From: an uncultured Ruminiclostridium sp.
GTDB lineage: Bacteria; Bacillota; Clostridia; Oscillospirales; Ruminococcaceae
DNA: 64,000 nt
Direction of reading: 5' to 3'
Assembly (NCBI GenBank): GCA_947623915.1
Contig: CANQIB010000001.1
Span: 62,001-126,000 of the forward strand
The translations under genes were made by a program, and so were the position numbers. Below the pieces are notes generated by a model. The model saw only the letters and a list, made by a program, of their open reading frames with translations, made no database searches and had not been told where the DNA came from. Every line of letters begins with the position of its first letter. Position 1 is the stretch's first letter. Below are positions 1-64,000 of this stretch, one piece after another.

Positions 1-641
1 TCGCTTTCGTCCGGCTTTATCTGCTCGACCGGTCCTACTACCGAGTTGCCTTGGAGATTTATTCCGAAAAGGGAGCGGAATGCCGCGCCCAGTCGTTTGA
101 AATCATCACGGTACGGGATAGTGTCGTTATAATATTCGCTTATCTGCTCGTTATATTTTCCGCTCCAGTAGTCCTCCCACGAAAAGGTCGGGAACTCCGT
201 GAGCCTGCGATGCTCAAGCTCGGATTCGGTGGGGCGGGGCAGTATCAGCAGCATGAGCGCGGCGGAAAAGAATACCGTGCCGCAGATGATGATACTGACT
301 ATATGAGGGATATTGCGGTTTTTCTCTTTTTTCTCCCCGTCGGCTTGCGAAGCGTTCTCTTGCTCTGCTTCAGCCTTGCTTTCATGCTTGACCGCCGACG
401 GCTTTTCGGCGGTTTCAGCCTTTTCGGCTTTTGGCGAAGGCTCTTTCTTTGCGGGACGTTCTTTCGCCGATTTGTCGGACGGCTCGCTTTTTTTGACGGG
501 CTGTTTTGTCCGCTCGCCCTCGGACGGTGCTTTGCCGTCGGGGGCTTTTGCTTTTTTGCCGCGGTGTTTTTGTTCGCGTAGCTTTTGCTCGTATGCTTCG
601 TTCAGCTCGTCAAGCTCGTTGTCGTCGATATAGTCTGCCAT
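1..641 (-). CDS. DHHW (AlgJ-like) membrane protein, partner of the adjacent MBOAT acyltransferase, partial
   Basis: Only the first 213 codons or so are inside the window; the gene runs off the left edge. The start ATG at 641 follows a GGGAGGG ribosome binding site and lies 18 bp after the stop of the MBOAT gene, so the two form an operon. Residues 1-110 are a charged Lys/Glu/Pro-rich tail. Residues about 111-134 form one membrane segment. The outer part begins with ESELEHRRLTEFP, typical of DHHW proteins. In characterised AlgI/AlgJ-type pairs the DHHW protein works outside the membrane in polymer O-acetylation. The role here is inferred from that pairing; the catalytic Asp-His-His-Trp region is not visible. 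Confidence 0.72.
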   Translation of the reverse strand, partial: MADYIDDNELDELNEAYEQKLREQKHRGKKAKAPDGKAPSEGERTKQPVKKSEPSDKSAKERPAKKEPSPKAEKAETAEKPSAVKHESKAEAEQENASQADGEKKEKNRNIPHIVSIIICGTVFFSAALMLLILPRPTESELEHRRLTEFPTFSWEDYWSGKYNEQISEYYNDTIPYRDDFKRLGAAFRSLFGINLQGNSVVGPVEQIKPDES

Positions 642-659
642 GCTTTATCCCTCCCTTTC

Positions 660-2066
660 TTAAAAATTCCAGTATATGAACGGATTGTTCGTCGCGTTTA
701 CCAGCAGCACGCTGCTAAGCATGAAAATGAATATGCAGGCTGCCGTTCGGGCGTATATATACGCGGAGGACTGCGCAAGCTCCTTGTATTTTTTCTTTAC
801 CCACGGGATTATCGGCAGGCAGCAGATTATGCAGGCGGCTATCAGCCAACAGTTCGACGCCATGCTCATAAGCGATATGCGGTCGGTCAGCGGATTGCCG
901 TTCGCTCCTACAAGGTTGCCCAAAAACGTACCGAGCTGCCCTATATCCTCAAAGTAGAAGATGCCGAAACCTATTGTGATTACCAGCAGGCTGTATATAT
1001 GCGAAACAGCGGCGGGCAGTTTTTTGAGCCGCTTGTTGCCTATAAGCCGTTCTATCAGGATAAAGAAACCGAAATACAGTCCCCAGATGATGTAATTCCA
1101 GCTAGCTCCGTGCCAAAAGCCCGTGCAGAACCATACGAGGAACAGGTTAAGATACTGTCTGCGCTTGCCGAAGATGGTGACGTACAGCAGATAATCCCTG
1201 AAAAAGCTGCCCAGCGAGATATGCCATCTTTGCCAAAATTCCGTTATATTCTTGCTGATAAACGGATAGCGGAAGTTTTCGTCAAATTTAAAGCCGAACA
1301 GTCTGCCCAGACCTATCGCGATGTCCGAATATCCCGAAAAATCAAAGTATACCTGCATTGCGTATACTATCACGCCGTACCACGTTCCCGCTACCGACAG
1401 GCTGCCCAGACTGCCCGCCGAAAAAAGCGCCTCGACTATCGTATGGAGGTTGTTGGCAAGTATGACCTTTTTGCCCAGACCTATCGAGATACGCGCTATT
1501 CCCTCGGTAATATCGGCGGGGTCGGTCCTGCGGTGATCTATCTGACCCTCTATCGTGCTGTAGCGGACGATAGGTCCCGCTATAAGCTGCGGGAACAGCG
1601 AAATATACATCAGCAGCTTGAACCAGCTTTTCTGGACGTGTATCTTTCCCCAGTAGCAGTCGAGGATATACGAGATTATCTGGAAAGTGAAAAAGCTGAT
1701 GCCTATCGGCATTATATCGTCCGGCGGCACCGGCAGGTCAAGCCCGCTGACGGCGTTTATGTTTTCGATGAAAAATCCCGTGTACTTAAATCCGACCAGC
1801 ACGCCTATGTCGAACACCAGCGTAAGTCCCGTAAGCACAAAGCCCGCTTTGCTTTCCCGAAATTTATCTATATACAGTCCGGCAAGGAAGTTGACGGTCA
1901 CGCTGAAGATAAGCAGAAATACATATACCGGCTCTCCGAACGCGTAAAATATCATGGAAAAAGCTACCAGTACGATATTTCTGTAAACGGTGTTTTTAGA
2001 AATGAAATAACAGATTATGCAAAGCGCCATGAAAGCGTACAAAAACAAAAGATTTGCAAAGACCAT
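660..2066 (-). CDS. MBOAT family O-acyltransferase (AlgI/DltB-like)
   Basis: A 468-residue polytopic membrane protein whose family moves acyl groups across or at the membrane onto surface polymers. Many hydrophobic segments run through the whole length. The core contains FDFSGYSDIAIGLGRLFG and ITEFWQRWHISLGSFFRDY, followed by CTGFWHGASWNYIIWG with the MBOAT histidine. These are typical of AlgI-like proteins. The start is preceded by GGAAAGGA. The next gene downstream encodes a DHHW protein, the usual partner in this type of acylation module. The polymer acylated cannot be told from sequence; alginate is unlikely in a Clostridia chromosome. Confidence 0.9.
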   Translation of the reverse strand: MVFANLLFLYAFMALCIICYFISKNTVYRNIVLVAFSMIFYAFGEPVYVFLLIFSVTVNFLAGLYIDKFRESKAGFVLTGLTLVFDIGVLVGFKYTGFFIENINAVSGLDLPVPPDDIMPIGISFFTFQIISYILDCYWGKIHVQKSWFKLLMYISLFPQLIAGPIVRYSTIEGQIDHRRTDPADITEGIARISIGLGKKVILANNLHTIVEALFSAGSLGSLSVAGTWYGVIVYAMQVYFDFSGYSDIAIGLGRLFGFKFDENFRYPFISKNITEFWQRWHISLGSFFRDYLLYVTIFGKRRQYLNLFLVWFCTGFWHGASWNYIIWGLYFGFFILIERLIGNKRLKKLPAAVSHIYSLLVITIGFGIFYFEDIGQLGTFLGNLVGANGNPLTDRISLMSMASNCWLIAACIICCLPIIPWVKKKYKELAQSSAYIYARTAACIFIFMLSSVLLVNATNNPFIYWNF

Positions 2067-2109
2067 CTAAAACGTCCTTTCCAACGGTTTTAAATAAATA
2101 TACATTTTA

Positions 2110-2138
2110 ATTATACAATACGAGTTTCGGAATGTCAA
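2110..2138 (-). promoter_or_regulatory. Sigma-A promoter for the MBOAT-DHHW operon
   Basis: On the minus strand TTGACA (2133-2138) and TATAAT (2110-2115) are separated by exactly 17 bp and point at the MBOAT gene. Both hexamers are perfect consensus. Confidence 0.85.
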
Positions 2139-2192
2139 ATGAAAATTCGTGTTTTTTCGCGCTTTTTCATATTTCGTCTTAGCGCCGTCGGA

Positions 2193-2221
2193 TTGACAGC
2201 GGCGGAAAAATATGTTAAAAT
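2193..2221 (+). promoter_or_regulatory. Sigma-A promoter, extended -10
   Basis: TTGACA (2193-2198), 17-bp spacer, TAAAAT (2216-2221), with TG one base upstream of the -10 (TGTTAAAAT). It drives the gene starting at 2279 and is divergent from the MBOAT promoter. Confidence 0.8.
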
Positions 2222-2278
2222 GAACGCATAACGTATGACGGGCGGAAATTCGCCTTTGACAAAAAGGGGACGTTCAAT

Positions 2279-3202
2279 ATGTCGATAAGTCTTATAGATA
2301 ACAGCCTGTGCGACTGTCGGTTTTCCGACGGCGCGGACGAAAAGGATATACTGGATTATATAAAAGCGCTGAGAGATTACGGCATTTCTTATAACGAGAT
2401 AGTCCCCGAAACGCTTGAGCTTTTGCCTGAGGATTTTGACTTTGAGGGCGTGATACTGAGAGCGTCCGACGCAAAGCATATCGCCGCCGCCGAGAGCCGC
2501 CGTTTTGGCTATGTTTGTCTGACCGAGGAAACCGTCGAGTGTATCCCTTATATAAAAAGCCCCGTAATGCTGGAGCTTGAGCCGGCGGGTTCAAATTTCC
2601 TCATGCACATTCTGAATGTATTTTCGGCAGGAAGAGTTAAAAATATATCCCTGCTCAGGATAAAAGACGATTTTGACATAGACGCGCGTATGCTGGCGGC
2701 TATGGTGAGCCTTTACAAAAGGGAATCCATGTATCCGCTGGATATATGCCCTACCGACGGCAAGCTGACGGCGGTGTCGTCGCTGATAGCGGCGGCGGCG
2801 TCCGGCGCGGACTGTGTTACTATGCGTTTCGGCAGTATCGGCAGTTTTGCGGAGCTGCAGGACAGCGCGACCGCTATGGCGGGGCTGTTTTCCGTACCGC
2901 TGCCTGCGGAGGTGTCCGATACCCTGAAAAGATGCGAGCGGCTTTATCGGAAAATATACGGCAGGGAAGCTGACAGCGCCGTAAAACGGCTTGCGAACGA
3001 GGAAAATTATCTGCGCTATTGCGGCTCCGGCGACGAGCCTGACCTGTCGTCCGAACGCGTTTTGCCGGTCGTTCCGATAAGGCGGGAGCAAAACGACTCC
3101 ATACTCTACCGCAGGCTCAAAAGCCTTAACGTCGAATCCGAAAACGCCGCCGATCTGGAAAAGGCGATAGAGGATTTTTGCATGAAGCTGTATAAATCTT
3201 AA
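2279..3202 (+). CDS. Degenerate HMGL/homocitrate-synthase-like TIM-barrel protein
   Basis: A 307-residue protein of uncertain function. Two regions resemble the HMGL (2-isopropylmalate/homocitrate synthase) TIM barrel. ISLIDNSLCDC near residues 3-13 stands where active enzymes have DTTLRDG. YPLDICPTDGKLTAVSSL near residue 152, then AAAASGADCVTM, stands where they have HCHNDLGLAVANSL and AGA. The catalytic Arg and both metal-binding His of the HxH motif are replaced, so it is probably not a standard condensing enzyme. The C-terminal 70 residues are charged and not recognisable. It has its own strong promoter and is monocistronic. The fold assignment is by eye and needs a profile search. Confidence 0.45.
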   Translation: MSISLIDNSLCDCRFSDGADEKDILDYIKALRDYGISYNEIVPETLELLPEDFDFEGVILRASDAKHIAAAESRRFGYVCLTEETVECIPYIKSPVMLELEPAGSNFLMHILNVFSAGRVKNISLLRIKDDFDIDARMLAAMVSLYKRESMYPLDICPTDGKLTAVSSLIAAAASGADCVTMRFGSIGSFAELQDSATAMAGLFSVPLPAEVSDTLKRCERLYRKIYGREADSAVKRLANEENYLRYCGSGDEPDLSSERVLPVVPIRREQNDSILYRRLKSLNVESENAADLEKAIEDFCMKLYKS

Positions 3203-3254
3203 ACGTTCATATTGAGCGCATTTAATGAAAATAAATTTTTCGGAAAAATTTCAC

Positions 3255-3283
3255 TTGAAATAATTTTTTGAATATGGTAAAAT
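3255..3283 (+). promoter_or_regulatory. Sigma-A promoter for the DtxR-family regulator
   Basis: TTGAAA (3255-3260), 17 bp, TAAAAT (3278-3283), with TGG just before the -10 as an extended element. It lies 46 bp upstream of the start codon. Confidence 0.75.
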
Positions 3284-3328
3284 TTTATTACGGACCATGA
3301 CATTTGCGCAGCGATTCGGGAGGAAAAC

Positions 3329-3700
3329 ATGAAAATACAGGAATCTGCCGAAAATTATCTTGAATCTATTCTGATACTTCAAAACCGCTTGGGAAACGTT
3401 CGTTCCATCGACATAGTGAACTTCCTCGACTATTCCAAGCCGAGCATAAGCGTGGCGATGAAAAATCTCCGCAACGAGGAATATATAGAAATAGACGGTA
3501 AGAATTACATCACGCTTACCGATAAAGGGCGCGCCATAGCCGAAAAAATGTACGAACGTCACACTATGCTGACCGACTGGCTGACGCGGCTGGGCGTAGA
3601 CGAAAAGACCGCCGCCGAGGACGCTTGCAGGATAGAACACGTTTTGAGCGACAAGAGCTTCGCGGTGCTGAAAAAGCATATTCTCGAAACCGCCGAATAA
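3329..3700 (+). CDS. DtxR/MntR family metal-dependent transcriptional repressor, short form
   Basis: A 123-residue DNA-binding metalloregulator with the N-terminal winged helix (about 1-65) and the dimerisation/metal domain (about 66-120). It lacks the SH3-like third domain of full-length DtxR and so has MntR-like size. DACRIEHVLSD at residues 98-108 matches the DtxR primary site (Cys, Glu, His). Glu12 and His78 align with other metal ligands. The Cys in place of the MntR Glu suggests iron rather than manganese sensing, which is inference. The start is preceded by GGGAGGAAAAC. A mobile-element-like repeat begins 11 bp after the stop. No metal transporter is adjacent, so its targets are elsewhere. 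Confidence 0.88.
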   Translation: MKIQESAENYLESILILQNRLGNVRSIDIVNFLDYSKPSISVAMKNLRNEEYIEIDGKNYITLTDKGRAIAEKMYERHTMLTDWLTRLGVDEKTAAEDACRIEHVLSDKSFAVLKKHILETAE

Positions 3701-3711
3701 TACTTCGGCTA

Positions 3712-3986
3712 GGCATACGGGAGCCAAACCCAAGCCGCCCCACGGCGATGCCTTTGGGTGCTTTTCGTCCCTTTCGGCTTGACAGGCGCCAGCCTGCCTG
3801 CGCCTCAAGAAACAAAAATCACCTCAAATTCATTCACCGTGGGGTGCATAGCAGTTTTTACGGAGCAGATTTTCGTCAAGACAAGGAAACCGAACGATGG
3901 CATACTCGCGTATGTCGAGTGAGGTTGACGCGGGATTGGCGGAAATATGCCCGTAAAAACCGACTAGGGTTCGACTCCCGTATGCC
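3712..3986. mobile_element. 275-bp non-coding element with terminal inverted repeats, copy 1
   Basis: The ends are GGCATACGGGAG and CTCCCGTATGCC, a perfect 12-bp inverted repeat that continues imperfectly to 20 bp. The element is flanked by TA on both sides (3710-3711 and 3987-3988), consistent with a 2-bp target duplication. A second copy lies at 17989-18257; counted by eye they differ by about 11-12 substitutions and one 6-bp indel. The right half folds into a nested hairpin: 3854-3863 with 3951-3960, 3869-3879 with 3936-3946, and 3901-3905 with 3910-3914. No transposase is encoded. It sits between the regulator stop codon and its terminator. The family is unknown. Confidence 0.8.
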
Positions 3987-4003
3987 TAACCTTTGCTTAT
4001 TAA

Positions 4004-4034
4004 ATGTGTCGGTTTTTGCCGACGCATTTTTTAT
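4004..4034 (+). terminator. Intrinsic terminator, probably of the DtxR-family gene
   Basis: The arms ATGTGTCGG (4004-4012) and CCGACGCAT (4019-4027) are followed by TTTTTTATT. It lies just beyond the right end of the repeat element; without the insertion it would be about 30 bp after the upstream stop codon. Confidence 0.8.
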
Positions 4035-4056
4035 TTGATTTATTTTTTTCTGCCTA

Positions 4057-4085
4057 TTGCAATAATCTGAAAAATGATGTATAAT
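4057..4085 (+). promoter_or_regulatory. Sigma-A promoter for the hprK operon
   Basis: TTGCAA (4057-4062), 17 bp, TATAAT (4080-4085). The leader to the hprK start is about 110 nt and contains a small ATGCCC/GGGTAT hairpin. Confidence 0.75.
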
Positions 4086-4200
4086 CTTATTATAGGTTTT
4101 TATGCCCTTTAGGGTATCGGCTTATTATGTCGCGGGATATACCGCCAAAGTCGCAGTAATTACGCCGTCCCTTATTAAATAAATGAAAAGAGGAAGATAT

Positions 4201-5160
4201 ATGGCAAAGGAATTTACCGTATCGCTTCAGTCGATCGTAGACAAATTTACCTTAGAGGTCGTACAGACTCCCGACGACCTTAACAAAATAATGATAAATA
4301 ACGCCGATATAAACCGTCCGGGGCTTCAGCTCGCGGGTTTTTACGAATATTTCGACCATGAAAGAATACAGATAATCGGCCGCGCGGAGGTCGCTTATCT
4401 GGAGCAATGCGGAGCGGAGATAAGGATACAGCGGCTCAGAAAGTTTTTCAGCGAAAAGCCACCCGCGGTGATAATCACGCGTGGACAGGAGATAATGCCC
4501 GAAATGCAGCAGACCGCGTTGGAATATAAAGTACCGCTGCTTTTGAGCGAGGAAAGCACCACCGTGTTCGTTTCAAAGTTGGTCGCGTATCTTATGTTGG
4601 AGCTTGCTCCCCGCATTACCCGCCACGGCGTTCTTATAGAGGTATATGGCGAGGGTATGCTGATACTCGGCGACAGCGGCGTGGGAAAGAGCGAGACCGC
4701 CATAGAGTTGGTAAAGCGCGGACACAGACTGGTAGCGGACGATGCGGTAGAGATAAAAAAAGCGTCCAATATAACCTTGGTGGGAAGCTCGCCGGACAAT
4801 ATAAGGCACTTCCTTGAACTTCGCGGCATAGGCATAATAAACGCACGCCAGCTTTTCGGTATCGGCGCGGTAAAGGTCAGCGAACGAATAGATATGGTCA
4901 TAGAGCTTGAGATGTGGAATCCCGAAAAGATCTACGACCGCATGGGCGTTGACAATCACTACATGACCATTCTCGGAGTCAAAGTACCGTCGCTTACCAT
5001 ACCCGTAAAGCCCGGACGTAATCTTGCGGTGATACTTGAGGTCGCCGCCATGAACAACAGACAGAAAAAAATGGGTTATAACGCCGCTCAGGAACTGCTT
5101 GACAACCTCGGACTGGATCTTGAAGGCGCGGATATGATAACCGATTACGAGAATCAGTAA
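4201..5160 (+). CDS. hprK: HPr kinase/phosphorylase
   Basis: A 319-residue bifunctional enzyme that phosphorylates and dephosphorylates HPr on its regulatory serine, the master signal for CcpA-type carbon catabolite control in Firmicutes. The N-terminal domain spans about 1-130. The kinase domain has GDSGVGKS (157-164) as Walker A, His142 before it, and the family signature LRGIGIINARQLFG (207-220). The start at 4201 is chosen because AGAGGAAG sits at the right distance; an in-frame ATG at 4183 lacks a site. It is the first gene of a run through dnaE that includes a glucokinase, so sugar sensing and sugar phosphorylation are co-transcribed. Confidence 0.97.
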   Translation: MAKEFTVSLQSIVDKFTLEVVQTPDDLNKIMINNADINRPGLQLAGFYEYFDHERIQIIGRAEVAYLEQCGAEIRIQRLRKFFSEKPPAVIITRGQEIMPEMQQTALEYKVPLLLSEESTTVFVSKLVAYLMLELAPRITRHGVLIEVYGEGMLILGDSGVGKSETAIELVKRGHRLVADDAVEIKKASNITLVGSSPDNIRHFLELRGIGIINARQLFGIGAVKVSERIDMVIELEMWNPEKIYDRMGVDNHYMTILGVKVPSLTIPVKPGRNLAVILEVAAMNNRQKKMGYNAAQELLDNLGLDLEGADMITDYENQ

Positions 5161-5177
5161 CGAAAAGAGAGATATAA

Positions 5178-5909
5178 ATGGATTTTATCGCGGATATGCA
5201 CACTCACACGCTCGCTTCCACTCACGCTTATTCCACCATCACCGAGAATGCGGCGGCAGCGGCGGAAAAGGGGCTTAAATACCTCGGCATGACCGACCAT
5301 TGTGTACAGATGACCGATTCCCCCCACGAGTGGCATTTTAACAATTTGAGGACGATACCGCGTTTTTTGAGCGGCGTAAGGATAATTAGAGGAGTAGAGG
5401 CGGATATAGTCGGTTACGGCGGCGAAACGGACCTTACCGACGGGATACGCGCAAGCGTCGAATGGGTGAACGTTTCGATACATTACGGCTTGCTTATGCC
5501 CGCTGCCGCGGACAAGCATACCGAATCATATATCGCGGCGGCGCGCGACCCCAAGACCTGTGTGCTGAGCCATACCGATTCGCATGATTTTCCATACGAT
5601 TACGACGCCGTTACCTGCGTGTGCAGGGACAACAACGTGCTTATAGAGCTTAATGCGAGCAGGCTTGCCGACCCGCGTTCGGTCAAACGGCTGAAGGAGA
5701 ATATCCTGCCCGCCTGCAAAAAGAATGAATGTGCGATAATAGTGAATTCCGACGCGCATTTTTGGTCAAGGATCGCGTCGTTTGACGCGGCAGAGGAGCT
5801 TTTAGGCGAAACGGATTTTCCGCCGGAGCTGGTGGTAAACGCCGATTTGGAAAGATTTGAGAACTTTTTGCGGTCGAAAAATATATCGGTAATATCCCGC
5901 GAAAAGTAA
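5178..5909 (+). CDS. PHP-domain phosphatase (YcdX-like)
   Basis: A 243-residue metal-dependent phosphoesterase of the PHP family, a 7-stranded barrel with a trinuclear metal site. DMHTHT near residue 6, MTDH near 38, the Glu in RGVEADI near 73, VSIHYG, LSHTDSH and NSDAHFW are the expected His/Asp/Glu metal ligands. The length matches stand-alone YcdX-type PHP phosphatases rather than histidinol-phosphatase HisK. It follows hprK by 17 bp in the same operon. Natural substrate unknown. Confidence 0.88.
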   Translation: MDFIADMHTHTLASTHAYSTITENAAAAAEKGLKYLGMTDHCVQMTDSPHEWHFNNLRTIPRFLSGVRIIRGVEADIVGYGGETDLTDGIRASVEWVNVSIHYGLLMPAAADKHTESYIAAARDPKTCVLSHTDSHDFPYDYDAVTCVCRDNNVLIELNASRLADPRSVKRLKENILPACKKNECAIIVNSDAHFWSRIASFDAAEELLGETDFPPELVVNADLERFENFLRSKNISVISREK

Positions 5910-5959
5910 AAATATAAATAAATCACGGGGCGAAGCTCCGTGTTGAAAGGCAGGAAAAA

Positions 5960-6916
5960 ATGTACAACATAGGCATTGATCTGGGCGGAACGAACATAAA
6001 GGCGGGAGTGGTAGCCGACGACAGCAGGATAATCGGACGCTCCAGCATTAAGACCGATCTGCCGCGTCCGGCGGAAGAAATAGCGGACAGCATAGTGGAA
6101 GCGGTAAAGCTGGCGGTGGAGAACAGCTCCGAAAAAGCGGACAGGATAAACAGCATAGGTATAGGCACTCCGGGCGTTGCCGACCGCAACTCCGGCGTCG
6201 TGCTGTATTCCTGCAATCTCGGATTTGAGAACACCCCTCTCGGCGCTTTGCTGAAAGAACGTTTGGGAACGGATATTTTCGTTGAGAACGACGCAAACGT
6301 CGCGGCATACGGAGAGGTACTGGGCGGAGCGGCAAAGGGCTGCCGTGACGTGGTCGTGGTGACGCTCGGTACGGGAGTAGGCGGCGGAATAATAATCGAC
6401 GGCGAGATATATACCGGCTTTAACTTCTGCGGCGCGGAGCTCGGACATACGGTCATAGAATACAACGGCAGACAATGCTCCTGCGGAAGAAAGGGCTGTT
6501 TTGAGGCGTATTCCTCCGCGACTGCGCTTATCGGAGCTACCAAACGCGCCATGAACGCGGATAAGAGCAGCAAAATGTGGGCTATTGCCGGAAATTCTCT
6601 GGACAACGTAGACGGGAAAACGGCTTTTGACGCCATGCGCGCGGGCGATAAGTCCGGCACGGCGGTGGTAGACGAATATATAGGGTATCTGGGCTGCGGA
6701 CTGGTAAATATCGTAAACACGTTCCAGCCGGAAATGCTGCTTATCGGCGGCGGTATCTGCAAAGAGGGCGACTATCTTATAAAGCCGCTCAAGGAAATCA
6801 TAAAAAAGGAAAGCTACTGTATAAATCCGAAACGCTCGACGGTGTTGGCGGCGGCAAAGCTCGGCAATGACGCCGGTATAGTGGGAGCCGCGAACCTCTA
6901 CCGTTTAAGCAAATAA
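5960..6916 (+). CDS. glcK: ROK family glucokinase
   Basis: A 318-residue cytoplasmic sugar kinase that most likely makes glucose 6-phosphate from ATP and glucose. DLGGTNIKAG (7-16) binds phosphate. The catalytic Asp is in VENDAN (Asp111). ELGH (160-163) binds sugar. CSCGRKGC (173-180) followed by FE is the ROK zinc motif. No helix-turn-helix precedes the kinase, so it is an enzyme and not a ROK repressor. AGGCAGGAAAAA lies just upstream of the ATG. With hprK and pfkA nearby, it fits non-PTS glucose entry into glycolysis. Sugar specificity is inferred. Confidence 0.92.
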   Translation: MYNIGIDLGGTNIKAGVVADDSRIIGRSSIKTDLPRPAEEIADSIVEAVKLAVENSSEKADRINSIGIGTPGVADRNSGVVLYSCNLGFENTPLGALLKERLGTDIFVENDANVAAYGEVLGGAAKGCRDVVVVTLGTGVGGGIIIDGEIYTGFNFCGAELGHTVIEYNGRQCSCGRKGCFEAYSSATALIGATKRAMNADKSSKMWAIAGNSLDNVDGKTAFDAMRAGDKSGTAVVDEYIGYLGCGLVNIVNTFQPEMLLIGGGICKEGDYLIKPLKEIIKKESYCINPKRSTVLAAAKLGNDAGIVGAANLYRLSK

Positions 6917-6932
6917 TTTTAAGGAGTACGCT

Positions 6933-7844
6933 TTGAGTTTTTTTGATCTGGATATTCCGGCAAGAACAGCCGAGAAATACGGTGCAGAGGTACTGTACGA
7001 CGAGCCTATGAAAGAACACACCACGTTCAGGATAGGCGGCGCGTGCGACATGATGATAAAGATAAACTGTGAGGCGCTGCTGAGGGATCTTATGCAATGC
7101 TGCAAGGAGTGCGGCATACCGTATTATATCATCGGCAGGGGCAGCAACGTTTTAATAAGCGATAACGGGCTTAAAGGCGTGGTACTGCTGCTTGGCTCGG
7201 ATTTTGCCGCCGCACATATAAGCGGAAACGTGATAGAATGTCAGGCGGGCGCGCTGCTGAGCGCGGTATGCGGGCTGGCGCTGGATAACTCCCTTACGGG
7301 ACTTGAATTTGCCTACGGCATACCGGGTACGGTGGGCGGCGCGGTATATATGAACGCCGGAGCATACGGCGGAGAAATGAAGGACGTTATACAGTCCTGT
7401 CGGTATATCGACGAAAACGGGGAGATACGCACCGTAAGCTGCGATAAAATGGAGCTTGGCTATCGGCACAGCATTTTCACCGACACCGACCGCTGCATAA
7501 CTTCCGTGTCGCTGAAGCTGGAAAACGGCGACAAGGGAGCGATAAAGGAGAGAATGGATACTCTCATGGCGCGCCGAAAGGAAAAACAGCCGCTGGAATA
7601 TCCCAGCGCGGGCAGCACCTTTAAGCGTCCGGCGGGAGATTTTGCCGCCCGACTGATAGAGGCAAGCAACCTTAAAGGGTTGTCGGTAGGGGGCGCTCAG
7701 GTCAGTGAAAAGCACAGCGGCTTTATCGTGAACAAAAACGGCGCGAGCTTTGAAGACGTGCGCGCGCTTATAGGAATGGTAAAGGAACGGGTGTACTCCG
7801 ATACCGGCGTTATGCTGGAATGTGAAGTGCTGATAATGGAATGA
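6933..7844 (+). CDS. murB: UDP-N-acetylenolpyruvoylglucosamine reductase
   Basis: A 303-residue FAD enzyme reducing UDP-GlcNAc-enolpyruvate to UDP-MurNAc, the second committed step of peptidoglycan precursor synthesis. GRGSNVLISD (68-77) is the FAD pyrophosphate loop. YGIPGTVGGAVYMNAGAYG (128-146) is the family core. YRHS (177-180) and SAGSTFKRP around 226-233 carry active-site residues. A Glu near the C-terminus (ECEVLI) completes the site. The start codon is TTG with AAGGAG eight bases upstream. It lies 16 bp after the glucokinase, within the hprK operon, as in many Clostridia. Confidence 0.96.
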   Translation: MSFFDLDIPARTAEKYGAEVLYDEPMKEHTTFRIGGACDMMIKINCEALLRDLMQCCKECGIPYYIIGRGSNVLISDNGLKGVVLLLGSDFAAAHISGNVIECQAGALLSAVCGLALDNSLTGLEFAYGIPGTVGGAVYMNAGAYGGEMKDVIQSCRYIDENGEIRTVSCDKMELGYRHSIFTDTDRCITSVSLKLENGDKGAIKERMDTLMARRKEKQPLEYPSAGSTFKRPAGDFAARLIEASNLKGLSVGGAQVSEKHSGFIVNKNGASFEDVRALIGMVKERVYSDTGVMLECEVLIME

Positions 7845-7868
7845 GCCCGACGCAAAGGAGGAGATAAA

Positions 7869-8738
7869 ATGAATACGGAATTTGTTATCGTTACCGGTAT
7901 ATCCGGCTCCGGCAAATCCTGTGCCGCCAACGTTTTGGAGGATATAGGGTATTACTGTATAGACAATATGCCGCCCATGCTTATCTCCGATTTTGCCGAA
8001 ATATGCGAAAAGAACGATGAAATAACCAAAGCGGCGATAGTTACCGATATACGCGGCGGTACACTGTTTTTGGATATAAACGAAACCATAGACAGACTGA
8101 AAAAGCGCGGACTTAATATAAAGCTGCTGTTCGTAGACGCAAACCCCGCGGTGGTAAAGCGGCGTTACAAGGAAACAAGACGTCCGCATCCTCTGTTCGA
8201 TTTGGCAAAAGGCGATATAGATAAGGCGATAGAGGCGGAAGCGGTAATGCTCGAACCCATGCGCGCCGCCGCGGATTACTATATCGACACCAGCCTTATG
8301 TCCACCTCCACGCTTAAAGAAAACATCATCAATCTGTTTTTGGATAATCCGTCGGACAGCATGACGATAAGCTGTATGTCGTTCGGATTTAAATACGGCG
8401 TGCCGAACGAGGCGGATCTTGTGTTCGACGTAAGGTGCCTGCCTAATCCGTTTTATGTGCCGGAGCTTAAAAACAAGACGGGACTTGACGAAGAAGTGCG
8501 GGACTATGTAATGAAGTTTGACAGCTCGCGGATACTTCGCGACAAGCTGTCCGACCTTATAGATTTTCTTATACCTCAGTATCTGCACGAGGGAAAAAGC
8601 CAGCTGGTCATAGCTTTCGGCTGCACCGGCGGAAAACACCGCAGCGTCACCTTTGCGCAGAATATGTACGATCACATTAAAAAGAGCAGCTTTAAGGCGA
8701 GAGTGCTTCACCGCGATCTCGACAAGGTAAATAAATAG
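7869..8738 (+). CDS. rapZ: RapZ/YvcJ nucleotide-binding adaptor protein
   Basis: A 289-residue P-loop protein. GISGSGKS (10-17) is the Walker A motif. The C-terminal RapZ domain has FGCTGGKHRSV near residue 258. In E. coli RapZ delivers a small RNA to RNase E to control glucosamine-6-phosphate synthase; the Firmicutes homologue YvcJ hydrolyses nucleotides and its role is less clear. It directly precedes whiA, as in other Firmicutes, but the YvcK gene usually found between them is missing. AAAGGAGGAG precedes the ATG. Confidence 0.95.
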   Translation: MNTEFVIVTGISGSGKSCAANVLEDIGYYCIDNMPPMLISDFAEICEKNDEITKAAIVTDIRGGTLFLDINETIDRLKKRGLNIKLLFVDANPAVVKRRYKETRRPHPLFDLAKGDIDKAIEAEAVMLEPMRAAADYYIDTSLMSTSTLKENIINLFLDNPSDSMTISCMSFGFKYGVPNEADLVFDVRCLPNPFYVPELKNKTGLDEEVRDYVMKFDSSRILRDKLSDLIDFLIPQYLHEGKSQLVIAFGCTGGKHRSVTFAQNMYDHIKKSSFKARVLHRDLDKVNK

Positions 8739-8755
8739 GAAGGATTGTGCCGTGC

Positions 8756-9601
8756 GTGTCCTTTTGTACTGATGTAAAAAACGAGCTTTGCAGGAACGAG
8801 CAGGACGATATCCAGCGGTCATACACCGCCAAGGGCGCCGCGTTTGCGATGAACGGCGGCGTTTTTCAGACCGGCAACAGGAAAACGGCGGAATACCTTA
8901 GCCGTTTGCTGGATAGCTCCGGCTGCAAAATAAAATACGAGATCACCCCCGAAAAAGAGAAAAGCCGTACGTCATACGCTATCACGCTGTCTGACGGGAA
9001 TTTTACGCGGGAGCTGCCGGATTGCAGCAGCGACGCGCATTTCGGAGCTTTTTTGCGCGGGGTGTTTTTGGTATGCGGATTTGCGTCCGACCCCAAAAAG
9101 GAATACCAGTTGGAATTTTTCCTGCGCGATCCCGAAAAGACGCGTCGGCTTTCCGAGATGATAGCCGAACACGGAATGTCCGCAAGGGTATCCTCTCGCC
9201 GCGGAGGCAGTTTTCTTTATATCAAGGACAGCGAGAAGATAGCGGATATGCTGACGTTCATGGGCGCTATGGTGATGTCCATGACGTTGATGAACGTCAA
9301 AATATATAAGGAACTGCGCAACAACATCAACCGTACGGTAAATTTTGAGGCGGCAAACCTTGACAAAACGGCTGCCGCCGCTCAAAAACAGACCGACGAC
9401 ATAAATTTTATAATATCGGAAAAGGGTATCGGCTATCTGCCGGACGAGCTGAGAGATACCGCAAAGCTGCGCCTTGAGTCTATCGAGCTTTCTCTTACCG
9501 ATATAGGCAAGCGGCTCGATCCGCCGGTCAGCCGCAGCGGAGTGTTCCGCAGACTGAAAAAGATATCTCGGCTTGCTGATGAGCTGCGAGGAAAGGAATG
9601 A
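8756..9601 (+). CDS. whiA: WhiA-type DNA-binding protein
   Basis: A 281-residue protein with a LAGLIDADG-homing-endonuclease-like N-terminal domain and a C-terminal helix-turn-helix around SRSGVFRRLKKISRLADEL. It binds DNA, regulates sporulation septation in Streptomyces, and affects division and chromosome segregation in Bacillus. GTG at 8756 is preferred over the in-frame GTG at 8747 because it gives MSFCTDVKNEL, the usual family N-terminus, and leaves room for the GGAAGGA site. It ends 7 bp before the dnaE start. Confidence 0.93.
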   Translation: MSFCTDVKNELCRNEQDDIQRSYTAKGAAFAMNGGVFQTGNRKTAEYLSRLLDSSGCKIKYEITPEKEKSRTSYAITLSDGNFTRELPDCSSDAHFGAFLRGVFLVCGFASDPKKEYQLEFFLRDPEKTRRLSEMIAEHGMSARVSSRRGGSFLYIKDSEKIADMLTFMGAMVMSMTLMNVKIYKELRNNINRTVNFEAANLDKTAAAAQKQTDDINFIISEKGIGYLPDELRDTAKLRLESIELSLTDIGKRLDPPVSRSGVFRRLKKISRLADELRGKE

Positions 9602-9608
9602 TAGACCT

Positions 9609-12600
9609 GTGAGCGGTTTTGTCCATCTTCATGTGCATACCGAATACAGCCTTCTTGACGGCGCTTGCCGTATAGGAGGGCTGATTCGCCGTGTAAAGGA
9701 GCTTGGACAGACCGCCGTTGCGATAACCGACCACGGCGCGATGTTCGGGTGCGTGGATTTTTACAATGAGTGCCTGGCAAACGGTATAAAGCCTATAATA
9801 GGCTGCGAGGTATATGTGGCGAGAGGCAGCCGCTTTGAAAAGAATACCAAAGCCGATATGCGGCCGTATCATCTTGTGCTGCTTTGCAGGAACAACGAGG
9901 GCTATCATAACCTCGTCAAGCTGGTATCGTCGGGATATACCGAGGGATTTTACGGAAAGCCGCGCGTGGACAAAGAACTGCTGCGCAGATATTCCGATGG
10001 CTTGATATGCCTGTCGGGATGCCTTTCGGGAGAGCTTGCGCGTCTGCTTTCGTCGGGGGATTATGCCGCGGCGGTAAAATGCGCCGCCGAATATCGGGAT
10101 ATATTCGGCGAGGATAATTATTATATAGAGCTTCAAGACCACGGAATAGACGAGCAGCGGCGAATATTACCGCTGCTCAGGCGGATAGCCGATGAGCTTT
10201 CTATCCCCGTTGTCGCAACTAACGACGCGCATTATCCCGAAAAGCAGGACGCCTACGTTCAAAAGGTGCTTGCCTGCATTTCCACCAACACCACCCTTAA
10301 TGATAAAAACGGACTGCATTTCCCGACCGATGAATTTTATATAAAATCCCGCGAGGAGATGGAAAGAACATTCACGGGGGATTGCCTTGACAATACCGTA
10401 AAGATAGCCGAAAGGTGCAGCGTAACGTTTGAATACGGAAATACTATCCTGCCGTTTTTCAAAGCGGAGGGGCACGGCAGCAACGAGGAGTTTTTTGACG
10501 TTCAGGTAAAAAAAGGCGCGGTTCGTCGTTACGGCGAAAAGCTGCCGCCGCAGGTATCCGAGCGGATAACCCATGAGACCGAGATTATCCGCAAAATGGG
10601 GTACACCGATTATTTTTTGATAGTCGCGGATTTTATCGCATACGCAAAAAGTCAAGGTATAGCGGTAGGACCCGGCAGAGGCAGCGGAGCGGGCAGCATA
10701 TGCGCGTACTGTCTCGGCATAACGGATATCGACCCGATACGTTTCGATCTGCTGTTTGAAAGATTTTTAAACCCCGAAAGAGTAAGTATGCCGGACTTTG
10801 ATATAGATTTTTGCTATATACGAAGACAGGAGGTCATAGATTACGTCATTCGCAAATACGGACGCGACCGCGTTGCACAGATAATCACTTTCGGCACTAT
10901 GGCGGCAAGAGGCGCTATCAGAGATGCGGGCAGAGCCATGGGACTGCCTTACTCAAAGGTGGACAGCGTGGCAAAGCTGATACCGCAGCATTATTCCTAT
11001 GCTCACGGGACTATCGAAAACGCTCTTAAAAACGAAAAGGAGCTTGCGCGTCTGGCGGAGTCGGACAGCGAGGTGGCGCGGCTGATAGATACCGCGATGA
11101 AGATAGAGGGAATGGCAAGGAACACGTCTATACACGCCGCGGGTATCGTCATAACACGTGAGCCGGTAACGGAGTATGTGCCGCTTTACCGTACTTCGGG
11201 AGAAACCGTTACGCAGTACACGATGGGAACGCTGGAAAGACTGGGACTGCTTAAAATAGATTTTCTGGGACTTCGTTATCTGACCGTGATACAGGATTGC
11301 TGCACATCGGTGAGAAAGACCGTTCCCGATTTCGATATAGAAAAGATACCCGAAGATGACGCCGCTACTTACCGTATGCTGGAAAGCGGGCAGACCGAGG
11401 GTCTGTTCCAGCTTGAAAGCGGCGGAATGACTCAGCTTTTGAGCAAGATGAAACCGCGCTCGCTGGAAGATATTACGGCGGCAATATCCCTTTACCGCCC
11501 CGGACCTATGGATTCTATCCCGAAATATCTGGAAAATCGCAGGTCGCCGGAGAAGATACGCTACCGTCATCCCGTGCTTAAAGAAATACTCGACGTTACC
11601 AACGGCTGTATAGTTTATCAGGAGCAGGTAATGACCATCTGCCGCAGACTGGCGGGATATTCCTACGGACGGGCGGATATAGTCAGGCGCGCCATGGCAA
11701 AAAAGAAGCCGGAGGTAATGCTTAAAGAGCGCGAGGCGTTTGTAGCGGGAGCGGTAAAAAACAACTGCGACGAAAAGACCGCCAACGAGATATTTGACGA
11801 TATGGTCAGCTTTGCGGCTTATGCTTTCAATAAATCCCACGCGGCGGCATATGCCGTACTGGCTTATCGCACGGCATATCTCAGGTGTCATTATTACAAG
11901 GAATATATGGTCGCGCTTTTGACAAGCGTTACCGACTGGAGCACAAAAACGGCGGAATATATAGGCGACCTTGCGGAGCAGGGAGTAAAGCTGCTGCCGC
12001 CGGACGTAAACAAAAGCGAAAGCGGCTTTTCGGTAGAGCCGGACGGTATAAGATACGGCTTGATGGCGGTCAAAAATCTGGGCGGCGCCGTTATAGAAAC
12101 GATAATCTCCGAGCGAAAGGAGCGCGGGTTCAGAAGTCTGTACGATTTTCTGAGCCGAATGTGCGCACATCGCGGTTTTATGAACAAACGCGCGGCGGAG
12201 TCGCTTATAAAATGCGGAGCGCTGGACGGATTGGGCAACAACCGCAGGGAGATGCTGTCCGCTTATGATATGATGATGGACAAGCTCTCAGGCGGCAGCA
12301 GAAATATCGAGGGTCAGCTCGATCTGTTTTCCGCTGCCGATGAAACTTATGCGGATGAAATAACTCCCGAACCGGCGGAGGAATATCCCAAGGCGCAGCT
12401 TTTGCAGATGGAGAAAGAGATAACAGGTATATATTTTTCGGGACACCCCATAGACGATTATCTTTCTATGGTGAAGAAGATGAATTGTACCTATATTGCA
12501 GACGCTGTGAACAATACTGCCGACGGCAAAAAGATAAAGGTCATAGCGGCGGTTTCGCATAAGCGGACGCATATTACCAAGCAAAACAAGACAATGGGCT

Positions 12601-13001
12601 TTGTTACCTTGGAGGACAGGAGCGGCGAGACCGAGGCAATGCTTTTCAGCTTGAATTACGAGCGGTTCGGCGGTATGATAGTCGAGGGAAATATAATGTG
12701 CTTTGACTGCACGGTATCGGCAGAAGACGAGGGCGAGTCTAAGCTGATAATCGACGCGGTGTCTTCCGTTCCCGAGCCGTGCGCCAAAACACTTTATATC
12801 AAGCTGGATTCTCCCGATGACAGCCGTTTTCCCAAGGTAAAACAGCTGCTTGACATTTGCCCGGGGGCGGGTACGGTAAAGCTGTGCTTTGCCGATACAC
12901 GCAGCACACGGACTTATTCCGGCAGGGCAAATATTTCCGAGGAGCTTAAAATAAGCCTTGAGAAACTGTGCGGAAAGGAAAATATCGTCGTTAAAGGGTG
13001 A
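9609..13001 (+). CDS. dnaE: DNA polymerase III alpha subunit, DnaE type
   Basis: A 1130-residue replicative polymerase. The N-terminal PHP domain begins HLHVHTEYSLLDG and keeps its metal-binding histidines, so metal-dependent proofreading is possible. The palm has GPGRGSGAGS near 353 and PDFDIDF near 396-402 with catalytic aspartates. A helix-hairpin-helix region and a C-terminal OB fold (FVTLEDRSGETEAMLF near 1000) follow. The start is GTG at 9609 with GGAAAGG upstream; the longer in-frame extension would overlap whiA. It is the last gene of the hprK run. Firmicutes usually also have PolC, not seen here. Confidence 0.96.
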   Translation: MSGFVHLHVHTEYSLLDGACRIGGLIRRVKELGQTAVAITDHGAMFGCVDFYNECLANGIKPIIGCEVYVARGSRFEKNTKADMRPYHLVLLCRNNEGYHNLVKLVSSGYTEGFYGKPRVDKELLRRYSDGLICLSGCLSGELARLLSSGDYAAAVKCAAEYRDIFGEDNYYIELQDHGIDEQRRILPLLRRIADELSIPVVATNDAHYPEKQDAYVQKVLACISTNTTLNDKNGLHFPTDEFYIKSREEMERTFTGDCLDNTVKIAERCSVTFEYGNTILPFFKAEGHGSNEEFFDVQVKKGAVRRYGEKLPPQVSERITHETEIIRKMGYTDYFLIVADFIAYAKSQGIAVGPGRGSGAGSICAYCLGITDIDPIRFDLLFERFLNPERVSMPDFDIDFCYIRRQEVIDYVIRKYGRDRVAQIITFGTMAARGAIRDAGRAMGLPYSKVDSVAKLIPQHYSYAHGTIENALKNEKELARLAESDSEVARLIDTAMKIEGMARNTSIHAAGIVITREPVTEYVPLYRTSGETVTQYTMGTLERLGLLKIDFLGLRYLTVIQDCCTSVRKTVPDFDIEKIPEDDAATYRMLESGQTEGLFQLESGGMTQLLSKMKPRSLEDITAAISLYRPGPMDSIPKYLENRRSPEKIRYRHPVLKEILDVTNGCIVYQEQVMTICRRLAGYSYGRADIVRRAMAKKKPEVMLKEREAFVAGAVKNNCDEKTANEIFDDMVSFAAYAFNKSHAAAYAVLAYRTAYLRCHYYKEYMVALLTSVTDWSTKTAEYIGDLAEQGVKLLPPDVNKSESGFSVEPDGIRYGLMAVKNLGGAVIETIISERKERGFRSLYDFLSRMCAHRGFMNKRAAESLIKCGALDGLGNNRREMLSAYDMMMDKLSGGSRNIEGQLDLFSAADETYADEITPEPAEEYPKAQLLQMEKEITGIYFSGHPIDDYLSMVKKMNCTYIADAVNNTADGKKIKVIAAVSHKRTHITKQNKTMGFVTLEDRSGETEAMLFSLNYERFGGMIVEGNIMCFDCTVSAEDEGESKLIIDAVSSVPEPCAKTLYIKLDSPDDSRFPKVKQLLDICPGAGTVKLCFADTRSTRTYSGRANISEELKISLEKLCGKENIVVKG

Positions 13002-13019
13002 TTTTTGCAAAAATAACTC

Positions 13020-13048
13020 TTGACTTATTCGTGCTTTTAGGGTAAACT
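13020..13048 (+). promoter_or_regulatory. Sigma-A promoter for pfkA
   Basis: TTGACT (13020-13025), 17 bp, TAAACT (13043-13048), 53 bp upstream of the pfkA ATG. It separates pfkA from the upstream dnaE operon. Confidence 0.75.
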
Positions 13049-13100
13049 AGTATTAAACGACTAAATATAAAAATCCTCAATCGGAAAGAAGGAAATAATT

Positions 13101-14060
13101 ATGAAAAAGATCGGCGTACTTACCAGCGGAGGAGATGCGCCCGGAATGAACGCGGTCATTCGCGCCGTTACCAGAGCGGGCATTGCCAAGGGTATGGAAG
13201 TTGTCGGCATACGCAGAGGCTATAACGGACTTATCAACGGAGATATTATCCCGCTTGATATCCGCAGCGTTTCGGATATTATCCAAAGAGGCGGAACGGT
13301 GTTGTATACCGCGAGATGTGCCGAGTTCAGATATGAAGAGGGACTTCAAAAAGCAAAGCAGACCTGCTTGGATAACGGTATCGAGGGTATCGTTGTCGTA
13401 GGCGGCGACGGCTCGTTCCGCGGAGCGGCAGACCTTTCCGCGCGCGGCATACTTTGCGTAGGAGTGCCGGGTACCATAGACAACGACATCTCCATGTCGG
13501 AATATACGATAGGTTACGATACCGCCATGAACACCGCTATGGAAATGGTCGACAAGCTGCGCGATACCGCACATTCCCACGACCGCTGTTCGGTAGTGGA
13601 GGTAATGGGGCGCAACGCCGGCTACATAGCGCTGAATACGGGTATCGCCTGCGGCGCGACTTACATAATCACCAAGGAAGAGCCTTTCACCATGAACGAT
13701 GTGTACAATAAGATACTTTCCGGACTGAAATCCGGCAAGCATCATTTTATCATCGTTGTTGCGGAGGGTATCGGCAATTCCGAGCAGATAGCCAAGGACA
13801 TCGAAAAAGAAACCGGCGTTGAGAGCCGCGCTACCATTCTCGGTCACGTTCAAAGAGGCGGCAGCCCGACGGTTCGCGACAGAGTGGCGGCAAGCCAGCT
13901 CGGCTACCATGCGGTAGAGCTTTTGTCCCGCGGCACGGGCAACCGCGTTGTGGGCTTGCAGGGCAACGTAGTGGTGGATTATGACATTCAGGAAGCGCTC
14001 AAGATGCACAAGGAGTTCGACCACGAGCTTTACCGTATCGCGAGTGAAATAAACTTCTAA
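13101..14060 (+). CDS. pfkA: ATP-dependent 6-phosphofructokinase
   Basis: A 319-residue glycolytic enzyme phosphorylating fructose 6-phosphate, of the bacterial ATP-PFK length. LTSGGDAPGMNA (8-19) and VVGGDGSFRGA (99-109) contact ATP. PGTIDNDI (123-130) contains the catalytic Asp127. MGRNAGY and RATILGHVQRGG complete the substrate and effector sites. Gly in GGDGS at the ATP loop is the ATP-type residue rather than the PPi-type. AGAAGGAAAT precedes the ATG. It has its own promoter but follows dnaE, an arrangement common in Clostridia. Confidence 0.97.
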   Translation: MKKIGVLTSGGDAPGMNAVIRAVTRAGIAKGMEVVGIRRGYNGLINGDIIPLDIRSVSDIIQRGGTVLYTARCAEFRYEEGLQKAKQTCLDNGIEGIVVVGGDGSFRGAADLSARGILCVGVPGTIDNDISMSEYTIGYDTAMNTAMEMVDKLRDTAHSHDRCSVVEVMGRNAGYIALNTGIACGATYIITKEEPFTMNDVYNKILSGLKSGKHHFIIVVAEGIGNSEQIAKDIEKETGVESRATILGHVQRGGSPTVRDRVAASQLGYHAVELLSRGTGNRVVGLQGNVVVDYDIQEALKMHKEFDHELYRIASEINF

Positions 14061-14076
14061 ATTTACGAAAAATCAA

Positions 14077-14203
14077 ACAGAGTAGGAAAGCGTGCGTTAA
14101 GTGCCCTTGAGAACGGAGAGTTGTCTTAGGGACGAACGCCGAATCGGCTGCGGGATATCCCCAAGTCGTCACGGCGGCGGTATGCTTTCCGCATCTCGCT
14201 GTT
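14077..14203 (+). promoter_or_regulatory. Tetrahydrofolate (THF) riboswitch
   Basis: The 5' part AGAGTAGG...GCGTTAAGTG and the 3' part CGGCGGTATGC...GCATCTC match the conserved pieces of the THF riboswitch, and outer arms AACAG/CTGTT close P1. It lies directly upstream of a FolT-type transporter gene, the classic location. The region between the two conserved blocks is longer than in the crystal-structure example. Recognised by eye; a covariance search would confirm. Confidence 0.82.
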
Positions 14204-14271
14204 GCATAAAAGTGATAACGCCATAATTATCCTTTTTTAATGCGATCGCGTGAGAAAAAGGAGGTTCGATT

Positions 14272-14892
14272 ATGGCTTTTTTCTCTTTATTCAAATGCTC
14301 CGCGCTGGAGTTGAAGTCGGTTCGTTCCGTTGCCGTTACGGCGCTGCTCACAGCGGTTTCCGTTGTGCTTGAATTTCTGGTGATACAGCCTGTTCCCGAT
14401 TTGAAATTCGGGTTTTCGTTTTTGGGACTTGCGGCTATCGGTATGCTTTACGGACCCGTGGTCGGCGCTTTGGGCGGCGTGGCGATAGATGTGCTGGGCT
14501 GGCTGGTAAAACCTACCGGCTCGTTTTCCCCGATACTTACCGTGGCGACGTTGGTCGAGGGTTTGATATACGGGATATTCCTGTACCGTATGTCGCCCGC
14601 CAAGCTGGATTTTACACGCGGAGGATTTTTGAAAAGCCTTAAACAAAATGCTGTTCCGGCGTTAAAGACGTTTTTTGCAAGATTTACGGTGAATGCGGTC
14701 TGCAACGTGCTGCTTAATACGGTGGGGCTGTTCATACTCGGCTACATAGCGGCGGACAGGCTTTGGCTGAGCTTGCTGACAAGAATAGGCAAAAACGCGA
14801 TACTGCTGCCGTTCGAGGTCATAATACTTATACCTGTGTTGTATATGATACACTCCGCATACCGAAGCGTATTCGGCAAAAAGACGGTGTGA
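14272..14892 (+). CDS. folT: Folate-specific ECF transporter S component (FolT-like)
   Basis: A 206-residue membrane protein with about six hydrophobic segments; the substrate-binding subunit that docks on a shared ECF energising module encoded elsewhere. KSVRSVAVTALLTAVSVVL opens the first transmembrane region. GMLYGPVVGALGGVAIDVLG and a long C-terminal hydrophobic stretch follow. The THF riboswitch immediately upstream strongly supports folate as substrate and implies repression when folate is plentiful. AAAAAGGAGG precedes the ATG. Confidence 0.88.
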   Translation: MAFFSLFKCSALELKSVRSVAVTALLTAVSVVLEFLVIQPVPDLKFGFSFLGLAAIGMLYGPVVGALGGVAIDVLGWLVKPTGSFSPILTVATLVEGLIYGIFLYRMSPAKLDFTRGGFLKSLKQNAVPALKTFFARFTVNAVCNVLLNTVGLFILGYIAADRLWLSLLTRIGKNAILLPFEVIILIPVLYMIHSAYRSVFGKKTV

Positions 14893-14918
14893 TAACGCAT
14901 CGGAAAGGATGACTGTAA

Positions 14919-15713
14919 ATGAAAAAACTTGGATTTTTAGGCGCGGGAAACATGGGAAGCGCCATTATACGGGGCTTGCTTGCGGCAAAAACCGATGTGA
15001 GCATTTATGTTTACGATAAAGACTGTGCTAAAACGCAGCCGCTTAGCGAGGCGGGCGTGACGGTATGCGGCAGCGAGAGCGAGTTGGTGCGTACCTGCGA
15101 CGCCGTCTTACTTGCGGTAAAGCCGCAGATACTTCCCGATGTATTGGCGGCAGCAAAGGCGGAGTTTACCCGCGACAAGCTGATAATTTCCATCTGTGCG
15201 GGAGTTTCCGCCGAATATATCCGCGCGCGTACCGTTCCCGACGCAAAGGTAGTGCCGGTCATGCCGAACACTCCAATGATGTTGGGCTTGGGCGCAAGCG
15301 CAATTTCCCGTTCCGACGGCGTGAGCGACGAGGAGTTCGCATTTGCAAAGTCCGTCGTGGAAAGCTGCGGGATAGCCTGTGAAGTCCCGTTAGACAAAAT
15401 GAAGGAGATAATAGCCGTAAACGGCAGCTCTCCCGCGTTCATCTATCTGTACGCCAAGGGCTTTATCGACTATGCGAAAAGCGTCGGGATAAATTCGGAC
15501 AGCGCGCTGAAGCTGTTTGCACAGTCGCTTATCGGCTCCGCAAAAATGCTTACCGATTCGGGAATGACGGTGGATGAGCTGATAAAGCAGGTATCCTCTC
15601 CAGGCGGAACAACGATAGCCGGACTGGATAAGCTGTACGAGGGCAAGCTCACCGAAACGGTAGAGGAGTGCTGCAAGGCGTGTACCAAACGTGCGTATGA
15701 GTTAGGCGAATAA
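14919..15713 (+). CDS. proC: Pyrroline-5-carboxylate reductase
   Basis: A 264-residue NAD(P)H enzyme making L-proline in the last biosynthetic step. GAGNMGSAIIRGLL (8-21) is the Rossmann glycine motif. AVKPQ near residue 69, MPNTPMMLG around 118-126 and SSPAFIYLYAKGFID around 170 are characteristic. The C-terminal dimer domain ends with VSSPGGTTIAGL. GGAAAGGATG precedes the ATG, 26 bp after folT, so it is probably co-transcribed with it. A shared terminator follows. Confidence 0.96.
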   Translation: MKKLGFLGAGNMGSAIIRGLLAAKTDVSIYVYDKDCAKTQPLSEAGVTVCGSESELVRTCDAVLLAVKPQILPDVLAAAKAEFTRDKLIISICAGVSAEYIRARTVPDAKVVPVMPNTPMMLGLGASAISRSDGVSDEEFAFAKSVVESCGIACEVPLDKMKEIIAVNGSSPAFIYLYAKGFIDYAKSVGINSDSALKLFAQSLIGSAKMLTDSGMTVDELIKQVSSPGGTTIAGLDKLYEGKLTETVEECCKACTKRAYELGE

Positions 15714-15743
15714 CTTCCGCATGACAGATATGTTTTAATATAC

Positions 15744-15774
15744 AAAAAGACCGAAGCAAACGCTCCGGTCTTTG
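15744..15774. terminator. Bidirectional intrinsic terminator
   Basis: The arms AAAGACCG and CGGTCTTT with an inner AGC/GCT pair are flanked by A-rich and T-rich tracts. It sits between the convergent proC and zinc-ribbon gene at 15785. Confidence 0.75.
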
Positions 15775-15784
15775 TTGATATATT

Positions 15785-16348
15785 CTATTTTTGCTTCCCG
15801 CAATTCCCGCAAAAGTTGTCTTTTTCGTTATTGAGGAAACCGCAGGCAGAGCAGTACCAACCGGACACAGGCTGCGCGATGTTTGATTTTTCCTCGTCCG
15901 AAGCGGATCTCGGTACGGGCAGAGAGCCGTCATATCCGTCCCGTCGGGGGATAAACACATCGAAATCCTCCCCCTTGCAAAGCGGACATTGAGAGCTGTA
16001 AGGGGGTACTGACGCGCCGCAGCGCTTACAGGTCTTGATCTGTGGTTCTTCGGGGTGTAAAGAGGAGTTTTTATGCGCAAGCTCCGTACCTTTCGCCGAA
16101 ATGCAGTTGAACAGCGCGAATATCACGCTGACGCCTGCCGCCGCCAAAACGACCATATCTAAATAGATCACGCCGTCGCTTATATCCTGGGCGCTCACGT
16201 CAAGATATATCATAAGCGCGCAGAGCGATCCCGTTATTACCGCAAGCGTTATTATCGCCTTTCGCTTGCCGAGCGTCGGGAAAGCGATAAACCGCAGCGT
16301 TATTATAAGTATTATGAGCGCAACGGTTATGATAGATATTTGGATCAT
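15785..16348 (-). CDS. Membrane protein with two zinc ribbons
   Basis: A 187-residue protein of unknown function. Three hydrophobic segments occupy about residues 1-85. The soluble part has two zinc ribbons: CKRCGASVPPYSSQCPLCKG near 107 and WYCSACGFLNNEKDNFCGNC near the C-terminus. The start at 16348 is used because AAGGAG lies just upstream; the longer frame from 16468 overlaps the neighbour. The site overlaps the previous gene's stop codon, so the two are translationally coupled. It resembles in design the genes at 16793, 33561 and 34414. Confidence 0.75.
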   Translation of the reverse strand: MIQISIITVALIILIITLRFIAFPTLGKRKAIITLAVITGSLCALMIYLDVSAQDISDGVIYLDMVVLAAAGVSVIFALFNCISAKGTELAHKNSSLHPEEPQIKTCKRCGASVPPYSSQCPLCKGEDFDVFIPRRDGYDGSLPVPRSASDEEKSNIAQPVSGWYCSACGFLNNEKDNFCGNCGKQK

Positions 16349-16350
16349 GC

Positions 16351-16761
16351 TTACTCCTTGTCTGCCGGTATATATTTTGTTCTTATTTTTCTGTAGAAAA
16401 TTACCTCGCCGCAGAGCATCATGGCTGATGATATAACGAAAATCGCCAGACAAAACACGTTTATGCACAGCGATATCCGAGTGCCCATCACTCTGAATCC
16501 CGAGAACATATCGTTTCTGTAGTTTGCGACGACGACGTCATAAGTGAGCGTCGCCATATTTATTGCCGACCATTTTGCGAACAGGGCGCTTCCGATCAGA
16601 AAGAACCACGCCGCGCGGGAAATACGAATTATATTTAAGTATTTGCCTTCGATAGGCTCTTTACGGAATGTATGCAGCATTATCAGAAAAAATATTCCGT
16701 AAAATATGCACGCGACTAAGAAAATCATCAGAAATACAGTCAGCGGGGATAAAATCACCAT
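16351..16761 (-). CDS. Small four-helix membrane protein, unknown function
   Basis: A 136-residue hydrophobic protein with about three to four membrane segments (near 5-30, 48-68, 93-120) and a basic C-terminus. No domain is recognised. The upstream region has only a weak ribosome binding site, so translation may depend on the preceding gene. Its final codons contain the ribosome binding site of the next gene, 2 bp away. Confidence 0.65.
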   Translation of the reverse strand: MVILSPLTVFLMIFLVACIFYGIFFLIMLHTFRKEPIEGKYLNIIRISRAAWFFLIGSALFAKWSAINMATLTYDVVVANYRNDMFSGFRVMGTRISLCINVFCLAIFVISSAMMLCGEVIFYRKIRTKYIPADKE

Positions 16762-16792
16762 GTTTTACTTTTTTTGACGCTGTCGTTTTACT

Positions 16793-17356
16793 TTATTGCT
16801 GAGGTTTTGCCGCTCCGCAGCTTGCACAGAAATTCGAGCCTTCGGGATTCATGCTGCCGCAGCTTGCGCAATACCATTGATAGTTGGAGGGCGCTGCCTG
16901 CTGAACAGGCTGTGCGGGCTGTACCGGCTGCATAGGCTGTACGGGTTGAACAGGCTGAACGGTCTGTACGGCAACTCCGCCTACCGTTACGGGTATGCTG
17001 GTGTTTTTAAGTCCGTATATTGCGGTGAAGATGGCAAAAATGGTGACTGCCAGCGTTGCGATAAGGAAAACGGGCGCCATGGTGAACATGGTTTCGATTA
17101 CAGTTTCTACCAGATCGGCTACTTCCGCGCCCGATGCGATGTAAATTTGGGATACCACCTCATCGGTAATGTTGTTTATGAGGTCTTTCATAAACATCAA
17201 AACAATAAAGCCGAACATGGAGAGTATCTGCAAAACGCCGAAGATGATATTAAGTATGGACAGCACTCTTATGCCTGTCCTTTTGCCCGAAGTCCTTACG
17301 GCTTTGTAACCGGGCACCATGCAAAGAATTATTATCCCGAAAATCAAAGGTAACAT
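16793..17356 (-). CDS. Membrane protein with VQP repeats and C-terminal zinc ribbon
   Basis: A 187-residue protein. Residues 1-15 and about 28-50 and 92-115 are membrane segments. Residues about 127-155 form a low-complexity linker of VQP, MQP and AQP units. The end is a zinc ribbon WYCASCGSMNPEGSNFCASCG. The start at 17356 is chosen for AAGGAGG just upstream. It is the first gene of a three-gene minus-strand operon with a clear promoter. This layout (membrane anchor, flexible linker, zinc ribbon) recurs in the window. Function unknown. Confidence 0.75.
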   Translation of the reverse strand: MLPLIFGIIILCMVPGYKAVRTSGKRTGIRVLSILNIIFGVLQILSMFGFIVLMFMKDLINNITDEVVSQIYIASGAEVADLVETVIETMFTMAPVFLIATLAVTIFAIFTAIYGLKNTSIPVTVGGVAVQTVQPVQPVQPMQPVQPAQPVQQAAPSNYQWYCASCGSMNPEGSNFCASCGAAKPQQ

Positions 17357-17457
17357 ATTTTCCTCCTTAAATGCGGCGTATAGCCGAGTCAAAATTTTAC
17401 GATATATCGGCTGTTCCCCTGGGCGGGAACGTCGAAAAACAAAATATCGTTATTTTA

Positions 17458-17486
17458 ATTTTATCATATTTACCCGATTTTGTCAA
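17458..17486 (-). promoter_or_regulatory. Sigma-A promoter for the zinc-ribbon membrane operon
   Basis: On the minus strand TTGACA (17481-17486), 17 bp, TAAAAT (17458-17463). The leader of about 95 nt can form a GTTCCC/GGGAAC hairpin and an AGCCGA/TCGGCT pair. Confidence 0.8.
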
Positions 17487-17522
17487 TCATCGCACCGCAT
17501 TATTTGAAAGACGGCGTTTTGC

Positions 17523-17551
17523 TTGACATAAAGCGAAAACAGCGGTATAAT
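17523..17551 (+). promoter_or_regulatory. Consensus sigma-A promoter for the broken NUDIX gene
   Basis: TTGACA (17523-17528), 17 bp, TATAAT (17546-17551). Both boxes are perfect, so the disrupted gene is probably still transcribed, together with the inserted element. Confidence 0.85.
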
Positions 17552-17645
17552 TATTTAGGTATTTGGGACTCAAAATAAAACTTGCGGGGAGCATAAACCG
17601 ATATTTTGTCCGATATGACGGGACTTGCTCCAAAGGAGAGAACCG

Positions 17646-18417
17646 ATGAGATTTGACTATTGTCCGAAATGCGGCGCAAGGCTGTCCTGTCGCGACCTTG
17701 GCGACGAGCGCGGCGTGCCGTGGTGCGACCGCTGCGGCAGACCGTGGTTTGAAATGTTTCCGTGCTGCGTCATAGTGCTTGCGCGCCGCGGCGGAAAGTA
17801 CGCGCTGATAAAGCAGAACAGCTGCGAGCAAAGCGAGCGTGACAAATTCGTCTGTGTGTCCGGCTATATCAAGACCGGCGAGAGCGCGGAGGACGCCGCT
17901 TGCCGAGAGGTAACGGAGGAGCTGGGGCTTGTCCCTTTATCCTGCAAACTCATCTCATCGTATGTTTATGAAAAAAAGCAGATGCTTGGGCATGCGGGAG
18001 CCGAACCCAAGCCGCCCCACGGCAATGCCTTTGAGTGCTTTTCGTCCCTTTCGGCTTGACAGGCGCCAGCCTGCCTGCGCCTCAAGAAACAAAAATCACC
18101 TCAAATTCATTCGCCGTGAGGTTAGTTTTTACGGAGGAGATTTTCGTCAAGACAAGGAAACCGAACGATGGCATACTCGCGTATGTCGAGTGAGGTTGAC
18201 GCAGGATTGGCGGAAATATGCCCGTAAAAACCGACTTGGGTCCGACTCCCGCATGCCTGTGCTCGGATTTGCCGTAGATGTAGCACAGGGAGAGTTTACG
18301 CTCTCCGATGAGCTGTGCGCGGCGGAATGGTTCGATAAAGACAAAGCGGTGGAGCTGCTCGGCAGGACTTCCGTCGGCGATAAGCTGATAAAGGATATTC
18401 TGACAAAGGGAATTTAA
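17646..18417 (+). pseudogene. NUDIX hydrolase (NudC-like zinc ribbon plus NUDIX), disrupted by an insertion
   Basis: The N-terminal part runs from ATG 17646 to about 17988: a four-Cys zinc ribbon (CPKCG...CDRCG) and a complete NUDIX box, GYIKTGESAEDAACREV then TEELGL. Translation then enters the inserted element and stops at 18059. The C-terminal part (LGFAVDVAQGEF to LTKGI) resumes after 18259 in another frame and ends at 18417. Removing the 269-bp element plus one 2-bp TG duplicate leaves exactly 501 nt, a single open frame of 166 codons with MLVLGF at the join. The intact enzyme would hydrolyse a nucleoside-diphosphate-linked compound. A truncated product with the NUDIX box could still be made. 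Confidence 0.9.
17989..18257. mobile_element. 269-bp non-coding element with terminal inverted repeats, copy 2
   Basis: The ends are GGCATGCGGGAG and CTCCCGCATGCC, flanked by TG on both sides (17987-17988 and 18258-18259). Compared with copy 1, the sixth base from each end changes together (A-T pair to G-C pair), so the ends remain perfectly complementary. The internal hairpin arms GTTTTTACGG and CCGTAAAAAC are unchanged. It lacks 6 bp present in copy 1 near the middle. It interrupts a NUDIX gene, which gives direct evidence that this unit inserted as a block. Confidence 0.88.
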
Positions 18418-18434
18418 TCTAAGGAGGCAGATTT

Positions 18435-18875
18435 ATGGAAAACAAACCGATACCGCCTTATGAGAGGACGGCGTATTATTACGAAACCGATAAAATGGGG
18501 ATAGTGCATCATTCAAACTATATCCGCTGGTTTGAGGAAACGAGGGTGTATTTTCTGGAAAAATGCGGTTACCCTTATGCAAAAATGGAGGAAGAGGGGG
18601 TATTGATACCCGTACTTTCTGCCTCCTGCGAATATAAAAACGCGATACGCTTTGACGAAACGGTGCTTATCGACCTGAAGGTAACGGAGTTCAACGGTTT
18701 TAAAATGACTGTTACCTATACCGTAACGGGTAAAAATGACGGCGTGCTCAAAGCTGTCGGCGAAACGCGCCACTTTTTCGTTGACGGCTCGCTGCGTCCG
18801 ATACGGGTAAAAAAGGAGCATATCGGAATTTACAACGTTTTCAACGATTATAATGAGCTGTGCTCGCAGTCTTGA
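18435..18875 (+). CDS. Hotdog-fold acyl-CoA thioesterase (4HBT/YbgC type)
   Basis: A 146-residue single-hotdog protein. YYETDKMGIVHHSNYIRWFEE (about 14-34) is the 4-hydroxybenzoyl-CoA thioesterase signature with its catalytic Asp19. ETRHFFVDGSLRPIRV is the closing strand pair. Such enzymes hydrolyse short acyl-CoA or acyl-ACP thioesters; the substrate is not predictable. AAGGAGG precedes the ATG, 17 bp after the end of the broken NUDIX gene, so its transcription probably runs through the inserted element. Confidence 0.9.
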   Translation: MENKPIPPYERTAYYYETDKMGIVHHSNYIRWFEETRVYFLEKCGYPYAKMEEEGVLIPVLSASCEYKNAIRFDETVLIDLKVTEFNGFKMTVTYTVTGKNDGVLKAVGETRHFFVDGSLRPIRVKKEHIGIYNVFNDYNELCSQS

Positions 18876-18900
18876 CTTTTACGCTTTAGTGTGGTAAAAT
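18872..18900 (+). promoter_or_regulatory. Sigma-A promoter for the yerC-hemZ operon
   Basis: TTGACT (18872-18877), 17 bp, TAAAAT (18895-18900) with TGG before the -10. It overlaps the stop codon of the thioesterase gene. Confidence 0.8.
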
Positions 18901-18946
18901 AACACTTGGCGGTTTCCGCATTTTGGATAAGGAGCGTGAAAGCAAA

Positions 18947-19261
18947 ATGAACGAAAAGCTCAGGAGCAAGGATAAGGATTATCTGTTCAAAGCGATATTA
19001 CAGTTAAAGACCGTGGAAGAATGTTACAACTTTTTTGACGATCTGTGTACCATACAGGAGCTTGAGTCCATCTCTCAGCGCCTGCACGTTGCAAAGCTGT
19101 TGACGGACGGCTTGGTATACAGCGATATAGTCGGCAGGACGGGAGCTAGCACCGCCACTATCAGCCGCGTCAACCGTTCTCTTAAAGGCGGCAGCGACGG
19201 TTATTCGGTAGTGTTTGAACGGCTGAACGCCTTGGACGGGGAAAAAGAGGACGAACGGTGA
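18947..19261 (+). CDS. yerC: YerC/YecD family TrpR-like DNA-binding protein
   Basis: A 104-residue Trp-repressor-fold protein. FFDDLCTIQELESISQRL followed by AKLLTDGLVYSDI and TGASTATISRVNRSL gives the TrpR-like helix-turn-helix. The ATG at 18947 with AAGGAG upstream is chosen; an in-frame TTG at 18923 has no site. Its last codons overlap the next gene by 4 bp (GTGA). Its regulon is unknown; a role in tryptophan regulation should not be assumed. Confidence 0.88.
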   Translation: MNEKLRSKDKDYLFKAILQLKTVEECYNFFDDLCTIQELESISQRLHVAKLLTDGLVYSDIVGRTGASTATISRVNRSLKGGSDGYSVVFERLNALDGEKEDER

Positions 19262-20025
19262 GCGGGTACGGCAGCTTTGCGGCGGTATACGACCGACTGA
19301 CCGAAAATATAGATTACGAGGCGCTGTGTGCTTATTACGACCGTATGATATTATTGCACGGCGGAAAAAAGGGCATACTGCTTGACCTCGGCTGCGGCAC
19401 GGGAAACGTCAGCGTCGGAATGAGCCGATCGGGTTACGACGTGATAGCCGTCGATATAAGTTCGGACATGCTTAGCGAAGCCGTATCAAAGCCGCATGAC
19501 GGAATAGAATATCTTTGTCAGGATATGTGCGCTTTGGATATGTACGGCACCAACGATGTTACCGTCTGCGCGTTGGACGGGATAAACCATCTGAACGGAG
19601 AAAGCAAGCTGTCCGACTGCTTTGAGTCGGTGTCGCTGTTTTTGGAAACCGGCGGGGTATTCCTGTTTGATCTTAACACGCTTAAAAAGCACCGAGAAAC
19701 GCTGGCGGACAATACGTTCGTGTATGACCTTGACGATGTGTACTGCGTATGGCAGAATTTTTTCGACGAAAAAAGCGGCAGAGTGGACATCGTTCTGGAT
19801 ATTTTTACCGAAGAGGACGGAAAATATATCCGCAGCAGCGAGGAGTTTTCCGAAACGGCTTATCCGCTGGAGCGGGTAAAGGAATTGCTTATCAAAGCGG
19901 GTTTCGGCGATATAAAGATATATGATTTCATGACGGAAAACGAGGGCGGGGAGCATTGTGAAAAGGTACTGTTTTCCGCCGTAAATATGAGAGAACACAA
20001 AACGTTCCCGATAAAGAAAGGATAA
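19258..20025 (+). CDS. Class I SAM-dependent methyltransferase
   Basis: A 255-residue protein with the Rossmann methyltransferase core. LLDLGCGTGNVSVGMS near residues 41-56 is motif I. VIAVDISSDML is motif II. CQDMCALD and VTVCALDGINHL correspond to motifs III and IV. The C-terminal part ENEGGEHCEKVLF is common in Firmicutes homologues of unknown target. The GTG start overlaps the yerC stop, indicating coupling. Substrate unknown. Confidence 0.9.
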   Translation: MSGYGSFAAVYDRLTENIDYEALCAYYDRMILLHGGKKGILLDLGCGTGNVSVGMSRSGYDVIAVDISSDMLSEAVSKPHDGIEYLCQDMCALDMYGTNDVTVCALDGINHLNGESKLSDCFESVSLFLETGGVFLFDLNTLKKHRETLADNTFVYDLDDVYCVWQNFFDEKSGRVDIVLDIFTEEDGKYIRSSEEFSETAYPLERVKELLIKAGFGDIKIYDFMTENEGGEHCEKVLFSAVNMREHKTFPIKKG

Positions 20026-20031
20026 TATGAT

Positions 20032-20907
20032 TTGAGCAAGATAGTAAGGGCACTTTCGGCAGACGGAAGCGTGCTGTGTTCCGCTGTGGATTCTACCGAC
20101 GCGGTAAGACGGCTGCATGAGATACACGGTACTTCCGCCACGGCGTCCGCCGCTGCGGGCAGGCTCATAACCGCAGCAAGCCTTATGGGCGCAATGATGA
20201 AAAACGAGAACGACCGCCTTACGGTAAGGATAAGCGGCGGAGGTCCGATAGGAAACATTACCGCGGTAGCGGATCATATGGGAAATGTAAAATGCAGCAT
20301 AGATAACCCGTTTGCCGACCTGCCGCCGAACGGCGCCGGAAAGCTGGACGTGGCGGGCGTCGTGGGAACGGACGGGTATCTTACGGTGATACGCGACCTC
20401 GGAATGAAAGAGCCGTATGCGGGACAGATACCGATAATAAGCGGTGAGATAGCGGAGGATATAACTCAGTATTACGCCGTCAGCGAGCAGATACCTACCG
20501 TCTGCGCTCTCGGCGTGTTGGTAGACACAGACCTAAGCATAAAATGCGCCGGAGGATATCTGATACAGCTTGTCCCTCCGATAAACGAGGCGGCTATCGA
20601 CGTAATAGAGAAAAACATCGGAAAAATGCAGTCGGTGACACATATGCTGACTGAAAACATGACGCCGGAGCAGATAGCTCTGGAGGGTCTTGCGGGTCTG
20701 GACGGCGAGATACTTGACGAGTGGGAAGCGGGTTATTTCTGCAACTGTTCGCGCGAGCGCACCGAGCGTATACTTGCGGCTCTGGGAAAAAGCGAACTGG
20801 AACGGCTCGCGGAGGAACAGCCCGAAACGGAGCTGTGCTGTCATTTCTGCGGAAAAAAGTATCGCTTTTCTTCCGACGAGATAAAGACACTTATTCAAAC
20901 CATCTGA
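20032..20907 (+). CDS. hslO: Redox-regulated chaperone Hsp33
   Basis: A 291-residue cytoplasmic holdase chaperone switched on by oxidation. The N-terminal chaperone core has SAAAGRLITAASLMGAMMK and VSEQIPTVCALGV. The C-terminal zinc switch has four cysteines as CNC (about 240-242) and CHFC (about 272-275). The start codon is TTG with AGAAAGGA upstream. It lies 6 bp after the methyltransferase gene. Oxidants would release zinc and unfold the switch. Confidence 0.96.
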   Translation: MSKIVRALSADGSVLCSAVDSTDAVRRLHEIHGTSATASAAAGRLITAASLMGAMMKNENDRLTVRISGGGPIGNITAVADHMGNVKCSIDNPFADLPPNGAGKLDVAGVVGTDGYLTVIRDLGMKEPYAGQIPIISGEIAEDITQYYAVSEQIPTVCALGVLVDTDLSIKCAGGYLIQLVPPINEAAIDVIEKNIGKMQSVTHMLTENMTPEQIALEGLAGLDGEILDEWEAGYFCNCSRERTERILAALGKSELERLAEEQPETELCCHFCGKKYRFSSDEIKTLIQTI

Positions 20908-20920
20908 CGGGGGACGTGTA

Positions 20921-22954
20921 ATGCGTAGAAACAAATGGCTGCTCAAAAGCATCGACGGCACTCTTGCCGAGAATATGCGCAGGGAAACGGGACTTCCTTC
21001 GTTGGTGTGCGAGCTGCTGACCGCACGCGGGATACACACCGCCGAAAAGGCGGAGGAATTTTTCAAAGGCTCGGAATTATCCGACCCTTATCTTATCAAG
21101 GATATGGACAAGGCTGTAGCCTCTGTCGAGCAAGCGTTGGAAAACGGGGATAAAATAACCGTTTACGGCGACTATGACTGTGACGGGATAACCGCGGCCG
21201 TTATACTTACCGGACATATAGAGGCGCTCGGCGGAGAGGTAGACTGGTACATTCCCCGTCGGGAGGAGGGGTACGGACTTAATACCGACGCTGTTCATAA
21301 GATAGCGGAGAGAGGAACAAAACTTATAATCACCGTTGACAACGGAATTTCCGCCGTAAAAGAGGCGGAGCTGATATACGAGCTTGGCATGAAACTGGTG
21401 ATAACCGACCACCACGCCGTTCCCGAACAGCTTCCGAGAGCCGAGGCGGTGGTCGATCCGCATCGGGCGGACGATACCTCGACTTGCAAATACATAGCGG
21501 GCTGCGCCGTCGCGCTAAAACTGATAATGGCGCTGGAACACGACGTTGACAGCGTGTTGGAGCAGTATGCAGACCTTGCCTGCATAGGTACGGTGGGCGA
21601 CGTCGTTCCGCTGATAGGAGAAAACAGGGTAATAGTAAAAGCCGGACTGTCGGAGATGGAATACAGCGACAATCTGGGACTAAAGGCGATTATCTCGGCG
21701 GCGGGGCTGCACGCCGAGGATATGACCGCGTCCGCTGTGGCTTTCGGGATTTGTCCGAGGATAAACGCCGCCGGAAGATACGGCGATCCCGCTAAGGCGG
21801 CGGAGTTGTTTTTTGCCCAGAACTCAGGTATCGCAAATGCCCGCGCGGAGGAGCTGTGCGAGCTTAACGAACGGCGCAAACAGCGTGAAAACGAAATTTT
21901 GGAGCAGGCTGTGCGGCAGTTGTCCGACGACCCGCGCAGCTTTAACGAGCGGGTGTTGGTGGTATCCGGCGACGGCTGGGATCACGGCGTGATAGGGATA
22001 GTAAGCGCCCGACTTACCGAGAGATACGGAAAGCCGTCCATAGTGATAGGAACAGATAATGACGAGGCGAGGGGCAGCGCTCGCAGTATCGAGGGATTTT
22101 CGATATTCGGGCTGCTCAATTCCTGCAAGGATCTGCTGACCAAATACGGAGGACATGAAAAAGCGGGCGGATTTTCGTTGGACAAGGACAATATCGAAGA
22201 ATTTCGCACGGCGGTAAAAAGATACTGCGCGGGGCATTTTCCGACCATGCCCGTGCCTGTGATACAGGCGGACAAAGAGCCGACCGTCTTCGACCTTGAT
22301 GTATCCTCCGTTGAAAATCTCAAATATCTTCAGCCGTTCGGCGAGGAAAATCCCGCACCGCTTTTTTTGATGAGGAACTGCGAGATAATTTCCGTGCGTT
22401 CGCTGAAAAACGGGAAGTATACCTCGTTTCAAGCCGTATACTGCGGCAGACAGTACAAATTCCTGTGCTTTTCGGTCGCTTACGGGGATTTTCATTTCGG
22501 TATAGGCGACAGGGTGGACCTGCTCGCAAATCTTGAGGTAAACGAATATAATGATATAAAGAGCGTCAGTATCCGAGTAAAGGAAATACACCGCGCCGGT
22601 ATAGACCAGGATAAGCTGTTTGCCGCAAAAGAGGTGTACGATAAGATACTTTTGGGAGAAAAGGCGGACCCCAGACTTTTCGGCAGGGTGACGCCTACCG
22701 TCGAGGAGATGAAGCTGCCGTTCGACCTTACGAAAAAATTTACCGATATAGACAGCGCCGCGGAGTATGCGCTGTCTGCGGGAATGAATTACTGTAAATT
22801 TATGATGTGCCTGCATATATTCGCCGAATTCGGTCATTTAAAGCTGGACAGAGCGCGGGGCAGCATGGAGTTTATAAAGGGCGGCAGTCGGATAGACCTC
22901 GAACGGTCCGCCGTGATTAAGAGAATAAAAAAAGCCTGCGGTCAAGGGGCATGA
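20921..22954 (+). CDS. recJ: Single-stranded-DNA-specific exonuclease RecJ
   Basis: A 677-residue 5'-3' exonuclease used in recombination and mismatch or base-excision repair. The DHH domain has VYGDYDCDGITAAV near 78-91, ITVDNGISAVKEAE and VITDHHAVPEQ near 157-168, with the metal ligands intact. DHHA1 follows (GGHEKAGGFSL near 407). A C-terminal OB fold and helical extension complete the Firmicutes form. The ATG follows hslO by 13 bp with GGGGGACG upstream. Confidence 0.95.
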   Translation: MRRNKWLLKSIDGTLAENMRRETGLPSLVCELLTARGIHTAEKAEEFFKGSELSDPYLIKDMDKAVASVEQALENGDKITVYGDYDCDGITAAVILTGHIEALGGEVDWYIPRREEGYGLNTDAVHKIAERGTKLIITVDNGISAVKEAELIYELGMKLVITDHHAVPEQLPRAEAVVDPHRADDTSTCKYIAGCAVALKLIMALEHDVDSVLEQYADLACIGTVGDVVPLIGENRVIVKAGLSEMEYSDNLGLKAIISAAGLHAEDMTASAVAFGICPRINAAGRYGDPAKAAELFFAQNSGIANARAEELCELNERRKQRENEILEQAVRQLSDDPRSFNERVLVVSGDGWDHGVIGIVSARLTERYGKPSIVIGTDNDEARGSARSIEGFSIFGLLNSCKDLLTKYGGHEKAGGFSLDKDNIEEFRTAVKRYCAGHFPTMPVPVIQADKEPTVFDLDVSSVENLKYLQPFGEENPAPLFLMRNCEIISVRSLKNGKYTSFQAVYCGRQYKFLCFSVAYGDFHFGIGDRVDLLANLEVNEYNDIKSVSIRVKEIHRAGIDQDKLFAAKEVYDKILLGEKADPRLFGRVTPTVEEMKLPFDLTKKFTDIDSAAEYALSAGMNYCKFMMCLHIFAEFGHLKLDRARGSMEFIKGGSRIDLERSAVIKRIKKACGQGA

Positions 22955-22966
22955 AAGGAGAACGGT

Positions 22967-25132
22967 ATGCTGTATACGATAGATATGCTTCTGGATAAAA
23001 TAAAAAGCAGCGAAAAGACCTATGATGTTGAAAAAATATCAAAGGCGTATCAGCTTGCCGATAAGGCGCATGAGGGAGTGCTGCGCTCATCGGGAGATCC
23101 TTATATTTCCCACCCCGTCGCGGTCGCGTATATCCTGCTGGAAAAATTCTGGATGGATACCGACACTATATGTGCGGCGCTACTGCATGACGTGGTGGAG
23201 GACACCGATATAACGCTGGAGGAGATACAAAAGCGGTTCGGCGAGGACGTAGCGAGGCTGGTGGACGGAGTTACCAAGATAGGTCTTGTTCCGCTGAACA
23301 CCAGAGAGGAGCAGCAGGCGGAGAATATCCGCAAGATACTTATCGCCATGTCCAAGGATATTCGCGTTATCATAATCAAGCTGGCGGACAGACTGCACAA
23401 TATGCGCACCCTTGAGGCGCGCCCGCCCGAAAAGCAGCGCAAGACTTCTTTGGAAACGATGAACTTTTACGCGCCTATCGCGCATCGATTGGGAATAAGC
23501 GATATAAAAGAGGAGATGGAGGATATCGCGCTCAGGTATCTCGACCCTTACGGATTTAACGAGATACAGCGTCAGCTCAGCCTTAACGAGGTGCAGCGCG
23601 ATAATTTCATAGAGTCCATAAAGGAGAGGATAAGGGAGCGTATCTCGGATATACAGCCTCCTCCCATAATTGAGGGCAGAGTAAAAAGCACATACAGCAT
23701 ATATAAAAAGGTCTATGTCAAGGGAAAGAACTTCAGCGAGATATATGATATTTACGCGGTAAGGGTCATTTTGCAGACGGTGGTGGAGTGCTACAACGTT
23801 TTGGGAATTATACACGATATGTTCCGTCCGATACCTTACCGTTTCAAGGACTATATCGCGATGCCGAAGCCTAACCGTTATCAGTCGCTGCACACTACGG
23901 TCATAGGCAGAGAGGGCGTGCCTTTTGAGGTGCAGATACGCACTCAGGAAATGCACAACACCGCACAGTACGGAGTCGCCGCCCATTGGAAATACAAGGC
24001 GGGCATACAGGGCAGCGTTGCGGGCGAAAAGCGCTTTGACTGGATAAGGCATATACTTGAGCAGCAGCAGGAGGCTGACGACGTCGAGCAGATCTCCGAG
24101 GCTATCAAGGTAGATCTTGCGCCCGACGACGTGTATATCTTCACCCCTAAGGGCGACGTTATCTCTTTGCCGGCGGGGTCAAACGTAATAGATTTCGCTT
24201 ATGCTATCCATACCGAGGTCGGTCACAAAATGACCGGCGCGAAGGTAGGCGGCCGCATGGTCAGCTTTGACTATAAGCTCAGCACCGGCGATATAGTGGA
24301 GATAATCACGGGATCGAACGCGGGTCCTAACCGCAACTGGCTGGAGATAGCCAAGACCAACGAGGCAAAGGCGAAGATACGTTCGTGGTTCAAGCGGGAA
24401 TGTCGCGAGGAAAATATCGAAAACGGCAAGGTACAGCTTGAACGCGAGATGAAGCGAAACGGCATAATAGCGGACGACGAAATGCTGAAAAACGCGGCGC
24501 AGCGCCATCGCTTTGATACGGTGGACGATCTTTACGCCGCCATAGGTTACGGCGGAGTGCAGATATCCAAAGTCATAACGCGCCTGAAAGAGGATCAGAC
24601 CCGTCAGAACAAGCTCAACGCCGCGGCGGCGGTGGACGTACAGAAGCTGGTGCAGGACGCCAGCGCGCGCGAGCGTAAAAACGGCGTTATCATCGACGGT
24701 ATAGATAATTACCCGATAAAATACGCTCAATGCTGCAATCCTTTGCCGGGCGACGAGATAATGGGCTTTATCACACGCGGATACGGTATATCGGTGCATA
24801 AAGCGGACTGCCGCAACGTCAAGGAGGGACTGAAAAGCGAAAACAGGGAACGTTGGCGTCCCGCGATATGGGCGTCAAATTCCACAAGCTCTTTCCGTGC
24901 CACGATAGATATTATCGCCGAGGACCGTACCGCGCTTATAGCGGATATAACCGCAACTATAGCCAACAACCGCATACCGATCTACGAGATAAATGCGCAC
25001 TACCTTAAAAACGGAAACGGCAATGTTGTGGTCACCGTCGAGGTAAGCGGCATAGAGCAGCTTAAAAACCTTATCCTGCGGCTGCAGAAAATACAGGGCG
25101 TTATCAGCGCTGAAAGGGCGGGAAAACAATGA
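22967..25132 (+). CDS. relA: Bifunctional (p)ppGpp synthetase/hydrolase
   Basis: A 721-residue stringent-response enzyme of the long Rel type. The HD hydrolase domain has SHPVAVAYIL and ALLHDVVEDT (about 45-80) with intact His-Asp. The synthetase domain has KPNRYQSLHTTV near 302-313 with ATP and GTP contacts. TGS (about 385-450) begins DDVYIFTPKGDV. A zinc-finger-like YAQCCNPLPGD and an ACT domain (about 645-721) complete it. Both catalytic halves look intact, so it should make and degrade the alarmone. AAAGGAG precedes the ATG. Confidence 0.97.
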   Translation: MLYTIDMLLDKIKSSEKTYDVEKISKAYQLADKAHEGVLRSSGDPYISHPVAVAYILLEKFWMDTDTICAALLHDVVEDTDITLEEIQKRFGEDVARLVDGVTKIGLVPLNTREEQQAENIRKILIAMSKDIRVIIIKLADRLHNMRTLEARPPEKQRKTSLETMNFYAPIAHRLGISDIKEEMEDIALRYLDPYGFNEIQRQLSLNEVQRDNFIESIKERIRERISDIQPPPIIEGRVKSTYSIYKKVYVKGKNFSEIYDIYAVRVILQTVVECYNVLGIIHDMFRPIPYRFKDYIAMPKPNRYQSLHTTVIGREGVPFEVQIRTQEMHNTAQYGVAAHWKYKAGIQGSVAGEKRFDWIRHILEQQQEADDVEQISEAIKVDLAPDDVYIFTPKGDVISLPAGSNVIDFAYAIHTEVGHKMTGAKVGGRMVSFDYKLSTGDIVEIITGSNAGPNRNWLEIAKTNEAKAKIRSWFKRECREENIENGKVQLEREMKRNGIIADDEMLKNAAQRHRFDTVDDLYAAIGYGGVQISKVITRLKEDQTRQNKLNAAAAVDVQKLVQDASARERKNGVIIDGIDNYPIKYAQCCNPLPGDEIMGFITRGYGISVHKADCRNVKEGLKSENRERWRPAIWASNSTSSFRATIDIIAEDRTALIADITATIANNRIPIYEINAHYLKNGNGNVVVTVEVSGIEQLKNLILRLQKIQGVISAERAGKQ

Positions 25133-25767
25133 AAATAATCACCATGCACCTCGGAGAGCTGGACACCTCATGTTATATAGTTTCTTCGGATAAAGGCAAT
25201 GCGGCGGTGATCGACCCCGCAGATAACGCTCCGTTTATCCTTGATAAGTTAAAACAAAACGGTCTTACGTTAGAAGCTATACTGCTTACCCACGGGCATT
25301 TTGACCATAGCGGCGCGGCGGCGGCGCTTAAAAAGAAGACCGACGCTAAAATATATCTTCATTCCGCCGACGCGGATATGCCGTATGACAGCCGAAAGAA
25401 TGTTTCTTATCTGCTGCCGGGATATGTTTTAGAGCCGTTCGAGCCCGATGTTATTATATCGGACGGCGACAAGATAAAGCTGGACGAAATAACCTTTACG
25501 GTCATGCACACTCCCGGGCATACCGACGGCAGCGTTATGTTTATTACGGATAACTGTATTTTTTCAGGCGATACGGTTTTTTGCGGTTCGGTGGGCAGGA
25601 CGGATTTTTATTCCGGCAGCATAACAAAGCAGCGGGAGTCGCTGGCTAAAATCGCGAATATGAGCGGCAATTACGAGATATGTCCCGGACACGGGGACGC
25701 TTCCGACCTTGAGACGGAAAAAGCCTACAATCCGTATCTTTCTCCTGCTTATTTGGAAAGACGATGA
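25129..25767 (+). CDS. Metallo-beta-lactamase-fold hydrolase (glyoxalase II-like)
   Basis: A 212-residue binuclear metal hydrolase. THGHFDHSG near residues 54-62 is the metal-binding HxHxDH motif. HTPGHTDGS, SGDTVF and CPGHGDASD supply the remaining His and Asp ligands. The size fits the YcbL/GloB-like group of hydroxyacylglutathione-hydrolase relatives, although glutathione is rare in this clade. The ATG overlaps the rel stop by 4 bp and its own stop overlaps hemZ by 4 bp. Confidence 0.92.
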   Translation: MKIITMHLGELDTSCYIVSSDKGNAAVIDPADNAPFILDKLKQNGLTLEAILLTHGHFDHSGAAAALKKKTDAKIYLHSADADMPYDSRKNVSYLLPGYVLEPFEPDVIISDGDKIKLDEITFTVMHTPGHTDGSVMFITDNCIFSGDTVFCGSVGRTDFYSGSITKQRESLAKIANMSGNYEICPGHGDASDLETEKAYNPYLSPAYLERR

Positions 25768-27215
25768 TAAGTTCTTTGTATTTTTTGGGCGATGCAGGAA
25801 AATATAAGTACGAGGCGGAACGTCTTGTGACCGCTTTCATCGCTCCAAACAGGATAAACATTTTTACCGACCGAGAGCCTGAGGGTGACGGCAGGCTCAG
25901 CCTTTCGGCAGACAGCGGCAGGCTCGGCGCGGTTTTATCGGACGGAGAGATACATTACGAGGCATATTCGGCGGAACGTGACAACGAAAAGGAAAACGAG
26001 CTTGAGCTGTGCGGGCTGATATACGGACTTTTAAAGCGTTATACCGGCAAGGAGCTGCCCTGGGGGATACTTACCGGCGTGCGTCCCGTGAAGGTGATAA
26101 AGGGAATATACGAAAGGCTCGGCGGTCATGCCGAAAAATATCTTACCGAAAAGCTGCATATTTCCGAAAGAAAACTGGAAACGGCAAATTCCGTCATAGC
26201 GGCGCAAAAGCCGATTTTGGCAAAGCTAAAGCCTGACACAGTAAGTCTTTATGTTTCCGTGCCGTTTTGTCCGACCAGGTGCAGTTACTGCTCGTTCATC
26301 TCCTCCTCCGGCAGCGCGCTCAAATTAAAGGGAGAGTATCTGGAGCTGCTTTTAAAGGAGCTTGACGTATATAACGAGATGACAAGGCGGCTCGGACTTA
26401 AAATAAACTGCGTTTATATAGGGGGAGGAACGCCTACCGTTTTGGAGTCGGACGAGCTTTCCCGCCTGTTGGAAAAGCTGTCGGAGTTTGAGCTTAACGG
26501 TCTTGCGGAATTTACCGCGGAGGCGGGACGACCCGATACCGTTACCGAAGAAAAGCTGCGTGCTTTGAAAAAAGGCGGCGTGACGCGTATCTCGATAAAT
26601 CCGCAGACGCTTAACGACGGCGTGCTTAAAAGGATAGGACGCGCTCATACCGCAAGGCAGGTGTACGAGGCGTTTGCGCTGGCAAGGCGCGCGGGTTTCG
26701 ACAACATAAACGCCGATATTATAGCCGGTCTGCCGGACGATACCGCCGACAGCTTTCACAATACCCTGAGCGAGCTTATCGGACTTTCACCCGAAAATAT
26801 AACCGTGCATACGCTGTCGCTGAAACGTTCCTCCTCGCTGTACCGTGAATACGATCCGAACAGCTTTGGCGCTTTTGCGTCGGAGATGGTAGCATACGCC
26901 TCGGACGCTCTCGGCAGGGCGGGATATTATCCGTATTATCTTTACCGCCAGAAAAACATCGCGGATAATCTGGAAAACGTCGGTTACTGCAAGGCGGGGT
27001 ACGAATGTCTGTATAATATTTTCATTATGGAGGAAGTACAGAGCATACTTGCGGCGGGCTGCGCGGCATCCTCAAAGCTGGTAGGCAAAGATGATATACG
27101 GCGGGTGGTGAATTTTAAATATCCGTACGAATATATTTCCGAATTTGACGAGGTCATCTCCCGAAAACGGGAAATAGAAGATTTTTTAAATAAGTATTTG
27201 ACAACCGCGAAATGA
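25764..27215 (+). CDS. hemZ: HemZ-type radical SAM coproporphyrinogen III oxidase homologue
   Basis: A 483-residue radical SAM protein. CPTRCSYC near residues 168-175 is the CxxxCxxC iron-sulfur motif. YIGGGTPTVL, TAEAGRPDTV, RISINPQTLN and ADIIAGLPDDT are the HemN/HemZ core strands. The N-terminal 150 residues match the HemZ extension rather than HemN. In Bacillus, HemZ is linked to oxygen-independent heme synthesis; no other heme gene is in the window, so activity is inferred from family only. The start overlaps the preceding gene by 4 bp. Confidence 0.92.
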   Translation: MISSLYFLGDAGKYKYEAERLVTAFIAPNRINIFTDREPEGDGRLSLSADSGRLGAVLSDGEIHYEAYSAERDNEKENELELCGLIYGLLKRYTGKELPWGILTGVRPVKVIKGIYERLGGHAEKYLTEKLHISERKLETANSVIAAQKPILAKLKPDTVSLYVSVPFCPTRCSYCSFISSSGSALKLKGEYLELLLKELDVYNEMTRRLGLKINCVYIGGGTPTVLESDELSRLLEKLSEFELNGLAEFTAEAGRPDTVTEEKLRALKKGGVTRISINPQTLNDGVLKRIGRAHTARQVYEAFALARRAGFDNINADIIAGLPDDTADSFHNTLSELIGLSPENITVHTLSLKRSSSLYREYDPNSFGAFASEMVAYASDALGRAGYYPYYLYRQKNIADNLENVGYCKAGYECLYNIFIMEEVQSILAAGCAASSKLVGKDDIRRVVNFKYPYEYISEFDEVISRKREIEDFLNKYLTTAK

Positions 27216-27226
27216 TATGGTAAAAT
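27198..27226 (+). promoter_or_regulatory. Sigma-A-like promoter whose -10 lies inside a palindrome
   Basis: TTGACA (27198-27203), 17 bp, TAAAAT (27221-27226) with TGG before it. The -35 is inside the end of hemZ. The -10 is part of the left arm of the perfect 13-bp inverted repeat at 27220-27248, so a protein or a hairpin could compete with polymerase. Confidence 0.55.
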
Positions 27227-27366
27227 AATCGCAGGGCGATTATTTTACTTTTATGTCCAACGCCTCGTCATTTCGATAAATCGAAATGACAACCGGCTTT
27301 TGATGGACAATTTCACCATATCCTGCGGATATGGTAAAATAATCGCAGGGCGATTATTTTACTTTA
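27214..27366. repeat. Palindromic repeat cassette: two identical 38-bp direct repeats around a hairpin
   Basis: An identical 38-bp sequence occurs at 27214-27251 and 27328-27365. Each copy contains the perfect inverted repeat GTAAAATAATCGC/GCGATTATTTTAC with a 3-base centre. Between them are a perfect 11-bp hairpin (GTCATTTCGAT at 27267-27277 with ATCGAAATGAC at 27280-27290), an outer TGTCCA/TGGACA pair, and an ACCATATCC/GGATATGGT hairpin (27315-27335). No protein is encoded. It fills most of the gap between hemZ and the next gene and resembles REP-like elements. Confidence 0.8.
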
Positions 27367-27436
27367 AGCTCTTTACAGGCAATTTTTATCACAGACAGTC
27401 AACATAAGCAATATCGTTTTTTTGGAGGGACGGAAT

Positions 27437-27874
27437 ATGAATCTGAAAGACATAAACATTAAAGAAGAAGTTGATACCGTACTCGGAAAAGCAAAGGAAC
27501 TCACCGATTCCGGCATAAAAAAGAGCGATGAGTTTATGAAGATCATGCGGCTGAAAGTAAGCTGCATAAAGCTGGACAACAAAATAAAGGAAAAATACGC
27601 CGAGCTCGGCAAAAGCGTGTACAAAATGGTAAAGACCGACAAAGCGGACAGCGAGACCATTGCAAACGCGGTCACCGAGATAGAACGGCTTTATCAACGT
27701 TTGGAATCCCTCCACAAAAGGATAGAGGAAATGAAACGCATTATCACCTGTCCTGTATGCGGCGCAAAAAACAAGTACGATTCCGAATATTGCGAAAACT
27801 GCACCAACCGTTTGGTAGTTACCGACATAGCGCCCGACGAGTACGGGTACGACGCCGACGATACCGTGATATGA
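27437..27874 (+). CDS. Helical protein with C-terminal zinc ribbon, unknown function
   Basis: A 145-residue soluble protein. Residues about 1-95 are highly charged and helical, probably a coiled coil (TVLGKAKELTDSGIKK, ESLHKRIEEMKRI). A zinc ribbon CPVCGAKNKYDSEYCENC follows near 101-118, then an acidic tail. The ATG at 27437 is chosen because GGAGGGACGG lies just upstream. It stands alone between the palindromic cassette and a terminator. It shares the zinc-ribbon type of the membrane proteins in this window but has no membrane segment. Confidence 0.72.
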   Translation: MNLKDINIKEEVDTVLGKAKELTDSGIKKSDEFMKIMRLKVSCIKLDNKIKEKYAELGKSVYKMVKTDKADSETIANAVTEIERLYQRLESLHKRIEEMKRIITCPVCGAKNKYDSEYCENCTNRLVVTDIAPDEYGYDADDTVI

Positions 27875-27876
27875 GC

Positions 27877-27912
27877 ATATCTCCCCGTTAAAACATGGGG
27901 AGATATTTTTTT
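27877..27912 (+). terminator. Intrinsic terminator
   Basis: The arms ATATCTCCCC and GGGGAGATAT enclose a 10-base loop and are followed by TTTTTTTC, just after the zinc-ribbon gene at 27437. Confidence 0.88.
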
Positions 27913-27993
27913 CAGCGAAAGCGACCATGCTGTCATTTTATTTTTTCTTCGGACATATAATCAAGCAGTACAAAACATTAAGGAGGAAAAAAT

Positions 27994-29313
27994 ATGTTTG
28001 TAATGACCATGACAAAGCGCAGGCTGCTGCGGGTGGTCACGCTTTTGCTGGTGCTTATTACCGGAGCCGCGATAGGGATATTTGCCGTTTTATCCTCGGT
28101 AGATACCAAGGCTGAGACCGTCAAGACCCCTATATACTGTGTCGACAGGGCGGACAACAAAATAAGCGTCACCTTTGACTGCGCATGGGAAAACAGCAAC
28201 ACCGACAGCCTTATCGCAATACTTGAAAACGCCGGAGTGAAAGCGACGTTCTTTGTGACGGGCGAGTTTTGTGATAAGTACCCCGATGACGTTAAAAAAC
28301 TGTATGACGCGGGTCACGAGATAGCGAACCATTCCGACAAGCATCCGCATATCAAGGGAATGAACATCAACGAGCTTATTGCCGACACGAAAGAATGTTC
28401 CCGAAAGATCGAGATGATAACGGGCTGCGCGCCGACGCTGTACCGCGCTCCTTACGGAGAGTATGACGACAAGGCTCTTACGACCTTGGAGGGCATGGAG
28501 CTTAAAGTCATACAATGGAACGTTGACAGCATAGACTGGGATAAACCCTCGGCGGAAACGATAATACAGCGCACCACGCAGAATATCGAGTCCGGTTCGG
28601 TGCTGCTGTTCCACAACGACCTTGAAAACACCACGGAGGCGCTGCCCAAGGTGTTGGATAGTCTGCGGACTCAAGGGTTCGTGCCGGTAAAGGTGTCCGA
28701 GCTTATCTATAATGACAATTATACGATAGACCCGACAGGTAAGCAAAAGCAGCTTTCCGAGAGCATTTCCACGATAGTTTACAGCGACGATCCTGAGGTA
28801 AATTCCGCCTTTGAGGCGCTGGCTGACGGACTTACCCGCGAGGAGGTCGACCGTATAGCGTCCGAGGGAATGTCTGCCGAAATGGCGGAACGCGCCGAAA
28901 GCCTGCTTACGGAAAGCCAAAAGGACGCTATCGCGACACTTTCGTACGATGAACTGGTGGAGATATTCTCCAAACTTACCGCGGCGGTATACGCAAAAGA
29001 GGACGCCGACGCGCCGCAGTCCGATGTTAGCGGCAGCGCAGGCGACGGCGAAAGCTCCGTTCCTATCGTTGCGGAAAGCGACACGGGTACGACCTCTTCA
29101 ACACCCGCAACCACTCTGCCGGAAAAAGACGGGGGAGCGACCTCTTCCGCACCTGTTACAGCGGAACCTGACGGCGCGGATATACCTCCCGTGACGACCG
29201 TGCCGGATCCTGTCACGGAAAGCACGCCGCCTCCCGCACAGAGCGTGCCTGACGGCTCGGAACAGTCGGACAACAGCGCCGCACCGATGCAGTTGTCCCC
29301 TATGATAAAGTAG
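27994..29313 (+). CDS. Polysaccharide deacetylase (CE4/NodB) with long Ser/Thr/Pro tail
   Basis: A 439-residue exported enzyme. Residues about 8-35 form a signal anchor. The NodB domain (about 50-235) has VTFDCAWE where metal-binding Asp sits, HEIANHSDKHPH with the metal His pair, and YRAPYGEYDD. The DxAW form of the first motif resembles PdaA/PdaB-type sporulation deacetylases. Residues about 330-439 are low-complexity Ser/Thr/Pro/Glu with no domain. The likely substrate is peptidoglycan GlcNAc or MurNAc, which is inference. AAGGAGG precedes the ATG; a terminator follows. Confidence 0.88.
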   Translation: MFVMTMTKRRLLRVVTLLLVLITGAAIGIFAVLSSVDTKAETVKTPIYCVDRADNKISVTFDCAWENSNTDSLIAILENAGVKATFFVTGEFCDKYPDDVKKLYDAGHEIANHSDKHPHIKGMNINELIADTKECSRKIEMITGCAPTLYRAPYGEYDDKALTTLEGMELKVIQWNVDSIDWDKPSAETIIQRTTQNIESGSVLLFHNDLENTTEALPKVLDSLRTQGFVPVKVSELIYNDNYTIDPTGKQKQLSESISTIVYSDDPEVNSAFEALADGLTREEVDRIASEGMSAEMAERAESLLTESQKDAIATLSYDELVEIFSKLTAAVYAKEDADAPQSDVSGSAGDGESSVPIVAESDTGTTSSTPATTLPEKDGGATSSAPVTAEPDGADIPPVTTVPDPVTESTPPPAQSVPDGSEQSDNSAAPMQLSPMIK

Positions 29314-29331
29314 ATAATAAGATGTACCCAT

Positions 29332-29363
29332 AAAAAAGGCAAAGCAAACGCTTTGCCTTTTTT
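29332..29363 (+). terminator. Intrinsic terminator after the deacetylase gene
   Basis: The arms AAAAAAGGCAAAGC and GCTTTGCCTTTTTT around an AAAC loop, with a T-run built into the right arm. Confidence 0.88.
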
Positions 29364-29386
29364 GCAAGAATAAGCAAAAATAGATA

Positions 29387-29415
29387 TTGCAAGCGCTCGG
29401 CGGATATGGTAAAAT
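29387..29415 (+). promoter_or_regulatory. Sigma-A promoter for the GH30-GH35 operon, overlapping a cre-like site
   Basis: TTGCAA (29387-29392), 17 bp, TAAAAT (29410-29415) with TGG before the -10. TGCAAGCGCT over and after the -35 matches the left half of a CcpA cre site (TGNAANCG), but the right half is poor. HprK in the same window makes CcpA-type control plausible. Confidence 0.65.
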
Positions 29416-29465
29416 TATGGTACGGCAATGCCGTTAATGATATTTTGCGTTAAGGAGAAAAAATA

Positions 29466-30938
29466 ATGCCGACAGAAGAAACGGTTATCGTATCGTCCGA
29501 GAATATGTCCAAAACCAACGGCGGAAAGTTTCAGGGTTGGGGGACGTCTTTATGCTGGTGGGCAAACCGCGTGGGATATTCCGAGCCCTTGACCGAAAAG
29601 ACGGCGGAGCTGTTCTTTTCACAAAACGGGCTGGGTATGAACATTATGAGATACAATATCGGAGGCGGAGACGACCCGCGGCATAAGCATATCACCCGAA
29701 GTGATTCGGCTGTGCCGGGGTGGGCGGTATGCGACGCCAAAAGCGGTACATGGTCATACGACGTTACGGCGGACAAAAACCAGCTCAACGTTTTGAAAAG
29801 CTGTTATTCGGTAGCGGGAGAGGACGCATATGTAGAAGTGTTTTCCAACTCTCCGCCGTATTTTATGACGGTCAGCGGGTGTTCATCGGGAAACGCCGAC
29901 CCTGCAAAGGACAACCTTGACGGTGAACGTTATGAGGATTTTGCGCGTTATCTTGCCTTTGTAACGGCCTATATAAATAATGAGCTAGGCGTTAAGGTCG
30001 GTTCGGTATCCCCCATGAACGAACCGGGCACGGATTTTTGGCAGGCTTACGGTCCTAAGCAGGAGGGCTGTCATTTTGAAATGGGAAGTTCTCAGTCGCG
30101 TATAATAACGGCAGTAGCCGAGGAGTTTAAAAAATCGGGTCTGTCGGATATTGAGATAGTCGTCGGCGATGAAACGGGCTGTGAATACCAGTATAAGGCA
30201 TATACGCTGCTTTCTGAGGAGGCGAAAAGATCCGTCAGCCGAATAAATACACATACATACGATGAAAACGGAATTGAAAAGCTGGGGAAATTTGCCCGCG
30301 AAAAGGGTATAAATCTTTGGATGAGCGAGGTGGACGGCGGCAATATTGCCGGAGAAAACGCGGGTGAAATGGGGGCGGCTTTATGGTTCTCCCAAAAGGT
30401 GATACACGATCTCAACGCACTTTATCCCTCGGCTTGGATAATGTGGCAGACTATAGACAGTCATATAAGCAAGGACGGGTACAACGGCAATCCCGACAGA
30501 GGTATGGTCGATACGAACGGAGGATATTGGGGACTTGCGGTAGCCGATCACGATAACGGCAAGGTCTTGCTGACGCAAAAATATTATGCTATAGGACAGT
30601 TTTCAAGGTACATACGCCCCGGCATGACGATAATAAACTGCGATGACAGCACTTTGGCGGCTTATGATAAGGTAAACGAAAGAGCGGTCATCGTAGCGGT
30701 AAACGGTACCGCGTATCCAAAACCTACGCGTTTTGTGCTTAAAGGCTTTGTTGACGGCGGGCATGAGGTAAAGTCGGTGCGCACCTGCGGAGATATTGAA
30801 AACGGCGAACATTGGAAAAGACTTCCCGACATAAAAGCCGAGCCGCACGGTTTTTCGGCAAAATTAAAGGCTAATTCGGTCACAACGTTCATATTGGACG
30901 GAGTGAAATTTGAAAAGGAGCACAGCGATGAGATTTGA
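29466..30938 (+). CDS. GH30-family glycoside hydrolase (beta-1,6-galactanase-like)
   Basis: A 490-residue glycosidase without a signal peptide, so probably cytoplasmic. It opens with FQGWGTSLCWWANRVG, typical of GH30 galactanase-type enzymes. SPMNEPG places the acid/base Glu186 and LWMSEVDGG the nucleophile Glu288. WIMWQTIDSH and the C-terminal beta domain (about 390-485) complete the fold. The next gene is a GH35 beta-galactosidase overlapping by 11 bp, so the pair probably trims beta-linked galactan or arabinogalactan fragments taken up by the cell. Exact linkage specificity is inferred. GTTAAGGAG lies upstream of the ATG. Confidence 0.82.
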   Translation: MPTEETVIVSSENMSKTNGGKFQGWGTSLCWWANRVGYSEPLTEKTAELFFSQNGLGMNIMRYNIGGGDDPRHKHITRSDSAVPGWAVCDAKSGTWSYDVTADKNQLNVLKSCYSVAGEDAYVEVFSNSPPYFMTVSGCSSGNADPAKDNLDGERYEDFARYLAFVTAYINNELGVKVGSVSPMNEPGTDFWQAYGPKQEGCHFEMGSSQSRIITAVAEEFKKSGLSDIEIVVGDETGCEYQYKAYTLLSEEAKRSVSRINTHTYDENGIEKLGKFAREKGINLWMSEVDGGNIAGENAGEMGAALWFSQKVIHDLNALYPSAWIMWQTIDSHISKDGYNGNPDRGMVDTNGGYWGLAVADHDNGKVLLTQKYYAIGQFSRYIRPGMTIINCDDSTLAAYDKVNERAVIVAVNGTAYPKPTRFVLKGFVDGGHEVKSVRTCGDIENGEHWKRLPDIKAEPHGFSAKLKANSVTTFILDGVKFEKEHSDEI

Positions 30939-32673
30939 GGTAAGAGATAAATTTTATCTGGACGGAGAGCCGTTTCAGATAGTGTCGGGCTCGTTCCACT
31001 ATTTCAGGACCGTGCCGGAATATTGGCGGGACAGGCTGGAAAAGCTCAAGGGCATGGGCTGCAATACGGTAGAAACCTATATACCGTGGAACTTTCACGA
31101 GCCGAAAAAGGGGTGCTTTATCTGGGACGGTATGCACGATGTTTGCCGTTTTACAGAGCTTGCGCAGGAGCTGGGACTGTATGTTATCATCAGACCGTCG
31201 CCGTATATCTGCGCGGAATGGGAGTTCGGCGGACTTCCGTCATGGCTGCTTGCCGACAGGAATATGCGACTCAGGTGCAGCTATAAGCCTTACCTTGACG
31301 CCGTGGCGGATTATTATAAAGTGCTTATCCCCAAGCTGGTCCCGTATCAGATAGATAACGACGGCGGTATAATACTTATGCAGATAGAAAACGAGTACGG
31401 TTATTACGGCAGCGATATCGCATATCTTGAATTTTTGCGGGACACCATGCGCGGGCTGGGAGTGACGGTACCGTTCATAACCTCGGACGGACCGTGGAGC
31501 GAAAGCGCTTTTCTTTCGGGAACGGTCAACGGAGCGCTCCCGACGGGAAATTTCGGCTCGTCTGGCGAATGGCAGTTCGGCGTTATGAAAAGGCTTATCG
31601 GAGATAACAAGCCTTTGATGTGTACGGAGTTTTGGTGCGGGTGGTTCGACGCGTGGGGAGAGGAGCATCACGAATCGGATATAGAAAAGAACAAGACCGA
31701 CCTTGAATTTCTGCTGAAAAACGGAAACGTAAATTTTTATATGTTCGAGGGAGGCACAAATTTCGGCTTTCACAACGGACGAAATCAGGGGACAAGGTAC
31801 GGTGACGTTACCTCATACGATTACGACAGTCCCTTGACGGAGGACGGACGGATAACCGAAAAATATAAGATATTCCGCGATATAATAGGAAAATACCGCG
31901 AGATACCGAATGTTGAATTCAGCACCGAAATAAAGAGGAAAGAATACGGTAAGCTGCCGCTTGCGGGAAAGACGGGGCTTTTTGAGGTAACGGACAGGTT
32001 AGCCCGACCGATATGCTCGCCTTATCCGCTGACTATGGAGGATATAGGGCAGGATACGGGATATATTCTTTACCGAGTAAGCCCGCGCGCCGATGAGCCG
32101 ATAAACGAGATAACACTGGAGGGCGCGGCGGACAGAGTGCAATGCTTTATAGACGGCAAACATATTTTTACCGCGGAAAACGAAAGTCTTAGCGAAAAGC
32201 ATACCGTATCCGACGTGTTTATCGGCAAAACGGTGGAGCTGCTGATTGAGAACATCGGACGCGTAAATTTCGGCGGCGGGCTGGAGGAACAGCGAAAGGG
32301 AATAGACAAAGGAGTGCGGATAAACGACGTGCGCCGTTTCGGATATGAGATATATTCTCTTGCGCTGGACGAAAAGCAGTTGGAAAGTTTGGATTTTTCC
32401 CGCGGATATACAAAGGGACTGCCGGCGTTTTATCTGTTTGAGACCGATATTGAGGAGCTTGGCGACACATTTCTTGATACCGCCGGATTTTCCAAAGGCT
32501 GCGCGTTCGTCAACGGCTTTAATATAGGCCGATTTTGGGACAAAGGGCCGCAAAAGCGACTGTATATACCCGCGCCGCTGCTGAAAAAAGGAAAAAACCG
32601 AATAATTATATTTGAGACCGAGGGCAAAGCGGCGGACGGGATATATCTTTACGGAGAACCTTTGCTGAAATAA
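30928..32673 (+). CDS. GH35 beta-galactosidase
   Basis: A 581-residue exo-glycosidase that removes terminal beta-galactose. SGSFHYFRTVPEYW (20-33) and RPSPYICAEWEFGGLPSWLL (89-108) are the PROSITE-type GH35 regions. QIENEYGYYG (152-161) holds the acid/base Glu156, and CTEFWCGWFDAWG (232-244) the nucleophile Glu234. C-terminal jelly-roll domains follow (GFNIGRFWDKGPQKRLYIPA). No signal peptide is present. The start at 30928 follows AAAAGGAG and overlaps the GH30 stop by 11 bp, suggesting coupled translation of the two enzymes. Confidence 0.93.
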   Translation: MRFEVRDKFYLDGEPFQIVSGSFHYFRTVPEYWRDRLEKLKGMGCNTVETYIPWNFHEPKKGCFIWDGMHDVCRFTELAQELGLYVIIRPSPYICAEWEFGGLPSWLLADRNMRLRCSYKPYLDAVADYYKVLIPKLVPYQIDNDGGIILMQIENEYGYYGSDIAYLEFLRDTMRGLGVTVPFITSDGPWSESAFLSGTVNGALPTGNFGSSGEWQFGVMKRLIGDNKPLMCTEFWCGWFDAWGEEHHESDIEKNKTDLEFLLKNGNVNFYMFEGGTNFGFHNGRNQGTRYGDVTSYDYDSPLTEDGRITEKYKIFRDIIGKYREIPNVEFSTEIKRKEYGKLPLAGKTGLFEVTDRLARPICSPYPLTMEDIGQDTGYILYRVSPRADEPINEITLEGAADRVQCFIDGKHIFTAENESLSEKHTVSDVFIGKTVELLIENIGRVNFGGGLEEQRKGIDKGVRINDVRRFGYEIYSLALDEKQLESLDFSRGYTKGLPAFYLFETDIEELGDTFLDTAGFSKGCAFVNGFNIGRFWDKGPQKRLYIPAPLLKKGKNRIIIFETEGKAADGIYLYGEPLLK

Positions 32674-32734
32674 CGCGCTCATTTGCTTTCTACGCTGAAA
32701 ATGCGACGGCGCACGCCGTCGAAAGGAGAATATC

Positions 32735-33436
32735 ATGTCCGGCGAAATGACGCTTAAAACGATAGCGTATGTACACAGTTTGTTTGAGGATAAATTCGGT
32801 ATACCGAGGCAAAGCGGGCTTGCCGACCTGCCTGCCGAGATAGTTTTTGAACCCGAATATCGGGTCAGGGAAGCGTTCCGAGGATTGGAACGCTATTCCC
32901 ATATCTGGATATTGTGGCAGTTTTCCGGCGCTGTTCGGGAAGAATGGTCGCCTACCGTTCGACCGCCGAGATTGGGAGGAAATGCGCGGGTAGGAGTTTT
33001 CGCAACGCGTTCGCCGTTTCGCCCTAACCCGATAGGGCTGTCCTCCGTTAGGCTTGAAAAGGTGGACTTTGACGCTCCGAACGGTCCGCTGCTTCGCGTA
33101 AGAGGCGCGGATATACTTGACGGAACGCCGGTCTATGATATAAAACCGTATCTTGCATACACCGACATTCATGAGGACGCGTTCGGCGGATTTTCCGAAA
33201 ATTCCGAGCGTTTGCTTGAGGTGGTTTTTTCCTCGGAAGCCGTCGAAAGCATACCGACGGAGCTGCACGATGGCGTTAAGAGCTTGCTGGCTCAAGATCC
33301 GCGTCCCGCTTATCAGAATGATCCCGACAGGATATACCGAATGGATGTGGCGGGGCTTAATATAGAATTTTATGTAAAAAACGGCATTGCCACGGTGATA
33401 AAAGCAAATAAGAAAAACGGCGGCGAAACAGTCTGA
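32735..33436 (+). CDS. trmO: tRNA (N6-threonylcarbamoyladenosine37-N6)-methyltransferase TrmO
   Basis: A 233-residue TsaA/TrmO protein that methylates t6A37 of certain tRNAs from S-adenosylmethionine. FGIPRQSGL, FRGLERYSHIWILWQF and RVGVFATRSPFRPNPIGLS are the family's core motifs. ADILDGTPVYDIKPYL is the closing strand region. The C-terminal 80 residues match the extra domain of the longer bacterial form. AAAGGAG precedes the ATG, and a CGACGGCG/CGCCGTCG hairpin lies just upstream of that site. Confidence 0.93.
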   Translation: MSGEMTLKTIAYVHSLFEDKFGIPRQSGLADLPAEIVFEPEYRVREAFRGLERYSHIWILWQFSGAVREEWSPTVRPPRLGGNARVGVFATRSPFRPNPIGLSSVRLEKVDFDAPNGPLLRVRGADILDGTPVYDIKPYLAYTDIHEDAFGGFSENSERLLEVVFSSEAVESIPTELHDGVKSLLAQDPRPAYQNDPDRIYRMDVAGLNIEFYVKNGIATVIKANKKNGGETV

Positions 33437-33473
33437 CGCCGTGTATACAAAAATGCCCGATTTTAAAAAAATA

Positions 33474-33502
33474 TTGACTTATTTGTCAATATGTGTTATT
33501 CT
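33474..33502 (+). promoter_or_regulatory. Sigma-A promoter for the paired zinc-ribbon membrane genes
   Basis: TTGACT (33474-33479), 17 bp, TATTCT (33497-33502), 59 bp upstream of the start at 33561. Confidence 0.7.
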
Positions 33503-33560
33503 ATTGATATAACTGTTTTTTGCTTCGGCAGGATATGATCTTTTTGGAGGTGTTGAAAAA

Positions 33561-34364
33561 ATGAGTACTGAATTGTACAACGATGTGGTGGCGCTGCTGG
33601 GAAATTATATGATCATTCCGCGGGTGGAAGTCATTCTCGGAATATGCGTGTTTGTGCTCGCAATTCTCTGTATTGTTTTTTCGTTTTTTTACAGAAAAGG
33701 CAAAGCCGGAGGTCTCAGAGCCTTTAACAGAGTTTTGTCCGGCGTTATGCTCGGCTCGTTTGTTGTTTTGGTCGCTGTTGCCGCGATGGTCAGCCTTATC
33801 GTTTTGGCAGGCGCATATTCCACTTACGAAAGGGATTTTGAATATTACGTTTACTCCTACCCGCAGATGTACGACGTATTCCTTTATGCAGCGGCACTTT
33901 ACGGTGTGCCTTATGATCTGTTAAATTTTGTTTCTGAACAATCTATGGACGCGGGCGTTGCCGTTATCCTTGTATATCATCTTTCTTTCACCCTTATTCC
34001 CGCGATAGCGGCGCTTATCGCATTCTTTACCGCTCATCGCGCATCTTTGAAATACAAAGCCGCAAGGATCGCCATAGGATCCGGCGAACAGCCTGTTTTG
34101 CCAAATCAGACGGCTCCCTTTGCGCAGCCGTTCTACGGTGAGACCGTGAGGCTGACACCTGCATCGGAGCAGCCTGCTCCTCAGTCGTATGCGCCCGCGC
34201 AGGACGGTTACGGCGTATGTGCAAATTGCGGAGCGCCGCTGGACGGCGGCTCGTTTTGCAGCAGATGCGGCTGCAAGACGGAGGTTTCACAGAGATGTAC
34301 GAATTGCGGCGCTGTGTTGAATCCCGGCAGCAAATTTTGCAATCAATGCGGAAATAGGCTGTAA
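33561..34364 (+). CDS. Membrane protein with double zinc ribbon (paralogue 1)
   Basis: A 267-residue protein. Membrane segments lie near 20-45, 60-90 and 135-160. A Pro/Gln/Ala linker spans about 175-212. The end has two zinc ribbons, [18 protein letters not shown] and CTNCGAVLNPGSKFCNQCG. The first 60 residues ([20 protein letters not shown]) are very similar to those of the next gene, so the two are tandem duplicates. Function unknown; the order membrane, linker, zinc ribbon suggests a cytoplasmic tether or sensor. AGGAGG lies upstream of the ATG. Confidence 0.78.
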   Translation: MSTELYNDVVALLGNYMIIPRVEVILGICVFVLAILCIVFSFFYRKGKAGGLRAFNRVLSGVMLGSFVVLVAVAAMVSLIVLAGAYSTYERDFEYYVYSYPQMYDVFLYAAALYGVPYDLLNFVSEQSMDAGVAVILVYHLSFTLIPAIAALIAFFTAHRASLKYKAARIAIGSGEQPVLPNQTAPFAQPFYGETVRLTPASEQPAPQSYAPAQDGYGVCANCGAPLDGGSFCSRCGCKTEVSQRCTNCGAVLNPGSKFCNQCGNRL

Positions 34365-34413
34365 GAGGTTCTAAAGCATAATGATATGGATTTAATTAAG
34401 GAGGGACCGATAA

Positions 34414-35481
<1,068 letters not shown>

Positions 35482-35493
35482 AGTTATATATAA

Positions 35494-35522
35494 CAAAAGC
35501 CGGAGCTTTGCTCCGGCTTTTA
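35494..35522. terminator. Bidirectional intrinsic terminator
   Basis: The arms AAAAGCCGGAGC and GCTCCGGCTTTT lie between the convergent zinc-ribbon gene and htpG, with A-rich and T-rich flanks serving both strands. Confidence 0.88.
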
Positions 35523-35532
35523 ATGTTATCTT

Positions 35533-37416
35533 TTATGACATAAGCTCGCACAGCTTGTTGCTGAAATCGACGGGGTCGTCTATCGGCATTCCCTCGACTA
35601 AAAGCGCCTGATCGTACAGTATCTCGCTGTACAGCTTCAGCTTGTCTTTATCGTCGTTATAAAGCTCGCGCAGCTTGTTGTAGATAGGATGAGAGGCGTT
35701 TATTTCCAAGACCTTTTCCGCTTTCGCGCTGTGGTCGGTGGGCATCTGGCTGAGTACCTTTTCCATCTCTATCGACAGCATACCGTCGCTTGTAAGGCAT
35801 ACCGCGTGTGTTTTCAGTATCTTGGAAAGCCGCACGTCCTTGACTTTTCCGGAAAGCGATTCCTTGATAAATTCGCACATATCCTTGCTTTCCTCCGCCT
35901 TGGCTTTTATCTCTTCCTTTTCCTCCGGCGTTTCCAAGTCAAGATCTCCCGCCGATACGGATTTAAACTGCTTGTCGTTGTAATCCACCATCATTTGCAG
36001 CGCAAATTCGTCCACGCTGTCGGTAAGGTAAAGTATCTCGTATCCCTTGTCCTTAACAAGCTCGGTCTGCGGCAGCTTGTCTATCTTTTCCACCGTTTCG
36101 CCGCTTGCAAAATAAATATTCTTCTGATCCTCTTTCATGCGGGAAACGTATTCTTCGAGAGTGACCAGCTTTTTCTCATTCGAGGAGTAGAACATAAGCA
36201 GATCCTGAAGCAGTTCTTTACCCGCTCCGAAACCGTTATACACGCCGAATTTTATTTGCAGTCCGAAAGATTTCCAGAAGCTCTCGTATTTTTCACGGTC
36301 GTTGCGCAGCATCTTGGTAAGCTCGTTCTTGATGGAGCGTTCTATGCTCTTTGCCATTATTTTGAGCTGGCGGTCGTGCTGCAGCATTTCGCGGGATATG
36401 TTAAGAGAAAGGTCGGCGGAATCCACAAGTCCCTTTACAAAGCTGAAATGATCCGGCAGCAGATCGGCGCATTTGTCCATTATCAGCACTCCGTTGGAAT
36501 AAAGCTGAAGCCCTTTTTCATAATCCTTTGAATAATAATCGAACGGCACCTTTGAGGGTATATACATCAGCGCGCTGTAAGTGGCGGTACCCTCCGTTTT
36601 GGTGTGGATATGCGCGATGGGGTCTTCGTAATCGAAGAATTTTTCCTTGTAGAATTTATTGTATTCTTCGTCGGTAAGCTCCGATTTGTTTTTCTTCCAG
36701 ATAGGCACCATGCTGTTGAGCGTTTCAAGCTCGTAATGCGTTTCGTATTCGTCCTCCGTGCCTTCTTTAAGATGACTGTGACCCGTCATCATCTTAATAG
36801 GATAACGAATGTAGTCGGAATATTTCTTTACGATACCTTTTATCTTGTAGTCCGTAAGAAATTCGTCGTAATCCTCCTCGTCGGTGCTTTCTTTTATTTT
36901 AAGAGTGATCTTTGTGCCGTAGCTTTCTTTTTCGGTCTCGGTAACGGTATATCCGTCCACTCCCTGCGAATACCATTTATATGCGGTATCGCTGCCGTAT
37001 GCTTTTGATTCGACGGTGACCTCCGACGCTACCATGAAAGCGGAATAAAATCCCACGCCGAATTGACCGATAACGCTTATATCCTCGTTCTCGTTATCGT
37101 CGTTTTCGTTTTTGAACTGGAGAGAACCGCTTTTTGCGATAACTCCGAGGTTGTTGTCCAACTCCTCTTTTGTCATGCCGATACCGTTATCGGTAACGGT
37201 AAGGATACGGTTATCCTTGTCAACGGAAATGTTGATTTCAAAATCGCCCCGACTAAGACCTATATTCTCGGTGAGCGATTTGAAATACAGCTTGTCCATC
37301 GCGTCGCTGGCGTTTGAAATAAGCTCACGCAGAAAAATTTCCTTGTGGGTGTATATCGAATTGATCATCATGTCCAGCAAGCGCTTTGATTCCGCTTTAA
37401 ATGCTTTTTTTGCCAT
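35533..37416 (-). CDS. htpG: HSP90-family chaperone HtpG
   Basis: A 627-residue ATP-dependent chaperone. The N-terminal GHKL ATPase domain has [17 protein letters not shown] (about 27-43), VTDNGIGM and [11 protein letters not shown]. The middle domain has [16 protein letters not shown]. The C-terminal dimerisation domain ends with [15 protein letters not shown]. Length is standard for bacterial HtpG. GAAGGGA lies upstream of the ATG. It has a consensus promoter overlapped downstream by a CIRCE operator, so heat-shock control by HrcA is expected. Confidence 0.98.
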
Positions 37417-37449
37417 TTTAATCCCTTCTTTTTGTTGTTCTTTATGTGT

Positions 37450-37476
37450 TTAGCACTCTATCTCTTAGAGTGCTAA
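37450..37476 (-). promoter_or_regulatory. CIRCE operator (HrcA binding site)
   Basis: A perfect TTAGCACTC-N9-GAGTGCTAA inverted repeat between the htpG promoter and its start codon. It matches the CIRCE consensus in all 18 arm positions, predicting repression by HrcA and induction by heat. Confidence 0.96.
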
Positions 37477-37480
37477 ATGA

Positions 37481-37509
37481 ATTATAGCATGAAATTTACG
37501 GTATGTCAA
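37481..37509 (-). promoter_or_regulatory. Consensus sigma-A promoter of htpG
   Basis: On the minus strand TTGACA (37504-37509), 17 bp, TATAAT (37481-37486). The CIRCE operator starts 5 bp downstream, at the expected transcription start. Confidence 0.88.
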
Positions 37510-37599
37510 GAGTGTTTGATAAAAAATTTACAAATTTCGGTGCGAAAATGAGAAAAAAACCGTTGTTTTGATGACTACTTTATCAAAGGGAGAATACTG

Positions 37600-37626
37600 C
37601 CAAAGGACGCTGTCCTTTATTTTTTC
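37600..37626 (+). terminator. Possible terminator or attenuator upstream of the surface-protein gene
   Basis: AAAGGAC and GTCCTTT arms around GCT are followed by ATTTTTTCC. The gap 37417-37730 otherwise holds the htpG promoter and CIRCE; I see no clear promoter for the surface protein. Confidence 0.45.
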
Positions 37627-37730
37627 CCTTTTGCGAAAATACCGGTTTTCTAAAGCGGGCTGCTTTGACCGGCGTTTTTTAATATCATCGGGGAGCGCCG
37701 CGGCGCTTCTCATGTGAAAGGGAGATTTTT

Positions 37731-40700
37731 ATGAAACTGTTTAAAAGGCTCACGGCCGGCGCGGTTGCCGCGATACTTGCAGTTACGGGGATAAACGCTT
37801 TACCGGCTACGGAATATTCGGATTCCGGCGTATATGCCTCGGCGGAGTCGGAGGACGGCTATTTTTACCGTCAGCTCACATCTAAGGAAAAACCGTTTTA
37901 TAATGCTATGGAGCAGATGAACAAAAACGGTATTTTCAAGACCGGCGACGGGGATTTCGACCTGATAGCTAACAATATGCTGACCGAGGACGAGATAGTC
38001 TCGTATGTGGATAATTATAACGGGCTGCTCAGCGCGTTCGGCGCGGCTAGGGACGCATTTTATGCCGATCATGCCGATATTTTCTATGTGGATTTTTCAT
38101 ATCTTTCGATAAGAGTTACATCGGGAGCGAACGGTTATCATGCTTATATAGGAACAGGCAGAGGCGACAGCTACTACACCGAGGGCTTTACCTGCGAAGC
38201 GGACGTAGACAGCGCGTTATCGGAATATGAAGCCGTGACGGACGAGGTGGTAAAGCAGGCGATGGAGGTCACAGCCGAGGAGGGCGAGAGCCTTGACGCG
38301 AAACGTGTTGAATTTGTACATGACTACATAACCACGCATACCTCCTATCGTTTGGAAAATGCCTGCAAGCCTCAAAACATAGGCTTTATAAGGACGGCAT
38401 ACGGCTCTTTGGTAAAGGGCGAGGCAGTATGCGAGGGTTATTCCAGAGCGTTCAAGGCGGTGCTCGACCGTCTTGATATACCCTGCGTACTGGTGTCCGG
38501 CATCTTCAGGCACAGCGAAAACGTGCCGGAGCTGCATATGTGGACTAATGTTTTGGTAGACGGCAAATGGTACGGCGTAGACCCGACCATGGACGATCCT
38601 ATCAATAACAATTCAAAGAGCGAAGACGGACTGGACGGATATGAGGGCAACGAGTATCTGCTCGTCGGCGAATCCGTGATGAGCCGCCAGCATTTTTCCT
38701 CAGGCGTTATGTCGGAAGCAAATTACGAGTTTACATATCCTATCGTGAACACCGACGATTTCGGATTTGAAACGGTTACCAACAAAAACGGTCTTGTTGT
38801 CAAGTACAGCGAGAACAGCGAGATGGAGGATGTAAAAGCGGGAGAATTTCGCGTAAGCTATCGCGGAATGGGCGTAGCGAGCGCGAAAAAAGAGGGCTGG
38901 TATTTTGTAGTCAAGATGGCACAGTTCGACGAAGATATGGATAACTGGTCGAACAGCGACTGGGCGTACATCCTTCCCGACGTTTATCCCTCGATAAAGG
39001 ACAGCGACACCGAGGTATCACTTATCTTCCCGCAGGTAAGATATGCGGAATTTGCGGTAACGGACGTTGCTCCCGGACCTTACACCTCCGACCCGAATTA
39101 TTTAAGATACATGGGCGACCCGTATATGTTTGAGGCGACCTCCGGCGTGCTGTACAATCCTTCGGGAACGTATGTCGCACCTCCTTACATAAAAAGGCAA
39201 AGCCCTGCTCCCACGGGAAGATTTACCATTGACGGGACCTCTCATCATGTGGTAGCGGAGTATGACGATATTCTTGTAAAGACCTCGGAAGACGTTGAGG
39301 TAAGCTACGTTTTGGACTGCGTAGACCGCAGAGTCGGAATAACCAGCACGTCCGGCATAAACAATTCCAAGATAGAAAACTTCGAGTGGGACGGCAAAAG
39401 CACTATATCGTTCGATTTCACCCCCAGTCAGATGTGGGCGGACGACACCGTGATATACAGCATATACGTTAAAGGTCTTGTAGGTCAAAAGAGCGGTAAA
39501 GAGCCGAACTGCATATCCTACTGTGCGTCTTATCCCTGCGCGGTATGCGCTTACAGGTCGCAGGGCTACAAGTGGAACGTTTTCGGTAAACCCACCCTGC
39601 TTGAAAACAGTGATATTTCCACCAAGGACTGGACTACCAACACCGGCGAGCCTATAGACGAATCGCTTATGTCCAGACTGGTACTGGTGGCTACCTCGCC
39701 CACGCACTCTCAGACCGACGTCATGAACGACATGATAGACGATGAGCTTGCGCAGACCGGCGCACAGGCGCTTTCCAGCACGACCTATAATATAAATCTT
39801 ACCGTCTGCAAGAGTCAGGTTGTATCGACCGGCGACGGCGTTAGAGTTTCTCTGGGATTTCCGGACGGATATGGGCCGGAGGACGCGGGCGTTACATTCA
39901 AGGCGTACCATTTCATTAAAAACGATATGGGCGAGATAGAGGGCATAGAGGAGATACCTTGCGTGCTCACTCCTTACGGTCTGCTGGTCACCTGTAAATC
40001 TTTCAGCCCGTTTGCCGTTGTTGCGGTAGCGGGCGGCGAGGAGGAAACGAATGAAAAGACCGTTGTGCTTTCCTCGACCGAAGGCGGTTCAATAAGCGGT
40101 GCGGACAGTATGACTACATTGTCGGAGGGTGAAAGCGTTTCGCTTACCGTAAGCTCCGACAAGGGCTATAATATCGACGCGATAGTTGTGAACGGCGAAT
40201 ATGTCAAGCTCACGGACAACAAAGAAATGACCGTTACCGTTTCCTATGAGGATATAGCGGGCGGCTCCTGCATAGTAGACGCGCAATTCGTAGCGGAGTC
40301 GGTCACGGAAAAAGAGGCGGACAGAGGCGAAGAGGCGGTATTGCCTCAGGCTTCGGCTGCCGATATAACAATAGAATATGAGAAGGTAAACGCATCCGAG
40401 GGCGGAAGCCTTACGATAAAAGCGGAGGTTTCCGAGCCGGGCGACGCGAATACCTATCAATGGTACAAGGACGGCGAGGCTGTGGAAGGTCAGACCGCTC
40501 CTACGCTGACCATAGATAACGTAACTTCCGAGGACGCGGGTGAATATACTTTAGTGGTCACCACGGTATCCGGCACGGTATCGGCGGTTGCGGAAAAGAC
40601 CGTTACAGTAGAGGTATCTCCCTGCCTGCACGAACAATACGGTGAATGGTCTACCGTCACCGAGCCGACATGTACCGCCGACGGTTTGGAATCGCACACC

Positions 40701-41294
40701 TGCGAAAGCTGCGGTCGGGAGGAAACGAGAGTGTTAACCGCTCTCGGACATGATTACAAGACTGTCGTGGTAGAGCCGACCTGCGTTGACGGCGGATATA
40801 CCAGACATGAATGTGGCAGATGCGGAGATTATTACGATACCGACGCGGTATCGGCAACGGGACATACCGAAACGGTCATCGGCGCTAAAGAGGCTACCTG
40901 CACCGAAAACGGGTACAGCGGAGATACGGTATGCGAGGTATGCCAAACGCTGCTCAAGAGCGGAAGTGTTACGCCTATGATAAGCCACAGCTTTGTTGAC
41001 GGCAAGTGCGAGGTATGCGGCGCGGTTGAGACCGATATTTCCGTCAATACAGGCGATAATGATGACAACGGCGACAACACCGTTGATAACAACGATGACA
41101 CCTTAGATAACGGCAGCGGCGCTACCAAGCCCGATATCGGCACACCGCCGCAGAACGTTCCGGGAACTTCTTCGGGCGACAGCATCCCCGAAAACGGCAA
41201 TCCCAACACCGGACGCGCTGCAAACGCCGTACAGCTTGCGCTTGCGGCATTATCGGCGGCGGTACTGCTTACGGCGGTAAGGAAAAAGAAGTAA
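37731..41294 (+). CDS. Large secreted transglutaminase-like surface protein with Ig-like domain and sortase-like tail
   Basis: A 1187-residue exported protein. Signal peptide about 1-38. A transglutaminase-core domain has VCEGYSRAFKAVL (Cys near 234), ELHMWTNVLVDGKWY (His near 270) and GVDPTMDDP (Asp near 284), an intact Cys-His-Asp triad. A repeat domain of the InlB-like type (about 770-860) and an Ig-like domain ending in SEDAGEYTLVV (about 875-965) follow. A Cys-rich region (about 964-1098) has three to four CxxC units. The tail has NPNTG (1157-1161), a hydrophobic stretch and RKKK, the layout of a sortase signal with a non-LPXTG motif. Likely a cell-wall-attached protease or crosslinking adhesin. 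Confidence 0.82.
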   Translation: MKLFKRLTAGAVAAILAVTGINALPATEYSDSGVYASAESEDGYFYRQLTSKEKPFYNAMEQMNKNGIFKTGDGDFDLIANNMLTEDEIVSYVDNYNGLLSAFGAARDAFYADHADIFYVDFSYLSIRVTSGANGYHAYIGTGRGDSYYTEGFTCEADVDSALSEYEAVTDEVVKQAMEVTAEEGESLDAKRVEFVHDYITTHTSYRLENACKPQNIGFIRTAYGSLVKGEAVCEGYSRAFKAVLDRLDIPCVLVSGIFRHSENVPELHMWTNVLVDGKWYGVDPTMDDPINNNSKSEDGLDGYEGNEYLLVGESVMSRQHFSSGVMSEANYEFTYPIVNTDDFGFETVTNKNGLVVKYSENSEMEDVKAGEFRVSYRGMGVASAKKEGWYFVVKMAQFDEDMDNWSNSDWAYILPDVYPSIKDSDTEVSLIFPQVRYAEFAVTDVAPGPYTSDPNYLRYMGDPYMFEATSGVLYNPSGTYVAPPYIKRQSPAPTGRFTIDGTSHHVVAEYDDILVKTSEDVEVSYVLDCVDRRVGITSTSGINNSKIENFEWDGKSTISFDFTPSQMWADDTVIYSIYVKGLVGQKSGKEPNCISYCASYPCAVCAYRSQGYKWNVFGKPTLLENSDISTKDWTTNTGEPIDESLMSRLVLVATSPTHSQTDVMNDMIDDELAQTGAQALSSTTYNINLTVCKSQVVSTGDGVRVSLGFPDGYGPEDAGVTFKAYHFIKNDMGEIEGIEEIPCVLTPYGLLVTCKSFSPFAVVAVAGGEEETNEKTVVLSSTEGGSISGADSMTTLSEGESVSLTVSSDKGYNIDAIVVNGEYVKLTDNKEMTVTVSYEDIAGGSCIVDAQFVAESVTEKEADRGEEAVLPQASAADITIEYEKVNASEGGSLTIKAEVSEPGDANTYQWYKDGEAVEGQTAPTLTIDNVTSEDAGEYTLVVTTVSGTVSAVAEKTVTVEVSPCLHEQYGEWSTVTEPTCTADGLESHTCESCGREETRVLTALGHDYKTVVVEPTCVDGGYTRHECGRCGDYYDTDAVSATGHTETVIGAKEATCTENGYSGDTVCEVCQTLLKSGSVTPMISHSFVDGKCEVCGAVETDISVNTGDNDDNGDNTVDNNDDTLDNGSGATKPDIGTPPQNVPGTSSGDSIPENGNPNTGRAANAVQLALAALSAAVLLTAVRKKK

Positions 41295-41308
41295 TAAAAG
41301 AATATATG

Positions 41309-41336
41309 AGTGGGAGTCTATGACTCCCACTTTTAA
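41309..41336 (+). terminator. Intrinsic terminator after the surface-protein gene
   Basis: The arms AGTGGGAGTC and GACTCCCACT around TAT, followed by TTTAAAA. Confidence 0.85.
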
Positions 41337-41360
41337 AATGTGAAAAAAGAAAGGAATGTT

Positions 41361-41645
41361 ATGCACAATATAAGATTGGAAACCGAAAGGCTGATACTTC
41401 GCCCGCTATGCGTGGATGACGCTGACGCGGTGTTTCAATGGGTTAGCGATGAGCGGGTGACGCGTTATATGGTGTATTTGACCTATACCTCCGTCGAGCA
41501 GGTGAGGGAGTGGTTAGAATCGATACAGCACTCCTCCGCCTGGCACTTCGGTTTTGAAAGAAAGAGCGACGGTCTGCTTATCGGTGAGCTGCGCGCAAGC
41601 ACGAAGAATATCGGGGCGGCGGGTACGACCACTGCCTTTATCTGA
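41361..41645 (+). pseudogene. Truncated GNAT-family N-acetyltransferase
   Basis: Ninety-four residues with the N-terminal half of a RimJ/RimL-type acetyltransferase (RLETERLILRPLCVDDADAVFQWVSDE, shown here only as a pattern of RLETERLILRPL then FQWVSD). It reaches LIGELR, where the central strand of the fold would lead to the acetyl-CoA loop, then ends after an unrelated tail. The acetyl-CoA binding motif is absent in all three forward frames before the next promoter. AAAGGAAT precedes the ATG at 41361. Most likely a deletion remnant. Confidence 0.7.
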
Positions 41646-41663
41646 AAAAATTCCGATATTGAC

Positions 41664-41692
41664 TTGATTTTCATGTGATTTGGTGCTATAAT
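41664..41692 (+). promoter_or_regulatory. Strong sigma-A promoter with extended -10
   Basis: TTGATT (41664-41669), 17 bp, TATAAT (41687-41692), preceded by TGC to give an extended -10. It drives the small gene at 41734. Confidence 0.8.
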
Positions 41693-41733
41693 ATTGACAG
41701 GCAAGAGCCTATAATTTGAAAAGGAGAAAAACA

Positions 41734-41949
41734 ATGGACATCAAGGGAAAAATCGACGAAGTTGTAAATAAGGTAAAGAGCGACCCGAATTTTGCCGAGC
41801 AGTTCAAGAACGAACCTGTTAAGGCGGTAGAGGGAGTTATAGGAGTAGACCTGCCTGACGACGTTATAAACAACGTTGTTGACGCGGTAAAGTCCAAGGT
41901 TTCGGTAGACGGAATAAAGGACAAGCTGGGCGGCATATTTGGTCATTGA
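41734..41949 (+). CDS. Small 71-residue helical protein resembling NHLP/Nif11-type leader sequences
   Basis: A short, charged, helical protein with no cysteine and a Gly-rich end (LGGIFGH). The pattern DPNFAEQFKNEPVKAVEG followed by GVDLPDDVINNVV resembles nitrile-hydratase-like leader peptides, in which a DP..F..L..dP..al segment is followed by an lPd motif. There is no core peptide with modifiable Cys/Ser/Thr and no modification gene nearby, so a precursor role is doubtful. GAAAAGGAG and a strong promoter suggest high expression. Function unknown. Confidence 0.7.
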   Translation: MDIKGKIDEVVNKVKSDPNFAEQFKNEPVKAVEGVIGVDLPDDVINNVVDAVKSKVSVDGIKDKLGGIFGH

Positions 41950-42062
41950 GCCGAGGTTTTCTTTTGCAAAGCGGGGAACACCTTTTTTTGCCGGCGTTTT
42001 ATCGGTTTTTTACAAACTATCTGATTTTTTGCAAAAAAATTAAAAAATATTGCAAAAACCTA

Positions 42063-42091
42063 TTGACTTATTGAAAAAGCTGTAGTATAAT
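42063..42091 (+). promoter_or_regulatory. Sigma-A promoter for rpsU
   Basis: TTGACT (42063-42068), 17 bp, TATAAT (42086-42091), giving a leader of about 60 nt to the rpsU start. Confidence 0.85.
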
Positions 42092-42159
42092 ACTATCGTA
42101 CATCTTTATAATAATTTGTATGAAATTAACCTATGCCGTTCGGCAAAGGAGGGATATAG

Positions 42160-42336
42160 ATGGCTGAAGTTCGTTTGGGAAAGAATGAATCCTTAGATAC
42201 TGCGCTCAAGCGTTTCAAGAGATCCTGTGCCAGAGACGGCGTTCTCGCAGAGGTTCGCAAAAGGGAACACTACGAAAAACCTTCGGTAAAGCGTAAAAAG
42301 AAATCCGAGGCTGCACGCAAACGCAAGTATAAGTAA
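42160..42336 (+). CDS. rpsU: 30S ribosomal protein S21
   Basis: A 58-residue basic ribosomal protein. It starts [20 protein letters not shown] and ends in a Lys/Arg-rich helix ([15 protein letters not shown]), the typical bS21 pattern. S21 joins the small-subunit platform late in assembly. AAAGGAGGG lies upstream of the ATG. It has its own promoter and terminator, so it is monocistronic, and is short enough to be missed by length-filtered gene callers. Confidence 0.97.
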
Positions 42337-42353
42337 TTTACTTACAAAATCAA

Positions 42354-42387
42354 AGGGCGGACAAATATTTTATTTGTCCGCTTTTTA
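42354..42387 (+). terminator. Intrinsic terminator of rpsU
   Basis: GCGGACAAA and TTTGTCCGC arms with a short AT loop, preceded by AAAGG and followed by TTTTT. Confidence 0.88.
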
Positions 42388-42408
42388 TCATGACAGAAAG
42401 GGTCTGTT

Positions 42409-42912
42409 ATGCTTTTTAAGCCGCATATTTGGTTGAACAGCGTCCTTGACATAGATAAGGACTTTTTGGAAAAGCACGGGATCGAGGCGTTGGTGCTGGA
42501 TCTTGACAACACGCTTTCCATGCACGGACATCAAGAGCCGGAAAAAGGCGTAATGCGGTGGCTTGAGCAGATGAGAGAGCTGGGGATAAAAATGACGGTG
42601 GTATCTAACAACACCGTTAAGAGAGTAAGACCGCTCGCACAAAAGCTGGGACTGCAATTCTGCGCCAACGGCTGCAAGCCGCTTACCTTCGGGATATCCA
42701 GAGCTATACGCGCTATGGGCGCGGATAAACGCCACACCGCCGTGGTCGGCGACCAGATATTTACCGATATAGTCGGCGGGAATTTAAAAGGCGTCACGAC
42801 CGTTTTGGTCGAGCCTTTCCATTTGGAGGACACTTGGACTTTCCGCCTGAAAAGACGGGCAGAGAGTATTTTTTTTAAACGCGATTATTCAAAGCTGGAA
42901 AGAAAAAAATAG
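42409..42912 (+). CDS. yqeG: YqeG-family HAD phosphatase
   Basis: A 167-residue HAD subfamily IIIA protein. VLDLDNTLS near residues 24-32 supplies the nucleophile and acid Asp. VVSNN near 64 is motif II, the Lys in ANGCKPLTFG motif III, and VGDQIFTDIVGGN near 109-121 motif IV. This matches YqeG, whose bacterial role is not settled but is often found near translation and shikimate genes. Here it is followed by an endonuclease-IV-like gene and aroQ. GAAAGGG lies upstream. Confidence 0.92.
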   Translation: MLFKPHIWLNSVLDIDKDFLEKHGIEALVLDLDNTLSMHGHQEPEKGVMRWLEQMRELGIKMTVVSNNTVKRVRPLAQKLGLQFCANGCKPLTFGISRAIRAMGADKRHTAVVGDQIFTDIVGGNLKGVTTVLVEPFHLEDTWTFRLKRRAESIFFKRDYSKLERKK

Positions 42913-42992
42913 TCGGTATATTACAGCGCCTTGAAAAAATACGGCGGGCAGCCGCCTGTTTAAGTGGGCTGTTTACCGAAAAGGAGAATTTT

Positions 42993-43832
42993 ATGGTAAC
43001 ATTCGGACCGGGTGGAAATTCGGAAAGCTGGGGGAAAAACAGTTTTCCCGACGATTTGCCCGCATATCTTGACGCTCTGGGACTTAACGGTTATGAAATA
43101 GAATGTGGCAGGGGAGTGAGGATCTCGCAGGCGGCATACGAGCGTTTGCCTAAATTAGCGGAGGATAACGGCATTTTTCTTACTCTCCATTCTCCTTATT
43201 ACATATCGCTTTCCGGCACGGACGAGCAAACGCGTTTGAAAAGCGTGGATTATATCATGGAGGCGATGCGCGCCGCCGACGCTCTCGGAGCTAAAAAAGT
43301 TGTGGTACATTCCGGCTCCTGCGCGAAGATATCCCGCGAGACTGCCGTGGAGTATGCAAAGGACACCATATCACGCGCGCTTAAGCGTATGAGAGAAGAA
43401 AATATAAAGGCGAGATTTTGTCCCGAAACGATGGGAAAAATAAATCAGCTCGGCACTCTTGAAGAGGTCGTTGAGCTTTGCACGCTTGATGAAAGTATGC
43501 TGCCCTGCGTCGATTTCGGACATCTGAACGCCCGCACCTTGGGCGGGATAAAGACGCGTGAGGATTATGAAAAAATGCTTGACATCATTGAAAATAAACT
43601 GGGACATGAACGTCTTTCCAATATGCACGTTCATTTTTCAAAGATAGAATATACCTCCGGCGGGGAGAAACGTCACCTTACGTTTTCCGACAGCGAATAC
43701 GGGCCGGAGTATGAGCCGCTTATGGAGCTGTTTGCCGCAAAAAAATTATCCGCCAGCGTTATATGCGAATCCGCGGGCACTCAGGCGGAGGACGCGGCTG
43801 TTATGAAAAAGCATTACGAAAGCTGTCTTTAA
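42993..43832 (+). CDS. Endonuclease IV-like TIM-barrel protein (AP endonuclease family 2)
   Basis: A 279-residue TIM barrel. LTLHSPYYISLSG (about 58-70), VVVHSGSC (about 105), CPETMGKINQLGT, CVDFGHLNAR and MHVHFSKIEY supply the His/Glu/Asp residues that bind three zinc ions in endonuclease IV. It could cleave abasic sites in DNA, but the protein diverges from canonical Nfo and might be a sugar isomerase-like relative. AAAAGGAG precedes the ATG. It lies 10 bp before aroQ. Confidence 0.82.
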   Translation: MVTFGPGGNSESWGKNSFPDDLPAYLDALGLNGYEIECGRGVRISQAAYERLPKLAEDNGIFLTLHSPYYISLSGTDEQTRLKSVDYIMEAMRAADALGAKKVVVHSGSCAKISRETAVEYAKDTISRALKRMREENIKARFCPETMGKINQLGTLEEVVELCTLDESMLPCVDFGHLNARTLGGIKTREDYEKMLDIIENKLGHERLSNMHVHFSKIEYTSGGEKRHLTFSDSEYGPEYEPLMELFAAKKLSASVICESAGTQAEDAAVMKKHYESCL

Positions 43833-43842
43833 GGAGGAAAAC

Positions 43843-44277
43843 ATGAAAATACTTGTAATAAACGGTCCTAACTTAAATCTGCTGGGAGAAAGAGAGCCGG
43901 GCGTATACGGTACGGAAACGCTGGACAGCATAAACACGGGACTGAAAACGCTTGCCGAGCAAAGCGGGGCAAAAATAGATTTTTATCAGTCCAACCATGA
44001 GGGCGATATAGTGGATAAGCTGCACGACTGCCGTACAGACAGCGACTGCGTGATACTTAACGCCGGCGCGTATACGCATTACAGCTACGCGATACGGGAC
44101 GCCATAGCCGCTATCAAGATACCCGTAATAGAGGTGCATTTGTCTAATATTCATGCACGGGAAGCGTTCCGTGAAAACTCGGTCATTTCCGCCGTATGTA
44201 AGGGTACGGTGGCAGGCTTCGGCGCATACGGATATACTATGGCTCTTCAGTATGCTCTTACCCTTGGCAAAGACTGA
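43843..44277 (+). CDS. aroQ: Type II 3-dehydroquinate dehydratase
   Basis: A 144-residue enzyme of the shikimate pathway converting 3-dehydroquinate to 3-dehydroshikimate. INGPNLNLLGEREPGVYG (6-23) holds the catalytic Arg and Tyr. YQSNHEGDIVDKL, ILNAGAYTHYSYAIRDA and EVHLSNIHAREAFR supply the active-site Asn, His and Arg. Standard length for the dodecameric type II enzyme. AAGGAGG precedes the ATG. No other shikimate genes are in the window. Confidence 0.97.
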   Translation: MKILVINGPNLNLLGEREPGVYGTETLDSINTGLKTLAEQSGAKIDFYQSNHEGDIVDKLHDCRTDSDCVILNAGAYTHYSYAIRDAIAAIKIPVIEVHLSNIHAREAFRENSVISAVCKGTVAGFGAYGYTMALQYALTLGKD

Positions 44278-44291
44278 GCGGAGGTAAATAT

Positions 44292-45359
44292 ATGGACAAA
44301 ATATCCAAATTGAGCCGCCTGCTCATCGACGACAGGCACGCGGCTCTTATAACCTCGGATATAAGCAGGAAATATCTCTGCGGCTTTTCGTCGTCTGCCG
44401 GAGTTATCCTTATAACAAGAGAACAGAGCTATCTGCTGATAGATTTCAGATATTACGAAAAGGCAAAGGAACGCGTTACCGACTGCCGTGTTATCCTTAT
44501 GGAGGAAATGCGCTCGCAGCTTATGGATCTTCTGGTAAAGCACGGAATATCCGTCGTGTCGGTAGAAAGCGATTCAATGACGCTTTCGGAAATAGAAAGA
44601 TACAAGAAAAATTTTGCCTTTGTGACTTTTGACACCAGCAAAGCGCTTTCGGATAAGCTGTCAAAAATGCGCGCCGTAAAAACCGAGGACGAGGTGGAAA
44701 AGATAACGGCGGCACAGCGTATCGCGGAAAAGGCTTTTGACAGGCTGTTAAACAATATCAAGATAGGTCAGACGGAAAAACATATCGCCGCAATGCTGAA
44801 TTATTATATGGCGGAGTACGGCTCGGACGGGCTTGCCTTTGATACTATAGCGGCGTCCGGCGTAAATTCCGCGTCGCCTCATGCCGTTCCCACGGATAAA
44901 AAGCTGCAGGACGGCGATTTCCTTACGCTGGATTTCGGCGCGGTATACGACGGATACCGTTCCGACATGACCAGGACCGTGGCTATCGGTCACGCTACCG
45001 ATAAAATGCGGGAAATGTACGACGCGGTGCTTTCCGCAAATCTGGACGCTCAAAAGGCGGCAAAAGCGGGAATATCCGGCAAGCTGCTGGACAGCGTGGC
45101 GCGCAGCACGCTTGACGCATGGAATTACGCGGAGTATTTTAAGCACAGCCTCGGTCACGGAGTCGGCTTGGAGATACATGAATCGCCGGTCGCGGGTCCG
45201 TCCTCGGCGGATTCTCTCAAAGAGGGAATGATAGTCACGATAGAGCCCGGCGCGTATATCACAGGAAAATACGGCGTTCGTATCGAGGATATGGTGGTTA
45301 TAACGGCGGACGGCTGCCGCTGTCTGACGCGGACGGGAAAGGGCCTTATGATCATCTGA
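44292..45359 (+). CDS. pepP: M24-family Xaa-Pro aminopeptidase
   Basis: A 355-residue proline-specific peptidase. The N-terminal creatinase-like domain spans about 1-128. The pita-bread catalytic domain has the five metal ligands in LDFGAVYDGYRSDMTRT (two Asp), HSLGHGVGLEIHE (His), VTIEPGAYI (Glu) and VRIEDMV (Glu). The length fits the short Firmicutes YqhT type. It follows aroQ by 14 bp, as yqhT follows aroQ in Bacillus. The elongation factor P gene usual in that cluster is not seen after it. Confidence 0.94.
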   Translation: MDKISKLSRLLIDDRHAALITSDISRKYLCGFSSSAGVILITREQSYLLIDFRYYEKAKERVTDCRVILMEEMRSQLMDLLVKHGISVVSVESDSMTLSEIERYKKNFAFVTFDTSKALSDKLSKMRAVKTEDEVEKITAAQRIAEKAFDRLLNNIKIGQTEKHIAAMLNYYMAEYGSDGLAFDTIAASGVNSASPHAVPTDKKLQDGDFLTLDFGAVYDGYRSDMTRTVAIGHATDKMREMYDAVLSANLDAQKAAKAGISGKLLDSVARSTLDAWNYAEYFKHSLGHGVGLEIHESPVAGPSSADSLKEGMIVTIEPGAYITGKYGVRIEDMVVITADGCRCLTRTGKGLMII

Positions 45360-45503
45360 TGGTTTGCGTTATCAAAACCTGAATAATACGAAAAAGTCAA
45401 GAACGTTATGCTTAGGCAAACGGCTTGGCTTTTTGTGTTTGTGACTTTTATTTTTCGGCGTCGGGACGGCAAAACGGAGAAAAACAAATGGGCAAAATAC
45501 GGA
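45360..45503. other. Intergenic region with a weak hairpin
   Basis: The gap 45360-45662 holds an imperfect AAAAGTCAAG/CTTGGCTTTT hairpin near 45390-45436, possibly the pepP terminator, then the promoter at 45504-45532. I see nothing else convincing in it. Confidence 0.5.
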
Positions 45504-45532
45504 TTGACAAAGATTTGATTATATGATATAAT
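45504..45532 (+). promoter_or_regulatory. Consensus sigma-A promoter for the 45.6-48.7 kb operon
   Basis: TTGACA (45504-45509), 17 bp, TATAAT (45527-45532), both perfect; 131 bp upstream of the PHP-domain gene. Confidence 0.85.
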
Positions 45533-45662
45533 TTTATTTATCGGTCGTTTTCGCGTAAATTCGCGGCGGCAAACAATTACCTGTTTTATCGGTGTTCGGG
45601 CGCTGCATTGATTTGTTTGATTGCCCTTTTACAATTCGATTACCGGAAAGAAGGCTTATTAA

Positions 45663-46502
45663 ATGAAAGCAGATCTGCATTGTCATACCACATTGTCCGA
45701 CGGTTCGCTTGGGATCGAAGAAACGATAGCACAAGCGAAGAGATACGGCATAGATCATTTTGCCTTAACGGACCACGATACCCTCGCGTCTGCCTCTCGC
45801 GCGGTCGTGCTGGGAGAGAGATACGGTATAAAGGTCATACCCGCCGTGGAATTTTCCTGCTATGACAGCAAAAGAAATTCCAAGGCTCATATCATTTGTT
45901 ATAATCCGCTCAAACCCGACAGGCTGGAGGGACTTTGCCTGCGCACAAGCGAACTGCGGAAAAAGCGCGGTAAGCAGATGGCGATGAAGGTCATTGAAAA
46001 ATACCCGATAACGTTGGAAAGTATTCTTCGTTACGCTACGGGCAGCAAGGTCATATTCAAGTGCCATATAATGCACGCGCTTATGGATTACGGCTACACC
46101 ACGGACCTTTACGGAAAGGTATATGACGAACTGTTCAATCCGCAGACCGGTCTTTGCGCAGATGAGGTCAGCACCGATATGCAGGATTATCCTGAGGTGC
46201 ATTTCGTGCTGGAGCTTATCCATTCCGCCGGAGGTATCGCGGTGCTTGCGCACCCCAAGGTGTTTAACAGCATCGAGCTTTTGACGGAGCTTGCGCAAAA
46301 CGGTAAAATAGACGGCGTGGAGGTCTGGCATTCAAGCGCGGATGAAAAGACCGTGCGGGAGCTTACGGATATTGCCCGCAAATACGACCTTATAACTACC
46401 GGCGGATCGGATTTTCACGGATTTTATAATCACTATCCCATAGCGATAGGTACACATTATACTCCCGACGATTCTCTTAAAAGAATAATTAGGGAGGATT
46501 AA
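45663..46502 (+). CDS. PHP-domain phosphoesterase (YciV/RNase AM-like)
   Basis: A 279-residue PHP protein. DLHCHTTLSDGSL (4-16), LTDHDT (36-41), the Glu in PAVEFSC, and later AHPKV and GGSDFHG supply metal ligands. This layout matches the YciV/TrpH group; E. coli YciV is a 5'-3' exoribonuclease acting on 3',5'-bisphosphates and short RNA ends. By analogy it may trim RNA or hydrolyse pAp. GGAAAGAAGG precedes the ATG. It is distinct from the YcdX-like PHP gene at 5178. Confidence 0.85.
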   Translation: MKADLHCHTTLSDGSLGIEETIAQAKRYGIDHFALTDHDTLASASRAVVLGERYGIKVIPAVEFSCYDSKRNSKAHIICYNPLKPDRLEGLCLRTSELRKKRGKQMAMKVIEKYPITLESILRYATGSKVIFKCHIMHALMDYGYTTDLYGKVYDELFNPQTGLCADEVSTDMQDYPEVHFVLELIHSAGGIAVLAHPKVFNSIELLTELAQNGKIDGVEVWHSSADEKTVRELTDIARKYDLITTGGSDFHGFYNHYPIAIGTHYTPDDSLKRIIRED

Positions 46503-46514
46503 GAAGGAAAAGAT

Positions 46515-47672
46515 ATGGACGTAAAACAAAAGGCTTTGGAAAAGCATTATGAATGGCAGGGAAAAATAGAGGTAATTTCACGAGCGCCCATAAATTCGGC
46601 GGAGGATCTCTCGCTTGCTTATACTCCGGGTGTTGCTCAGGCTTGTTTGGAGATAGAAAAAGACCCGTCTTTGTCCTATAAACTCACTCGCCGTAAAAAT
46701 CTTGTGGCGGTGATAACCGACGGTACCGCCGTACTGGGACTCGGCGACATCGGAGGGCTTGCCGGTATGCCGGTAATGGAGGGCAAATGCTGTCTGTTCA
46801 AGGAGTTTGCGGGGGTAGACGCGTTCCCGCTTTGCATAAAGTCGAAAGACGTCGATGAGATAGTACATACCATCGAGCTTATATCCGACAGCTTCGGTGG
46901 AATAAATATAGAGGACATCTCCGCGCCGAGATGCTTTGAGATAGAAAAACGGCTCAAAGAAAAACTGGATATCCCCGTTTTCCATGACGATCAGCACGGT
47001 ACCGCCGTGGTAGTAGCGGCGGCTATGATAAACGCGGTGCGCTGCGCGGGCAAGCGGCTGTCCGATGTCACGGTAGTTATTAACGGCGCGGGAGCCGCGG
47101 GTATCGCCATAGGCAAATTCCTGTTGGAGATGGGCATAGGTGATCTTATCATGACGGATATAAACGGAATTATCAACCGCGACGAGGTTTACGATAATCC
47201 CGCGCATAATGAGATAGCAAAAATCACCAACAAGACCGGCAAAACGGGCGATCTTGCACAAGCCATGCGGGGAGCGGACGTGTTTGTGGGCGTTTCGCGC
47301 CCTAAGCTGGTGACAAAGCAAATGGTGGCGTCGATGGCTGAAAAGCCCATCGTGTTTGCAATGGCGAACCCCGAACCTGAGATAATGCCGGATCAAGCCA
47401 AAGAAGGCGGCGCATATATAGTAGGTACGGGCAGAAGTGATTTCCCGAATCAGATAAACAACGTGCTTGTATTCCCGGGCATATTCAAAGGGGCGCTGGA
47501 GGTAGGTGCCAAGGCGATAACGGAGGAAATGAAGAAAGCGGCGGCATACGCTATCGCGGATATCGTCACTTCGGAAAAGCTGTCGCCCGAATACATAATA
47601 CCCAGTCCGCTGGATAAATCGGTAGCCGAGGCGGTGGCCGCAGCGGTAGCCAAAGCTGCGCAGAAAGGATAA
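46515..47672 (+). CDS. NAD(P)-dependent malic enzyme
   Basis: A 385-residue enzyme oxidatively decarboxylating malate to pyruvate. YTPGVAQAC (about 36-44) is the N-terminal catalytic Tyr motif. GKCCLFKEFAGVDAFP binds substrate. FHDDQHGTAVV (about 156-166) has the metal-binding Asp pair. GAGAAGIAIGKFLLEMG (about 192-208) is the Rossmann cofactor loop. It is the short bacterial type without a phosphotransacetylase domain. AGAAGGAAAAG precedes the ATG; NAD versus NADP preference is not resolved. Confidence 0.95.
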   Translation: MDVKQKALEKHYEWQGKIEVISRAPINSAEDLSLAYTPGVAQACLEIEKDPSLSYKLTRRKNLVAVITDGTAVLGLGDIGGLAGMPVMEGKCCLFKEFAGVDAFPLCIKSKDVDEIVHTIELISDSFGGINIEDISAPRCFEIEKRLKEKLDIPVFHDDQHGTAVVVAAAMINAVRCAGKRLSDVTVVINGAGAAGIAIGKFLLEMGIGDLIMTDINGIINRDEVYDNPAHNEIAKITNKTGKTGDLAQAMRGADVFVGVSRPKLVTKQMVASMAEKPIVFAMANPEPEIMPDQAKEGGAYIVGTGRSDFPNQINNVLVFPGIFKGALEVGAKAITEEMKKAAAYAIADIVTSEKLSPEYIIPSPLDKSVAEAVAAAVAKAAQKG

Positions 47673-47676
47673 CAAA

Positions 47677-47925
47677 ATGAAATACGAGTATATCCCAAAG
47701 GGCGTATGTTCCCGTAAATTTATTTTTGATATAGAGGACGGAAAGATAGCCGAGCTTCAGGTCATAGGCGGCTGCAACGGTAATTTGCAGGGCATAGCGT
47801 CGCTTGTAAAGGGTATGAGCGTAGATGAAGCGATAAAGCGTCTTGACGGTATCAAGTGCGGGTATAAAAACACCTCTTGTCCCGACCAGATAGCACAGGC
47901 GCTCAAATCCTTTTCCGCAGATTGA
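47677..47925 (+). CDS. TSCPD domain-containing protein (TIGR03905 type)
   Basis: An 82-residue protein with PKGVCSRKFIFD, GGCNGNLQGI, VDEAIKRLDGIKCG and the diagnostic NTSCPDQIAQAL. The TSCPD domain also occurs at the C-terminus of some ribonucleotide reductases and in stand-alone proteins, where it may bind metal or redox cofactors through its cysteines. It starts 4 bp after the malic enzyme stop. Function unknown. Confidence 0.92.
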   Translation: MKYEYIPKGVCSRKFIFDIEDGKIAELQVIGGCNGNLQGIASLVKGMSVDEAIKRLDGIKCGYKNTSCPDQIAQALKSFSAD

Positions 47926-47948
47926 CTATCCGCAGGGGAGGGAGCTTT

Positions 47949-48389
47949 ATGAAAATAATGGCGGTGGATTACGGCGACAGTCATACGGGACTTGCCTGCT
48001 GTGACAGAACGGAAACGTTGGCGTCTCCTCTCGGAGTTATAAACGAGCGTGATTTTAACGTGTGCGCGCAGAAGGTAGCCGCTGCCGCGGTGGAATACGA
48101 GGTAGGCGAGGTTGTGGTCGGCAATCCCATAAATATGAACGGCACATACGGTCCGAGAAGTGAAAAGTGCCGTGAGTTTGCCGATCTGCTGAGCAATTAT
48201 CTGGAAATACCCGTAGTTATGTGGGACGAACGTTCCACTACCGTTACCGCTCATAATATGATGAACGAGGTAAACAAACGCGGTAAAAAACGAAAGGCCG
48301 TGATTGACGCGGTCGCCGCTGCGGTGATACTTGAGAATTATCTTGCATATAAGGCTAATATGCGTGCAAAACAGACAAATAGTGAATAA
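47949..48389 (+). CDS. ruvX: Holliday junction resolvase-like RuvX (YqgF)
   Basis: A 146-residue RNase H-fold protein. MAVDYGDSHTGLA has the first catalytic Asp, VVVGNPINMNGTYG the central strand and Glu region, and WDERSTTVTAHNMM the second acidic patch. DAVAAAVILENYL ends the fold. YqgF homologues are implicated in pre-16S rRNA 5' maturation or Holliday junction cleavage. The ATG at 47949 with GGGGAGGGAG upstream is chosen over a longer frame. Confidence 0.92.
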   Translation: MKIMAVDYGDSHTGLACCDRTETLASPLGVINERDFNVCAQKVAAAAVEYEVGEVVVGNPINMNGTYGPRSEKCREFADLLSNYLEIPVVMWDERSTTVTAHNMMNEVNKRGKKRKAVIDAVAAAVILENYLAYKANMRAKQTNSE

Positions 48390-48470
48390 ATTTCGGACGG
48401 CGTACATAATATTGACTTGAGGCAGCGGCTCACGGGTCTTGCCTTAGAACCGACAAAGGCGGGTGATATT

Positions 48471-48758
48471 ATGATATGCCGTTTTTCCGATCTGCGATGT
48501 AAAGAGGTCATAAGCATAAAAACCGGCACGAAGATCGGTTTTGTGGACGATATTGAATTTGACAGTTGTACCGCGAAGATATGCCGTATCATAGTTTTCG
48601 GACGCAGTAAATTTTTCGGATTGCTCGGCAGAGAGGACGACCTTGTTATAAACTGGTGCGATATTGAGATAATAGGGGAGGATACCGTCCTTGTAAGCTG
48701 CGACGTGCCTTTCGGCGGAAAAAAGAAAGGCGGTTTTCTTAAAAATCTGCTTAAATGA
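48471..48758 (+). CDS. YlmC/YmxH-family PRC-barrel protein
   Basis: A 95-residue small beta-barrel protein. It starts MICRFSDLRCKEVISIKTG and contains FVDDIEFD, CRIIVFGRSKFFGLLG and DLVINWCDIEIIG, the usual pattern of sporulation-associated YlmC/YmxH proteins with a PRC-barrel fold. The ATG at 48471 is chosen because it gives the family N-terminus. Such genes are widespread in spore-forming Firmicutes; the precise role is not established. Confidence 0.9.
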   Translation: MICRFSDLRCKEVISIKTGTKIGFVDDIEFDSCTAKICRIIVFGRSKFFGLLGREDDLVINWCDIEIIGEDTVLVSCDVPFGGKKKGGFLKNLLK

Positions 48759-48768
48759 GCCAAAACGC

Positions 48769-48797
48769 TTGACAATGTAAAAAAAATATGATAAAAT
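48769..48797 (+). promoter_or_regulatory. Sigma-A promoter for rpsB-tsf
   Basis: TTGACA (48769-48774), 17 bp, TAAAAT (48792-48797). The transcript leader to rpsB is about 115 nt. Confidence 0.85.
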
Positions 48798-48803
48798 AAT
48801 AAA

Positions 48804-48885
48804 GCTGTGCTTTAAACAGCAAATCCACACGCGACGTATAGGACTTGACGGTGCCTTAATCGGTTCGAGTCTGTAAGCGCGCGGA
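48804..48885 (+). ncRNA. Structured 5' leader of rpsB, possible S2 autoregulatory element
   Basis: GCTGT/ACAGC forms a small hairpin at the 5' end. TCCACACGCG pairs with CGCGCGGA, and GACTTGA pairs with TCGAGTC inside it, giving a multi-branched fold that ends close to the AAGGAGG site. Leaders that bind the encoded S2 protein are known for rpsB; assignment to such a family is tentative. Confidence 0.45.
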
Positions 48886-48918
48886 GGAAAAAACCAAAAA
48901 ACAAGGAGGACGCTACTA

Positions 48919-49686
48919 ATGGCAGTAGTATCAATGAAACAGCTTCTTGAGGCCGGTGTTCATTTCGGACATCAGACAAGAAGATGGAACCCCAAAATGG
49001 CACCCTACATTTTCACGGAGAGAAACGGCATCTACATCATCGATCTTCAAAAGACGGTGAAAAAGCTGGACGAGGCTTACAACTTCATTCATGACGTTGC
49101 GGCAAACGGCGAGGAGATACTGTTTGTAGGCACTAAGAAGCAGGCGGCAGATTCCATAAAGGAAGAGGCCGAAAGAGCAAATGCTCATTATGTGAACGCA
49201 AGATGGCTCGGCGGAATGATGACCAACTTCAAGACTATCCGCAAAAGGATAAAAAGACTTGAACAGCTTCATGCTATGGAAACCGACGGCACTTTCGATC
49301 TGCTCCCCAAAAAGGAAGTTGTAAAGCTCAATCTTGAGATAGAAAAGCTCGAAAAGTTCCTCGGCGGCATCAAGAACATGGAAAAGCTCCCCGGCGCGCT
49401 GTTCGTTGTAGACCCGCGCAAGGAGAAGATCTCCGTTGCAGAGGCAAAGAAGCTCGGTATCCCCGTTGTAGCGATAGTAGATACCAACTGCGACCCCGAT
49501 GAGATTGATTACGTTATCCCCGGAAACGACGACGCTATCCGTGCGGTAAAGCTGATCGCGGGCGCTATGGCAGACGCGATAATCGAGGCAAGACAGGGCG
49601 AGACCGTTGTGACAGGCGAAGAGGAAAAGCCTGAGACGGAAGCTGTCGCAGAGGAAGAAGCAGAGCCTGTACAGGCAGAAGAATAA
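48919..49686 (+). CDS. rpsB: 30S ribosomal protein S2
   Basis: A 255-residue ribosomal protein. [20 protein letters not shown] (6-25) and [14 protein letters not shown] are the two signature regions. [13 protein letters not shown] and [23 protein letters not shown] lie in the Rossmann-like domain. The C-terminal 30 residues are an acidic Glu/Ala tail. AAGGAGG precedes the ATG. It is co-transcribed with tsf, the universal arrangement. Confidence 0.98.
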
Positions 49687-49709
49687 GCAGAACAAAGGAG
49701 TTAATATAA

Positions 49710-50630
49710 ATGGCTATTTCAGCACAGGACGTAAAAGCATTAAAAGACCTTACCAACTGCGGTCTTATGGATTGCAAAAAGGCGCTTGAGCAGACCAACG
49801 GCGACGTTGACGCCGCTATCAAGTATCTTAGAGAGAACGGTCTGGCAAAAGCCGCTAAGAAGTCAGGAAGGATCGCGGCTGAAGGACTTGTATATGCCAA
49901 GATAGACGAAGATAAGAAGATAGGCGCTATCGTTGAGGTAAACAGCGAGACCGACTTTGCGGCTAAGTCCGACAGATTTATAGAGTTCGTTGACATCGTG
50001 GCGCAGGCCGTTATCGACAGCGACGCAAAGGACGTGGAGGAGCTCAAGGCTTTCAAACCCGCCGGAAGTGAAGAGACTATCGGCGATATACTCACCGAAA
50101 GGATAGCTACCATCAGCGAGAATATTCAGATACGCCGTTTCAAGAGAATGCAGGGCGATCTGTTCTCCTATATCCATAACGGCGGCGGCTCTATCATAGG
50201 CGCTATGATAAAGATAGAGGCGGACGACGTAAACGACGACGCCGTAAAGGCGTGCGCAAAGGATCTGCTGCTCCAGATCGCGGCAAGCAGCCCTCAGTAT
50301 GTTGATCCCAAAGATGTTCCCGCCGACGTTGTTGACGAGGAAAAGAAGATACAGCTTGAGATAGTTAAAAAGGAAAATGCCGAATCTCCCAAGCCCAAGC
50401 CCGAAAACGTGCTTGAAAAGATAGTGGAAGGCAGAATGAGAAAGTTTACCGAGGATATATGCCTGCTCAATCAGCCTTATGTTAAAGACCCCGCGCTTAC
50501 GGTCGCAAAGTATATCGCTTCCATAGGAAAGAACGTCAAGGTAGTTGAATTTGTTCGTTTTGAAAAGGGCGAAGGTATCCAGAAGAAAGAGGACAATTTC
50601 GCGGACGAAGTTGCCTCGATGGTAAAGTAA
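49710..50630 (+). CDS. tsf: Translation elongation factor Ts
   Basis: A 306-residue guanine-nucleotide exchange factor for EF-Tu. The N-terminal UBA-like region has LKDLTNCGLMDCKKALEQ (about 10-27). EVNSETDFAAKSDRF (about 76-90) is the second signature. Two core dimerisation subdomains follow and the family-typical end is shorter than in E. coli. AAAGGAG lies upstream. The gene is 23 bp after rpsB. Confidence 0.98.
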   Translation: MAISAQDVKALKDLTNCGLMDCKKALEQTNGDVDAAIKYLRENGLAKAAKKSGRIAAEGLVYAKIDEDKKIGAIVEVNSETDFAAKSDRFIEFVDIVAQAVIDSDAKDVEELKAFKPAGSEETIGDILTERIATISENIQIRRFKRMQGDLFSYIHNGGGSIIGAMIKIEADDVNDDAVKACAKDLLLQIAASSPQYVDPKDVPADVVDEEKKIQLEIVKKENAESPKPKPENVLEKIVEGRMRKFTEDICLLNQPYVKDPALTVAKYIASIGKNVKVVEFVRFEKGEGIQKKEDNFADEVASMVK

Positions 50631-50643
50631 ATGAAAAATCAGC

Positions 50644-50670
50644 TGCCCCCGCACATCGGTGCGGGGGCAT
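50644..50670 (+). terminator. Strong hairpin after tsf
   Basis: TGCCCCCGCA and TGCGGGGGCA arms around a 6-base loop; the following sequence (TATTTGTT) is only moderately T-rich, so it may be an inefficient or hairpin-dominated terminator. Confidence 0.7.
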
Positions 50671-50735
50671 ATTTGTTGCAGGGAAAAGCGAAAATACAGA
50701 AAATTTTTCGATACTTTTGTCGATCTCTAAAAAAG

Positions 50736-50781
50736 TTAAAGAGCCGCGCAACGTATGACCGAACGCTTGCGCGGCTCTTAT
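50736..50781 (-). terminator. Intrinsic terminator of icd
   Basis: Read on the minus strand, TAAGAGCCGCGCA and TGCGCGGCTCTTTA form a long stem followed by ACTTTTTT, just downstream of the icd stop. Confidence 0.85.
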
Positions 50782-50784
50782 GTA

Positions 50785-51999
50785 TTATTTCATCAGCTTT
50801 TCAAGCCTAATGTTTATTTCTTTGAGGAAATCCTCGGTGTTTACTTTTCTTTTGTTTTCCAGCTTGGAAAGTATGAACAGGTCGCCTGTCATCACGCCGT
50901 CCTCGATGGTCGCTATCGTTGCCTTTTCCAGCTTATCGGCAAAATCCGTAAGCTCCTTGTTGCCGTCCAGCTCGCCTCTTTTTCTCAGCGCGCCCGACCA
51001 TGCAAAGATGGTCGCTACCGAGTTGGTAGAGGTCTCCTCGCCTTTAAGATATTTGTAATAATGGCGGGTCACCGTACCGTGCGCGGCCTCATATTCGTAT
51101 ATGCCGTCCGGCGAAACAAGCACGGAGGTCATCATTCCGAGACTTCCGAAAGCGGTAGCCACCATATCCGACATAACGTCGCCGTCGTAATTCTTGCACG
51201 CCCAGATATATCCGCCCTCGGAGCGTACCACTCTTGCGACCGCGTCGTCGATAAGCGTGTAGAAATATTCGATACCGGCTTTTTCAAATTTATCCTTGTA
51301 TTCGTTTTCGTATATTTCGGCAAAAATATCCTTGAAAGTGTGGTCGTACTTCTTGGAAATGGTGTCCTTTGTGGCGAACCACAGATCCTGCTTGGTGTCA
51401 AGAGCGTAATTAAAGCAGGACTTTGCAAAACCGGCTATACTTCCGTTTATGTTGTGAAGTCCCTGTATGATACCGTCCGAGCCGTTGAACTTATGGATAA
51501 GCTCTCTTGTCTCGTTTCCGTCTTTGTCGGTAACTACCAATTCCGCGGTGCTGCCGTCGCTTACTTTCATTTCGGTGTTTTTGTAAACGTCGCCGTAAGC
51601 GTGACGCGCTATGGTGATGGGCTTTGTCCAGGTGGGGAGCAGGGGAGTTATACCCTTGACAATTATCGGCGCTCTGAATACCGTGCCGTCCAGAATGGCA
51701 CGGATAGTGCCGTTGGGCGATTTCCACATTTCTTTCAGATCGTACTCCGTCATTCTTTGAGCGTTCGGGGTGATGGTGGCGCACTTGACCGCAACGCCGT
51801 ATTTCTTGGTGGCGTTTGCGCTGTCTACGGTCACCTGATCGTCGGTTTCGTTCCTGTGAACGAGTCCGAGGTCGTAATATTCGGTATTAAGCTCGACATA
51901 CGGCGTGAGCAGTATGTCCTTTATCATCTTCCAGATGACTCTTGTCATCTCGTCGCCGTCCATCTCGACCAGCGGCGTTTTCATCTCGATTTTTGCCAT
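50785..51999 (-). CDS. icd: NADP-dependent isocitrate dehydrogenase (eukaryotic-like type)
   Basis: A 404-residue enzyme making 2-oxoglutarate from isocitrate. [20 protein letters not shown] and [15 protein letters not shown] are typical of the homodimeric, eukaryote-like NADP-IDH rather than the E. coli type. [17 protein letters not shown] (about 95-111) binds substrate and [20 protein letters not shown] holds the metal Asp residues. The start at 51999 follows AAGGAGG. It is the last gene of an aconitase operon, so the unit supplies 2-oxoglutarate and NADPH, probably for glutamate synthesis. Confidence 0.96.
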
Positions 52000-52027
52000 A
52001 GTTGTTTCCTCCTTGTTTTTTCTGTAG

Positions 52028-52348
52028 TCAAATAATTCCCGCACACATCAGGATAAATCCCGCGATAAGCAGTATTCCTCCCGCTGCCGTTATCGAATAG
52101 TGCAATACCGTCAAACGTCCGCCGCGCTCTTTTTTTCTAAAGATAACGTATATTATCATTGTCACCAAAGCAAGCGCCGCAAGAAAGGCGACTACCCATT
52201 TGTTTTTGACAGCGTCGGCAAAAGAACCGGCAGAGTTTACTGTTCGGAGAATCGTATATGCCGCTATCAGGATAAAAGCGATTGCCGTAAGTACGGCGAC
52301 GATAATATCTCCCGCACGGCGGCGGTCGGGCTGATTTTCACGTTTCAC
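52028..52348 (-). CDS. Small membrane protein between acn and icd, unknown function
   Basis: A 106-residue protein with a basic N-terminus ([10 protein letters not shown]) and three membrane segments near 13-35, 48-68 and 80-104. The start codon appears to be GTG at 52348, 6 bp after the aconitase stop; the ribosome binding site is weak, so it may depend on coupling. No domain recognised. Its place inside a TCA-type operon is unusual, but no role can be deduced. Confidence 0.6.
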
Positions 52349-52354
52349 GGTAAA

Positions 52355-54310
52355 TTATCCGTTTTGCTTGGTGAAGTTTAGCAATCCTCCCGCAAGTATC
52401 ATGCCTTTTCCGCGCTCGGAAAGCTCGCAGACGGTTTTTATCTCGCAGCCCTTTGTAAGGTTCTTTACGGTTATCTCACCGCCGTTTTCGATAAGCTCGC
52501 GGATATTGTCTATTGCCAGCTTGTCACCTTGCTCTATCTTGTCGTAATCCGCTTCGTTTGCAAAGCACAGCGGGATTATGCCGTTGTTTATAAGATTCTG
52601 ACGGTGTATACGGGCAAACGACTTGCAGATTATTGCCTTTACTCCCAGATACAGCGGAGCCAGCGCCGCGTGCTCTCTGGACGAGCCTTGACCGTAGTTG
52701 ACGCCGCCGACTATAATGCTTTGTCCCAGTTCCTTCGCTCTGGTCGGGAAGCTCTCGTCACATACAGTAAAGCAGTATTGAGATATAGCCGGAATGTTGG
52801 AGCGCAGCGGTAATATTTTAGCGCCTGCCGGCATAATATGGTCTGTGGTGATGTTGTCCGTTACCTTTAGGGAAACCTCGGCCTCTATCCTCTCGGCAAG
52901 CGGGGTGTTTATCGGGAACGGCTTTATGTTAGGTCCTCTCAGTACCTCGACTTTGTCGGCGTCTTCCGGCGACGCGGGAGGTACGACCATGTTATCGTTG
53001 ATAAGAAATTTTTCCGGCATAACATACGGCGGCATTTTTCCCGCAAGTCTGGGATCGGTAAGCACGCCGGTAAGAGCGGATATTGCCGCGGTTTCGGGAG
53101 ATACCAGATATATCTGACCGTCCTTTGTGCCGCTGCGACCCTCGAAATTACGGTTGAATGTCCGCAGCGAAACGCCCTTTGAATTAGGCGACTGCCCCAT
53201 TCCTATGCAAGGACCGCACGCGCTTTCGAGTATTCTTGCGCCGGCGCTTATAAGCACCGACAACGCTCCGCAGTCCGCAAGCATATTGAATACCTGCTTT
53301 GAACCGGGCGCTATCGAAAGGCTGACGTCGGGAGAAACGGTCTTGCCCTTTAATATATGAGCGACTTTCAGCATATCCTGTAACGAGGAGTTGGTGCATG
53401 AGCCTATACATACCTGGTCTATCTTTATAGCGCCTATCTCCTCAACGGTCTTTACATTGTCCGGCATATGGGGACAAGCAGCCAGCGGTACCAGCTCCGA
53501 AAGGTCTATATTGATCTCCTCGTCGTATACCGCGTCCGCGTCGGCGGAAAGCTCGGTATAATCTTCCTCGCGTCCTTGCGCTTTAAGAAAGGCAAGCGTC
53601 GTTTCGTCGGAGGGGAAGATAGAAGTGGTAGCTCCAAGCTCCGCGCCCATGTTGGTTATCGTGGCGCGTTCCGGTACGCTGAGGCTTTTTACGCCTTCGC
53701 CGCAGTATTCTATCACCTTGCCGACTCCGCCCTTGACCGAAAGTATTTGAAGTACCTTTAAAATAACGTCCTTTGCGGATACCCAGTCGTTGAGCTTTCC
53801 GGTAAGCTCGACCTTAACTATTTTGGGCATGGTGATATAGTACGCGCCTCCGCCCATGGCTACCGCAACGTCAAGACCGCCCGCGCCCATTGCGAGCATA
53901 CCTATACCGCCGCCGGTAGGAGTATGGCTGTCCGAGCCGATAAGGGTCTTGCCCGGCTTGCCGAATCTTTCAAGGTGTACCTGATGGCATATCCCGTTTC
54001 CGGGGCGGGAAAACCAGATACCGTGCTTTTTAGCGACGCTGCCTATATAACGGTGGTCGTCCGCGTTTTCAAAGCCGGATTGAAGCGTATTGTGGTCTAT
54101 GTATGCGAGCGAACGTTCGGTCTTTACACGGTCAACGCCCATCGCCTCAAACTGTAGATACGCCATTGTTCCCGTCGCGTCCTGTGTAAGCGTCTGGTCG
54201 ATCTTCAGACCGATCTCCGTACCCTTTATCATCTCGCCGTCAACTATGTGACTTTTAATGATTTTTTCGGTCAGCGTAAGACCTGTAGTCTTTGTTTCTG
54301 TCTGTCCCAT
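52355..54310 (-). CDS. acnA: Aconitate hydratase
   Basis: A 651-residue iron-sulfur enzyme isomerising citrate to isocitrate. IGSDSHTPTGGGIGMLAMGAGG (two runs around residues 140-160) and GSCTNSS (about 313) followed by ACGPCIGMGQSPNS give the three cluster cysteines. RNFEGRSG and GVNYGQGSSREHAAL are active-site loops. The length is that of the short Clostridia aconitases, smaller than 890-residue AcnA. The start at 54310 follows AAAAGGAG; a longer upstream frame is rejected. First gene of the acn-icd operon. Confidence 0.94.
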   Translation of the reverse strand: MGQTETKTTGLTLTEKIIKSHIVDGEMIKGTEIGLKIDQTLTQDATGTMAYLQFEAMGVDRVKTERSLAYIDHNTLQSGFENADDHRYIGSVAKKHGIWFSRPGNGICHQVHLERFGKPGKTLIGSDSHTPTGGGIGMLAMGAGGLDVAVAMGGGAYYITMPKIVKVELTGKLNDWVSAKDVILKVLQILSVKGGVGKVIEYCGEGVKSLSVPERATITNMGAELGATTSIFPSDETTLAFLKAQGREEDYTELSADADAVYDEEINIDLSELVPLAACPHMPDNVKTVEEIGAIKIDQVCIGSCTNSSLQDMLKVAHILKGKTVSPDVSLSIAPGSKQVFNMLADCGALSVLISAGARILESACGPCIGMGQSPNSKGVSLRTFNRNFEGRSGTKDGQIYLVSPETAAISALTGVLTDPRLAGKMPPYVMPEKFLINDNMVVPPASPEDADKVEVLRGPNIKPFPINTPLAERIEAEVSLKVTDNITTDHIMPAGAKILPLRSNIPAISQYCFTVCDESFPTRAKELGQSIIVGGVNYGQGSSREHAALAPLYLGVKAIICKSFARIHRQNLINNGIIPLCFANEADYDKIEQGDKLAIDNIRELIENGGEITVKNLTKGCEIKTVCELSERGKGMILAGGLLNFTKQNG

Positions 54311-54375
54311 TGGTACTCTCCTTTTCTTTTGCGGCGGTAACGCCGAAAGCGCTGCCGCGGTTTTCATACGGTTTA

Positions 54376-54404
54376 ATTATACTATAAATAACACAAAATG
54401 TCAA
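54376..54404 (-). promoter_or_regulatory. Consensus sigma-A promoter for the acn-icd operon
   Basis: On the minus strand TTGACA (54399-54404), 17 bp, TATAAT (54376-54381), both perfect. Confidence 0.88.
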
Positions 54405-54641
54405 TGTTTAAAAAAGCATTGTCAAAATTGCGTGAAAAGGCATAAAAATCAGCTTAGATAAGGAAAAATTTCGTTTAAGTTGAGAAAAAAACTATATTAT
54501 ATTTGACTTCTTAAATGGAGCATTATGTAAAAAACAGCATAAAAGTTATAATTATCTTATAAAAAGTAATTTTTTAACACGGCTGAGCAGTATTTTACTG
54601 TCATTTTGATGAAATAAGCTGTGAAAGGGGGAGCAGCTCCC
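54405..54641. other. AT-rich intergenic region upstream of the GHL10 lipoprotein gene
   Basis: This part of the 54311-54641 gap contains TTGACT (54503-54508) followed 17 bp later by the poor TGTAAA, and a TATAAT (54547-54552) lacking a good -35. A promoter for the + strand gene is likely here but I cannot choose one. No small gene or RNA is recognised. Confidence 0.4.
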
Positions 54642-56168
54642 TTGAAAAAGCACAATAGAGTTATCTTTCCTCTTACCGCTTTGGCGGTATCGGCGGCGAT
54701 ACTGTTTACGTCCTGCAAAGCGTCGATAGTTTTAGCCGAGCATGACGGCGGCAAGGGGTATATATATTATTCCGGCGGCGAGATAAGCGGAGTGCCGTAC
54801 AGCACCGAAAAGCCGATACAAACTTCCGCTCCCGCGGCAAGCACGACCTCGACGCAAAGCACTACAGTAAAGACAAAACCTGTGTCCGAGACTGGCGTAT
54901 CCGCTGTCGAAACCGACAGCGTGCCGCAGACCGTTTTGCCGGAAACTCCCGCGCCTGCCACGCAGCCGCCCGCTACCGAAAAGCCAAAGCCTGCGAGCAG
55001 CAAAAAGCCTTCCGCCGCATCTCCTGCCGTACCGCAGGACGACCTGCCCGTCAACAGCTACAGCGCTTTAAATTACGGCACGGTCAAGGGCGTATGGATA
55101 TCGTATTTTGAATTATATCCTATCCTTACCGGAAAGACCGCTTCGCAGTTTCGCTCCGGCATAGGCGAGTATTACGATAACGCTTTATCGCTCGGAATAA
55201 ACACCGTTTATGTCCATGTAAGACCTTACGGAGACGCGCTTTACGATTCGGAGTATTACCCATGGTCAAAGTATTGCACGGGATATATAGGCGAAGCGCC
55301 GAGCTTTGACCCGCTTAAAATAATGATAGAGGAAGCCCACAAGCGCGACCTTTCGTTCCAGGCGTGGGTAAATCCGTTAAGATGTTATCATGAGGACGAC
55401 GCTCCGTATGTGTCGGACGCGTATCTCACAGGTCAATGGTATGATAACAACGACGGTGATTATATAGTTAAGGTCAGCGGCTACTGGTATCTTAATCCCG
55501 CTTATGCCGAGGTAAGAAAGCTGATAGCGCTGGGCGTTGCCGAGATAGTGTCGAATTACGATGTAGACGGGGTACATATCGACGATTATTTCTACCCTAC
55601 AACAGAGGAATGGTTTGACGATATCGCATACAACGCCTCGTCGTATTACGATCTGTCGGATTTTCGTCTGGATAATTGCAGCAAGATGGTGTCCGAGATG
55701 TACAACGCCGTCAAATCGCACAACGGCAGCGCTTTGTTTGGGATAAGCACACAGGGCAACATATCTAACAACATATACACCCTGTATGCGGATGTGGAAA
55801 AATGGTGCCGTGAGCCGGGTTATGCGGATTACATGGCGCCGCAGATATATTACGGTTTTGAGAACAGCGCACAGCCGTTTAAAACCGTGGTGGAGCAATG
55901 GGACGATATGCTTGCCGGCACAGGCAAAAAGCTGATACCCGGTCTTGCGGTGTACAAAATAGGGACCGAGGATACATGGGCGGGAAGCGGCATATACGAA
56001 TGGATGAACGGCAGCGCTATTATTAAGCGCCAGATACAGACAAGTCAGGCCGCTTCGACCTACGGAGGCGTGATACTTTACAGCTATCAATTCATTTTCA
56101 GCCCCGAAAGCAGCGTCGCGTCGGCTGTTAAAAAGGAAATAGAAGCGTTCAGACCTCTTTTGGTCTGA
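54642..56168 (+). CDS. Exported GHL10 (DUF187) putative glycoside hydrolase, likely lipoprotein
   Basis: A 508-residue secreted protein. The N-terminal MKKHNRVIFPLTALAVSAAILFT then SC gives a lipoprotein-like signal with Cys near residue 25. Residues about 45-130 are a Thr/Ser/Pro linker. The GHL10 TIM-barrel begins at VKGVWISYFEL (about 147) and contains INTVYVHVRPYGDALY, FQAWVNPLR, DGVHIDDYFYPT and YADYMAPQIYYGFE. The start is TTG at 54642, with GGGGGAG upstream; an earlier GTG lacks a site. Family activity is not firmly known; peptidoglycan or glycan hydrolysis is suspected. The next gene is related and carries an amidase. Confidence 0.85.
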   Translation: MKKHNRVIFPLTALAVSAAILFTSCKASIVLAEHDGGKGYIYYSGGEISGVPYSTEKPIQTSAPAASTTSTQSTTVKTKPVSETGVSAVETDSVPQTVLPETPAPATQPPATEKPKPASSKKPSAASPAVPQDDLPVNSYSALNYGTVKGVWISYFELYPILTGKTASQFRSGIGEYYDNALSLGINTVYVHVRPYGDALYDSEYYPWSKYCTGYIGEAPSFDPLKIMIEEAHKRDLSFQAWVNPLRCYHEDDAPYVSDAYLTGQWYDNNDGDYIVKVSGYWYLNPAYAEVRKLIALGVAEIVSNYDVDGVHIDDYFYPTTEEWFDDIAYNASSYYDLSDFRLDNCSKMVSEMYNAVKSHNGSALFGISTQGNISNNIYTLYADVEKWCREPGYADYMAPQIYYGFENSAQPFKTVVEQWDDMLAGTGKKLIPGLAVYKIGTEDTWAGSGIYEWMNGSAIIKRQIQTSQAASTYGGVILYSYQFIFSPESSVASAVKKEIEAFRPLLV

Positions 56169-56192
56169 CGGCTCGGAGAAAAAGGAAAGTTT

Positions 56193-59150
56193 ATGAAAAG
56201 AAAATTTATAAAAACAATATGTTCGGTGCTTGCGGCGGCAATGCTGCTGCCTGCTACGGCGGCTTTTTCACAGGAAGAAAACACCGCCGACGTTAATAAT
56301 TCCGAGGTCGTGACCGAACCGCAGGAAATAAAGCCTAAGCTGACGCTGTCCAACGATTTAAAAGCGACGGTCCTGCGGCTTTCGGACTTTTCCGAAAAGG
56401 ACTTTGCAAAGAATTTTTCGGCTGAGCTTAAAAAACTCGCGGAATACGGGCTTAACGGCGTTTATATAGACCCGTTCGGGGAAAAAGATTCATATTACAA
56501 CACGGATATGAACAGCACCGGCGACCTTTTGGAGCTTGCTTTGAAAGAAGCCGATAAGCTCGGATTTCAAAAGTTTGTGTATTTTGATATGGGGCGTGTT
56601 TTAGCCGACTGCCCTGAGGACGAGGACAAAAACGACTATCTCCTTTCACAGGCGCACAAGTTCACGCTGAAATATCATTGTACCGGCATCATACTCACCG
56701 GGTATTATTCCGCAAACGACAATTCCAGTTATAACGAATATATGCTCAATGGCAGCGGTATAGGGTATAAAAACTGGCAGTACGATGTTGTGGAGCACAG
56801 ATTCAAGATAGTGAGCGATGTTATCAGACTTACCGATAACACGGTAGCGGTCGGGCTTTCCGCCGATGACGTTTGGGCAAACGTTTCAAAGAATAACAAG
56901 GAAGGCTCTGACACCTCGGAAAAATTCGAGGCTTACTATGACGGATTTGCCGATACCAAGCGCTTTGCCGAAAACGGGTATGCGGATTTTGTTTCTATAG
57001 ACGCGCCCGGTTCGCTTTCCGATGAAACGATTGGGTTCGAGTCGCTGTGTACATGGTGGGACGCGGTAGCGTCAAAGGGAAAGATACCCATGTACATAGT
57101 TCATCATAATGAAAAAATAGGAACAGATAACGAAGGCTGGGGCGGAGAAGATCAGCTTTTGCGGCAGCTTGCGGTTGCAGGTGAATTAAAATCCTATGCG
57201 GGCAGCGTTTTCTTCTCGACCTCGTCTTTGGACGAAAATCCCCTCGGCTCTACCGATACATTGGTAAAATATTACAATGACCAGATCAACGTCGATACGC
57301 TGTTCGAGGACCTGCAAATGACCTCACCTTATTATTTGAATTATTCCACCGACGAGGCGTCGGTCGCTTTCATGGGAACGTTCGACGAGAACTTTGACGT
57401 ATTCTTTGACGGGGAAAAGCTGGAGCTTAACGAGGCTGGCAACTTCTATTTCGAGCAGCCGCTTGAAGTCGGGCTGAATACTTTTGTCATTGAGCATAAG
57501 GGCGTTTCTTACGAATACAATATAGAGCGCACCATAAATGTGCTGAAATCCATAAACAGCGCGATCGCCGAGGGCAAGACGATGAGCGTCGACGGCGGCA
57601 CGGTCATTTCTCTGAGCTGCGTTGCGTATAAAGGCGCGGCGGTAACGGCGACGCTCAACGGCAAGACCGTTTCTCTGACGGAAAACACCAAATCCGACGA
57701 TGTTGACATAAACTCTTCTTACGCCAGCTTCACAGGCAGCTACGAAGTGCCGCAGGGCATAGTCGATGAGGAACAGTATCTGGGATATATCGAGCTTACC
57801 GCGTCTTATTCGGGCTATTCTCGTACATATTTCGGAGCGGAGGTCTATGTAAACGCCGAGACCGTACCTATAAATCAGGCGCAGATAGAAATGGAGATAC
57901 CTGCCGACCAAAGCTCGTTCGGAACGGGAGAGGTAGTCGGAAGGATATCGCCGGCGGTATCTGACGATACATCTGTCACTTATGTGCGTTTGCTCAACAA
58001 TTATGTGGACATATATGACGCATATTCCACCGCCTCCGCAAATCTTCCGAATTACGGACAGCTCCCTGCGGGAACGTTGGATTACTATCAAAGCCAATGG
58101 GACGATTTTTATATCACTTCTTCCGGCAAAAGATTTTATGCGGGCGACTGTGAGATACTTTACGATTACGGTATAGGAGAAAACGGGCTTGTCGTTTCCG
58201 AGATAGGAAATTCCGGCGGCGATTCGTTCATAAAAATGTCGCTTGATGAAAAAATCAGCTTTACCGTACAGCCGGCAGGCAACGATTACTATTCGGGATA
58301 TAACGGTGACTGGTATATCGACAGCTTTACGGCGGATTATGTGTATATCACCTTTGATAATATTACGCAGGTGACCGCTTTGCCGTCATTTGAAAACTGC
58401 TCGGTATTCAGCGCGGGCGAATGGCGTCAGGTAGAGGTAAACGGAGTGCCTAAATTCCGTCTGGTGCTTAAACTGCGTCAGCCCGGCGTTTACGCGGGAA
58501 ACAGCGCGACCTATGATTCAAACGGCGATCTGGTATTCAAGTTTGAAATACTTACAAACGATATTCGCAATATGACTATCGTTATCGACCCCGGTCACGG
58601 GCTTACCGAATACGGATATATGGATCCCGGAGCGATAGGACATATCGAAGAGCAGGGCGTAAACCTTGCCGTTGCAAAGCGGCTTGAGCAAAAGCTGTCT
58701 GCGCTTGGGGTAAACGTGGTGCGCTTGAAGACCGAGAGCCAGTTTTACAGCACGGGACTTCGTCCCGTATACGGGCGGGATTACGGCTGCGACCTTTATC
58801 TTGCGATACACTCAAATAAAGCGGGCGACGAATCGGCACGGGGTACGGAGTGCTATTATTTCACCTCCTATTCTCAGCCGTATGCCGAGGCACTGTCAAA
58901 GCACGTTGCGTCGTATTTCAGCAACTATGTTTACAGCGACGGCGCATATCTTAACAGAGGCGACCAGTACAGTACGATGTGGACGACGATGCAGCAGGAT
59001 TTCCCCTCGGTATTGATAGAAATGGCGTTTGTCAGCAATTACGAGGAGGCAATGGCTTTGGCAAATCCCACGCATCAAGACGGCATTGCACAGGCGATAG
59101 TGGACGGAATAGTTGAATATATAAGCCGCAGCGGCTTGTCGTCTTATTGA
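56193..59150 (+). CDS. Exported two-domain protein: GHL10-like region plus N-acetylmuramoyl-L-alanine amidase
   Basis: A 985-residue secreted protein. Signal peptide about 1-27. Residues about 45-390 resemble a GHL10/TIM-barrel (GLNGVYIDPFGEKD, ILTGYYSANDNSSYN, GYADFVSIDAPGSL), followed by beta-rich linker domains. The C-terminal Amidase_3 domain (about 793-985) has IDPGHG, the Glu in GHIEEQGVNLAVAKRL, LAIHSNKAG and LIEMAFVSNYEE, all zinc and catalytic residues intact. It should cleave the MurNAc-L-Ala bond. It follows the GHL10 lipoprotein by 24 bp, so the two probably act on the wall together. AAAGGAAAG precedes the ATG. Confidence 0.88.
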   Translation: MKRKFIKTICSVLAAAMLLPATAAFSQEENTADVNNSEVVTEPQEIKPKLTLSNDLKATVLRLSDFSEKDFAKNFSAELKKLAEYGLNGVYIDPFGEKDSYYNTDMNSTGDLLELALKEADKLGFQKFVYFDMGRVLADCPEDEDKNDYLLSQAHKFTLKYHCTGIILTGYYSANDNSSYNEYMLNGSGIGYKNWQYDVVEHRFKIVSDVIRLTDNTVAVGLSADDVWANVSKNNKEGSDTSEKFEAYYDGFADTKRFAENGYADFVSIDAPGSLSDETIGFESLCTWWDAVASKGKIPMYIVHHNEKIGTDNEGWGGEDQLLRQLAVAGELKSYAGSVFFSTSSLDENPLGSTDTLVKYYNDQINVDTLFEDLQMTSPYYLNYSTDEASVAFMGTFDENFDVFFDGEKLELNEAGNFYFEQPLEVGLNTFVIEHKGVSYEYNIERTINVLKSINSAIAEGKTMSVDGGTVISLSCVAYKGAAVTATLNGKTVSLTENTKSDDVDINSSYASFTGSYEVPQGIVDEEQYLGYIELTASYSGYSRTYFGAEVYVNAETVPINQAQIEMEIPADQSSFGTGEVVGRISPAVSDDTSVTYVRLLNNYVDIYDAYSTASANLPNYGQLPAGTLDYYQSQWDDFYITSSGKRFYAGDCEILYDYGIGENGLVVSEIGNSGGDSFIKMSLDEKISFTVQPAGNDYYSGYNGDWYIDSFTADYVYITFDNITQVTALPSFENCSVFSAGEWRQVEVNGVPKFRLVLKLRQPGVYAGNSATYDSNGDLVFKFEILTNDIRNMTIVIDPGHGLTEYGYMDPGAIGHIEEQGVNLAVAKRLEQKLSALGVNVVRLKTESQFYSTGLRPVYGRDYGCDLYLAIHSNKAGDESARGTECYYFTSYSQPYAEALSKHVASYFSNYVYSDGAYLNRGDQYSTMWTTMQQDFPSVLIEMAFVSNYEEAMALANPTHQDGIAQAIVDGIVEYISRSGLSSY

Positions 59151-59187
59151 TACCCGACCGCTTCATTTCGGATAATTTATATATATT

Positions 59188-59216
59188 TTCGGCGGACTTT
59201 TGTCCGCCGAATTTTG
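59188..59216 (+). terminator. Intrinsic terminator after the amidase gene
   Basis: TTCGGCGGAC and GTCCGCCGAA arms around TTTT, followed by TTTTG. The rest of the gap to purA is AT-rich and holds the purA promoter. Confidence 0.85.
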
Positions 59217-59363
59217 TACGGCTAAAATATTACAGCATTTGCTTGTTTTTGGGTAAAAAGCCTGATTTTGGGAATTTTAGAGTACATATTCGGAAAATCC
59301 ACGGTGAAAAAATGAACAAAACGTATCAAATAAAACAAAAATCCCGATAATGTAAAAAATAGC

Positions 59364-59392
59364 TTGCATTTTTACCCGTATTTTGATATAAT
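59364..59392 (+). promoter_or_regulatory. Sigma-A promoter for purA
   Basis: TTGCAT (59364-59369), 17 bp, TATAAT (59387-59392), 62 bp upstream of the purA start. Confidence 0.75.
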
Positions 59393-59453
59393 AAAACCAA
59401 ATGGATTTCTCTGCTTATAGGAGAAAAATAAGGCAAAAGAAAAGGTGATACAA

Positions 59454-60728
59454 ATGCCCGCAAATATAGTGGTAGGAACACAGTGGGGTGACGAAGGAAA
59501 AGGAAAGATAATTGATATTATCGCGTCAAGAGCCGACGTCGTCGTTCGTTCTCAGGGAGGAAACAATGCAGGACATACGGTGGTGAGCGCAGGCGAGACC
59601 TACAAGCTCCATCTTATTCCTTCGGGTATTCTTTATAAGGACACACCTTGTCTTATCGGTGCGGGAGTAGTGCTGGATCCCAAAGATATATGCTGTGAGA
59701 TAGACAGCCTTTCGGCAAGGGGAATATCGTTTGACAATCTGAAGATAGACCCGCGCGCCCATGTCATCATGCCGTGGCATATAACGCTTGACGGACTGTC
59801 GGAAAAATTTCGCGGCAACTCGGACATAGGAACGACCAAAAGGGGTATAGGACCGTGCTATATGGATAAGTACGAACGCTGCGGACTGAGAGTTTACGAC
59901 CTTATCCACCCCGAAATATTTGCCGAAAAAGCGAGAGCCACCGGCAAGCTGAAAAATAAGATAATCACGGAAGTTTACGGCGGCGAGCCTCACAATATCG
60001 AAGCGATAATCAAGGAATACAACGAATACGGCAAAAAGCTGGCAAAGTACGTTGACGACGTATCCGTACTGGTATACAATGCCGCAAAGGAAAACAAGAC
60101 CATCATGTTTGAGGGCGCGCAGGCTACGCTTTTGGACATAGATTACGGAACATATCCTTACGTTACGTCTTCTCACCCCGTTTCCGCGGGAGTATGTGTA
60201 GGCACGGGAGTCGGGCCTATGATAATAACGAATATCATCGGCGTCGCAAAAGCGTACACCACTCGCGTCGGCAAAGGTCCTTTCCCGACGGAGCTGGAGG
60301 ACAAGACGGGAGAAACGATAAGAAACAAGGGCGGAGAGTTCGGAACGACTACGGGACGTCCGAGAAGAACGGGCTGGTTCGATGCGGTCATAGTAAGACA
60401 TTCCGTAAGGGTGAACGGTCTTTCTTCCTTGGCGATAAACAAGCTGGACACGCTTTCCGATATAGGGCCTTTAAAGGTCTGCGTAGCGTATAAGAAGTCG
60501 GACGGAACGCTGATAGACGATTTTCCGCCCGCGCTTGAGGAGCTTGCGGACTGCACTCCCGTTTATGAAACGTTCAAAGGCTTCAGCGGCGATATATCCG
60601 GCTGCCGCAGCTTTGACGAGCTGCCGGAGGAGTGCAAAGTATATATCCAAAGGCTGGAGGAGCTTTGCGGGTGTCCGATCTCCATGGTCGGAGTAGGTCC
60701 CGCAAGAGATCAGATAATCGAAAGATAA
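59454..60728 (+). CDS. purA: Adenylosuccinate synthetase
   Basis: A 424-residue GTP-dependent enzyme joining IMP and aspartate on the way to AMP. QWGDEGKGKIID (10-21) is the phosphate loop. GGNNAGHTVV (about 37-46), GIGPCYMDKYER, QATLLDIDYGTYPYVTSS and TTGRPRRTGWFDAV are signature regions. Standard length. The start at 59454 follows AAAAGGTGAT; a slightly longer in-frame ATG lacks this spacing. It leads directly into ymdB, 10 bp downstream. Confidence 0.97.
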   Translation: MPANIVVGTQWGDEGKGKIIDIIASRADVVVRSQGGNNAGHTVVSAGETYKLHLIPSGILYKDTPCLIGAGVVLDPKDICCEIDSLSARGISFDNLKIDPRAHVIMPWHITLDGLSEKFRGNSDIGTTKRGIGPCYMDKYERCGLRVYDLIHPEIFAEKARATGKLKNKIITEVYGGEPHNIEAIIKEYNEYGKKLAKYVDDVSVLVYNAAKENKTIMFEGAQATLLDIDYGTYPYVTSSHPVSAGVCVGTGVGPMIITNIIGVAKAYTTRVGKGPFPTELEDKTGETIRNKGGEFGTTTGRPRRTGWFDAVIVRHSVRVNGLSSLAINKLDTLSDIGPLKVCVAYKKSDGTLIDDFPPALEELADCTPVYETFKGFSGDISGCRSFDELPEECKVYIQRLEELCGCPISMVGVGPARDQIIER

Positions 60729-60738
60729 TTTATTTGAT

Positions 60739-61503
60739 ATGAATGTTCTTTTTATCGGAGACGTGGTAGGCAGCGCCGCCTGTGAAAATCTTCGCGCAAA
60801 GCTGCCGTGGCTGAAAAAGGAATACGCCGCCGATACCGTAATAGTAAACGGCGAAAATTCCGCCGACGGCAACGGTATCACGCCTTATTCCGCCGGCTAT
60901 CTGCTGGACAGCGGCGCGGATATTATCACCACGGGAAATCATTGTTTTAAACGCCGCGAAATGGACAGCTTTTACGAAAAAAGCGACATAGTGCTGCGTC
61001 CGATAAATTACAGCGAAGATGTTGTGGGGCACGGATATACCGTGCTTGACAGAGGGGCTTTTTCGCTGGCGGTCATAAATCTTATGGGCAGCGTTTACAT
61101 GAACTGTCCGCAAAACCCTTTTGTATGTATCGACGAAGTCCTTAAAAAAATAACGACAAAAAACATTATAGTGGATTTTCATGCCGAGGCGACCTCGGAA
61201 AAAAGAGCGATGGGGCATTATCTTGCCGGACGTGTATCGGCAGTCATAGGCACACATACTCATGTACAGACGGCTGACGAAGAGATATTGTGCGAACATA
61301 CGGGGTATTTGACCGACGCGGGTATGACCGGTGTATTAAATTCCGTACTGGGAATAGATAAGGATATAATTATCGGCAAAATGTTGACAGGCTATCCGAT
61401 AAAGCACGAATACGCCGAGGGTACACAGTATATCTGCGGCGCGGTCATATCGATAAATGAAAAAAACGGCATTTGCAATTCTGTAAAAAGATTCAAATGT
61501 TGA
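60739..61503 (+). CDS. ymdB: YmdB-family calcineurin-like metallophosphoesterase
   Basis: A 254-residue phosphodiesterase of the TIGR00282 group. FIGDVVGSAACENL (5-18), VNGENSADGNGI (about 35-46), TTGNHCFKRREM, VDFHAEATSEKRAMGHYL and IGTHTHVQTADEEIL supply metal ligands. Bacillus YmdB hydrolyses 2',3'-cyclic nucleotides and affects the biofilm/motility choice. As in other Firmicutes, spoVS lies immediately downstream; the RNase Y gene normally upstream is replaced here by purA. Confidence 0.94.
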   Translation: MNVLFIGDVVGSAACENLRAKLPWLKKEYAADTVIVNGENSADGNGITPYSAGYLLDSGADIITTGNHCFKRREMDSFYEKSDIVLRPINYSEDVVGHGYTVLDRGAFSLAVINLMGSVYMNCPQNPFVCIDEVLKKITTKNIIVDFHAEATSEKRAMGHYLAGRVSAVIGTHTHVQTADEEILCEHTGYLTDAGMTGVLNSVLGIDKDIIIGKMLTGYPIKHEYAEGTQYICGAVISINEKNGICNSVKRFKC

Positions 61504-61520
61504 ATATAGGGAGGTAAAAA

Positions 61521-61781
61521 ATGGAAGTAGTAAAGGTTTCAGCAAAATCTGTTCCGAAATCAGTTGCGGGCGCAATCGCGGCAGTCATTCGTGAAAACGG
61601 AGAGGTCGAGGTTCAGGCTGTCGGCGCGGGCGCATCAAATCAGGCTGTAAAAGCTATAGCTATCTCAAGAAGCTACATGGCATTATCCGGTGTTGATCTT
61701 GTTTGTATTCCCGCATTTACCACCGTTAATATCGACGGAGAGGAGCGCACGGCGATGAAATTCATTGTCGAATGCCGCTGA
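61521..61781 (+). CDS. spoVS: Stage V sporulation protein S
   Basis: An 86-residue Alba-like protein, starting MEVVKVSAKSVPKSVAGAIA and containing VQAVGAGASNQAVKAIAI and FIVECR, closely matching SpoVS. Bacillus SpoVS is needed for spore coat assembly and affects septum formation. GGGAGG precedes the ATG. It is co-transcribed with ymdB and closed by a terminator. Confidence 0.97.
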   Translation: MEVVKVSAKSVPKSVAGAIAAVIRENGEVEVQAVGAGASNQAVKAIAISRSYMALSGVDLVCIPAFTTVNIDGEERTAMKFIVECR

Positions 61782-61821
61782 CTTGTGCCGTCGGGTTTAG
61801 GTTACTGAAAAGAGGAGAACA

Positions 61822-61855
61822 AAAGAATCAGGGCTTTCGCCCTGATTCTTTTGTA
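61822..61855 (+). terminator. Intrinsic terminator after spoVS
   Basis: AGAATCAGGGC and GCCCTGATTCT arms around TTTC, followed by TTTTG. Confidence 0.88.
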
Positions 61856-61939
61856 TATACCGAAATAATCGGCAAATATTATTTTCGTTAAAGTATAAAG
61901 CCGCGAGTCGGCGGCTCGGAAAAGGAGGGCGCAAGTCAA

Positions 61940-62473
61940 ATGACGGATATAATCGTAATTGAAAACGGCAGGGAGCTTTCGGAATATATCGCCCGTATAA
62001 TGAGCAGAAATTATTTTGTCAGATATTTTGACGGCTCGCGGCTTACGGAGCGGGGAAAGGGCTATATGCTGGATATTCTGTCCGCGTCGGAAATATCTCA
62101 GGTAAGCTGTCAAGGCGGCGCGGTGATACTGGGTCGCGGCGCGTTCCTTGATATTTCCGCTATTCACGGGAAATTCACCTTTATAGTCGAGTCCTCCCAA
62201 AGCGAACAGATAGCCGCGCTCAGCAGGTGCAGCTTTCCCGTGATGACCTGCGGCGCTTTTGAAAAGGATACCGTGTCTTATACCAGCATTTCCGACGAAA
62301 ATATTACCGTTTCCCTCAACAGGAATATAACCGCGCTTTCGGGACGGAACGTTCAGCCTCTTGAGCTGCCGGTCAGCCTTATGCACGGCAGGGAGATCTA
62401 CTTTACCCTTGCGGCAACGGCGTTGAGGATACTTCTGGACGATTTCGACTCGGAACTCGGAAAGCTGTACTGA
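61940..62473 (+). CDS. Conserved-looking hypothetical protein
   Basis: A 177-residue soluble protein with no domain I can name. It has alternating beta/alpha character, with FIVESSQSEQIAALS, VMTCGAFEKDTVSY, VSLNRNITALSG then PLELPVSL, and a final helix TLAATALRILLDDF. The middle resembles the product of a Rossmann-like or Mur ligase-like fragment but this is weak. GGAGGG precedes the ATG. It lies between spoVS and the Asp23-nusB genes, with terminators or promoters on both sides, so it is likely transcribed alone. Confidence 0.7.
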   Translation: MTDIIVIENGRELSEYIARIMSRNYFVRYFDGSRLTERGKGYMLDILSASEISQVSCQGGAVILGRGAFLDISAIHGKFTFIVESSQSEQIAALSRCSFPVMTCGAFEKDTVSYTSISDENITVSLNRNITALSGRNVQPLELPVSLMHGREIYFTLAATALRILLDDFDSELGKLY

Positions 62474-62532
62474 CGGTTTTTGTGCCTGTTGCGGAATTAT
62501 TGTTCATATCCTTATTTTTTCTTGTTTTGGTC

Positions 62533-62561
62533 TTGTTTTTTTGATAAAGTTGGTGTATAAT
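62533..62561 (+). promoter_or_regulatory. Sigma-A promoter for Asp23-nusB-xseA
   Basis: TTGTTT (62533-62538), 17 bp, TATAAT (62556-62561), 66 bp upstream of the Asp23 start. Confidence 0.7.
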
Positions 62562-62627
62562 TAGTGTATATGCAATTTAGACGGCGGATATTTTCCGGCG
62601 GTATTTTTCGGGAAGGAATGTATGTAT

Positions 62628-63002
62628 ATGAGCACTAAGAAAAGCACACGTTCACCGGCAAGTTTAAAAATATCAAATGACGTTCTAACAAAGATAGCGG
62701 AGGTGGCGGCTACCGAAATAAGAGGGGTCGCGTCGCAGGGCGAACATCTTGCGGTCAGCGAAAAAGGCGTGGGAATAGCAAATAAGTTTATTTCTCCCGT
62801 AAAGGTGGTCGTACACGGCGACGCCGCGGAGATCTCGATAAATATAGTAGTATTGCAGGGATTTAAAGCCAACGAGGTGGCGGGTTCCGTTCAGAAAAGC
62901 GTTAAATCCGCCGTGCAGAATATGGCGGGAGTACCCGTTTCTAAGGTAAATGTCCGTATCGCGGATATTATGCTTAATCCGGCAGGTAGTACAAATGAGT
63001 GA
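62628..63002 (+). CDS. Asp23/Gls24-family envelope stress protein
   Basis: A 124-residue Asp23/DUF322 protein. Motifs are ISNDVLTKIAEVAATEIRGV (about 15-34), ISPVKVVVHGDAAEISINIVV and VQKSVKSAVQNMAGVPVSKVNV, the family pattern. Staphylococcal Asp23 is a membrane-tethered cell-wall stress protein; clostridial homologues commonly precede nusB, as here. The start at 62628 is preferred over 62622 because it lies about 9 bases from GGAAGGAA. Its stop overlaps nusB by 8 bp. Confidence 0.93.
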   Translation: MSTKKSTRSPASLKISNDVLTKIAEVAATEIRGVASQGEHLAVSEKGVGIANKFISPVKVVVHGDAAEISINIVVLQGFKANEVAGSVQKSVKSAVQNMAGVPVSKVNVRIADIMLNPAGSTNE

Positions 63003-63423
63003 AAACAAGCTGACACGTCACGAGATGAGGGAAGCGGCGCTGCTGATACTGTTTCAGATGAGGCTTAACGACAGCACCTTGGAGGAGTTGTTGGAGGACG
63101 ATGAGGCGGCCTTTGAGCTGAGGTACAATAAAAGCTCGCTGAATATCGTCAACGGCGTTCTTGAAAACGACGGTATGTTCACCGAAATAATTTCCAAGTA
63201 CTCTCCGTCGCGTTCGGTAGAGCGTATCTCGCTGATGAACAGGACGATAATACAGATAGCGCTGTACGAGATGAAGTTTTGCCCCTCAGTGCCGGATAAG
63301 GTCGCGATAAACGAGGCGGTAGAGCTGTCCAAGGAATACTGTCAAAAAAACGATACCGCGTTTATAAACGGGGTGTTAAGCTCCTATTACAAAGACTGCG
63401 GCAGGGAAAAAGCCGATGGCTGA
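62995..63423 (+). CDS. nusB: Transcription antitermination factor NusB
   Basis: A 142-residue all-helical protein that with NusE (S10) binds boxA RNA for rRNA antitermination. LTRHEMREAALLILFQMR (about 5-22) and MNRTIIQIALYEMKF plus KVAINEAVELSKEYCQKNDTAFINGVL (split over residues 75-125) are characteristic. The ATG at 62995 lies inside the end of the Asp23 gene; its stop overlaps xseA by 8 bp, so all three are coupled. Confidence 0.96.
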   Translation: MSENKLTRHEMREAALLILFQMRLNDSTLEELLEDDEAAFELRYNKSSLNIVNGVLENDGMFTEIISKYSPSRSVERISLMNRTIIQIALYEMKFCPSVPDKVAINEAVELSKEYCQKNDTAFINGVLSSYYKDCGREKADG

Positions 63424-64000
63424 TTTTTTTACCGTCACCGTTTCTCAGGTGAACCGCAGACTTTCGCTTTTGGTGAGCGGGGAAAAAGCCCTCAACGACC
63501 TTTACATAACGGGCGAGATATCAAACTTTACCTTGCACAGACCTTCCGGCCATGTTTATTTTACGCTAAAGGACGAGCAGGCGTCGATAAAATGCGTGAT
63601 GTTCAAAAGCTATGCTTCGCAGACGGCGTTCCTCCCGCAAAACGGAATGAGCGTTATCGTGCACGGCAGAGTGAGCGTTTATGAACGGGACGGAGCAAAT
63701 CAGATATATGTCACCGAGCTGTTTGAAGAAGGACAGGGGCAGCTTTATATGCAGTTTCTTCGGGTAAGGGAGAAGCTGGAAAAAAACGGGTATTTTGCGC
63801 AGAAACGTGAGCTGCCTCAAATAATAAAAAACGTCTGTATCATAACCTCCGAAAAAGCTGCCGCGCTCAAGGATATGCTTAACGTTATCGGCGAGAGATG
63901 TCCTTTGGTAAAGGTCACGCTGATACCCGCGTCGGTGCAGGGAGATACCGCACCCGAAACGCTTATAGCCGCGCTAAGGCGCGCTCAGGATACCGATGCG
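63416..64000 (+). CDS. xseA: Exodeoxyribonuclease VII large subunit, partial
   Basis: The first 195 codons are visible. The N-terminal OB fold has TVSQVNRRLSLLVSG, LYITGEISNFTLHRPSGHVYFTLKD (split) and CVMFKS. The catalytic domain begins VCIITSEKAAALKDMLNVI and LIPASVQGDTA, where the usual TSPTGAA loop is changed to TSEKAAA. The enzyme degrades single-stranded DNA with the small subunit XseB, expected just beyond the window. The start overlaps nusB by 8 bp. Confidence 0.95.
   Translation, partial: MADFFTVTVSQVNRRLSLLVSGEKALNDLYITGEISNFTLHRPSGHVYFTLKDEQASIKCVMFKSYASQTAFLPQNGMSVIVHGRVSVYERDGANQIYVTELFEEGQGQLYMQFLRVREKLEKNGYFAQKRELPQIIKNVCIITSEKAAALKDMLNVIGERCPLVKVTLIPASVQGDTAPETLIAALRRAQDTDA

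Follow-up and report, generated by a model that had tools for sequence, protein, structure and literature searches.

How did the same small unit come to lie twice within 64,000 nucleotides of an uncultured Ruminiclostridium sp. genome (contig CANQIB010000001.1, positions 62,001 to 126,000; this whole stretch is here called the window, and positions are counted along it), and what moves it? A reading of the letters alone (the sequence-only reading) had described two near-identical units of 275 and 269 bp with 12-bp perfect inverted ends, 2-bp flanking duplications (TA in one, TG in the other) and no transposase gene, and had taken them for copies of a non-autonomous mobile element. The description was accurate in each of these respects. 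The perfect ends of copy 1, GGCATACGGGAG...CTCCCGTATGCC, continue as imperfect inverted ends to about 26 bp (92%). Copy 2 matches copy 1 at 96% identity across two ungapped blocks and at 93% overall, and by ORF reading neither copy has room for a transposase-sized gene. The complete element has a predicted Y-shaped fold (z -8.8 and -10.0 for the two strands) with two hairpin arms, A and B. The features are as follows.

3710..3711, no strand: left flanking TA of copy 1 (target-site repeat); TA/TA in 36 of 60 family copies
3712..3986, plus strand: mobile element copy 1, 275 bp; element-free site in relative G388
3712..3737, plus strand: left inverted end of copy 1, 12 bp perfect, about 26 bp at 92%
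3738..3844, minus strand: arm A hairpin of copy 1, bounds approximate (predicted pairs 29-131 of the element)
3778..3801, minus strand: apical tip of arm A, copy 1, GCAGGCAGGCTGGCGCCTGTCAAG (tip-pattern match, contig 65778-65801, minus strand)
3854..3960, plus strand: arm B, probable hairpin module of copy 1, bounds approximate (predicted pairs 143-249; strand-specific similarity to single-module palindromes)
3899..3916, plus strand: predicted apical tip helix of arm B, copy 1, TA/TA form (predicted pairs 188-205)
3961..3986, minus strand: right inverted end of copy 1 (inverted-end comparison, predicted pairing)
3987..3988, no strand: right flanking TA of copy 1 (target-site repeat; read from the sequence)
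17625..18417, plus strand: NUDIX gene interrupted by copy 2 (ORF 17625-18059 enters the element; the remainder ends at 18417)
17987..17988, no strand: left flanking TG of copy 2 (site alignment with relatives)
17989..18257, plus strand: mobile element copy 2, 269 bp (match to copy 1)
18055..18078, minus strand: apical tip of arm A, copy 2 (tip-pattern match, contig 80055-80078, minus strand)
18258..18259, no strand: right flanking TG of copy 2 (site alignment with relatives)

Open reading frames traverse both copies (3625-4038 and 17929-18417), which may consequently be annotated as hypothetical proteins. Elsewhere in the window, positions 34978-35303 hold a tandem-like direct repeat with spacings of 12, 18 and 30 bp and 15 copies in register.

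Copy 2 had been said to split a NUDIX gene whose frame returns when the unit and one duplicate are taken out. Removal of copy 2 and one TG does give one continuous frame to the stop at 18417; Pfam identifies the segment upstream as a NUDIX domain (33.7 bits, cut-off 21.1; E 4e-8) and has no match for the 51-aa segment downstream. The uninterrupted gene is present in two congeners, G388 and G533, with GA and TA, respectively, at the insertion point.

The unit is dispersed well beyond the window. In its own genome (G000; 2.25 Mb in 25 contigs), the 20-bp end pattern has 44 matches with up to three mismatches, one of which reads as a tRNA gene, against none for a reversed control pattern, so that recurrence of the end is not due to chance. 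Comparison of the whole element with the same genome gave 39 match rows: 25 near-full-length copies (at least 244 of 275 query positions, 78-100% identity), six fragments and eight cross-matches between ends. Copies occur in both orientations; ends are of the GGCAT type in 20 of the near-full-length copies, four share other ends and one is unique. The same Y core, with different ends, also lies in another and longer non-coding repeat of G000 (about 513 bp shared by L021, L022 and L023, parts in L024 and L028). Remnants of about 27-29 bp with the two ends only, as if the hairpin had been deleted, lie at L032 near 2423, where they are TA-flanked, and at L312 in G132.

Confinement to a single genome, which had been named as something that would weaken the case for mobility, was not observed. 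Among 71 genomes of the genus (G000 included), 14 have a match and five the full element (G000, G532, G533, G535 and G388, hence four of the 70 others); in the remaining nine the match is limited to a short hairpin or arm stretch. Relatives at 75-80% identity with different outermost ends occur in another genus (G063 and G156), the element is present in G338, of another genus, by hairpin match and reading, and Vescimonas fastidiosa has a 73% match covering 77% of the element. Phage records gave no match to the window element, and a set of 72,556 plasmid records gave one; carriage by phages or plasmids was rejected.

The joined flanks of five copies were searched against the 71 genomes, and for all five an element-free counterpart was found in at least one relative. 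Those read base by base were L003 in G535 (92%) and G534 (90%); L011 in G533, G388 and G532, where some of the relatives may be paralogues, several genomes having matched at two places; L010 in G388 and G533; L007 in G326; and L001 in G388, with small gaps near the junction. Element-free sites in congeners at five of five loci indicate that the element has moved. Thus the other copies and empty sites on which the sequence-only reading had made its claim depend both exist, and its proposal of a non-autonomous mobile element is supported.

The flanks are informative about the target. Ends could be placed in 60 of 61 loci of the five genomes with the full element (the exception is L237, the sole G388 locus), and because L239/L261 and L250/L268 share flanks, each pair being one ancestral insertion, these represent at most 58 independent sites. 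Identical dinucleotides stand on both sides in 40 of the 60 copies (TA/TA 36, TG/TG 2, CA/CA 1, AA/AA 1), and the unequal flanks of the other 20 are taken, without proof, as decay. Where TA is on neither side, four of eight copies have identical flanks against 1.7 expected (p 0.07), and the case for a duplication therefore rests mainly on the TA/TA copies; TA/TA flanks would also follow from a TA fixed at the element ends. The preferred site leans to GCYTARGC (of 60: G at -5 in 35, C at -4 in 25, Y at -3 in 41, R at +3 in 36, G at +4 in 23, C at +5 in 34). By eye, two of nine element-free sites in relatives have TA at the insertion point, and since the nine sequences are 8-28% diverged a TA target there is neither proved nor excluded. 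The sequence-only reading had held that a TG duplication argues against strict TA targeting. This stands insofar as TG/TG, CA/CA and AA/AA copies exist and make the target rule loose; TA is nonetheless strongly preferred. With its inverted ends, 2-bp duplication and element-free sites in relatives, the unit is a MITE.

The body of the element has relatives of its own. BLAST against 197 family genomes returned full relatives and a 25-30-bp match in five genomes, and wherever its surroundings were read, this short match formed the apex of a further imperfect palindrome with different ends. Species genomes held at least 118 stretches with the hairpin match, and 77 of the 80 titles listed were Ruminococcus, Oscillospiraceae or other Clostridia. 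The clear palindromes with a single module are, by eye, about 150-200 bp long and have many unrelated ends; arms of at least 60 nt were scored in 79 of 80 single-module hairpins by a lax symmetry score that overruns the true ends. A looser tip pattern occurred in one of 398 genomes across the phylum (G000) and the strict pattern in six of 295 in the order, so the tip is patchy and rare elsewhere. Among 2.9 million viral contigs the strict tip had two matches. One single-module palindrome matched seven faecal phage records and no plasmid, and another likewise had no plasmid match. Translations of two palindromes matched nothing in Pfam or NCBIfam, even with E allowed up to 10, and a protein-coding reading was rejected. 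Contigs labelled Bacteroides, Alistipes (1.49 Mb) and Erysipelotrichaceae also bear the tip (L108, L120, L168), by mislabelling or transfer. In the single-module palindromes L123, L140 and L212 the ends start GAGCC and the flanks, by eye, appear to be 3-bp TNA and not the 2-bp TA of the present element, which suggests another class of transposase.

Several comparisons bear on how the 275-bp body is related to these palindromes. Arm B (from the window copy, L082 and L059) compared with palindromes L042, L104 and L043 gave z values of 3.8 to 9.1 in eight of nine pairings and -0.3 in one, while on the wrong strand z did not exceed 1.8. Reversed arm A resembles arm B in L059 (z 6.3, reached by none of 500 shuffles), and no such likeness was detectable in L082 or the window copy (z 0.0). 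Paired changes distinguish the tip of one arm from that of the other (GG/CC versus TA/TA), and both forms occur singly, TA/TA in seven of nine G522 copies and GG/CC in four of seven G132 copies; two more G132 copies have a further re-paired tip stem. The element body thus resembles two inverted copies of a hairpin module found singly elsewhere, and both arms appear to be of common descent.

Taken together, we consider it very probable that the element is a MITE moved in trans, via its inverted ends, by a transposase, and that its body is an inverted dimer of the hairpin module. The MITE part rests on dispersed copies, element-free sites in relatives, 2-bp flanking repeats and the target preference, and the dimer part on the strand-specific similarity of arm B, the shared covarying tip (see below) and the resemblance between arms A and B seen in one of three elements. 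In such a scheme, a transposase supplied in trans, presumably of DDE type, would recognize the inverted ends, and insertion would duplicate 2 bp, usually TA in a GCYTARGC-like site. The hairpin module may be kept as a help to the element in folding, mobilization or host tolerance.

A full-length partner with the same ends, which the sequence-only reading had advised looking for, was not seen among the matches examined. By eye, no inverted end pairs 0.5-4 kb apart occurred among the matches listed for G000, G388, G532, G533 and part of G535, and G063, G156 and G338 have one match to the ends each. The single-module family of G132, a complete genome, has 12 end pairs spanning 161-173 bp and five unpaired ends. 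A set of 21 end sequences, traced through the loci, gave one 1.6-kb pair, and the ORF of that pair resembles, by eye, a membrane acyltransferase. A search by protein family covered PF13358 (DDE_3) and PF01797, the carrier set including holders of single-module palindromes. DDE_3 was not found in G000 and occurred in one of 12 carriers and none of 12 non-carriers; the Y1 (HUH; Y1_Tnp) transposase was not found in G000 either, and occurred in four of 12 carriers and four of 12 non-carriers. IS630-type and Y1 transposases therefore do not track the element. To our knowledge, a known partner is lacking for many MITEs.

These counts bear on a more specific proposal, that the enzyme comes from an IS630/Tc1-mariner relative. 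IS630 elements target TA with a CTAG-like preference, and both the TA preference and the Y at -3 and R at +3 seen here (41 and 36 of 60) would fit such a source. Among the 60 copies TA is preferred but not absolute. Against this source, DDE_3 was not found in G000 and occurred in just one of the 12 carriers. We regard this origin as possible, though rather doubtful.

Another reading assigns the leading role to the interior. On this account the apical hairpin, single-stranded on one strand, would be the mobilization signal, and the ends would supply only a stem and could differ between families. Across 14 families the tip has a mean pairwise identity of 0.94 (lowest 0.79) and the outer 15 bp a mean of 0.29, a contrast that is partly built in, since most of these families were found via the tip and their ends read by eye. 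We also examined 20 of the places in G132, G520 and G522 found from ends only, excluding those already known by their tip, and 17 had a recognizable tip (2-8 mismatches in 24). The exceptions are L323 and L324, whose tip loop is split by another palindrome, and the arm-less mini elements of L312. The insert in L323/L324 (G520) is a nested palindrome of about 60 bp, TGGTCT...AGACCA, inside the apical loop.

In the 17 ends-only copies (14 distinct), 91.2% of cells pair on the tip strand and 78.2% on the other. The covariation score and the number of cells changed on both sides exceeded all 500 shuffles on both strands, and the number of pairs changed on both sides was reached by four and two of 500; further pair types were not unusual (reached by 372 and 131 of 500). 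In all these statistics, related sequences share history. Templated correction of quasi-palindromes can also match arms, with no selection needed. The strand difference lies mainly in three wobble pairs (UG in 14 of 14; UG in 10 and CG in 4; GU in 12 and CG in 2), which suggests that what folds is a single strand, of RNA or of DNA. Wobbles outside the tip in 59 of 100 hairpins favor the minus strand (291 versus 147 on the plus strand; 42 elements versus 4, with 13 ties), but we rejected this asymmetry as strand evidence because it is largely expected from base composition at mismatches. In 41 of 64 loci the C-rich strand is also the one with the tip (uncorrected p 0.03 by sign test), as it is in 13 of 19 where skew exceeds 0.05 (p 0.17), which hints faintly at a link to replication.

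The tip contrast, its retention in ends-only copies, the strand-biased pairing and the C-rich lean all favor the apical hairpin as signal. Against it, apart from the selection of families by tip, the ends are well kept within the window family, Y1 (HUH) enzymes are as frequent in non-carriers as in carriers, and the element has 2-bp flanks, whereas HUH elements leave no 2-bp duplication. We judge this reading unlikely. We also doubt its broader form, in which Ruminococcus-like Clostridia would harbor a superfamily of hairpin-addressed mobile palindromes with interchangeable stems and ends, the 275-bp inverted dimer showing the signal on either exposed strand. One source supports the statement that HUH elements leave no 2-bp duplication (PMC2817692).

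The unit could also be a structured RNA gene or cis-acting RNA whose transcript is functional and whose spread is incidental. The fold scores given above and the wobble pairs favoring one strand are compatible with this, as is the alignment of 41 full elements, in which 39 of 73 predicted pairs show at least two Watson-Crick types; the structure was predicted from the same alignment (L275, in opposite orientation, left out), many of these pairs lie in the ends, and pair symmetry there would be demanded by a transposase alone. However, there was no Rfam match near gathering score, the full element is patchy (five of 71 genomes of the genus) and one copy sits inside a gene. Furthermore, 69 single-module loci showed no orientation bias relative to neighboring genes (15 sense and 25 antisense in tandem genes, p 0.15) or in read-through orientation (30 versus 34, p 0.71), which argues against a role in host transcripts, and a transcript-sense function was rejected. 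A functional RNA is thus quite improbable here. Origin from a tRNA or tmRNA, considered because the ends contain the T-arm-like GGGTTCGACTCCC and a 13-nt stretch matches a tmRNA model far below cut-off (10.5 bits, cut-off 47; E 0.036), was rejected as extremely improbable, since ARAGORN finds nothing in the window and GGGTTCGACTCCC is lost in the L021 subfamily and the single-module families.

As a MITE with a probable dimeric body, the element has counterparts in other bacteria. ERIC/IRU and NEMIS/Correia elements are short imperfect palindromes with inverted ends, a terminal TA, a target-site duplication and stable long stem-loops, sometimes fused to genes, and by description they are alike in anatomy (PMC2229807; PMC10969869). 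The present element differs in its probable back-to-back pair of modules, in a tip that recurs in families with unrelated ends, and in its Ruminococcus-like Clostridia hosts. RUP of Streptococcus pneumoniae is by description also a small repeat at TA sites, with a proposed IS630 partner, IS630-Spn1 (PMC2229807); none was seen for the element described here. The CIR elements of Caulobacter similarly have two hairpin arms in one small mobile sequence, but their arms are joined by a linker and their ends do not pair (PMC2229807), whereas the present element has paired ends and arms that are probably related. REP/RAYT systems (GTAG and CGTC repeats) share a short hairpin common to many dispersed repeats (PMC3733652; PMC2817692); the elements here are 150-275 bp long with inverted ends and 2-bp flanks, and have no GTAG head in the tip and no Y1 transposase in G000. 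The build of the element is thus already known from ERIC, NEMIS, RUP and CIR (PMC2229807; PMC10969869). In the open-access literature we found no description of these repeats in Ruminococcus-like Clostridia, nor of back-to-back pairing of modules or of one apical hairpin across families with unrelated ends.

The usual classification of bacterial MITEs treats them as shrunken insertion sequences and sorts them by their ends, while in the families examined here the interior apex is constant and the ends vary. If an unbiased census confirms this, end-based classing would overlook an entire superfamily, and common gut bacteria may have a protein that reads the tip. Moreover, the many naturally varied copies and the matching element-free sites are material for tests of target choice and of which features of the ends are needed.
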